This document shows, in pieces, positions 1 through 64,000 of a DNA stretch of 64,000 bases (its first letter is position 1; every line of letters begins with the position of its first letter). Made by a program: the position numbers and the translations under genes. Source of the DNA: Hoplostethus atlanticus (lineage: Eukaryota > Chordata > Actinopteri > Trachichthyiformes > Trachichthyidae); the NCBI GenBank assembly GCA_034670405.1, contig JAXDDX010000167.1, forward strand, positions 672,001 to 736,000, read 5' to 3'. The notes under the pieces are model-generated. The model did not search any database and had not been told where the DNA came from. It saw nothing but the letters and a program-made list of their open reading frames with translations.

Positions 1-429
1 GTTCCACTCCCTTTTCTCCCTGTGTGGGTGACAGAGTGACAGAGTCTGGTGCGTTGGAGGGGATATCTAAAGTCAAGAAGACATCTAACGGACGCGACCG
101 CCAGAGAGAGTCCACCTTGTGAACGTGAAGCTGCATCTTTTGGGAGGGACCCACTAAACATCCCCAAGCCAGCTGGTGTAAAGGGGTGTACACGGACCAA
201 AGCTCCCCACCCCAGTAACAGCTTTCCTTTGAAACTCTTTAAGTGGTTGCAGTGGTAGCGCCCACTGTCTGGCTATGCAAAAGAAAAATGAAAAAAAAAC
301 AAAAAAAACTTGGACACTCCATTTCCTGGAACACTTTCACCCACAGACGGTTTATTTCAGGAGGAGAGGGGCTCCTGATACGTGGACGGATGGGACAGAC
401 CAGGATAGAATGGGAGCTCTGATGTTCTT

Positions 430-486
<57 letters not shown>

Positions 487-2100
487 GATTTTAGAGAAGA
501 CTTGCTTTGGGTGTGTTTATATTTGCTATTTAAGTGGTACTTCTGCAAGCCTCCTAGCTGTACCTTTTTTGTGCGTGGTGTGAGTATACATGTGTGCTAT
601 TCGTATGAGAGAGAGAGATCTGTTTTCCCATCGAGTGGTCAAACAATAGCCCATACTCAGGTAATGGGCTAATCACTTGACTACAAGACTACAATCTAAC
701 ATGTTGTTTCCCCTTCTCACCATTCGGGGTCAGTAATGGCCGTTGGTCAATCTTTATCATACGAATTCATCACCACACACGTCTGTCGCTTTATTTCGTA
801 CAGATGTGACATATATTGAAATATATATATTTAAGATGTTGTATATTTCAATATATTTACTTGCATATTGGAATGTTATGTTTCAGTATTATGGTTTTGT
901 TTGAGAGGCATAAGAGTTCCTCCCAGTCTGTCACATGGACTGCTGCTGTAAGTTTTTGCGCTTTTCATGGTTGAGGTCATCTCTATGATTTCAGTTCACA
1001 AATATAAAGTCCAGTCCAGAGGGTGACCTGTGGACCTCTTAATGAATTAACACAATTTGCTGGATCAGTCTCTCAAACGACCAGACCAATGGAGTATCCC
1101 TTGGCTCTAGTGTGTTCATTGACCACTTTTCTTTTTCACCACGCTGTGCCAAGCTGGGCTGAAGAGAAGTGACCTAACTGATCATTTTGTCTGCTTTTGG
1201 TTTTACATTTTGCTGTTGATGTTAAGCTTATTTTATTCATTATTGATGATTTGTTGGTTATGAAAGGTCAGAAATGTGTGCAACGGGACAGATGGGGTAT
1301 TTGTAAATAAGGAAGACTGTTGATGTATGAGGGTGCCACATGACACTTTCATAAGAATTGCATAGAGGCTTTATAGACAAAGTTTCAGACAGTAACACAG
1401 ACACCCCTCTACAGGGATGGCAGATGTACACAGGGTTTGGAAACATAAGTTGTCTCAACTGGAAGAGCTCAGAGTCCACAGGCGGTTAGCCAGAGGACTT
1501 GATTTGAGACAGGTCTCACAGTGTTGTGCTTGCTACAGAGGGTGTTTGATATCTGTGAACTGTTAAAATAAATCTGGTGTTTTGAGAAGGTCTGAAATGG
1601 ATCTGTTATGCATGTGTCTTGAAGTAGTGTCTTTTCATTCAGTTGTGTTTAAGAGTGTGTGTGTGTGTGTGGAGGGGGCGGAGGGTGTCCATAACACATG
1701 CCATGTAGTGGATTTCTATATGTATATGCATCTATATTAACAACAGAGGACGCATGCTCCAGGGCCCAACCCACCCCATGCTATACCCCTGTCAGGCTCC
1801 ATTCTTCACATAGCCATACATGTACAAAACTGTCATTGCTCAAGATTACTTCTGTATCCGAGTTATGAATATGTGGCCACTTTCAAGCCCGTGCTACTTA
1901 CCCTTAACAGGCAGTGCACCATATCCCATCATAATTTAAAAATATGTTTATTTTTGTTTACAAACTTTGCAAACATACACCATATCATACAGCTGCATAC
2001 CAACAACAGTCAATCTCAAGAGCAATATTAACGTGGGGGTTCGGATGTGGGTTGGGGTGGATGGTGGAGTTTGGTCGCAGCCTCATGCCACACCCCCTGC
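1..2100. other. No recognised gene; possible 3' UTR of an upstream gene
   Basis: I find no open frame that resembles a known protein. The stretch holds a (TC)n tract at about 431-484, a short (TG)n tract near 1655 and an AATAAA at 1567-1572. That would fit the long 3' UTR of a + strand gene entering from the left, but nothing proves it. Confidence 0.3.
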
Positions 2101-2222
2101 TGCGAGTTGCTGACAGTCACTGCAGTCTGCAGTAAAACACCGGCGCCTACCACAGTGCACCAGACTGCAGTCTTTCCTGCGGTGTCTTTGCAGGTGGAAA
2201 GGACACATACGGGACCGGGACA

Positions 2223-5753
<3,531 letters not shown>

Positions 5754-7769
5754 CAGCAAGTCACCTTTTTGTCTTAACCACTCATTCCAGGTATATTAGG
5801 ATGGAATCGAAATAGAAAAGATACAGAGAGAGATGTGACGGCAAAGAAAGATGGAGATGTGAGGCAAACACACCGCTCTCTTCCTTGTGTGTATGACCTG
5901 CTGCCTCGCCTCGCCTCGCCTCGCCTCGCCGCCCATGTGTATTCCACCGCCTCTTCCTGTTGCCACCTAGTGTTTAACTACACGCTCTTTCACCGCTATG
6001 CGCCTGCAGCTCATAGTTTCAGCTAACACATAAAATAGGATGGCTATCCATTTTGTCATGCTAAGGGTATCATACGGCTGCTTCATAGAATTAAGTAAAA
6101 TCTAAGTATTAGTTAGATAGGATTTAGGATTATTGTGTTAATTGGCTCATCCAGCTAAACATCATTTTAACCCTAAAACTAAAGGAGCATTGCACCAGGA
6201 GTGAATTCAACTCTAGAAACAAACAGGTGGAATGGAAGTCTGTACATAATAGATTGGAGCGTTAGAAGGTATGTTGGGATTATATAGTATTAAAACAAGA
6301 GGACCGTCTATTCTCTTAATGTGTAATATCAACTCTTGTTGATGGGGTAGATGCCGTATGTAGTTTCCATCTATAGCTGCCTGTTTGTCCCTAGCTGTTC
6401 TTCAGGCTGTGTATCACCTTCTGTCTGTTTGGCCTCATGTCATGTTTATTTCATGCTACGTGGGGCAACATCATGTCAAACCTTAATCATGTGTTCAGTG
6501 TGTGACTTTCACTGGGATCCCTGGCGCAGCCCGAACCTCAAGTAGACATAAATATGGCTCTATAAAATTTGTGTTCCCCAAAATAGAAATTTCCAAATAT
6601 TTCTTTTTCCTCGATCCAATGGTTTTTACAACCCCATTTACACTCAAAAGTGCCTGTAATAGCATTATTCACTGTCTAAATATGTTTGATGCAACATTTT
6701 AATTTCTCTAGTTATTTATCAAGTGTATGTTGATAATTGTGATTAGTTATCGTGTGGCTAACAGAGCTTTAAGTTACTTTTTGATTGATTGATTTCACCA
6801 TCGGGCGCTAGGCAATAAAACCCTGCAATACATATTTTGGATATCTTTTAATCTTTTTTATTTTAACCCACACAAGAGATTATTTAAACAGACTAAAAAT
6901 ATTGTTTACCAAGTATTGAGAAGGTTTGCATTTTCTTAACCCAAAAGATTTCAGACAACTTAGTGACCCAACATTAGATTTTATTTTATAGAGACAGCTG
7001 TGCACTACGTCACACACATCAACTTATGCACACAGATTCAAACACACTGCCCTGAGCCCCTTTTGTATTGTTTCTATTAATTTATTCCCCCTGCAAATCA
7101 CCCAAATATCAAATGATTAAAAAATGTGTTGTCCCCTAAACCTCTCTATCCCATACCAATACCCACATTCTGTTGACCCTTTTTTACACATAGCAAAAAA
7201 CATGAGAGCCAATAGTTAATTATATCGTATATCAAGATAGACAATATAAAACTGATCCCTACTCTTAGTGGAGGTCTGCTAAGATATCATGTGGCCTATG
7301 TCCAGTCTAGATGCACAGTATGTGGTAGGATTGCCCCAAAGATCCCAAAGAACCATGCCTGATTGACCAACGCTACACCGATTAGATCAGTTAATAATAG
7401 AGATTCTCTATCTATGTGTTTGTGAGCTACATGTTCTGAGGAAGGTGAAATAAAATACTAACAAAGCTTTTTTTGGGCTCATTGTGTGACTTTGGACTGG
7501 ATTAACCAAGACGCAAACTTTTTTCAGATGTTGAGCCCTTTCCTTAAAATGATATCTCTATTAAACTAAACTTTCTTAACTCTCTTGTTATGTGTCAAGT
7601 TATCCACTTGATGGCCAAACACAGGACGTTAACAATGAAGTGGAAAAAGCATAATGAGACAAAGATGCAAAAGTCAGACAATCGTTTCCAGTGAAGGTTC
7701 GATATTATTTGCTAAAAGATCAACATTGGTTGTTGTCTATCTAAATTGGTGAAGAGTTGTAGATGAGTG
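5754..7769 (+). other. SOUL gene 3' UTR and intergenic sequence
   Basis: No coding potential was recognised. Candidate poly(A) signals AATAAA lie at 6814-6819 and 7449-7454 on the + strand; the first would give a 3' UTR of about 1.07 kb. A run of four or five CTCGC units sits near 5905-5930. The keratin gene on the opposite strand ends at 7770, so the two genes converge here. Confidence 0.45.
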
Positions 7770-10700
7770 TTAAGGTGCCACTGTGTTGAAGAGTGAGTTC
7801 ATTGGCATCTTAACCATCTCACCAGTGGACACAGTGCCTAGAGGACAGAGACAGGAAGAAGAGCAGACGCACATAAGACACACAAAAAAGATGAATGAGG
7901 TTTTTTGCTGTGTGACAAAAATATATTTGTGAATTGCAAAACATTCTTGCACTTACAGAATTAGCAGGATTGGATAAAATGTTTTGTAATCTAAGATGCT
8001 TGGCCATTATTATGACTCACCAGCAGAGCTACATTATGGGGACTACACTGCCGTGGATCCATCTCCTGACGACATCACGACACCTTCTAAGAACACCATA
8101 GCATCACCTGATGATGTAATGGCACCTCCTGATGACGTCAGGGCACCACCAGAGCCAGCAGATGAGGAGCTGATCTCAGAGCCACTACACTGCATTGATG
8201 TAGAAGCTCCCCCTGCCTCTTCAGCTGACATCATCATGCCTCCACTTGACATGGCGTCACCAGAGCTAGCAGGTGGGTAGATGAACTCAGCACTACTAGG
8301 CTGCACTGACATGGATCCATCTCCTGATGACTTCACGACACCTTCTAAGGACACCATAGCATCACCTGATGATATAATGGCACCACCAGAGCTAGCAGAT
8401 GAGGAGATGAACTCAGAGCCACTAGGCTGCACTGACATGGATCCATCTCCTGAAGACATCATGGGCCCACCAGACACCGTAGCCCCTCCTGATGTCATCA
8501 AAAAGCCACTTGAAGGCATCATAGCTCCCCCAGAACTGGTGGAAGAGGAGCTGATATCTGTGGTGCTTGATGTACCATCCTCCATCAGGCCCTCAGCAGC
8601 ACCTGTTGCACCTCCTGATGTCATCACGGCTTCCCCAGAGCTGCTAATCTCTGTACAACTGGATTTCATCATCATGCCTCCTTCCATCATGGCTGCTTCT
8701 GCTGGAGAAAAATCAGGCCATCATTATCCACTTATAACCTTATACATTTACTCAGGCCGTCAACCAAAAATATTTAACGAAGATCAATGTAATCCAGAGT
8801 TAACGGAGAACAACTCTACACTGCACTTGCCTGAAAGGATAATTTCTGATTTTAGTCTGATATTGAATTGGTACTTTGGTGTAAGAATAGTCTACAAACC
8901 AAGTGAAGTTCTCTTGTAACACAAATAAGAGAAAAATTCAGCCACCACTAAAGTCATAGGGGTAACCATGACATGTTTAATAATTCACCTTGAATCGATG
9001 CTTCCGGATGATTTGGAAAACACTACAGTTACCCCCATGACTCCCAATTATTTAGCATTTATTGTTACTAAGTTTTTGCCAATGTTTTTCAGTTTGGCCT
9101 CGTTCTTCGACTACTCTCAGGTCAATGAACCGTCTGAATATCACACAGAATCCTTCCATTTGGAAACCAACACAACAACACAATCAGAAAGAAAAACACA
9201 CAGTAAAGATGAGCCACAAATGGAGGTCATTGAGGACCCTGAAATATACTAAAATACTGCCCCGCTAGTCCCAGAGTTTTTGTTTGTGGTTAATGTTTTA
9301 TCTTTTTATTATTTTACTTGACATTACTTCAGGGTTTGTATGCATCAGTAACAATTTGAACCAATCGGTCACACCTGTAGCACAATCCGATGCCTCCAAT
9401 GTTGCACCAGCAGATCCTCCTGAGCCAGCTGTACTGCCAGCATTGCTGCCTGAGGGTTCTGTTGCAGTGGACGCGATAACCATAGACCCTCCCTCTGATT
9501 TTATCATGGCAGAGCCTCCGCCAGACATCGTACCTCCAGATGACACCATTACGGCTTCAGCACCTCCACCCGATGGCATTATGGCTGCTCCGTCAGAGGA
9601 GGAGGAAGAGGAGCACTTTGTGATGTTGGTTACCATTCCTCCTTCGATCGTCGTGGTGGTGGTGACTGTCTTGCTGTTCATGACAACCATGGATCCATCA
9701 CTGGTCATCACTGAGTCTTCTGATGATACTATTGCTGCATCAGCTGCCCCAGCTGCACCAACGGCACCAGCAGCATCACCAGAGCTGCTGGTGCTGGTCA
9801 CCGTCTTGCTGGTTTCGAAGACGGTGGATCTTCCCCCTGGTGATGTTATGGCACTTCCTGATGACAACATTGCAGCTCCACCACCGGAGCTGGTGGTTGA
9901 GGATGAGGAGGTGATAGAGCTGGACATGGTCATCATGGGCCCCTCAGCACGAGCTGTGGACAATATTGCAGCTCCTCTGGCACCACTTGCTGACATCATG
10001 GCTGCCCCACTAGAGCTAGTGAATGAGGTGGAGGCTTTTCTAGATGTCATCATCAACGAGGCTCCTCTTGTTCCCCCTGCAGCCATCATGCCTGCTCCAA
10101 CAATGCTGGCCCCCTCTAGCAGCTTCCTGTAGGTGCTGATCTCCATCTCAAGACGGCTCTTGATGTCCAGCAACCTCTGGTACTCCTGGCTCTGTTGAGT
10201 GACACCCTGGCAGACTGAGGACAAATCTCCCTCCAGACCAGCCACCAGGCCTCTCATGCCCATAAGGCGTTGCTGGTACTGGGCCTCCACTTCTGCAAGC
10301 CTGGCCTTCAGGTTCACATTCTGGAGAAGAACAACAAGAGAGAGGATACATAGAATGAGAAAGTAAAAAACTTTATTGTGTGTGTGTGCATGTGTGTGTT
10401 TCATTTTGTGGTACACTTCACCCCCATGAAGAGAACTTCCATCTCCATCTGTAGTCCGAGGGAACGTTTGCGTCCATCTCTGGCTTCTTGTGTCTCACTG
10501 ACCATTGTCTCAGTTAGCTGGGTTGACGCTACCTGTTTCACCTCCAGCTGAGACATACAGACACATATGGACACAAGCACAAATTCATTGTCATAGTTAA
10601 ATCTGGCATATGGAATATATTTGTGTGTGAGTACACGTGATTACAACTGACCTGTTTCATGTACAAGCCCTCGGCCTGGCGTCTGTTGTGGTCCACAGCA

Positions 10701-12601
10701 GCCTCGTACTCTGCTCTGATGTCGGCCAGAACCTGGGACAGATGGATGCTCTCGGCTGCTTGCACGTTCACGTTGATGTTACCCATCAGATTTCCACGTA
10801 CGGACAGCAGCTCCTGTTGAAGCAGCAGGGATTGAGGGGAGATGAGGTGGAGGAAAAGTGGTGGAAAAAACAAGTTGACATGTACTCTTGTGTGATGGTG
10901 ATACTTGAAATAAAACCTGCAACAAGCAGGTGCTATAGAAGAAAAGGAATAGCACAAAGGCCAGGCAAATGGACAGACGGGGATAGGAAGGTGTATAGAA
11001 ATATAGAAAATAGGCTAAATGAAGGCTAATAGTGATGTGATTAATAACAAACACAGAGACCAAAGCAGTTTTGACTGTATGGATGAAGTGTTTGCTGCAA
11101 CAGGAGAGAGAAGAGAGAGAGGAAATGACGATGTGTGACAGAAAGATAACTTGTCTGTATCCATGATAAGAATGCGATTATAAACATGGAGAGATTTTGT
11201 AGTTTGACACCTGCTGGTGATTTTTCTTCATCGCCGTGTACTCATCTATCAGAGACTGCAAATCCTGCACCATCGCCTGACTGGCCAGATCATAGTCTCG
11301 TTGCAAAGCCCGGAGTCCTGCGATGTCTCCCTCGAGAGTCTGGCGTATTGACACTTCCATCTCCCACCTATCGGCAAACGCAAACTTGTGATTTACAGTC
11401 CAGCATTGCAAAAAGTTGGTTTATGTGAGTGGTTTTGTTTAATGAAAAAACACAATTGACTGTTTTTAAATCAGACAGGGTAAGCACATAGAAGTGATCA
11501 AACACTAAAAAGTCCACATTACACATTAATAAAACTTTTTCCACAACTTATACAATGATGTGAGGAAATAGTTCAGGAAGATGTTTTGGGTAAAGACGCT
11601 TCATAAAACATACTTCTGTCTGAAGTCGTCCGCTGCCAGTTTGGCGTTGTCAATCTCCAGAGAAACGCATGCGTGCTGGATAATGACAGCCAGCATCTGT
11701 AGAGAGAAAAGGATTGTGTTGTGTTTAGCCTTTAGTTGTGTGATTTTATATTTATGTTGCTTAACTTTGAAGCTGCCAGGTTACAATCAGGTTACACATG
11801 GGGAGCGAAGTGGTTAATACAGCAACTAATGCATGAATCAATGAATTAATGCATGCACTGTCAGGATGTCACGAAGCTCGACAATGACAAATGAAGGAGT
11901 CATACCATTAGTTAATGGTAGTGAATTATTGTACCTTTGCTTTAATGAACCTTCATTACTTCATTAATTAAGTCATGTTGATGAATGCAGTATTAATTCG
12001 TGCTTATTTGTGACCCTCGTTATAAAGTGTTACAGAAATGGTTTTATTAGCTTAGGAAGAATAAACCATATTTGACCCTACCTGCTGCTTCAGCGGTTTG
12101 AGCTGTGCGTCAAACTTGGCGAAGTCGTGTGGAACGACTTTGTTGAAAGTGAGGCTCCTCAGCTTCTCCTCCAGCGCACGGTTGGCGGCCTCCAGCATCC
12201 GCACCTTCTCCAGGTAGGCAGCGAGGCGGTCGTTCAAGGACCGCATCTGCATTTTCTCGTTCCCCACAACGCAGAGAGACGTATCGCCGACTACACCAGC
12301 GCTCAGACAAGCAGCAGATCCCCGTCCTCCAGCGCCACCTCCTCTGCTGCGCAATCCCCCGAACCCAAACTGTACACCTCCACCCCCCAAACCCGCCTCG
12401 GTTTCCCATTCCGCTACCCATGGAGCTCACCGGGACGAACATGCCCCTGAACCCTCCTCCTCCACTCCTCATCCCGAAGCCTTTCCCGAACCCAATCCCC
12501 GCCGACCCCACCAGGGACCCCCCGGAGAAGGAGGCCTCTCTGCGGCTCCCCAACCCGGAGAAGGAGTTGGCTGAGAACCGTTGTTTACCGGTCAGAGTCA
12601 T
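7770..12601 (-). CDS. Type I keratin-like intermediate filament protein, repeat-tailed
   Basis: Exons on the minus strand are 12601-12082, 11696-11614, 11367-11211, 10813-10652, 10547-10422, 10320-9375, 8701-8021 and 7837-7770. The sizes of exons 2 to 5 (83, 157, 162, 126 nt) are those of type I keratin genes. The rod begins [20 protein letters not shown] and ends with the helix-termination motif [20 protein letters not shown]; coil 1B has [20 protein letters not shown]. The head is Gly/Ser-rich. The tail, usually short, here runs over 400 residues of Ser/Gly/Met/Ala repeats in exons 6 and 7. Two lesions occur: the head and rod frames are offset by one base at a C6 run (12383-12388), and exon 7 has an in-frame TAG at 8043-8045. 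Skipping exon 7 keeps frame and gives a C-terminus ending LFNTVAP. Such proteins build cytoskeletal filaments with a type II partner. A fish thread-keratin-like identity is possible but unproven. Confidence 0.85.
8021..8701 (-). repeat. Tandem-repeat cassette exon in the keratin tail
   Basis: This exon is 681 nt (227 codons) with the same phase at both ends. It is built of degenerate units of about 126-129 nt. The shared GGATCC anchor is at 8055, 8313 and 8439, with a decayed unit between the first two. Each unit encodes about 42 residues of the type [20 protein letters not shown]. The terminal unit carries TAG where the others have CAG (Gln). Confidence 0.85.
9375..10100 (-). repeat. Ser/Gly/Met-rich low-complexity keratin tail in exon 6
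   Basis: After the end of the rod the reading frame continues for about 240 codons of irregular SSGGAMM- and SSSGDAA-like repeats with runs of Thr (TVTTTTT) and Ser. In standard type I keratins exon 6 is about 221 nt; here it is 946 nt, so the tail extends the rod exon in frame. Confidence 0.8.
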
Positions 12602-12720
12602 CACTGTTGACACAACTGCCAGGCTGACTGAGAGAAAGACACCTTCTGACTTCTGTGGCCACACCGCAGTTAGGGACCGGCACGTGTGAGGCTATCCTAT
12701 GGTGCGTAAAGAGCTGGGGA

Positions 12721-12727
12721 TATATAA
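12721..12727 (-). promoter_or_regulatory. TATA box of the keratin gene
   Basis: The sequence reads TTATATA on the minus strand, about 120 nt upstream of the preferred ATG at 12601. Transcription would start near 12690. An in-frame ATG at 12664 would then have only a very short leader, which is one reason I prefer 12601 ([10 protein letters not shown]). No coding sequence was recognised between here and 15.0 kb. Confidence 0.6.
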
Positions 12728-12829
12728 GGGGTGCGCTCGGTTTCCACGCCTTTGTCAAGATGTATGAACCCACCTCCCTCACGCACTGACTCACACTCCC
12801 TCGGGCGTTTGTTCCGTATGGGAGGCCGA

Positions 12830-15026
12830 CAGTGAAGACAGTGAAGTGCCAAAGGGAAGGGCTCGGTAAACCACAACTATTTTTACTTTACCATTACATC
12901 ACAGTCAGGGGAACACGAATAAAGTCCTTTTTTACTCTAAAGGTACATTCATTTGATTTAGCACTTCGCCCCAGAGATAGCTGAAACTAGGACTGATTGA
13001 ATTGTGCCAACTTCCATGCACAAGGTGATAAAGCCCTCAGAATAATATAAGATAGGATAGGATAAGACAACCGAGAACTTAATTGCTCCCATGGTCAGCC
13101 AGATGCTCACCTCCTACCGCGGAGAGCAGCACCACATTACAAAAGTATCCATCCCCATAAATTATTTAATCTAGTTTTTCTTAAAACAAGCGGGGGGAAA
13201 TTAGATTTATTTCCATGTTTCCAATCCAAATCTAATTTTGTTGTTTGTTTTGTTAATATTAGTGGAGTGATCTGCCTTACAGTTGAAATTCCTGAAACAA
13301 GTGATATTGCATTGAAAACAAGAAAATGATCTCACCCCACTGGTTTTTCACCTTTTTCAGATTTTAAGACTGAATATGGGACTAAATGACTTGGCTAACA
13401 TGAATGGGTTTTGCATTGCAGTTCTTTCTTTTCATCATTTTGAAGAGTGTGATCGAAATCCACTGAAGTGGAAAAAAAAAAAGCTTTAAGCTTGATGAAG
13501 ATGAAGATGGAGTTGGGGGTGTTAACGCCTGTTTAAGTAGAGTTCGTTTGTTTTGTTGTCACCTGTCGCCCAAGGGGGTTCATCATCGAAATATATGTCT
13601 TATCCAGGTTGCATGAGAGACGGGTTAGGGTACATGGGAACACTTCACACTATTGGTAATAAAACTGTTAAAGCTGAGAACCTGAGCTTTGACATTTTAG
13701 GATCAACACTGGGATTTTACAGTTCTTTGCAGAAGTCTCAGGCACCCTAGATTGTTTAAATCTAAATTTGGTCTTAGATGTGTATTTTTTTTGTTTGCTC
13801 TTTATAGTACATTTTATGATATTTAGAAACTTTTCATTAAATTATCTTTTGAAAGCATCTTCGCTCTCAAATTTTTTTCTTTTTTTTTTTTTTACATGTG
13901 ACTTTTGTACAGTACGGTATGTATCAGGAAAATGCCAATGTCAGCAATGTCAGTTTATAGGTACGACACCACCCTGCAGCAGTCTATCACTACTAATTAT
14001 ATGTGCAGTCTTGAAGTTTTATATTTGTAACCAGTACAATGAGAAATGCTGCAGACTTAGATGATCCTGATAAGGTTTCTGTCTCACGGGAGCCTTATGC
14101 AACAAGATAAACCCCCCAAGCTATGGTTGGTATCTCATTACCGAAATTATGAAACGTTCCCAAGATCTGATTAGTCAGCATGAGAAACAGGTCAGCAGGG
14201 TGGAGGAAACCAGGAGAGAATTGTGAGCGGTAGAGAGCGTTAGTAAGAATAAGACGGATAGATAGAGAGAGAAATCAGTCAGTCAAGTTTAATCCAGTTT
14301 GTCATTTCACACATGAAAGCTGATTTGAAACACACCCATTTTATTTTGCCTGCTGTACCATGAGGGCCACAGCCCAGTTGCCTTAATTTTAGCATGGCGT
14401 GATGCCATCCTCAATTCACTATCATTTAAATGTACAAAAGTTGATTCAATGGCATCCGATGCTCAAATAGCCACTACCCACATAGTCCCTCATCAAACAA
14501 CACGGTGATATAGTGAGATAAGCTTTTACCACATAAATAACCATCTGTCTCAGACAGTCACAGATATATGTACACATCTTTGACTCACTCCTGAAAAAAC
14601 AAAGCTATTTTGTACTCTCATCTATTCACAGAACACTGCTTCACATGGGTATGGCTATCTTTCATTTTGAAAAACAAATGTGCTTTGATCCATCTACGGA
14701 CAGTTGTTTGTAGAGTTAAACTTGAAAACTGTACAAAATAAAAGTCCTGCCAGTCACTCTGACACGAGAAGGCATTTACAGGTTTGTTTTCTCTGTTGTT
14801 TGGCTAAAGGTATAAAACAGATACACTCGTATTTGACAAAGTCTTCAGTCCACGACGGTCATGTGAAGAATCAGTAGCTTTTGAAACAGATAGTATTCTT
14901 ATGTCTTATGAGAGTCAGTGTTTCTCAATAAACACACCTTATTGTGGAAAGTCTAAATTTCTTCTCACAGAAAAAAAAAAAATTTTCATCCTCTATTTCA
15001 AACAATGAAATCATAAATAAGCAAAC
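12830..15026. other. Intergenic between keratin promoter and camsap3 3' end
   Basis: No gene was recognised. The stretch is AT-rich, with several poly-A and poly-T runs (for example 13873-13894) and no clear transposon termini that I can define. Confidence 0.4.
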
Positions 15027-15032
15027 TTTATT
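15027..15032 (-). terminator. Candidate poly(A) signal of camsap3
   Basis: TTTATT on the + strand is AATAAA on the minus strand, about 290 nt past the camsap3 stop codon at 15324-15326. It is the nearest canonical signal. Confidence 0.5.
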
Positions 15033-15323
15033 ACAGTTATAATAACTGTTGTCTGTGAAATTATTTCAACATTTTACAAAATGCTCCTCTTGACATGAAT
15101 ATGTCTCAGTGCTCTTTTTTAGGGAGGAAGATTGTGGTGTACCATTTTCATGCACATGAAAGGGAGTACAAATAACTCCTCCAATAGTATTTCTAGTAAA
15201 ATCCAAGGGCAAGAGAGGTAAGGTGAGTGTGTACACAGACATGCACACATGCATATGCTCATCTGTGTGCATATGAGTAAATCGTTTGCACGTTTTCATG
15301 TGTGACTGCAGATTTCACCATAA

Positions 15324-16023
15324 TTACTTTGGGATTACAGCCTTCTTAGTGATGCTCGCTCTCCTGCCGCCGCCGCCGCCGCCGCCGCCGCCTCCTCCTC
15401 CTCCTCCTCCTCCTCCTCCTCCTCCTCCTCCTCCTCCTCCTCCTCCTCCTTGCCAAAGGTGGCCAGGGATGGTGAAGGCATCCACACTCATGCCCATGGT
15501 TTTAGAGGGGATGGCGCTGAACTGCTTCCTGTCTGAACTATATTTGAAGATGGATTCCACCTGGGTGGAGCTTATTGTCCGCGGGCCCACGCCAGCCAAT
15601 CGTACGAGCTCCTGGGAGTCCGGGCTCATCGTGTACACGCCTCGGAACTGGCAGCTGGCATCACGTAAGAGGATGAGGAAGTGGTTGGCGGGACTCTTCT
15701 CCATCTCCTGAGGTTGGAAGGAGTAAGAGATTCATCTTCAATGTTTTAGTTTGCATCTGCTGTGTGACATTCAAACATGCAAACAGGCAGCCTAGTGCTC
15801 AAATAACAGAATTCACACTTGTGTCATGAATTTAACCAAGAAGGTATTGAAGTGGGTGCTAGTGTACAGAAACTGAATCCTCTACCTCAACGATCTTGTT
15901 TTTTTGAGTCTCGTTGACCTTGCCAGCCAGACAGCAGCGAGACAGAGCATTGTGAATCATGAATTTGTTGGACTTGAAGCTTGGCTCCTTGAAGAGCTTT
16001 GGACCTGCAAATACAAACACAGG

Positions 16024-16054
<31 letters not shown>

Positions 16055-16707
16055 CTCTTTACACAAATACATGTATGCATACAAAAATAAACACTTTGGC
16101 ATCAAATACTGGTACTCGAGACCTGAGAGATATACTGTGTAGTACCAGTGTATTCCGGGACAGCCGAGGTGCCGTTGGAAGCCGCGTCACAGTCTCCATT
16201 CTGATTCGTCGGTCTGCTTGGTGACATACACCGCAGAGGAGAATCAGGACGGCTGTTGGAGAGAGATCAATCAGTGAATAGGACCTTACAGGTATTCCCG
16301 TCATCGTTTGGATCCTTTGCACTAGAAGTGATGACAGACTGGATTCAGGATGGATTCGCAGTTTCTAATAAGAGCTCAAACAGTCAGCCGAAAGAACCCT
16401 CCCCTCCCCGTCTCTACCCACCCACCCCTGGGTAGAGGGAGATATTTGGGGACTGCTACATCGTTTTATTTACTTGGAGAAGTACTTGTGCCCAAAGGTA
16501 TAATTCAGAACTTGTGTGTTGTGAAAGGGAGACAAAGACTTCATCTATTAATCTTCATCTGATAATATCTGACATGTTTTAACCGGGTCATGTAATGTCA
16601 CTGTGAACTGCCCTGTTCAGACTTGAAACCTGGATGCAATGCAGCCATTCACAGGGCTCCCTAAGTTCTAAATACACCTAGACTTGTAGGAGAGAGAGGG
16701 AGAGGGA

Positions 16708-16779
<72 letters not shown>

Positions 16780-18197
16780 CACCCCGGAGGAAGAATCTGA
16801 CAGGTCGTTTTCTCTTCTCTGGTTATTGTGAGTTGAGCTGGAAGCATATTTGTACCCTCGCTGCTCGTCAAGCATGTACAAATACAAAAATGAGTTAGAG
16901 CGAAGACAAGGAGGGGCAGAGGGAACGTCCCTGCACATATTTAGCAGTGTGATGAAGGTCCCATATCATAGGAATTCAAATTGAACTATGTATGTGTTTA
17001 TATAAATATATGGCCAAAGATGTTTCATGGAGACATTGTTCAGTTTTGATTTTGAGTAGATACATTTTTGAAAAATCCACCTTTTTTACTTTTTATAGGC
17101 AGTTTCATGAAATCCGTCTAATCAGACCAGTCGGCACCATTTGAACTGACACACCCACTGGAAAGCCTCAACTCAGCAGGTTTACCTTGTTTGAATTGGA
17201 GGAGCCGGTGCTGTCACAACTAATTCACTTCAACTTTTAACTAAACTATTTGAAGAACATAATACTTATCCTGAGTACCTTTGAACAGACAATTATGAAA
17301 ACTGATCTTTAAAGACAGAAGAGAAATTACATGAACGAGAGGCAAAGTAATGGTCATAAGAGGAAGAGGACCAGAGGCTGGCAGTGTACCTCGAGGGTTT
17401 GTTAGTGGGACTGTTTCCTGGCTCGTCAGCCACGGCTGCCAAGTTGAGGGAGGAGTGGGAGTAGACCTTGGTCAACCTAGAGCCTTAAGATGCAGCAAGC
17501 GAGACAGAAAAGAAAGCAAGTGAGACATGTCATCCTCCACAAATGATGCAGACAACTGACGGGCCAATCAGTATCAAGATGCATCATCCTACCGGGTTTC
17601 GTCAAAATAAGACCAGAAATTTTGACCTTTAAACGTTGCGTCAGTCCCAAGATGCATCATCCCTCCAAGTTGCATCAAAATTGGAAGAGTGGTGTTCAAG
17701 TTTGAGTTAAAAACTTAAGAACAGAAAAGTCAACGTGCAGAAACTTTAGCTCTAGTGAAGTCAGTTGATTGTGAACTGGTCGATAACTCTATGCCTATCT
17801 TTCCACATTACCCATAGTTCCCTTGGCCGGGCTCCGAGACAGCTTTGACTCCTCCCTGGTCATGCTGCGGGGCCGGGAGCGGGTCTTCTTGACAGAAGCT
17901 TGTCCGGGATGTGCTGGTTTCTGCCGCAGCACTTTGTCCAGGTCGGCCATGATCCTGAGCTGCTGCCGGTGTGCGTACTCCCCTCGCGTGAAATCTCCTC
18001 GGCGAGCTGGCGTAGCCGGGAGGGTGGGGGAGGGGGAGGTGGTGCCAGCAGGAGGCGTATGAGAAGGAGACCCTCTTCGGTCTTCTATGGATACTGGTCT
18101 GAGAGTCGGAGACATTAGGTCACTTTGATATGGGCACAACTTAGCTTTTGATGCTTTTATGTTCTTAACAAATTCAAGTACAAAAAGTCATGAGTGC

Positions 18198-18232
<35 letters not shown>

Positions 18233-18354
18233 CCGTTTTCCCTTTCTTGCTCATGCCACTGTCTCCTCCTCCTCAGCTCCTCGGTTCTCCTCTGCTGTCT
18301 CTCTAACAGTAAAGTTCTACGCTGGGCCATCTCCTCCTCATTATGTACCTCCCC

Positions 18355-18420
<66 letters not shown>

Positions 18421-21400
18421 CATAACTGTACATCCCTTAAGAAAAAATACAACTTTTTATTTAACTGTATTGTGCATCTGTTACTGTCAAAACAAGATGT
18501 GTGCATGCAAGACAAGCTCGTCTCTCCCTTCCACTCACCTTAAAGAACAGTCCTAGCCCTCCTCTGGTCCCCAGCTCACTCTGTTCCCCACTTGGCTCCA
18601 GAGCTTCTGCCTGTCTCGTCTGTTCTCCTTTGGATTCTGTTTGTTGTTCTGACGACTCCCCCGGTTCTGCTGCCGGATCCAGTTGCTCTGTGGGATCCGC
18701 GGGTTCTCCCGCCCGTCCTCTAGTGGCTTCCACAGCAGGATCTGTGTGGTCGCTCACGGAATCCGAGGAAAACTCCTGCCCCTCGTCTGTTGGTTCATCG
18801 CTGCCCCCCTCTGGCCCTCCCAGGGATGACAGTGACACCTCAATGATGCTACAACGCTTCCCTGCACCTCCTCCTGTCCCTCCCTCACCTCCTGCACTGT
18901 ACGCAGCAGAAAACGACAGAGTCTCGCTCTCAAACGAGCACTCGGAAGGAGCACCTGAGCTACTGCCGCCGGCCGCCCCATGACGGTCTCTCTTGAGCTG
19001 GGGAAAGAGTGCCAACCCTCCTCCTACCTCCCCATCCTCCTGCTCCAACTCCAGGCTGAACTGGGTGGGTGTCTCGCTAGAGCCTGTTTCTGAGGCACTC
19101 TCCTCAGGCTGTGGCTGCTGGGCAGGCTGGGCGGGCTCCTGGGGAGTCCGGGGCCCGCCGATGCGGAAGGAAGAGGAGGTCTGAACTTGACACTTGCTGG
19201 GGGACACTCGGCGCAGGTGGGGCAGGGTGTCCACATTCTGGGGTGGTGTTAAGACACGAGTGAGCGGGGGGAACTTGAGCTCGGAGGGCCGCGGGTGAGG
19301 TTGGTGAGGGGGACGCGGGTGGTGTTTGGGGCTGCGGGGAGCGGAGGATGAGTGGATCTTAGTGCGGGGGATGGGGCAGGAGGACGAGACGGCATGTTTG
19401 GGGGAAGTGGCGGAGTGCACGTGAGCATGCCGAGAGGGGGAGGTGGCAGAGGAGGGATTGGCATGACCGGGAATGACCCAAGCTTTACTGGTGCTCCTGG
19501 TAGGAGTCTTAGTCGGGGTTCGTGGCGGGGCCTTGGTTGGGGTGCGGGGAGGCGTTTTGGGAGGCGTTTTGGGGTTGGCTTTAGGTGCTGATTTCGGCGT
19601 GGCTTTGGGTGCGTTTTTGGGCGTCGTTCTCGGCTTGCCCATGAGTTGCTGTTGCTGTTCAGTCAGTTTCTGCATGTCCTTCTGTAGGGACTGCAGAGCT
19701 TCACTCAGTTTCTGCACCACTTCGTTATATTCCACTAGGACACCCTCTCCTCCTCCTCCTCCTCCTCCTTTCTCTTCCTCTGCCCCTTTCTTACTTTCAA
19801 CAGAGAACGTGACCTGCTTCTCTAGTCGAGGTGGATGGTGGACGTTTCCTTCAATTGGCTTCTCTTTCTCCTCTCTTTCTTTACCCTTCTTTTCTGTCTC
19901 CTCCTTCTCCTCCTCCTGTTTCAGTTGCTCCTCCATGCGGGTGAGGCGCTCCTCCAGGGTGAGATTATCCTCCTCTGCTCCTTCCCCTCCTCCCTCCCCT
20001 TGCTCTCTCTTCAGCTGAAGGAAGGCGTTTTTTCCCAGCCTCTGCCTGTGTTTGGCGAAGATGGCTTCAATACGTCTCTTCTGGGCTTCGATGCTCCTGC
20101 GTTTCTCCTCCAGACGAGCCCCCAGCTCCCAGGCCTCGGAGCCTGGCTCGGGGCCTCGGGGACCTGGGCTGTCCTGGCGGCCGGGGCCCCCTGCTGGGGT
20201 GGAGGGTGTATGTGGAGTTCCCGGGGTGGTTGGAGTCGGGGCAGTAGCCGACTCTTCCCCCGGAGCAGGGGGCTGCCTCCTTCTGCTGTCTCGGCGCTCG
20301 GCAAAACTCGTCATGCGTGGGCTGTTGCTAGTGCTGTCGTTACCTTGGCGACCGTTACTGGGTCGAAGGTTACCGGCGGTGTTTCTGGGGATATCATCTG
20401 ATGCTTCAGAGGAGTCTACACTGCCATCTCGTAGTACAGAGTCGTCATCACGTGACATCTCGGGGGTCTGCCTGGACCTCTCCCTCCTCTCCCCCCTTCC
20501 TTGCCTTTCAGTCTCATCCACCTCGCCTCCAACGGGCCGGTACATAATTCCAGAACGGCAGGGGGCGGAGCTACTGAGCTGGGCCGAGTCCTCGGGGGAG
20601 TGTAGGAAGAAGCCAGCAGGGGCTCCCTCTGGACGTAACCTGGGCTCTGGCCTTCCTCCCACCCCTCCTCTTCCACTTCTTCCACCATTCTCGACTGTCT
20701 TTCCCTTCCTTCCATCTTTGCTTCCGGGAGTATGGACCACCTGCAGCGCCTCCTCGATGGTCGGTAGCTCCCCCAGTGGAGGTGTGTGTGAGTGGGGGTG
20801 AGGTCCCCAGGATGAGCGCTGCGAGGGGGCAGACGCACTGACCAGGTGGCTCAGGTCTCCCGGGGGGCTGTACGGGACGCACGTCACCCCTGATGACATC
20901 ATAGCGGGGACGCCGGTGGTCAGGCTGTCGGTGCTGACAGAGCGCAGGACTGACTCTATAGGGTTGCCCATGACAATGTCAACGTCACTGTCCAGCCCAA
21001 ACGGTATGCTGAAAGTCACCGCTGAGAGAGGACGACTGGAGAGAGGTGAATGGACAGATGGACAGACGGACAGATGGACGGGTTGTACGAGACAATCACG
21101 AAAAGGGATGATTGAAGTGGAGAGGGAAGACAAAAATGAGAGGAACATCAAACAAACAACTGAGATAAAATGTGAAAATAATTTGGAAACATAGCTACCC
21201 GATTTGTTTCTTGGTCCAGGTTTTGTTTTCTGGAATGACAAATGAAAAAAGTCAATGAGTCTATGTCAATTCCAGTCCATGAAACACATTTCTAAACATT
21301 CCTGGTTTCTTACCCGGTGACACCGGGGAGGAGATGGGCACAAAGGGTTGTTTGAAGATAAAAGAGGGAGAACCACTGGAACAGAACAACACAGTAAAAT

Positions 21401-22040
21401 GCCGTTCATTCACAGCTCATTTATCAAAAACAAACACAAAAGTAATGTTTCTCAATGTGTGTGTGTGTGTGTGTTAGCCCCTGGTACCTGTTGCTATTCC
21501 CACTGACAGGACTTGTGACGTCCAACAAAGCTGAGGCATCTGAAACACACAGAAGCACTGCCATTTAACTGATAGTCCATGTGGTACTCAAACTAACGTA
21601 ACAATACTAAAGGAGCCACTTTAATGCAGTGGATGTAACAGACCTGTGAGGTCGAGTGGTTGTATGGGCTCCACGAAGTCAGGCCTCTGAACCTCAAACC
21701 ATTCCAGCAGCTCAGCTATGAAACTCATGATGTTCACCTGAGGAAAGGAGACCGTGGGTTACTGTGGAGGCTACCACCCAGAAGTACAAAGGCCTTAATG
21801 ATACTAGTATGTTGACTAGGGTGGAAATGTGAACGGTCACGGGTTCCTACATGCAGAGTTGGTGGAGCGTAGAGCAGGTCCTCCACAGCCAGGGGGCAGC
21901 AGCTCTGTAGACTGTTCCCACAAAACTCCTTGATCAGCTGCAGGTTGTACAGGCTGTCGGCCACCGACATGGTGTCCTTCAGACACACATCTAGGGGCAG
22001 AGATGATTGAGTTATACGGATGCATAGTCATATAAGTGTG

Positions 22041-22082
<42 letters not shown>

Positions 22083-24222
22083 CAGATAGTAGAAGTCACA
22101 TACATTTTGAATTAGTACAACCTAGTTCATTTGAGCCCCTTGGAGATGGTGGTTATTTACCCATTGAATGCTTTGTCAACTGAAATTCATTGCATTCCAG
22201 GAGCAAAGCTTATTCAACATGAGGAAGATGCATTGCCTGCATATCCCAAAACACCCTGCAGTCTCATTTACAACTGATATGTTAGTGTAAGTATAAGAAA
22301 TTCAAACTACTACTACTACTTTTTTGTTATGAGACATGATGCATCCACCTTTCAAGCTGTTTTAGTGTCTGGCAAGATTGTCAAGCAAACATATCTGACT
22401 TTTATATATGAAACCATATTCAAATGTATTCGGGGAGTGTGTGTGTGCGCATGTATACGTGCATGCACATGTGCGTGTTTGCGCCTGCAGATGTGTGTGT
22501 GTACCCTCCAGAGGCAGCACGCCGGGGCAGTAGTAGTGCAACACTGCAGCTATAGCGCAGCCATTAGACAGATCTTTGACCCCAGAGACCAGAGGAAAAG
22601 TAGGAGTCAGCTTACACTGCACCTTGTCCTTCCTATAGCGGATCTAAGGAAGAGAGAGAGGGAAGGACGAGGAGGGAGAGAAGAGGAAGCAGAAGAAGAG
22701 GAAAAAGAAGAAGAAGAGTTGTGCGGGGAGAGGTGGGGAAAAGAAATAATAAAATACAGATATGAAAATAGAAAAAAGGCTAAGGTATGTATGGTTGAGA
22801 GAGTTGTTACAGATGTGTAAGTGTCAAACGAAAGAGTAAATCAGCCAGGATTGTCCCTCCTCCAGACAATACTGCTACATAAAGACTCAAACTGTGAAGC
22901 CAGCCAACATCCAATAAAATTGCAAAGAGAATAAAACGCATAGAAACCAAGCACAAGACCAACGATGCCTCAATGCACAAACATTGCACACACACATACA
23001 CACACACACACACACCAGAATGTGCAGTGCACAGCTAAAAAACAAGACATTGCAGTGAACAAAATAAAGGATAGAAAAATATGGATGAATGAAAAATGTG
23101 GATGATAATAGAAAGGGGAAGATTGCCCTCTAGTGTCCATGCAGCAGGAACAGGCAGTGAAGGCACTTTGGCCCCAATCTCCAATCAACCAGGTACAAAC
23201 TACACAGAGAAAAACTGTCAAAAGGGAAGAGCAAGTGAAACCTCTGAAGCTACATCGTCATTTACAACGGGCACACGAGCCAAGATACATAAGAGAATCC
23301 GGTCAACGCAAAAACAACTGCTGCATGAACTGTTACGCAGCCTGGTTGCAGGAGGACCAAGACGGAGGTAAATACAGTACTGTAACTGAGTAAATATCAA
23401 AGAGCAATGTCCAGTTGTCTTACGCCTCCCACAACATGGCTCGGTAACACAAAGCAATAACACATAGTGTGAACGAATAAGGACTTTTAACTGATCCATC
23501 CAACCTCGGGGTTGGAGTGGCAATTAGTTCGTAGTCTGTACGTCAATCATTCTGCCGATATGATTGACAGCGTGAGAGAGGTGTGGCGATTCGTCAGTCT
23601 GTCTGTCAGTCAAGTATGTTGCTACGAGAGACAAGGAGGGTGAGGATGAGGAGGGTGAGGAGGAAGGTGGCGTGTTATACGTTACCACTGGCGGCTTATT
23701 TCCCGACTCCTTCAAACAAAAAGCGATAGCATGCTGGATGGGGATGGTAGAGAGAGGGAGACAAGCATAAATGACAAGGGGGCCGGTCATCATGGAGAAC
23801 CGCCACACCACACAGTCACATGGCACCGCTCAGGGAGACAAAGAGCAACGGGGAAGGAGGAGAGAGGGCAACAAATAAGGGGGGGGCAGAGATACTGTGA
23901 TGCTGTGATAACCCACGGTTTCCACCGCCCCTCGCCGCTCCATACCCTCCCTCCCCCTCCATCATCTCCTTCTTCCCCTCTGCTCTGATAATTGGGTAGC
24001 TTGAGGTGGAACTGAGACACAGATGGCTGAATGTCATAGACCAAGGTCATAAAACCCAGCGTCCACAACAGCAATTAACAATAAGCAGCACATCTCGGTG
24101 GTCAGTTCAAAAAGGTCAAGATTTTCAACATTACTGTCATATATACGCAAAAAGGCACTTCGGCTGGGACAGAGAAGAGATATGTATTCCAGCAGGCGCA
24201 GTAATGTCAGCCATAGCACACA

Positions 24223-24275
<53 letters not shown>

Positions 24276-24444
24276 AGGAAGAGAGGACACTTACTGGGAC
24301 TAGTTTCCAGTACCAGCGGTTGGAGGGACACTGCCAGGCAGAAGCAAGGCGTGAGAGAGGACAAAACAAAGACAAAAAAGCAGAGCAAGGTAGATGTTAG
24401 CAGCTTTAGCAATACAGCTGTATAGTCTGTAGCAAAAATGTTGC

Positions 24445-24486
<42 letters not shown>

Positions 24487-25931
24487 GTGCGTGTGTGTGT
24501 GCGATTGCATTTTCACCGTTTCCTGAGCAGGCTGCAGGTCTGTACATGTCTGAGATTTGGGAGGCTCTTCTTCTTCTGTGCTTTCTCTCAACGTCTGGTT
24601 CAGCTGTATGCACACACACAACCAATTCATCAAATGTCAACCTCGGGTCACTATCCGAGCACCCCGTTGTTGTGTTGTGGTGGTGGTGTGGTCTCACCCT
24701 GTTGACCCAGAAGAGCAGAGCGTTCTCCCACGGAGCCCCGCCCCCCATCTGCTCCGCCTCCACTGCCATCTTCACCCTGCCCACTGTCTCTTTGGCAGCC
24801 AGTGACATCAAGGCGTCAATCAGGGCCAGGTGGGCCTTCTGCATCCATCACAAGAGGGGAAACAACTGTCAGCCAACAGAGAATGGAGGAGGGTAGCAAT
24901 GACATCTTTACAAAAAAGGAGAGTGGATAGTTGACCAACTTTTAGAGGGTTTTGCTTACTTAGAGAGTTGGAAAATAGAGGAAAGTTCCAGTGGGATTCA
25001 ACCCTAGACCAGCAGGGGGTATTCATGTGGCTCAAGCAGCAGACTTACCCACCTCACTATCGCTCAGCATATAAGGACAGATTTGATTTGGTATAAACCA
25101 GACAAAGGGAATCGCAAAAATAAAAATTGAGGAATGCATAAGCCCTTTTACACTCTTCCTCACACACACACACACACACACACACACCGTCTTGATGGGG
25201 ATGCGGCTGAGGTCCTCCTCAGTGACGTCTACATTCTGGTCCTTGGGGGTGAAACCCTTCCTGGTGAGGAGCTGCAGCAGGGCTGAGTTATTGGCTGGGG
25301 ACCCCTGCGATGCTGGCTGGGAGACCCCATGGGCCTGGGCTAGCAGGGCCTGGGCCCGGCAGTAGAGCTCCGAGGACAGAAGCAGCTTGGACACGCCTGG
25401 TTTGAGATGCTCTTGTTCATACTGGTCCTTGTAAAGTGGCTCGCGCAACTCCACCGGAACATTCTCTGAACAGGGGAGAGATGAGGGACACAGTGAGCTT
25501 TTCAACATAAAGAAAGGAGAGATACGCTGAGCTTATGAAGAGAGAAAGAACCACAGCATTCATTTGTAATATTTTAGTGGATGGCACAAACTGACTAGAA
25601 GGGAAACACCCTCATTCACCAGCTAAAGGACTTTCTAACAGGCAAAGAGGGACAAACTGAGTCAGCTTGCCTAAATCGTTCTCCTAAGGGGAGGCAGACT
25701 GAATTAACTATAGAGACTTTCTTTATGAAATCAATGTCCCATGTGGAAGAGGTCATTTAGGTCACGCGGGCCCCTGCAGCTAAAACTAAGTAACTGCTGG
25801 ACAAATCCAAAGTTTTTCCCATGAAGGAAACTAGGTGACAATAAGTGACAACCACTGCAGGAGGAGAGTGAATAAATCCCTTCCAGAGATAATGTCATCA
25901 TCTGCATGAGCAGCTCAGCTAGGTTAACCAG

Positions 25932-25986
<55 letters not shown>

Positions 25987-27336
25987 AATGGGTCTCTCTC
26001 ACAGCTTCCCCTGACTGACCCATATTCCGACTCTGCAGTCTGTGGGTGGCTGCTCAAGGAGTCAGGATAATCTTGGAGACTGGAGTGGACTCTTCCATTC
26101 CCACAGGGAATGAGGGGGAATCGTCGTCCACTTCTCTTCCCTCTGCTCTGCACTCTCTCCTCCTCCTCTCTAATACTCCTCCTCTGTCCATACGCTTCTA
26201 ACTATGACTCCTATTAAGATCCCCAACTCCTTGTTGTTGCTCCGTTCTTCCTCCTCTCTGTACCTTATGTAGGCTTTCTTATGTAACTGCTTCTTTTCAT
26301 CCTCCTCTCTATACAAACACCTCATTTTCTCTGCACCACTCAAATACAGCCAACACTGAGGAGGAGACTGGAGGGGATGAGGAGAAGACGAGACAAGACA
26401 AGACAAGAGAAAATAATTTGAAAGTACAATTTGAGAGGATAGCTAGAGTGAAATCTGAATGGAGAGCAGTGGCACTACATAAATGTCAACAATAGTTGCT
26501 GAATAAGAACACTAATGTGAGTCACATCTTTTAAATTAAGTCAACCCAATGCCAGGGGATACAAAACATGCACTCAAATGAAGTGTGATACACTTCATGC
26601 ACTCACTGTGAGAGTGAGAGTTACGTAACTCAATACACTGTGAGCGTGACAACCCTCTGCCACAGAACTGGGACGATCAGAATGGCTATACCGAATCAAA
26701 TCAGCACCCCTGAATGATCACGTGACCGGTACACCTCACGATGGCTGCCACTGGATGTATGATACTGTTGTCATGGATATCAGCATCGGTGCAGTGCGTG
26801 AGACACAGGGGAACATCATGCGTTACTATGGCCCTCGTTTATCTTCACATGCTGACGACAGCCAGCCGTGCCTCATGCACTGTCACCAATGCTCGTCTCC
26901 ATGAATCAAAATTCTTTGGCAGCCATCTTGAAGTGTACCAAAAGAGATACCTTGGTCCGTCAGGAAGTGGTCATTCTGCTGATTCTATTTCTATTGCCCT
27001 CTCCTTTCACACTCTGCAGCACTGGAGGGAAACAGAACCGCCGTCGCTATGGGAACGGCGGAACAGGAAAGTGGCCATTCTGTCCCAATCAAAGCGGAGA
27101 CTGTGGGACTGGACTGCAGAGTAGGGACCAGCTAACCCATTTAGCTTAATGCTAATCTAATATGGTACAAACAGGCTAGTGGAGCTCAGACAGGCACAGT
27201 AGCAGGAAACACTGCCAGAGAGCATCGCAGCTTAGTGGACATTGTTTGCCAGGTGAAACAGTAACAAGCAATACATGCAAGTAGCAATGCATTATAATGA
27301 CACTCACTGACACCCCCGCCCCAAACCCCATAAGCA

Positions 27337-27371
<35 letters not shown>

Positions 27372-29075
27372 CTCTTTCATACAGCCTGGCACACCTTTAA
27401 GGAAGAGGGGGTGGGGGGGGGGGGGGGGGTCGCAAAATGAATCGCAATGAATGAATCAAGATCAAGATCACATAAAGACAACAGGACTCTTCTTCACATT
27501 CAGTTTCAAAGTCACTTGGTGAAGTCAGACATGTTCGCCACAACAATAACATAAATGCCCAAGTGAGAGCAAGAAATAAGTGTGTGTGTGTGTGTGTGTG
27601 TATGAATCACTGACCCGTCTGTTTTTGCAACGGTCGTCCTGTGGTCATGTCAGGTAAATAAAATCTCAGCTAAATCAGGAGTGACATTACTGCTGTTTTC
27701 TTCTGGGCCTCCATTAAAGTTCTATGAGGTAGCCAGCGGGGCTTCCCAGCTGACAGACACAATGGAGCCCCCCCAGTGAGCATGTCTTCAGCTCATCTCC
27801 TCTCTTGTTGACTGCTAGGCTACATGTAATGTCACATGACACTCTATTCAAAAAGATCAATATGGAAAATGAACGTGGGCAATTACACAAAAATAACTAT
27901 GTAAGTTACTAATACTGCTACTATTGTTGTTGCCTAATCATTAGATGAGCCGGTAGACAGGGTCATTCTGTGACTCATGAAAACGTCCTCGCTGCAAAAA
28001 AAATGACATTTATTGGAAATTGATTTTGGACACCGGAAACCATTTTCTTTCTATGCGCTATGCTGATATACACGCATTTGTATACAAGTATACATAATTT
28101 ATTTTGGCCATTCAAAACATTTCTAATTAATGTCATTTACATGCACAAATACATGTTTTGGCCATTTTTGTATATTTTCAAAATATCACTAAACACATTC
28201 TGAAGCTCACGTGACATGTATCTTTCGCAGTATCTGTACACCCATTGTCTGTACACCTTACACAGCACACTCAGACACGCGTTATAGCACAGCGTGCGTG
28301 CGTAACACTGACATAAATATTATGCGGTCTATTGGCCCACGTACAGCCGGCCCACACAGCATCGGCTGGAAGGTAGAGATGTACTAGGCCTTCTCATCTT
28401 TACCAAAAGAGGAGTACTCTTTCTTAAACTATATTAGCCTAGTTATTCTTGTCGCGCCTTGCGTAGCCTTTATCTTTAGCCTGGCCAGTGGTATGACAGT
28501 CAACCCAAATACAGGCCCATAGCCTCAACTCTGACAAACGGCTTTGTTGCAATGCTGCGATGACAGCCTCCAGTTACTTCCCTGCCACATGGACCATTAT
28601 AAAGAAATTCTCTCTTTCTGATGCTCCTCATATTCATTTAATGGGTTTTGTTGCAATTCCGCTTTAGGAATATGCTACGCTGCGTACAGTCTTAACCCAC
28701 ACAGCCTAGCAGGGGTAAGAACTACGACGGGATATCTAGGGCAACAGGGCAGTGGTTGAGAGGGATGGATGCTGCAGGGAATAATACTGGCGGCTCCCTT
28801 CAACGCTTACAAAACGACAAATGCTCATTTAACTCAAGAGCCCAATATAGTGTGATAAATTATTGAGCGCCCCACCCAAGCAGCGCATCGCCTTTACTTA
28901 CGTGGACGGCGCTGTGTCCCTATAAAAACGGATGAAGCCTACCTGCAGACCCGTAGGATTTTGCCAGGAGCCACCGGACGCTGGCACAGATCTTGGCTCG
29001 GTTGAAATCGTACTGGTCCAGCGGTTTAATCTCCGGTACCGTGAATGTCTTCTTCATCGTACTGGCATCCTCCAT
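15324..29075 (-). CDS. camsap3: CAMSAP3, microtubule minus-end-binding protein
   Basis: Eighteen coding exons: 29075-28943, 25465-25188, 24838-24698, 24603-24517, 24330-24295, 22643-22505, 21990-21851, 21737-21644, 21539-21488, 21375-21314, 21229-21199, 21035-18539, 18354-18233, 18098-17812, 17483-17390, 16252-16146, 16004-15886 and 15707-15324. They total 4803 nt (1600 residues) with consistent phases. The N-terminal calponin-homology region includes LDQYDFNRAK, YKDQYEQEHLKP and KDTMSVADSLYNLQLIKEF. The signature FGLDSDVDIVMG is followed by coiled coils (LEEKRRSIEAQKRRIEAIFA; EEMAQRRTLLLERQQRR) and the C-terminal CKK domain (FLILLRDASCQFRGVYT to MSVDAFTIPGHLW), which recognises microtubule minus ends. 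GDFTRGEYAHRQQLRIMADL and RLTKVYSHSSLNL favour CAMSAP3 over CAMSAP1 or 2. The protein stabilises non-centrosomal microtubules, notably in epithelia. It is longer than the roughly 1250-residue human protein, mostly in the linker encoded by the 2.5-kb exon. Confidence 0.96.
15366..15449 (-). repeat. camsap3: In-frame polyglycine tract (GGN)28 in the CAMSAP3 C-terminus
   Basis: Twenty-eight consecutive glycine codons (GGA block, then GGC block) separate the CKK domain end (GHLWQ) from a short basic tail (RRASITKKAVIPK). The human tail at this position is short and lysine-rich. Confidence 0.93.
16690..16774. repeat. (AG)n microsatellite in a camsap3 intron
   Basis: An almost pure AG tract in the intron between the exons at 17390-17483 and 16146-16252. 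Other camsap3 intron microsatellites are (AC)n at 16024-16052 and 18358-18419, and (TG)n at 18199-18229, 22041-22075, 24449-24502 and 25937-25984. An (AG)n tract lies at 24227-24271. Confidence 0.9.
24295..24330 (-). other. camsap3: 36-nt camsap3 microexon encoding the WYWKLVP motif
   Basis: This 12-codon exon (CPSNRWYWKLVP) has clean AG and GT borders and phase 0 on both sides, so it can be skipped without a frame change. The motif is found in CAMSAP1 and CAMSAP2, but from memory it is absent from the main human CAMSAP3 form. Confidence 0.75.
27407..27429 (+). repeat. Long G run (about 17 consecutive G) in camsap3 intron 1
   Basis: GGGGGT is followed by about 17 G on the + strand, next to a (CA)n tract at 27341-27367. 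It could form a G-quadruplex and is a likely site of sequencing error. The rest of intron 1 (25466-28942) shows no other coding exon. Confidence 0.7.
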
Positions 29076-29900
29076 CGCCGCGCTGTTCTGCACGAAGGAC
29101 ACGGAGGCACCACAGCACCGGGGATATGTGATGATGAAGAAGGGAGGGAGGAGGGAGGGAGGAGAATAAGGAGGAGAGGACCCTGTAGTGATAGATATGC
29201 TGAACAAAAATGCGTGACAACTAAAAGTTTAAAACAAAGAGTGAAATTGGAAACATCAATATGAACGGAATCCAAATCAATAACATGCAATAATAAAACA
29301 CACTTTTACCATCAATTGTTCACACGTCTTCTACACTTCCCGCCCCCTAAACGTCACGTGTCGGCCAGCGGGGTGTCATACAAAATTCCCTCTTATTCTT
29401 ATTTACCACTTAGTTGGGTCGATCGTGTGCGCACTGCTCCTAATTCCGATATTCCCGACAGCACCTGAAGGTAGCAATATCGCTCCGCTCTTTCACTAAT
29501 TAACAACCTTTGTTTGTATTGTTTAGTGCAGTTAATGGTCATTGTGCTGTTAATTAAAGACGCGTGCTCGAGGTGCTCTTGAGCAAGGCACGTCACCCCC
29601 AACTGCTCAGGTGCCTACATCATTTGAGGGTTTATGGTGCTTTAATTGACAGAGACAGGAGCAGTGTCCTTCAGCCACCAGGAATGTTGCACAACTAGTT
29701 TTTCCTCATTGTTTTCTTTCCTGGGTGTGTTAGGAATCATGTGAGTGAGGAATAAATGTTACTTCTGCAGTCTCACCGTACAGTCGCTACCCAGATCTGA
29801 CCCAGCATCAGATACACGTCATGATGGTGAAGGGAAGAACAACAGGATTATTAAGCAGATTCCATTTTAATCACACACGGACGACCTGAAGGAACACCAG
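29076..29900. promoter_or_regulatory. Divergent promoter region between camsap3 and the orphan + gene
   Basis: camsap3 starts leftward at 29075, and the first exon of the + gene ends at 29924. Between them, 29351-29360 reads ACGTCACGTG, an overlapping CRE-half/E-box. The stretch 29566-29625 resembles a widespread fish repeat (GAGCAAGGCACGTCACCCCC). The exact transcription starts are not visible. Confidence 0.4.
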
Positions 29901-30530
29901 ACTGCATTCGGGTGAAGAAATAAGGTGAGTCTGTAATGAGCGCATAGGCTACTGTGCTACGGTGTGTGTATGTTGGAGGGCTCACTCAAATCAAGTCTAC
30001 TTATATAGCCCTTCATCACAAACGAGGCTAACGAGGACAAGCTGATAGACAACCGGATTTGTGACATAATCAGTTATCATAAATCAAATTTTGACACTTG
30101 TGATGTTTATAGTGTATGGTCATAACAAAAGCACATTGACTGACTGAAAGGATTTGCCAGAGAGGTGAGCCTGAGGTACCCTAACCCGGCCGACACCACC
30201 AGCCAACCAAGAGTCCATGAAGACTTCACAAAAATGTCATCATATCTGAATACTATAGTTATAATATTGGATTTGATAAGAAATCTATATGGACTATATG
30301 AATAGCAAGTATGTTTTATCCCAATGCTAACTTTGTCATGATTGCGGTTTTGTGGGGGGAAATAAAAGACCCTTCCCAGCAGATGTGACATGTAATGTAT
30401 AAATTGTGTGTTTGTTTGTGTATATACATAGAGTAGGCACATTGTGACAGACTAAGACTAAACTGGCCTCCAGAAGAGTGTTTGGGTTTACATTGATACC
30501 TTTTTTCCCCCCCCTGCAGGTCAACTTGCC

Positions 30531-30935
30531 ATGGGAGGGTCCTCCTCCAAGAAGAGCTTCTTTGGGAGGAAGAAGAAAGACAAGTCGGCTCTGCGCAGCG
30601 CCTGGAGTAGACTGAGGGGGGCGCTGCCCGTTAAGAAACACAAGAAGAAGAACATCCTGTCACTGGACAAATTCAACCTGGATAATCTGAAGAGGGAGGA
30701 GCGTTCCCAGAAGGGGTTCTCATTGTCAAGGGACAGGAAGGAGTCAATATCAATCAAAGGAGTCTCTCTTGGCAGGACAAGGAAGGAGCCAGTGTCTGTT
30801 AAGACTCTTTCACTAGGAAAGAAGGGGCAGAAAGGAGGCGGGATAGGAAGAGTAGGGGAGCAGATAAAGAGATTCTCTTTAGGAAACACAAGAAAGAGCT
30901 CACCTCCCCGCCCGAGGTTCTCTCTTCCTCTCTGA
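30531..30935 (+). CDS. Unrecognised basic, probably N-myristoylated 134-aa protein
   Basis: I do not recognise this protein. The whole frame lies in one exon whose acceptor (poly-T/C then CAG) is at 30519. A 5' noncoding exon with a strong donor (AAG|GTGAGT) ends at 29924. The ATG at 30531 has an ideal context (GCCATGG). The protein starts MGGSSSKKSFFGRKKKDK, matching the N-myristoylation rule (Gly2, Ser6, basic 7-8), and has a polybasic patch and KKHKKK near residue 35. From about residue 60 a roughly 14-residue motif repeats: FSLSRDRKESISIK, VSLGRTRKEPVSVK, then LSLGKK, FSLGNTRK and FSLPL. Serines after basic residues look like PKA/PKC sites. It has no cysteine, no transmembrane segment and no enzyme motif. 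A membrane-bound, phosphorylation-switched adaptor like MARCKS is my inference. A poly(A) signal lies at 31597. Confidence 0.65.
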   Translation: MGGSSSKKSFFGRKKKDKSALRSAWSRLRGALPVKKHKKKNILSLDKFNLDNLKREERSQKGFSLSRDRKESISIKGVSLGRTRKEPVSVKTLSLGKKGQKGGGIGRVGEQIKRFSLGNTRKSSPPRPRFSLPL

Positions 30936-31596
30936 ACTTGAGCACACTTAAAAAAAACACACACACTTACAAAGTGTTCCTGAGTTTTAGTGGAAACGTC
31001 AGTGCTTGTGAAATACACACTCAGAGTGTGTCACACATACTTTCCCCTCTACGGTCCTGTAGCCAGTGTCCTCAAAACACACGTGTGAGCAAATGGACAA
31101 TTTCTAATGTGTACCCTGAATTTGGCAGTTAGACTATCATGATACACAAAGTATGTCTTACAGTTGAACCACAGAGAGGCCACAAGAAAGTCAGACAGAC
31201 ACTCAAGTATAACGTCTTTAATGACGTGTCAGCTTCTCGTTACACGGCGATGCAGATGGCTGATGGATTACGGCTGAAACCCATCTTGTGAAACACTCAA
31301 AAAAGAAAGTACCAAAAAAAATCCATACAGTCATAAATTTTCCTTCATATAAACATCTTGATATCACTTTTACTCAACACATGCTGAATTATGAACATCA
31401 TATCATAACAAGAGAACATCAAAATGAAAGAGCTTTTCCCTTTTGCTTCAAATGACTCATCTCGTTTTTGGACATCATGTAAATGTAAAATTACATTATT
31501 GATTTGACGGTTCCTAGGTCTGTGTGATGTATTACAGGAGGGGTCTCAAACCTACATGTCTGAGAAAGTGCACTAAATACATTGTCTACGGTTATA

Positions 31597-31602
31597 AATA
31601 AA
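31597..31602 (+). terminator. Candidate poly(A) signal of the orphan + gene
   Basis: AATAAA on the + strand, about 660 nt past the stop codon at 30933-30935. No other gene was recognised between 30936 and 32104. Confidence 0.45.
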
Positions 31603-32104
31603 GCTCATTTAAAAATATATAGAAATCTTGTGTAATTCAAACAATTCACATCATGTAAAATCCCATGACAGTAGCATACACGCCTCTAGACAATAAAACC
31701 ACAGTGCTTATGAGTTTTCTTACCTACAGCAGCGCTTCTTAGCTGGCATTGCATTGGCACCCAAACCGTTAAGTCACAAGCTAATGTAATGTAATGCAAT
31801 TTGATATTTGAGAGGAAGAAGAAATGGGAATGGAGACCAAGAGTTCAGAGCTTCAGTGGCCTTGCATAGCGGGTTTAGCAAATTAACAATAGCAACTTTA
31901 GCTTTTGCTATCATATCACATACATTCATTTTGGAGGATCATAAGGGTACAAAATCCCTGGATGAAAATCAGTCTATTTGTTAGCACCTACTGCCTATGT
32001 CAAACTACAATGACCGTTTTTCTGACAACGTAAGAATGACAATCCAAGTGTGTGTCTGCAGGTCTTGAGTGTGTGTTGAAAGTTTATCTTTGTTTGGGTT
32101 CATT

Positions 32105-32194
32105 TCAGCTTTCCGAAGAGGCCTGGTTGTCTTCTGAGACTTCCAGGATGAGAGGCATGCCGTTGGTCTTGTCTTCCAGCTGAGCACTACGACT
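32105..32194 (-). CDS. Candidate terminal coding exon of unknown gene
   Basis: On the minus strand a pyrimidine-rich stretch ending CTACAAG is followed by 29 codons and a TGA. The peptide is acidic and polar: SRSAQLEDKTNGMPLILEV, then SEDNQASSES. I do not recognise it. Its phase 0 would allow splicing from a GAG|GTACTG donor at 34252-34254 inside the last lpar2 exon, giving an alternative receptor C-terminus, but this is speculative. The (AC)n tract at 33100-33140 and the rest of 32195-34126 show no coding signal. Confidence 0.3.
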   Translation of the reverse strand, partial: SRSAQLEDKTNGMPLILEVSEDNQASSES

Positions 32195-33094
32195 CTTGTA
32201 GGGCAGAGAGGGGTGGAGAGACTGATAAAGTATAAGCCAGGGGGAGAAATGAGGTAAGGAATGGGGAGAGGGGGGGGGGTGGGGAGAGATAGAGAGGAAA
32301 GGGATTAGGTGCAGTAAAAGGGAGTGAAAAAGAAAACAGAAAATGGGTTAGTCATGTCCAAACTAGCAAAAAGAAGGAAACAGGTTGAGAGAAAAAGACA
32401 CAAAAAGACATATTTCTTCCGGAGAGAAAATCACTCAGTTTCACGCCGACATTTGCGTTTGGCACAGACAGACAATCACTGCACAGAGCAAACATCGCAG
32501 GCAGGCAGACAGACGCAAACCAGACAAACCATATGGGTTATAAACCTGTGAATTTATTCATTTCATTGGCAACAACCTTTGTACAAAAATAAAACAAAAA
32601 AAATGTGAAAATGTTTTGAAATGTCAAAACATTATCCACTGTAGGCCTATAATATGAAAACGAATATCTACAAGTATATTTATCTGAAATCTGAAGACAA
32701 AGAATATAGTTTGAATATGGTATATGCCTTTAAATAGCTTCCTGTATTGACGTTCCCTTTAAGAGTACTGGTAGTTGTGTATACTGATAGTGACAGTATC
32801 CACAAATGTATAACTTCCCTTTTATTCTGTGAGTGTATATAAATGGCATATATCATATCATAACACGACGGAGCAAAAGGAAATTCTTCTCACCATCCCA
32901 CTTTACCACCTCTCTGACGGGGATGTTATTGACAGGATGTGTGAAAAACAATGTTTATGGTGAATCTGTGCACACACTCAGGTATGCATGTGCACACACG
33001 CTCACGACTTCCTTGCTAGCAGTAGTAAGAGTTCCGAGTGTGTGTGTGTGTGTGGGTATTACTCTGTGAGCGTGAATGAGGCAATGCATGCTTC

Positions 33095-33142
<48 letters not shown>

Positions 33143-34126
33143 GCACGCACACGGCAGAGCAACAAGTCAGAGGAAATATGGCAGGGAGCATGACCCCCCT
33201 CTAACCACCACTAACCACCAGCAGACATCTGGAGTGGTTTAAGACTGTACAGGGTGAGCACACAACTCAGCACAAACATTAGCAACACCACAAATAACAT
33301 ACAGCAATGTTGCACTAGGTATCAAATAAACAAATATTGCGTAAGAGCCAGGCATTTGGACAATTCCAGATAACTTTACTGTGAGTCAGGAGTTTGAAGA
33401 ATTTGATCATGGCCAATCGGTGATGTTGTCTGCCGGAAAGTGTGACAACCTGACTGCATGTACATCGTCGTTTTGCGTCTTTTAATTTAACACACAAGGT
33501 GCAAAGCACGCCGACTTATGTTCACAGATACACAATTGTGTATTGTGAATTGTGTTTATACTATATGACTATATGACTATGTCTTCACGTGGTTGACAAT
33601 TGTTCAAATGTCATTTCCATGAGATTTCTTTTGATTTGGTTGAGAGCGCGAGACAGAGGCTGAAAGCAAGTGTGTCACAGCAGACGCATCAGACAGCCCT
33701 GCTATTGACACCATCCTAGACGCAGTAACAGACAATCGGTATGATGCATCCAATACAGAGCAGCTAAACACAGAAAATCCCTCAAAGCGTTTCACACTTC
33801 TTTTACCAACTAGTGTGGCTTTTTTTTCTAGCTGTCCTGAAGATTGGGAGCATGTATTTTAACTGTAACTAAGAAAACTGTAAGAAAAGTGCTCTATCAT
33901 ACCGCTACACACTATTTATATTAGGTCAATGCAGGAAATGGACGAAGTTGGAATTGAATTTGTGCTGTAAAAGTCTGATCATCAATCTGTTTTTGTCGAG
34001 GCTAGTGGCAGATCACTTTTCACTGATGGTTTCATGGTGAGAGCTACTGTGTGCAGCCCTATGATTAGTGGTGGTGACTGGTGGCTGTCATGGTCATATG
34101 TGTTGGACTGTAGTGGTGATCATCAA

Positions 34127-34132
34127 TTTATT
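34127..34132 (-). terminator. lpar2: Candidate poly(A) signal of lpar2
   Basis: TTTATT on the + strand is AATAAA on the minus strand, about 60 nt beyond the lpar2 stop codon. It would give a very short 3' UTR; more distal signals may exist. Confidence 0.4.
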
Positions 34133-34190
34133 GTTCTACAGATATAGTCAGCATGGTTTCAGCGGTTTCTACTGTTAACAATCGTAGTCC

Positions 34191-34781
34191 TTAGTGCGAG
34201 TGGTGGTTTTGTTTGTGATTGCTGTCGTTCCCTCCATTGCTCTCGGACAGTACCTCGTGCTCCATAGTGCTAAAACGAACTTCGGACTCCCCATTTTGGT
34301 CGCCGCCCCGCCGGCACAGGCAGCACAGGATTCGCTTGAAGGTCCTCCGCATGTCTTTGTCCCTGAAGGAGTAGATGATGGGGTTGACGAAGGAGTTGCA
34401 CTCCGCCAGCACCAGGAAGTACTTCTCGTAGCGCAGCACCTTGCACTCGTCGCAGCCCAGACCGTCGAGCAGCAACACCACCAGGCCGGGCGTCCAGCAG
34501 ATCACAAAGCAGCCTTTAGGAGGAGGGAAATAAGCGGGGGAGGGGGCATAAAGGATACAGAAGGGTATTAAGAGACTAGGATAATAACATTGGTAAAAAA
34601 AAAAAAAGTGGTGAGTAGAAGGGGAGAAATGAGTCGACAGGCAGACAGAGTGGTAGAGAAGAATGTGAAGAAATAGGGGGTAGCCAAGGGAGAGGGAATG
34701 TACTGTAAATTCCTCTGTATACAGTGCAGTACACATATGTACACACACACGTAACATGTCAGTGTGTGTGGAATTCATAAT

Positions 34782-34816
<35 letters not shown>

Positions 34817-36346
34817 GCGCCAGTTTATGCACACATATAAGCTAGCAATGGAAATGTGCAAACACTAGAGTAGTGCACCCATATGGAGACACACCCAGCG
34901 GTGTCGTAGGGGTTGGAGAGAGGTGATCAGGGATGGTTTTGTGTCACGGCGGTGGAACTATGCTGTTCTGTCAGGGCATGCTCAGGGTTTCCCCCCGCCC
35001 ACTTCACATGCCAGAGATGTTGAATGCTGGTGTGTGTGTGTGTGTGTGAGAGAGAAGAGAGAGGTGTAACATTTCCTAACTTGAGGAATTTAATCGAAAG
35101 TTAAAAATGCAAGAGCTGAAGCAGGGGAGGGTGGGAAGAGAGAAGAGGAGCAAGGGAAAGAGTGGCAAGATCAACAGAAAAGAGAGGAAACAGCAGGAGA
35201 GGGAGGGAGTGAATGTGTGGGGGGTGTGGGGTTGGGGTGGGGTTGGGGTGGAGTGGAGTCTGGTTTAACAAGTTTAGACAGGCTAAAAGAGAAGCCTGCA
35301 TGACACCCTGTGTGTGCACGCACAGGCTTGCAAGACTGAGGGTGTTTGTGTGTTGCATGGGAAGGTACAGGCAGGCATGTCCCCAATAGTCTTATGTATG
35401 AGTATAACGAATAAGTAGTGTGTGTAGTGTGTGTAGTGTGTAGTGTGTGTGTGCGCTTCCTCACCCAGAATCATGGAGACGGTCTTCATCAGGTTGAACA
35501 CCGTCTCCTTGTGTCTCATCTGGGTGGTGTGCTGCGACATCCTTTGACTCTTGTGCCTCACATAGAGAAAGATCCTGGTGTAGACGGCCACCATGATGGA
35601 GAAGGTCAGCAGGTTGAGCAGGGCCCAGAACACCAGGTAGCTGCGGCTGTACATCGGCGCCATGGTGGAGCACGAGGGCAAGTCACACAGACAGTGCCAG
35701 CCCATGGTGGGAACCAGGCCCATGATTATTGCCACTGCCCAGATTCCCGCGATGAGCATCACCACGCGACGGTTGGTCATCTTACTGTGAAGCTGCATCG
35801 TGAATATGGTCTGGTGGCGCTCCACCGCCACAGCCAAGAGGTTGACTACTGAGGCCGTCAGGCTGGTGTCGATAAGTGCCTGGCGCACAAACCACTGATA
35901 CTTGGACAGCTTAATGGTCCAGGGACCAGTATGAAACATCAGGTGGAGGTAGGAGATACCTGAGGAAAGGCAAGAGAATTAAATATGTTGCCACACAGGC
36001 AGTAGGTGCTATCTCTATACATCTATAACCAGTAGTTCAAATAACGACCTAGAAGTAAAGTACTCTCAGTAGGTTTAGTTAGCCCAGTACCTGAGAAGAG
36101 GTCTGCAGCAGCCAGGTTACCCAAAAGGTAGTAGATGGGAAAGTGGAAGCGTCGGTTGAGGAAAATGGCCGCTATGACCAACATGTTGGAAAAAATAACA
36201 ATGAAACACACCATCATGCCCAGGCTGACAATCACATAGTCACGGGTACGCCAGTGGGTGCTGATGTTCTTGCCACTCGTGTCATAGAAAAATTTGACAC
36301 TGCGGTTGTAGTAGCATCCAGGTGTGTCATCGGTCAGCGTATCCAT
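34191..36346 (-). CDS. lpar2: Lysophosphatidic acid receptor 2 (class A GPCR)
   Basis: Three coding exons, 36346-36091, 35959-35465 and 34513-34191, give 357 residues. The N-terminus has two N-glycosylation sites (NRS, NIS) and GCYYNRSVKFFYD. TM2 has RRFHFPIYYLLGNLAAADLF; TM3 has RQALIDTSLTASV followed by VERH, the ERH form of DRY typical of LPA receptors; TM6 has CFVICWTPGLVVLLLDGLGC and TM7 has NPIIYSF. A CCLC cluster in the tail may be palmitoylated. TM6 (LLLDGLGC) and MAVYTRIFLYVR-like TM5 residues fit LPAR2 better than LPAR1 or 3. The protein couples LPA to Gi, Gq and G12/13 at the plasma membrane. The TM6 intron (ILG|CFV) is conserved in the family; the 131-bp intron in TM2 (FSG|ISY) is extra as far as I know. 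The start exon has only 6 nt of leader after its acceptor, so a 5' noncoding exon lies upstream. Confidence 0.95.
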
Positions 36347-36352
36347 CGCGAC

Positions 36353-37425
36353 CTGTCAGACGGTGGGAGTAGGGAAGAGGTTGGGTGGAGGTTGGAGGGC
36401 GGAGAGGCCTTGTAGGTAAGCGCAGATGCGGAAGCCGAGGTTTAGGCGAGAGGTGGCATTCAGACTCGCCCTGCTGGTGGGTTGGAGATCAGCATGCCAT
36501 CAGCCGGGCAGGTGGTGGCGGGGAGGTATCCAGTTTGATATCGGAGCCCTTTTCTCTCTTGTTATCGGACACTGGCCCCTCCTCTTGAAACTGGGGAAAG
36601 GGTTAGAAATAAGTTTCAGACAACCACTACGTATGAAGGAATTCATCACAAAACGCTACATATAAAAAAAATAGTTTCCTGACGTTTATTGCGCAATATA
36701 GGAGGCTGTAAGATAGCTAATAATATTAAATGGTAAGTTTTACTGCTATATAACTGGATAACATAACCTCTAGAACAGTTGTAATGCATCCAGGTCTATC
36801 CTCTCATACGCCAGAATAAAGGGTGACCTTGTGTAGATAGAAATGCAGTGCAAATGCAGTTTTCTTTACTTAGCCAACTCCCTAACATCCATACAGTCGA
36901 ACATAGCGGGAACAGGGCAATGCTTTACGACGGGAACACTGTAATCAAGACTAACCACAACTTGGAGCGGAATTCAACAGGCCAGCCCCCATTTAAAAAG
37001 ACACATCCGAAATCGGGCCAACAACAATGAGCTTTAATCCTCTATTTACGGTAAACTGGCAAAAGACCCCACGGTGGGTTTTGAGTCAACAACACTCCCT
37101 CACACGTACACTGCCCATTCCCTCGGATAATCACACCCAGCGAAGCGCTCTCGCACAGGCAACTCCAGTTCTGCTCTCTCAACAATGGAAACAGCAGAGC
37201 GGCTCCCTACAGCAGAGACACACCTCACAATTACACAATCCAGCTATGTAACCCAATCTCAATCCAAACACACACACACACACGCACACACACACACACA
37301 CACACACAGGGAGCCTCAGTGACCCACTCTCTCACTATTTGTGAAAGATTGGAAGTACAGTGAGAAAATGAAAAAGGTCTAGAGTCAAAACAAGGACAAG
37401 ACTTAGGTGAACAAGAATGCTAATA

Positions 37426-37471
<46 letters not shown>

Positions 37472-38163
37472 GCGCATACACCTTCAGTTTGCATCATGTG
37501 GGACAAAAACATGGGCCTGGAGTTTCTGCTGATATTACACATTTTCAATCATTTTGACTGAGCAAGGTGCCTGAGGTCTTGATTGTGGCTCGGGGAGGAA
37601 GTAGCAGACGTGTTTGTTTCTGTAAACAAGTTCCTCCCATTTCCCTTGAAGGCCTCTATCAGTGTCAGGATACGATGTGTCAATCAAGCAACGGTGCTAC
37701 AATTGCTCTTTGAACCCACTTTCATGTGCCCACAGCCACTTCCTACGTCAGGAAATACTGGTACACTCTCCTCCCTCCTTCAGTTAACAGTATAACTTTT
37801 ATTGTTACTAAGACAGGTCAGGCACAAATCCATTATAAATCATTCAAGTGTAAGCCTATTACTGAAACATATTCTGTGTTGAAGTAGTACATTGTGAAGT
37901 GGCCTGTCCAATAGATGAACCAGCTTTCTTCATGATCTGTCCCAGTCTGTTGTTGTCCTCTTTTGATTGGTTTCCTTTCCAACAAATGAGCGCATTACTG
38001 AGACCACTAACAAGAACAGTATGATCAAAAAAACCAAATCAAAAGCATCTTGTCACGAACATAAAAAGACCTTCATTTCTTAAGGAAATAGAGCCTCCAT
38101 TGTGCTTTCTTATAAATCTGTAATGGGTTCTCCCTCCAATTAAGCTTAATGGAGGAGTACCTA
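36353..38163. other. lpar2 5' intron; no further coding sequence seen
   Basis: This holds (CA)n at 37266-37308 and (TG)n at 37430-37467. A minus-strand stretch just below 36598, preceded by a TTTCCCCAG acceptor-like motif, might be a 5' noncoding exon of lpar2, but no clear donor follows. Confidence 0.3.
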
Positions 38164-39270
38164 CACTACCGGTCTAAAGTTTAGCTAAGACCTTCTTCCA
38201 GTCTCCAGTAGTCCACCGGCGGTGCTTCATGGCCCAGGCAAGCCTCCTTTTCTTATTTTGCCATCTTAGCAATGGCTTCCTTACTGCTGCCTCGAGGCGA
38301 CTGGTTGCCCCGTCGCTCAGAGGGCCCCTGCGGCCGATCTACACGGTCACGGCTCTTCTCTGTCCTGGCCCCGCAGTGGTGGAATGAACTCCCCACTGAT
38401 GTCAGGACAGCAGAGTCGCTGCCCATCTTTCGCCGCAGGCTGAAAACCCACCTCTTCAGGAAACACTACCCTGACCCTTCCTCTTAGCCTTGCCTATTTG
38501 TCGTCAATTATGTGTCTGAGCTCTTGTTTATTGGCTCTTGTTCATTTGATACACTTATTTGTCTTAGCTCTTGTTTATTTGGTTCACTTATTTGTCTTAG
38601 CTCTTGTTTATTTGGTTCACTTATTTGTCTCATTTGTTTAAGATATAGTAGGTTGCTACTTATTGCACTCTTACCTTAACACTAGTTATGCTCTTAGTTG
38701 CTTGTTTAGGAAGGAAATGCACTTACGATTTCTGGTGACTAGTAGTTTTCTTGCCTACCTATGTTGAATGCACTTATTGTAAGTCGCTTTGGATAAAAGC
38801 GTCTGCTAAATGACTGTAATGTAATGTAAAAAATGTAATGCCACTCCACCTGTCACACCTGCAGCTCCAAGTCTTCTCTTCACAGTTGAAACTGAGACTT
38901 TGTAATAGTCACAAATAGTCACAGTTGAAAGCGGTTAACCCGTCAGACGTCTACGCAAGCTGTTGATTCTCAGAAACTTGTCTTCTGATTCCGTTGTGGC
39001 TTTGGGTCCTCTTCCTGTCAGAGTCTCCTCCAGGTACCAAGTGTCTTTTGATGGTGCAGGAAACTGTACTCACTGACTCTGAGATTGACTTTTCATTGAT
39101 TTGATTGATTAAATTGATTTTTCAGTTTTTGCTGACCTAAACCTTTTTTAACCTCTAGCAGTTTACCGCTTACCTTTGTACCATTTCAGGTTATTCACTG
39201 GACTTGAATTGCTTAAATTTCAATAAAAACTGGAAACATGAGGGTGTTCTAAAACTTTTGACCGGTAGTG
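38164..39270 (-). mobile_element. Tc1/mariner-like DNA transposon relic with inverted termini
   Basis: The left end reads CACTACCGGTCTAAAGTTT. The right end, reverse-complemented, reads CACTACCGGTCAAAAGTTTT, giving terminal inverted repeats with one mismatch in about 19. The left flank is TA; the right flank has decayed to TC. On the minus strand, 38180-38270 encodes a transposase-like piece (KRRLAWAMKHRRWTTGDWKK), and the 39000-39070 area resembles another. Stops break the frame. It is interrupted by a LINE fragment. Confidence 0.7.
38280..38838 (+). mobile_element. 3' fragment of an L2-type LINE nested in the Tc1 relic
   Basis: The + strand encodes WNELPTDVRTAESLPIFRRR then LKTHLF, the end of an L2/CR1-group reverse transcriptase. 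It finishes with the common fish tail AAGTCGCTTTGGATAAAAGC and GTCTGCTAAATGACTG, then repeated TGTAA units. The left border is approximate. Confidence 0.7.
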
Positions 39271-41039
39271 TCATAGCTGTCATTTCACCCTGTAAGTGGG
39301 TTCAAGGCGTTCAAGGCCATTTTCTGGAAGTTAATGACTAGCTCTTTTGTTTTCTATACACCGAGGTTAAAACCATTTGACAGTCATCACCACCGCCAGA
39401 GAATTTCTGCTCACAGCTCAAATCGTGAGTGTTTTTGAAGTCATTTGTGTACAAACAACAAGACTGTCCCTTGAGGGGCCCCTGCTAGTGGAGATCAGAT
39501 CTGAAGTGACATGTGACATTTTATTGTGTGACGGTTGACATTTAGATAGATGAGCTTCTTGGCTAGCAGGTGAGGTTGTATTGTGTTAAGAGCACCAGTG
39601 TTAAGTCCAAAAGACCACAATCCTGATCCTACCGGTTCTCTCCGGGTGTTCATCGACCCTGTGCAACAGGAAGTGCAGAGTACCTTCATTTGCAAATTGC
39701 AGAGAGACACGTCAATGTTAACAAGGGCTCATAGTTATTCATGAGCTGTAATGTAAGAGCCGCTGGTCTGAAATCACTCAACTCCCCTTGCTTTTTTTAG
39801 GAACTGGGATTATGTAGGACTTTTTCCAGAGAGTGGGAATTTCTGCAAGTGAGAGAGACAGATTAAACAGGAGATCTGGTCATGGTGTAGATAAGCAATG
39901 TACTTGCTTGCGTCTAAATACCTTACAAGGACACCATATAGATAAACACTGCAACATTTGTGCAAACGTTCAATAAAATGATGTCTCAGCTCTTTTATTT
40001 ATCCTGCTGTCAAGGCTAAATCGAGGGCCAGAAACCAGAAAGGAGTAAGCAGGTTTTGGCAAACTTTACAGGAGAGGCAAAACAAGATCCTGCTGTTGAT
40101 CAATTGTTGACAGTGATGCTGGATGTCATCATATAATTATATACAAGATACTCATTAAACAATAATCTATAAAATAATTCATATATTTTTTACTACTAAC
40201 TCGCAAATTAGTTATGAATGGGAAACCAACGCCAGCCTTGTGATTCTTTCCTTGACAAAAGATAACGTAAAAACAAGATTTTGTTCTTATGAGAAAACCT
40301 GGCAAAAAAAAAAACCTTCTTACGCTACCGTACTATCTTTTATTTTATTTATTTGATAGATATATATATATACATATCTGTAATGAAAATCTTTCATCAC
40401 ATGTATCAACATAGTGTGTGAGCAGGCAAACCTGGCAATGCAATTAAGTTATATTGAATTTGCAATGTGGGACTTCCCAGTATCAACATACGAAAGCGCT
40501 TGCTCATCGAGGTGTGAGAAATGATAAAACCCCTACCAGCTCAGACATATAAAGCTCCCCCGTCCACAAAAAAAGCCCAACCCTGTCCACAAAATCTAAC
40601 AGCCAGAATCTGGACAGTGAAGGGGAAAATAATGGATGAGAAATTTAGTATTTCAATTCTAACCTTGATTTTCAAAATTACAGACAAACCACTTGTGACG
40701 TGCTACGTGAGCTATCGAGTGTAGCAAATACACAGGATCAATATTTACACTGTGGGCTAAATTGGCAATAAAAGTGAGTTGCCTTACATGCTCAAAATTG
40801 GAATAATGTTTGTCTAGATTGAGACAAAGGGTCATGAGGAGCAGGGGGAGGGGAGGAGTGGGTGAGTAACAACACTATTCAGTCAAAAGGTTTTTCAGTC
40901 GCTAGTTGGCAACAGTAAGACGGAATCCAGCAAAAAAACAAAACACGTAAACTACTATCAAGATTATGACCAGGGTGGATGTGTTTCCTGATAAAATTGT
41001 CATGAACATTGTTGGAAAAATCCAATAATAGTCTATATG

Positions 41040-42310
41040 AACAATTTCAATCTGGTTTTAGAGCTTTCCCTTCCACTCACAGAGGACAAAGATCTCCTGT
41101 TAGCTATTGATTCTAACTCAACCTCCGTATTATTGTTACTCGACCTGAGTACAGTTTAACATGGTTGACCATAACATATTCCTAAATTGTCTCAAAAACT
41201 ACATTGGTATCCGAGGATTGGTGCTTTCATGGTTTAAGTCTATAGAACGCACGTCTTCTACAACAATATGACCAATATGATTGTAAAGTAGACCTTGGTG
41301 TGCCACAAGGCTCTGTCTTGGGTCCGCTGCTATTCACCATCTGTATGCTGCTGCCGAATGAAATTATCTGCAAATTCGGCATTACTTTTTTTGCGACGTC
41401 GTCAACCCTCTACCCTCTCGTCCAGAGTGCTGCTGCCAGAATCCTGACCAAAACCAGAAAGTTTGACCACATAACACCTATCCTGCGGTCCCTACAGTGG
41501 CTCCAAATTCATGCCAGATGCGACTATAAGGCATTACTAACATAAAATATTACACAGACTCGCACCATCCGATTTATCAGATCTTATCACACCATATGTA
41601 CCGCCACATGCCCTCCGATCACAAGATGCGGGCTACCTATCTCTGCAGTCAAAAAGAAAACTGCAGGTAATAGAGCCTTTTCTACGGAGGACGGACAGGA
41701 ACACAAGGCTTTTTTCCTCACTCTGAAATCCAAGATCCTTTGAATTAGCAATTGATAACATTAGAATAGAAGACAAAGACTACATGATGATGACACAAAC
41801 CAACACACATGATAGTAATAATCTGGAACAGTCTACCTGCTGCAATCAGAGACAACCTGGTTTGATATATTTAAATCAAAGTTAAAAAACGATTTATTCT
41901 CTCTATAATTTGGCCAAATGTAGCTTTGTCCTGCTTTTCCAGTCTATATGCTCCTGTCCACTCACGCTGGCCATGTCTGTCTGTGTGAGCGAGAGTATGT
42001 CTGTGAATGAGTCTGTGGTGTGAATGGGTGTGTCTCTCATCTGTTTCCAGTATTTCTGCATGTGTATGGGTGTGTCTCCTATCTGTTTCTGGGCTGTGGC
42101 TGGGCAGTGTCCCTGTGGTCCCCCCACTATCATGACGATGCTGACCGAGCAGCTGTTGATGCCCCACACCTGATGTTTATGTTATCATTTTGCCGGCCCA
42201 CCCTCGGCACCTCTTGCACGCCTGACCGTCCTGTTAGGGTGATCCCTCTCCTAAAAAGGGTTTCGTGGGAGTTTTCCCCTTCACAGGACACATAGCAAAA
42301 TTAACAGTGT
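41040..42310 (+). mobile_element. Degenerate non-LTR retrotransposon (Rex1/L2-like)
   Basis: Several frames on the + strand keep reverse transcriptase pieces. LLLAIDSNSTSVLLLLDLST is followed by HNIFLNCLKNYIGIRGLVLS. At 41297-41340 comes GVPQGSVLGPLLFTICML, the RT motif before the YADD region. VQSAAARILTKTRKFDHITP and ILRSLQWLQ at 41420-41505 is the usual C-terminal piece. The tail near 42235-42300 (GGGAGTTTTCCCCTTCACAGG) is also typical of fish LINEs. Frameshifts and stops are many, so it is inactive. Confidence 0.75.
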
Positions 42311-42936
42311 AGCTCCTGACCCACAATCTGACAGTTTAACTGCCAGTTAATGTCTGTACATTTTCTACGAGAATAACAGGTTCTACAGCACAAAGCGCAC
42401 GATTCTTTAAGCATGACAGTCCAATAAAATAAATCATTTCTTTTGTCTTGTCTTTTGCTACAGTGCACCTGAACCGTCTCCTTCTAGGTGTTCAGGATGA
42501 ATCTGACTTACACCACAAGCATGCAGGCAATAAACGGCTGCATCATTACCCTAGAGCTGTGAAGTTCACCAAAACAAAAACAGGATTAAGATCTGATTTA
42601 GAGATATGTCTCACTACGCACGGGTCCCTCAACATTATCACAAGCTGTAGATGCTGGAATGAAATGAAGTGTAGCTCACTAACCGCCTTAACTAGGCCTT
42701 CACGTACGAGGGGCCTGGGTCCCTTCATGAAGTGACAAACCATGTGCCTCCCTGGCTCGAGGCAGTTTGTGGTAGTTCAAGTTTCAACTTCTTCCGTCTG
42801 TGTGTGTGTCTCTCTAAGTGACTGCATGTACGTGGTTTTGTGTATGTTTCCATGCATCATATGTGATTAGGGTGTTTGTGTATGGACTGGGGTGACTCGG
42901 TAAACACCAGTTTGACTGCAAACCGGTCATTACCAG

Positions 42937-42977
<41 letters not shown>

Positions 42978-44090
42978 CTTCATAGCTGTGAAGCATGGGT
43001 AGGCCGCTGGTGGGACCGGTGTGCATAATCATTACCTCTCTTGTGGTAACGGGTTAGGGTTAAGACGCCTGCTTTGAGACACCACCAGGCAGCGTTGAGC
43101 GAAACACAGGAACTCACAAATGCAGCACTCTAAAGAGCTTTGAAGCTGCAACCTATATTTGGGCCTCTGAAGTGTTAAATATATATCCTTATTAGTAAAT
43201 GAATAATGTTGCCAGTGAAGAGGAAAAAATAGAATCAATGATGATGATCAGCACAAGCTTGTCTCTTTAGTCAAGCAGAGCTGAAACTACACACACACCG
43301 GGTGTATGCAGAGTGAGCTGTCCAATACATTTATACATGTGACTGTAACTATCTCTACATACACACGTAGTTCAAGGCAGATAAGTGAAGAATCAAAAGG
43401 ACACCTGGCAGAAAAGGGAGTAGTTTCTATCTTAATTGGAACATTCTGCTCCAACTCCCTACGACTCGTCCTTCGATACCAGGAACTGTTCGTGTCCTTG
43501 ACGTTTCCCAGCAAAATCATCTTTCATAAGAATGCAACAGTTGTATCAAGCTTCAGCCAGGTCAAGATCAAAGAGGAAACACACACTCCTCTCAGCTCAG
43601 CAGCTTTCCACTGGCTGTGACTATACTTATGCATACATATTATTGCAGTTTATACTTTATATTATTATAAGCACACTTAGTTACAATGACTGTGGTGAAC
43701 AATGTATCTAAAATCTTTGACATGATGTTCAAGGGTGAGGTTAATACGAGTTCAGATAAGACGGGGCACGGTCTGTGTAGCGGAAGATGCGTAGCTGGCG
43801 GCGAGACAGTGTCTCAGTTGATGTTAGGAGGGTGAGTTAAGTTCACTCAAGGTCACTTGATGTGCAGGCCTATGATCGTGTTGTTGCTATCTGAAAGCAC
43901 TGTAATGTGGAGCTTCATATATAATGGGCGCTTCATGTATTGCTTCACCAGCAGGGAAACAGATCCTTTGAACAAAATATACAGAGAATCTGTTTTCTCT
44001 CACAGAATGAGGCATCCACTGTGTTTATTCTGTTTGCCCAAAAATATATTGTAAAGATGAGCAAATAAAAAAGACCTGACCTGGGACCTT

Positions 44091-44302
<212 letters not shown>

Positions 44303-44989
44303 AATAAAAAGGTCAAAAAGGACCCAAAAACAACCTTTAAAAAAAAAAAAAAAAAAAAAGGTAAACGCGGCTGCCTGACAAGAACCTTATTTTAGTATCT
44401 TTCCTTTTTCTCAGGAAGAAGCTAATAAGCAAACTGACCATGTGTAGCTTAATAACCCGTTTACAAGACCAATTACCTCAAATGAAAGATGGGGCGTTTA
44501 TGTTTCCAAAAACATGTGAATTGTAGAAATATATATATATATATATATTTATCGGACTGTTAAACTGATCTTAGGATGTCAACGCCGGTCTGAAGGCTAC
44601 AGCTCAGCCTCACACTCCAACAGTGCACATTTCAAAGCATTTCCCCCCCCCCAGCCCCCCGCCAGCCCCCCCAAGCTCCCCCCCAGCTCCCCCCCCCCAC
44701 ACACACACACACACACACACACACAAAGTATAGGAATAACTCTAAAATCGTCTCCCGCTCTCTTTAAACTCGTTAATCAAGTAAATCCAGAGTCGAGGCC
44801 TCGCCAAGTCGCGAGGCTGTCGCACCTATGCTCACCTAGCCCAACACCCAACTGAACAAAAGGTGAAAAGAAAAGGTAGGTCAACAGGAGAAAACGTGCG
44901 CTTACTGTTTTCTTCTTTGCCTCTATTGGAGTTCCATTCCAAATGTTTGTTTTTTTTGGTCCCTCGTTTCGTCCAAAAAAACCCCCGTC

Positions 44990-45260
44990 CAAACTTTACA
45001 TTCTTCCACAATCTTGTGTTTGGACTTTCGCTTCCCTCCGTTTCCAGCGGTAGTACCTGTGCGCAGTGAGCCGAGCTGTGTACGCCCCGCGAGGAGAAAG
45101 GGTGCGGCAGACTGTGCTGGGTCTCTACCACAATAGGGGAGAGGGAAGGTTTTCTTACTCTGGCTCCTCTCAACCTGAGCGTTTGGTATCCGCCCCCAGC
45201 GGCCCCCCGTTGGATGCCTACGAGGCTAAACAACCAATAGGAGAAGGAGCTGGAGAGTGA
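44990..45260 (-). promoter_or_regulatory. GC-rich candidate promoter and 5' noncoding exon for lpar2
   Basis: This is the only CpG-containing island between lpar2 and brd4. On the minus strand it includes CACTGCGCAG|GTACTA, a usable splice donor near 45054. The lpar2 start exon needs an upstream noncoding exon, and no better one is visible. Assignment is by position only. Confidence 0.3.
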
Positions 45261-46149
45261 TTGACAGTGTGTCCAGTGAAGGGATTTTATTCACGCGAGC
45301 TCGCCGTGGTGTTGTGTGAGGTAGTGAGTGACACAAGGTGGGTTTCCTCTATGAATGGTGATGGTGAGGTAGTAAAGGGAATTTCCAGTTACCACCCTGA
45401 GCTAAAGAGTACCCACAATAAAATCTTCATCTATAGTTTCCATGATAGATTTCCAAGTGTCAAAATACTCCTCCTACTCTCTTTCAATCCTCCTATTCAA
45501 GCCTCCTACTGTACCCACATCCTTCTTCTGGTGTAATAGAGATGTTGTTTACATGTCGATGTATGTATTGTCATTTTTGGTGCTATGGAGAACTTTATTT
45601 ACAAATTTCTGTATGCTATACTTTCTGTAGGAGCTGGAGCTTTTAGTTGGGATTTATTTTTGTTTTGAATGATTGTTTTTATTTATTGGGTTTTGAATCT
45701 TGTAAAAAAAAATTAAAAAAGTATTATTACCTTTTTGTTCAAACTCCGTGGCAAGAGGTACAGGAGCTTTTATTTGGGCACTATTTAACTTGGATGCTTT
45801 TTCTTTTCTGTCTAACTTCAAAGAATAAATGGTCGATTGACCATTCCCTGAGTCAGCCTTCAGTTATTATAACCACACAACGCCGATATTACACTGGTTA
45901 CACTAGAAAAAAACACTGATAACTTAATCAGTTCTTCAAATGGTAACACCTCAATTTATAATGCAGGATTATTTAACCTCTGAGTGATTTTTAGTGTAGC
46001 AGGCCTACACTGCTCTCTCGTCTCCAACGTGATCGCCATCACGACCAAAACAGCCGACAGCAGCCATAACAACACAACTGACCTCCAGCAATAAAAGACT
46101 GTCTGGATCATCATTTATTCAGAAGCTGAGGGCACTAGGTCCCCTGGCA

Positions 46150-46162
46150 ACCCCCCCCCCCC

Positions 46163-46216
<54 letters not shown>
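46150..46216 (+). repeat. Poly-C followed by (CA)n microsatellite
   Basis: About 16 C followed by about 25 CA units. Similar tracts elsewhere in this gene-poor region are (TG)n at 47741-47771 and 47829-47864. Confidence 0.9.
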
Positions 46217-46217
<1 letters not shown>

Positions 46218-46400
46218 GAGACGGGAGGATGCAGCTGATCCAGTGAAGAGGTTATTTTCACACAAAGCCATGAGGCCGTTCATAAACCAAGATAAAGCTA
46301 CTTCTGGTTTTCAGGGGGATGTGAGTTAAAAAAACCAACTACTCTCGCTTTTGCATGGTCATCTTGTGGTAATCTTCTCGTGATAAAAACCTAACCTCAC

Positions 46401-46578
46401 CTGTAGCCTGTGGAGAATGATCCATCTCCATCCATGTTGGGAGTCCCACCTCACTGTCAGTCAGAAACAATTTTGACATTTTCACAGTACAAAGAGAGGA
46501 TGTGGGCCGTGGCGGTTTGCCCCTGAGGTTGTTGCAGTAAGGTTTACGGAACTTCACAGGGCGATCAGAAGCACAGAC
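46401..46578 (-). CDS. Candidate orphan internal exon
   Basis: On the minus strand a 178-nt open segment is bounded by ATTACAAG|GTCTG and ACAG|GTGAGG. It reads VCASDRPVKFRKPYCNNLRG and continues to PTWMEMDHSPQAT. I recognise no family, and neighbouring exons are not evident. It may be a decayed transposon piece or a chance open frame. Confidence 0.2.
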
Positions 46579-47029
46579 CTTGTAATGAAAATGGCTCAGA
46601 GAAAGAGGGAAACAGATAAAGAGGGAATGACAGGGAGAATGTAAGCTAAACACAGATGGGGCAAGAGTGAAGAGGGAGAGTAAAGAAAGAGCAGATATTC
46701 TTTCCTGTTTACAAGATGGTGGTTTGGGTGAGAGAAGAGACAGGCGTGTTTGTTCAACGTGTACAATTTACTTACCTTATTAGGTGCCCTTGTGTGGAAG
46801 TTGCGTGTCACGCGGTGTGTGTACGTGTGCGTTCCAGTGGTGGTAGTTTCCAGTTGTTCTACCGGGCCTCTGCAGTCCCCGACAAAGATGCTGATCTCCT
46901 CCATGCCTTGCGGGTTGCACAACTATTTGACCGGGTAAATAAATCCATCACATTGGACCGTAAGACATACCAGGCCATTATAGGCCAAGGAGACCAGTAA
47001 GTGAAAGGGGAAAGCCGTTACATTTAAGG

Positions 47030-47140
47030 TTTGAAATATATTAATACTGCACTATGGGATATATCATGTGACACTTTGATCTGTATGAGTGGACATTATA
47101 CAGGGAGAAGGGTTTGTACTAGCCATTAATGTCTACAAGT
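47030..47140 (+). repeat. Dispersed repeat, copy 1
   Basis: This shares ACTTTGATCTGTATGA, then a CATTATACAG/CATCATACAG variant and GGTTTGTACTAGC with 49770-49865, in the same orientation 2.7 kb away. Copy 2 sits just left of the hAT transposase relic, so both may be parts of that element. Confidence 0.55.
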
Positions 47141-47399
47141 GGTGTTCAAAATGGGTTGCAATGTAAGCAATTATGGAGTACATTTAAAATGGCAACATTG
47201 TACATCATGGTTAAATGGATATGATGTGTTGCCGCAATTAATATAATATCCTGGGAAGGGGGTGTTCTTCCAGCATAAAAACAACAACAGTAATTTCAAA
47301 GCTGCTCTATTACAGAAAAAAACATTTTAATAAAACAAAACTGCATTTGCATTGCAAATATTTTTTTGGGCACACACACACACGAGTTGAGTTCTAGCG

Positions 47400-47736
47400 T
47401 GAAGCAAATTCTGTCTTTGCAGCAGTAAACAGAAGTTCACCTAAGGAACAGGAAGACGAAAGGGAAAAGGAAAAGTTGTGTAAATCCAAAGACAACCACG
47501 GAGGAAAAGCAAGGTAACAGAAGACCAGAGTGACTCATCAAGGAGGGGGGAGGGGGGGGGGTGAACATTTTAGACCAGTGTGGCGAAATAGCAGAAAGAC
47601 AAGGAGAGAATTAGCCACAGATTGTAACAAGACCTGAATGACGGCCAAGCTACCTCCCAGAGACGTCCATCTGCACCATAAAACAGTAAGATCGTAAGTA
47701 AGTGCGTGAGACCAACGTTGCATGTGAGATTCGGAA

Positions 47737-47770
<34 letters not shown>

Positions 47771-47827
47771 CATTGAGTGGGGCTTGTGCAATGTGTACAC
47801 GCTTGTGGAATTGTGACTGTATGTGTT

Positions 47828-47867
<40 letters not shown>

Positions 47868-49760
47868 TCACACATGGAGTTGCTTATTGTCATCTGGCAT
47901 CAATTTTGTGAGAGCCTTGATGTCCCAGTGATTACCCTCATCCCCAATTCCACGCCCCGCCATCCTCAAACGGCATTAACGGGAAGACGCTAGCAGCTCT
48001 TACTCACTCTGAGCGAGCGCAGTGACAAAGAGAAAACTATACGTACATGTGCATGTGAGCATAAAGCGAGCTCGTTGGTATGTGGTGCTGTTCATGTGCA
48101 TCCAGCCCCTCCTTACCCCATGGTTTCCCACTTAAAGCATGACATCATCTCCTTCACAATGTTCCCAAGAACTGTAACTCAAAGTGGACACTACCCGTCT
48201 GTGTGGTCGTGCCTGTTACAGAGAGAGAGGGAGGGGGGGTGGATTTCAGTACGCTTCAATGTGAACGCAAATTTGGATGAAACTGAGATTTGTTCAGCTG
48301 TCTTGTTTTTCCCTATCCGTCGTTTATACCGCCGGTTGATGCAGTAGAAGCACTATACTACGAACTGGTCCTGGACCTGTGGAGAGGATGCCAGTAATGC
48401 CGAGAGAGCTGTGGTTCCCTGCTTCCATAAGAGGATCCACGTGACCACAGTTGCTTGAGCCAGCTCTCTGAGATCTGTCACCACATGCAGTAATGACTGA
48501 TTTCTCTCATTCCTTTTCGGCTATTCATTCACCCGCCTTTCCGTCCCTCTGCCTCTCGTGTTCCTCGCCTTCTTTTTTTTTTTTTACCCTTTTATTTCAC
48601 CTCTTCGTTCATTCACCCGGTGATGCTCCCACGTTCCCTCACACCACCAACGACTGTCAACTCGCCACTGTCAGCATCTCTCTACCAACATTCTCTTGAT
48701 TCTTTACTATTCAGACATGCTACCAATTTTCAACCAATGTGTTGATGCATCGTATCACCAGCATTGTAAGAGGCCTAGCAGTGAAGACGGGACTGGAGGA
48801 CAGTGCTATCTAATCTAAACGATCTGAACTCCCATCCTTTTCTCAACCTCTCACCTGATTGAGTCAGGGGCACTCCCAGGGTTTCCTCATGCGGTTTACT
48901 TTCATCCCCCTCCCTCCCACCTTCACCCAATGGGATCTCAAAACGCGGTGGGTTTCTGTCACGCCCTCGACTTGAGTTTAACAGGCAAAACGCGTATGCA
49001 AAAACCACAATGACAACGGCACTCAATTCAAAGTCAAAGATAATAACGTCTCTCTCTGCTTGACAAAAGAGAGGGAGAAATGTTGAACACATCCACACAG
49101 CACCAGATTTATCGCGAACCTCAGTAAACTGTCAGACTGTTCAAGGTCACAGGCAATTTAGCAGAGGGGTACTCAAACGTTTTTATTCATGATCCACTTA
49201 CGAACCTAACAAGGTCAGGGCTTCAGAACTATGTCAGCAAAACGCACCGACATAAATCAACGTCCATAACTGAACGTACACACATTCAATATGACGTCAC
49301 AACTCGTTGGCATAGCAATTACGCTTGTGTGATTTGACCAGAGTGAACCACAGAAACTGACGCACGCACACACACACACACACACACGCAAGCGGCTCCG
49401 GGGAAGTCAAAGAGTATCGGTCTGCAATGCGTGTCACACACACACACATGCGCGTTCACACAAATACATATATAGCCTATACGTTTGATCACAGAACGTG
49501 CCGGACACAAGAACATACATTCCGACATTATCCGGACCGAGGTCCAGACTTTGAGAACCCTGATGTGAACTAAGCAACTGCCTTGAGCACAGGGGAGGCA
49601 AATCAACCAACTGCCTCTTGTCGCCACTTCAGAATTTCTCTGTGTTTTTTTCTGTTAACACTGCCCCGCCCTTGCGCGAACTGTGTCTGGTAGTTGATTT
49701 CAAACAAGCACAAACAAATTGTGTAAAATTCTGACACTTTTCCCATGAGTTTCGCCAGCC
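47400..49760. other. Gene-poor stretch
   Basis: I see no recognisable gene or element ends here apart from the (TG)n tracts near 47.8 kb and short poly-T/A runs. Confidence 0.4.
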
Positions 49761-49769
49761 AAAGGTTTT

Positions 49770-50740
49770 AAATATATTGCACGATGGAATATATCCTATG
49801 ACGCTTTGATCTGTATGATTCGACATCATACAGTGGCAAAGGAGATGGTTTGTACTAGCAATTCATTTATAATGTCCCACTGTCACTGAGGTACAGCTGC
49901 ATTGAAAGTTCATTCTCAAATATGGAAAAGGTGATTGTGACAAAACCCAGGATGGTTTTCTGGGGCCACTGGTTAACTTGCTAATATCATTACTGTAAAA
50001 AAAACATGCTGTTGTAAAATTTCTGACAAACATCTTATTGGTCCACATAGTTCATCTCCATTTCATTGTCAGTGGATCAGTACAAGGCGAGGCCATTAAG
50101 ATAACATATTGTTGCTGTTGGGTGAAAACCTTGTATCTGCAAAATGTCAACCTTTCAGGAAGAAAGAAAAACAAGCTTGTTTTTCGGTTGAACAGCATGA
50201 TGATCTCATAAGAAAACTGGAGGAGCTGGGCCTTGATATAAGCAACATGAGTACAAGGCTATGATACTGGTTCTAATATGAAGGGAAACAGACAATTCAT
50301 GACGTAAATCCGAGGGCATTCTATGTGCCCATGCAGTGCACACTCCCTTGACGTTGTCTCCTGGCAGTGGGCTTATCTGGCAAAACGTTTACAGGCTGAG
50401 GCTGTCAAACCGTCTGTTATCACCACGAGAAGTGTATGATGCCGTCCTGTCAATCACAAATGACACTGGAGTCCATGGGGCTTGTGACGTCAAAACCAGG
50501 TCAGAAGTGAGTGGCATTGCATTAAAATTAAGACGTACACATTTATGTACTCCCTTGTTATCTGGTATGATATTCTCTTTGAGATACATGTCACAGGCAA
50601 CAGAACAGCCCCTCCGGCATGTCGCCCAGACACAGAGGCCTCTTTTCCAACCACGGTGTTACCCCGTAAGAGGAAGAGGTTGTTTTCGTACAAGCCTGTC
50701 AAGGATGAAAACAAAACTACAGTGTAACCTTTTCCTTAAC
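49770..50740 (+). mobile_element. Decayed hAT transposase (ZMYM1-like) relic
   Basis: Pieces on the + strand follow the order of fish hAT/ZMYM1-like transposases: GYDTGSNMKGKQ near 50260-50290 (with a stop at its start), NPRAFYVPM near 50310, then a SVYDAVLS-like part near 50430 and LVIWYDILFEI at 50554-50586. KRKRLFSYKPVKDE at 50674-50715 closes it. Several frame changes separate the pieces, so it is non-functional. The left 100 bp is the dispersed repeat also found at 47030. Confidence 0.65.
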
Positions 50741-50744
50741 CAAA

Positions 50745-53199
50745 GCCCCTCCACTGACCTCACAGACAATACGACCATTTTCAAACAAGCCTTGTGAGTA
50801 CATCGTTGGTTTACAAGGCAAAGGAGTGACAGCTGATCTCTACCAATCAAAAGAAAAGACACAGCTGTTTGGCCCCGCCCCGTCACACCTGAGCCTCATT
50901 TTAACTGTGACTGATGGAAATAATCAGACATCACTTTTGGAAATGCTTTCAGAGGTTTATTATTTTTAAGTGGCTGATAATGGAGGACGTTAACAACCTC
51001 CCTCTAGCCTGGCAAGTAAGTCCTCCATTTATATCAATTTGCACAAGGACACTTAGTAAAGCTGACCACTTGGTTGGCAAACACTGTGGCAGTGGCAGCC
51101 AGAGGAATACAAACCTGGCTCTGGTCTGCTGGATTCAAAGAGTGCTTTCATCAAAACAAAACCCTTGTCCTCTGCTGGACAAGTGCATACTTGTGATTGA
51201 AAAACCTATTCCTCACCTCTTCATTTCATCTCTTTAGCTCCCTCCCTTGGCTAAAACTGGAGAATTCAAGGAGGGCTTCTCACAAAGGAAAAAAACACAG
51301 GTTCTTTTTTTTTTTTTTTATATTATTTTAATACTTTTCTTAAAAAAAAAAAAAAAAAAAAAAGAAAGAAAAAAGATGTTTTACTCCAGAATCAGAACAG
51401 GATGAATCTATTGACCTCAATAACTCACTCACCAACATACCAACAGGTTGTTCAAGGTAAAATAAATCAAAGAAAATAGTGAAGGGAAAAACTCAAAACA
51501 ATCGAATATGAAAAGGGAAAAGAAATGAACGAAACATAAAAAAAAAAAAACACAAAAAAAGTGAATATAGAACCAAACACGCTCATGGATCTCTGGGCCA
51601 ACCAAAGGAAAGTGGGACAACATCCCACCCACTGAAAAACACAATGGCACACAACAACCCAAGACTGTTACTATGGACACTGGAAACATTTTAAAAATGG
51701 AACTAAAAAAACCGGATGAAAATTAACCTAAATAAAGTTATTATACAGATTGTAGAAGCTGTGATGATAGTGGTGGCGACTGTGGACGAGACAACTAGGA
51801 AAGATTAAAAACATGATGAGATGAAACAATCCAAAAAGAAAATGTGTAAGTAATGAAACGATTAAGTGCAGTAGCTAGTTGATGTAGCTACAGAACAGTG
51901 GGGCCAAGTAAAGTAGTGACGAAAATGATTTTGAACCGCTTATTCAAACTATTACAGAGCAAAACTGGTGCATAACATCTGATTTAAAAGGGATAAAGGA
52001 AAATTAAATAGCAATAAAAATGTAGCCTTTAATATAAAGTGAAAAGATGATGCATTTTACATGTAAAAAAATGTGAATGAACTTTCAGCACTCAATAGAT
52101 TGGTTTTGGCATAGAGTTGAGAAAAGACAGTATGAGAGAAAGAGAGAATAAGAGACGAAACAATCCTTTCAATAGAATAATAAAAAAGTTTTTTTTCTTC
52201 TTTACAGTAAATTCTACAAAATCAAAACCAGAGCTCAGAGATGAACGCAGAGACAAGCTTTGCTCCCCACAAACCAAATTCCTCTCAGGTTCTTTTATGT
52301 TGACGTTTTGTCGTATATAATATATATTCATGTATCTATTTATATATAATATGTATAATTTGTGTAGGGTGTGATCCTTAGTTTACAGGCCAGAGCGCTA
52401 AGGCAAAGGACACATTCCAACACTTTTAAAATGCCACCATTCCTTCTTCATTCCCTTCTCTTTTCAGAAAGCTTACACAGACCAAGCGTCACTGGATTAC
52501 CGAACCGTATGCAGACTCCTCCTCTCCAACTTGTGTTATACTGGTAGTGACTGATAAGGAGAGGAGTAGAAGGAGGAGAGAGACGAGGGAAGGGAGGAAG
52601 GATGTTTTTGAAAAGTACGTGAATGTGGCCAGGGTGTCCGTTCCCACTGTGTCCTGAGAAAACAACCAACTCTCAGATGACCTCCAAACCTGACAAACTA
52701 GACCGCCCCTACCCACCCCCCAGTTAAAACCCAACATAAAAAAAGAGGAAAAAAAGACAAGATTAGGAAAGAAAAAAACAAAGTGATCTGTCCATACATA
52801 ATCTTTTTCACCCATTCCTTTAACCCCCCCTCTCTCCTATCAGAGATTAGAGAATAAAGAGTTCTTCTTTTTCACTTAATTTCTTAAATTAAATCCTCCT
52901 TTTCACCACCACTATGGTTTCCATGTATAAGTTCTGTCCCCTCCTTTCATTCTGCCTGTTTTCCTTCTCGTTCCAGTCCAGAAGGGATGAGGGAGTTGGC
53001 TATCTCATAATCAGTGTCCATTTTCACTCTGTTGTCCCTGGAAACTCATAACCAACAACCATAAACACAAGTCAGACACCAAAACGCATCCAAGGTTGGA
53101 GAGAGGGCGGGGTGTCCTTATTACTTCACTTTCCCCCTCTCATTCACATGTTACAAGCCAGTCGTTTCAACTACCGAGAGAAAGGGACAGGTACTATTA

Positions 53200-53231
<32 letters not shown>

Positions 53232-53367
53232 CATTTGTGTGAGCAGCGAGCATGTGTATCGGAGAATGATGGTCTATATGTATGTCTGTGTGTTTGCCAA
53301 TGTGTCTAGGTCTTTCTCTCTTTCTAATTGTTCTTCCTTTCTCACTCCCATCGTCTCCTTTCCTTCC
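50745..53367 (-). other. brd4 3' UTR and flanking sequence
   Basis: No second gene was recognised. The part nearest the brd4 stop is AT-rich with many A and T runs (51306-51363, 51539-51551) and is probably brd4 3' UTR. TTTAAT at 51327-51332 is ATTAAA on the minus strand, a possible poly(A) signal. (TG)n lies at 53202-53231. Confidence 0.35.
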
Positions 53368-62112
<8,745 letters not shown>

Positions 62113-62224
62113 AGCAATGGTGGGTTGTGGTGGCGCCGCAGACAGTTTAGACAGATTGGACCTGGCAGGGGCAGGCGGGACCGGGGGACGCCCCCTCAGG
62201 CCATCACACTCCTGACTCGACTCT
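62113..62224 (-). other. brd4: 5' UTR part of the brd4 start exon, or N-terminal extension
   Basis: Upstream of the ATG at 62112 the exon runs to an acceptor at 62225 (CCCTCAG). The frame is open throughout (ECDGLRGRPPVPPAPARSNL and on), with no ATG. Human BRD4 has a short extension before its MGDGLE, so an upstream in-frame start outside the window is possible. I prefer 5' UTR. Confidence 0.5.
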
Positions 62225-62518
62225 CTGAGGGAAAGATCAACAACATCATCATCACTACCACCTCCACTACTGTTGCCATTAATGGGGTTTATTACTCAAG
62301 GGCCAACTCTGACTCGACTTTTTTGGGATACAAACCACCAACCTCCAAACCTCCAAACAGGCCTACTACACCATCCAAAGGTTTATATCCACATGATTGC
62401 CAACAGGTGAAGATGTTCACCAGGATCCTTTTTGTAAGTTATACCAATTTATTTTTCTCCTGTTGCTATCTCAACATATTGAGCAAGTGAACAGGCTAAC
62501 AGGTAGTATATTAATTGG

Positions 62519-62625
62519 TGGCAACACTGGATGTGCTTCTAGTGTCATTGCTTGGGGATTGTGATGCCCTGGGTTTGTGCCCAGTCCCTGAAAGGTTATG
62601 TGATTTTCAACCACAAGAGGGCAGC
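62519..62625 (+). mobile_element. tRNA-derived SINE-like fragment, forward copy
   Basis: This shares ATTGCTTGGGGA, CCTGGGTTTGTGCCCAGTCC and GATTTTCAACCACAAGAG with the reverse complement of 63131-63300. The GGGTTTGTGCCC part is a B-box-like T arm with a pairing CTGGG/CCCAG stem. Its A-box region is shortened. Confidence 0.55.
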
Positions 62626-63130
62626 AAGGTACCTCTCAGGCTACATGCATTTTTGTTTCAGAAATAACATGCCCGATCAGTTTATGACAAGTGGATGAGG
62701 GAAAAAGCTTTGTAACTGCAGTGCGTTTACAGGCAACAACTAAGTGAGACTAGAGATCCATTTAGATCCATTTCTATACATTGACCGACTTTTTAATTTT
62801 GTGGCGGCTGTGCAGATACTGTGGCGGAGTGCCACAGATGAGCCCATGTATAGGAAACACTGCAGCAGGATGCACTGTGTAGGCTAAGCTATTATGAGAT
62901 TGACCAGTGAGAGAAACCTGGATTAATACAGGAACTAAACATAGCCTAAACATTGCATAGCATCAGCATCTCCCTTGCCTAAAGAGGCTGCTGTGATTGT
63001 CTGACTTTGTTTTTACATGCAAGGTCAAACAGACTACGCTACATGAGTGTGGAAATCAAACTGTTTGTGAATGTTCTAGGAACAAAAATGCACATCGACT
63101 TGTTCTGAACACAGAGCAGTGGTGCATTCC

Positions 63131-63300
63131 TGCTCTCTTGTGGTTGAAAATCATACAACTTCTCACAGGGACTGGGCACAAACCCAGGACATCATAGTCC
63201 CCAAGCAATAACACGACCACTGCACTAACCAGGATGTACTGCTTAGTGTTAGCAGCTAGTGAGCCCGTCTGGTGTTGCTGGCGACTCTTTTTCACCTATT
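63131..63300 (-). mobile_element. tRNA-derived SINE-like copy, reverse orientation
   Basis: On the minus strand an A-box-like TGGTTAGTGCAGTGGT (63217-63232) is followed 31 nt later by the B-box-like GGGTTTGTGCCC (63174-63185) in a pairing arm. The acceptor-stem ends do not pair, so it is not a functional tRNA. It forms an inverted pair with 62519-62625. No other gene was seen between 62225 and 64000, apart from the long C runs near 63473-63500. Confidence 0.55.
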
Positions 63301-64000
63301 ACCTAGGTTTCACCTAGTAAATATACTGAGATGAACAGGGTAGGAAATAAATGGTAAAACTTAGAAAAATTATCCACAATGTTTTTTCACCTGTTGGCAA
63401 CTCAATATATTGGGATTAAAAAGCAGGAGGAAAAACAAATGGTAGAACTTAGAAAAAGGGCCCTGGTGGATTCCCCCCCCCCCAACCCCCCCCACCCCCC
63501 ACCTGTTGGTAAGTCAATATATTGAGATAAACACATGGTGCATGTCTGTATAACTTGCATTTTAGGCATTTCGCTGATGCTCGCATCCAGGGTGATGTAC
63601 AATGAGTACAACGGTAGTAAAGCTTCAATTCCCACATCACCAAAATTAGAAGCAATCAAAAATAAGGGGTGCAAAGGTCAGGGTCCTTGTGCCCTTACAA
63701 TATTCCAGTGGTCTAAGAAGGATCACGTAATAGCCAAGTGCTAGGAAAAGGAATAGAATAAAAGCTGAAGAAAGAGAAGAGATTTTTTCCATCTTCATCA
63801 TCTTCAATGAACCACTAAGAATATTTCTTCGAGCCCACTCTCTTGATAGGGATCAGCATCCTAACACTCATTCTGAGGACAATGTGTGCTTTAACACAAG
63901 GGCTAGCTCCAACTGGCAGTCACGCAACTTGGAAAAATAAACCACATAAGGACGTTTCAACAAAGATCCACTAGTTTCCTGCACACAGGTGAGATCAAAA

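Follow-up and report, generated by a model that had tools for sequence, protein, structure and literature searches.

The 134-codon open reading frame (ORF) at positions 30531–30935 (plus strand) of the 64,000 nt of Hoplostethus atlanticus DNA analysed here (JAXDDX010000167.1:672,001–736,000, hereafter the window) is best read, judging by its sequence, as the coding region of a two-exon gene that would encode a small membrane effector resembling MARCKS and BASP1, without descent from either being implied. That the ORF is a coding gene appears very probable, and we regard it as rather likely that the gene is real and its product both myristoylated and bound to membranes. The likely coding status rests on codon choice, splice signals, an upstream stop combined with a Kozak context, the start motif and a repeat, all of which are considered below.

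The ORF belongs to a plus-strand gene candidate between camsap3, to which it lies head to head, and an LPA receptor gene, to which it lies tail to tail. On the minus strand, the first coding exon of camsap3 (ATG near 29075, about 0.8 kb from the candidate gene) matches the N-terminal CH of CAMSAP, and the big exon of the same gene carries a CAMSAP_CC1 match. The receptor exons, also on the minus strand (34.2 and 35.3–35.9 kb), match LPAR1 (E 1.6e-55) and an LPAR2 chimera (E 3.5e-47) among PDB sequences, matches that by themselves do not single out a subtype, the label lpar2 being that of the original prediction. The minus strand of the window also carries brd4 (best PDB match, E 1.4e-43) and intermediate-filament exons. 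Between camsap3 and the candidate gene, the stretch 29250–29499 has a CpG observed/expected ratio of 1.28 at a GC content of 0.44, and might possibly serve both genes as a two-way promoter.

Three other features of the window were recorded. At 32109–32220 (minus strand), a polypyrimidine-AG is followed by an open frame running to a stop (38 amino acids, ending QLEDKTNGMPLILEVSEDNQASSES), which might serve the LPA receptor gene as an alternative last exon: by eye, the phase of a GAG/GTACTG in the 34.2-kb receptor exon suits it. The main frame of the receptor reaches its own stop at about 34190, and nothing matching the 38-residue frame was found downstream of the closest LPA-receptor paralogue, which is located on contig C103 (69% identity). 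A UnaL2 LINE 3′ element occupies 38765–38819 (plus strand; Rfam, 65.5 bits). Finally, 8043–8720 holds internal direct repeats within a minus-strand frame rich in serine, glycine and methionine, beside an intermediate-filament exon, and this frame is perhaps the tail of the adjoining intermediate-filament gene.

The original prediction had proposed a gene model composed of two exons, with a GTGAGT donor, an acceptor, a Kozak ATG, 134 codons and an AATAAA, and both signal counts and a codon test bear it out. The putative first exon (29850–29924, plus strand) is noncoding and ends in AAG/GTGAGT, its 5′ end at 29850 being a guess of that prediction. It is followed by a putative intron of 595 nt (29925–30519), closed by a polypyrimidine tract and CAG, and by a putative terminal exon (30520–31620, 3′ end approximate) that carries the CDS, stop included (30531–30935), the 3′ UTR and a candidate polyadenylation signal (AATAAA at 31597–31602, with a second one at 31692). 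The donor GT at 29925 belongs to one of three [ACG]AGGT[AG]AGT sites on the plus strand of the 64 kb (three more on the minus strand), while the acceptor at 30519/30520, with at least 18 pyrimidines out of 20 before CAG/G, is one of two such sites on the plus strand, the minus strand having one. With simple consensus scoring, both rank among the strongest of the window. Once spliced, the frame reads AAA TAA GGT CAA CTT GCC ATG, i.e., with an in-frame TAA five codons upstream of the ATG, and the GCCATGG at the start occurs three times among the 2371 ATGs of the two strands.

Codon choice was evaluated against the coding exons of the window itself. The synonymous-codon log-likelihood of the ORF is +18.9 over 132 codons, which corresponds to z 6.1 relative to local noncoding composition and z 4.9 relative to the composition of the ORF itself (0 of 2000 draws as high in each case), and the score per codon (0.14) falls within the range of eight held-out reference segments (0.04–0.30). 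The antisense ORF scores −1.2 over 162 codons, and eight of nine control ORFs are negative. The signal comes mostly from residues 1–90: by thirds of the ORF, z is 3.5, 3.5 and 0.9 (residues 91–134, 173 of 1000 draws as high), so that codons alone give the last third no support, and by halves it is 4.8 and 2.1 (residues 68–134, 26 of 1000 draws as high). An alternative is a noncoding explanation, in which a purine-rich ORF arose by chance, possibly as part of an lncRNA from the interval that separates camsap3 from the receptor gene. ORFs of at least the same length appear in 7 of 1000 dinucleotide shuffles of 29850–31602 and in 9 of 3000 shuffles of 30462–30960, which makes length by itself weak evidence, and the window contains 68 frames that stay open for 120 codons or more between stops, true exons included. 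The faint codon signal towards the 3′ end points the same way, as does the one positive control ORF (24429–24896, plus strand, +0.085 per codon). However, a chance ORF accounts poorly for the codon z values of the whole frame, or for the coincidence of splice signals, in-frame stop, Kozak context, myristoylation-type start and 15-residue repeat in one and the same frame, and we thus hold it to be quite improbable.

The product comprises 134 residues (14.9 kDa, pI 11.75, net charge +29), of which 38 are Lys or Arg, 9 Asp or Glu, 20 Ser and 3 Ala, and it is probably disordered. It begins with MGGSSSKK (residues 1–8; 30531–30554), a predicted N-myristoylation signal that the original prediction had also pointed out: among the 2371 ATGs of the window, this is the sole fit to the strict pattern MG[^EDRKHPFYW]..S[KR][KR], a looser pattern being matched by 27. 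The polybasic patches of the same prediction were likewise recovered within residues 12–40 (30564–30650), where GRKKKDK and VKKHKKK flank SALRSAWSRLRGALP. An amphipathic helix does not stand out above chance, the best helical moment being reached by 769 of 2000 shuffles in a test biased toward the shuffles, for which proline-holding windows were kept whereas they were excluded for the protein. Given a coding gene, myristoylation of the product is probable from this start. The excess of basic residues, the high pI and the NLS-like stretches of K[KR]x[KR] form (residues 15 and 35) would also suit a real gene with a product that works mainly in the nucleus or on RNA or DNA, the MG start then being incidental or serving only a transient membrane contact; MARCKS itself reaches the nucleus via its effector domain (PMC6478813). 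Yet such a role leaves unexplained a strict myristoylation-type start in optimal Kozak context, as well as repeats that keep a hydrophobic-Ser-Leu core, for which a plain nucleic-acid-binding tail would have no need, and it is therefore deemed unlikely.

The second part of the product (residues 63–134; 30717–30932) is made of 15-residue repeats, the units of which are FSLSRDRKESISIKG, VSLGRTRKEPVSVKT, LSLGKKGQKGGGIGR (plus seven residues), FSLGNTRKSSPPRPR and FSLPL. Four or five copies of an [FVL]SL-type unit had been announced; the repeat stands, with a period of 15, and the count is corrected to six cores, five of them at residues 63, 78, 93, 115 and 130 and one at residue 43. Six [FVLI]SL motifs were never obtained in 50,000 shuffles of residues 9–134, and period 15 has the top self-score of the 40 periods compared (5–44) over residues 41–134, a score matched by none of 2000 shuffles. 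The 15-residue repeat is thus real. When four repeat units are compared, codon position 2 is the least variable: over nine codons, the differences at codon positions 1, 2 and 3 are 25, 14 and 31 (70 in total), and over fifteen codons they are 53, 36 and 57. The core Leu is kept despite codon changes (TTG/CTT/CTA/TTA) and the core Ser is encoded by TCA or TCT. Across nine sets of units, in-frame dN/dS is 0.49–0.67 and the −1 frame always has a higher value (1.4–4.1), but the +1 frame falls below the in-frame value in two of the nine sets and the reverse strand in one, so that repeat dN/dS is support rather than proof.

PKC prefers basic residues at −3 and +3 and a hydrophobic residue at +1. The cores KGFSLSR, KGVSLGR, KTLSLGK and KRFSLGN all have a Lys at −3 and a hydrophobic residue at +1, with a basic residue at +3 in the first three, i.e., three of the six cores have the form K-x-[FVL]-S-L-x-[RK] and, as predicted sites, fit a PKC-like preference. 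The C-terminal RPRFSLP matches a 14-3-3-type pattern and presumably resembles a 14-3-3 site.

Two local similarities raise the question of whether a piece of transposable element has been mistaken for a gene. Residues 72–122 align at 41% identity to an open frame of locus L007 (E 5e-6), and residues about 58–123 at 35% to an open frame of locus L006 (E 2e-5), each E-value being computed against the 3-kb locus alone; these frames (L006 on contig C43, L007 on contig C179) are, we presume, of the Tc1-type transposase. Genome-wide, however, the similarity drops to E about 7, which is chance level, and 701 nt of the gene find themselves as their single DNA match in the genome (in a search that skips very common words). 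Moreover, positions 29700–31700 match nothing else in the window, and a 15-residue period would not be typical of a transposase. A Tc1/mariner transposase fragment was consequently rejected, an origin from a transposable element being extremely improbable.

Relatives were sought in several collections. With the whole protein and three parts, Pfam-A returned no family at E ≤ 10, and the PDB sequences yielded no significant match, only hits of E 1 or worse. NCBIfam and PHROGs gave no match either, a result of little weight for prokaryote and phage libraries, and the prokaryotic and viral contig collections contained no relative, as expected of a vertebrate gene. Five peptide strings of the protein had no occurrence in the open literature (5.39 million papers). 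In the 633-Mb genome of the fish itself (1161 contigs), no second copy of the gene was found: a genome-wide protein search retrieved six places at E ≤ 10, and the best of them apart from the gene itself has E 1.6 and an internal stop. Beside the receptor paralogue on C103, the 19,951 nt downstream showed no match (E ≤ 0.01) to the ORF or to two camsap3 exons, with the low-complexity filter of BLAST on, which could mask a relative rich in lysine. Nor did that flank contain an ORF of at least 60 codons with an ATGG start and the pattern MG..[ST]. Hence, neither the genome as a whole nor the surroundings of this paralogue revealed a paralogue or ohnologue of the gene.

The statement that the protein belongs to no known family therefore holds for Pfam-A, PDB, NCBIfam and PHROGs, but the term orphan does not carry beyond the libraries searched, and here denotes absence from those libraries. 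Short, disordered, repetitive proteins escape Pfam, and for vertebrates the search covered, beside Pfam-A and the PDB sequences, the genome of this fish alone. The chances are about even that the gene belongs to a vertebrate family already known and annotated elsewhere, for instance as uncharacterised or as a diverged tetrapod orthologue, in spite of the empty Pfam search, the poor PDB hits and the peptide strings missing from the literature; other fish may well have an orthologue that is annotated yet uncharacterised. Such membership concerns novelty and is compatible with a MARCKS/BASP1-like membrane effector. According to one study, a region that includes CAMSAP3 and LPAR2 is common to placental mammals, an amphibian and teleosts (PMC3502363), so that an old gene could exist there.

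MARCKS, BASP1 and GAP43 are a class united by function, their primary structures being unrelated, and the myristoylation consensus is given as MGXXX(S/T) (PMC6478813). The product shares with this class its cationic stretches and an acylation signal, the latter predicted, and MGGSSSKK satisfies MGxxxS, as in the MARCKS family, the modification being predicted. In MARCKS, a single effector domain is switched by PKC, and the serines of that domain are of the FS/LS type. The likeness to MARCKS and MARCKSL1 thus extends from the MGxxxS start to a basic stretch with hydrophobic residues and FS/LS-type serines, an expected disorder and PKC-type sites. In contrast, MARCKS is acidic (PMC6478813), whereas our product is basic throughout, with its serines on 15-residue repeats; the acidic, alanine-rich body of the MARCKS family is absent from it (3 Ala out of 134 residues). 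With BASP1 (CAP-23/NAP-22), which starts with MGG...S-K-K, it shares this start and a lysine-rich effector adjoining the myristate. BASP1 differs in being, to our knowledge, acidic and devoid of [FVL]SL repeats. Neither the MARCKS nor the BASP1 family of Pfam was matched by the whole protein or its three parts, assuming that both models are present in our copy. The WSK segments of AKAP12 and AKAP5, which bind membranes and calmodulin, follow a W-x-x-[hydrophobic]-basic ... KK pattern that residues 24–40 (AWSRLRGALPVKKHKKK) recall. Scanned alone, the 36-residue segment at 30573–30680 hit no Pfam family, although a motif this short may fall below the filters, even with its profile assumed to be included, and the lone PDB match of the basic segment was haemoglobin (E 1, chance).

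In a MARCKS/BASP1-like effector of this kind, Met1 would be lost co-translationally and Gly2 myristoylated by NMT, after which the fatty acid and the polybasic stretches (residues 12–40) would tether the protein to the acidic inner plasma membrane. Kinases of the PKC or PKA type may then phosphorylate the repeats at their K-x-[FVL]-S-L-x-[RK] serines, a step that would weaken the hold of the tail on acidic lipids or, alternatively, expose or block the binding of calmodulin or 14-3-3. This switch, put forward in the original prediction and a reasonable reading of the design, is the least certain step: given a coding gene and myristoylation, phosphorylation is as apt to regulate membrane binding as not. 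Six phosphates would bring about −12 to a net charge of +29, leaving approximately +17, hence complete release is doubtful and less certain than in MARCKS. It would be likelier that the tail loosens by degrees, or that the protein changes partners, than that a full release of the MARCKS type takes place.

A more ambitious and, to us, doubtful proposal is that of a lineage-restricted single-copy vertebrate gene, arisen between camsap3 and lpar2, with an independently evolved myristoyl-electrostatic device of several sites. This device, which would combine a myristate with two polybasic patches and with five or six PKC-type cores carried by the 15-residue repeats, would be graded like a rheostat rather than all-or-none, and perhaps report on PKC signals from the LPA receptor encoded next to it. 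If the gene is old, the conserved vertebrate interval would gain a myristoylated protein about which little is known. If it is real and young, it would represent the convergent origin of a membrane effector of the MARCKS/BASP1 type within one short exon, with switch sites that can be counted and removed singly.
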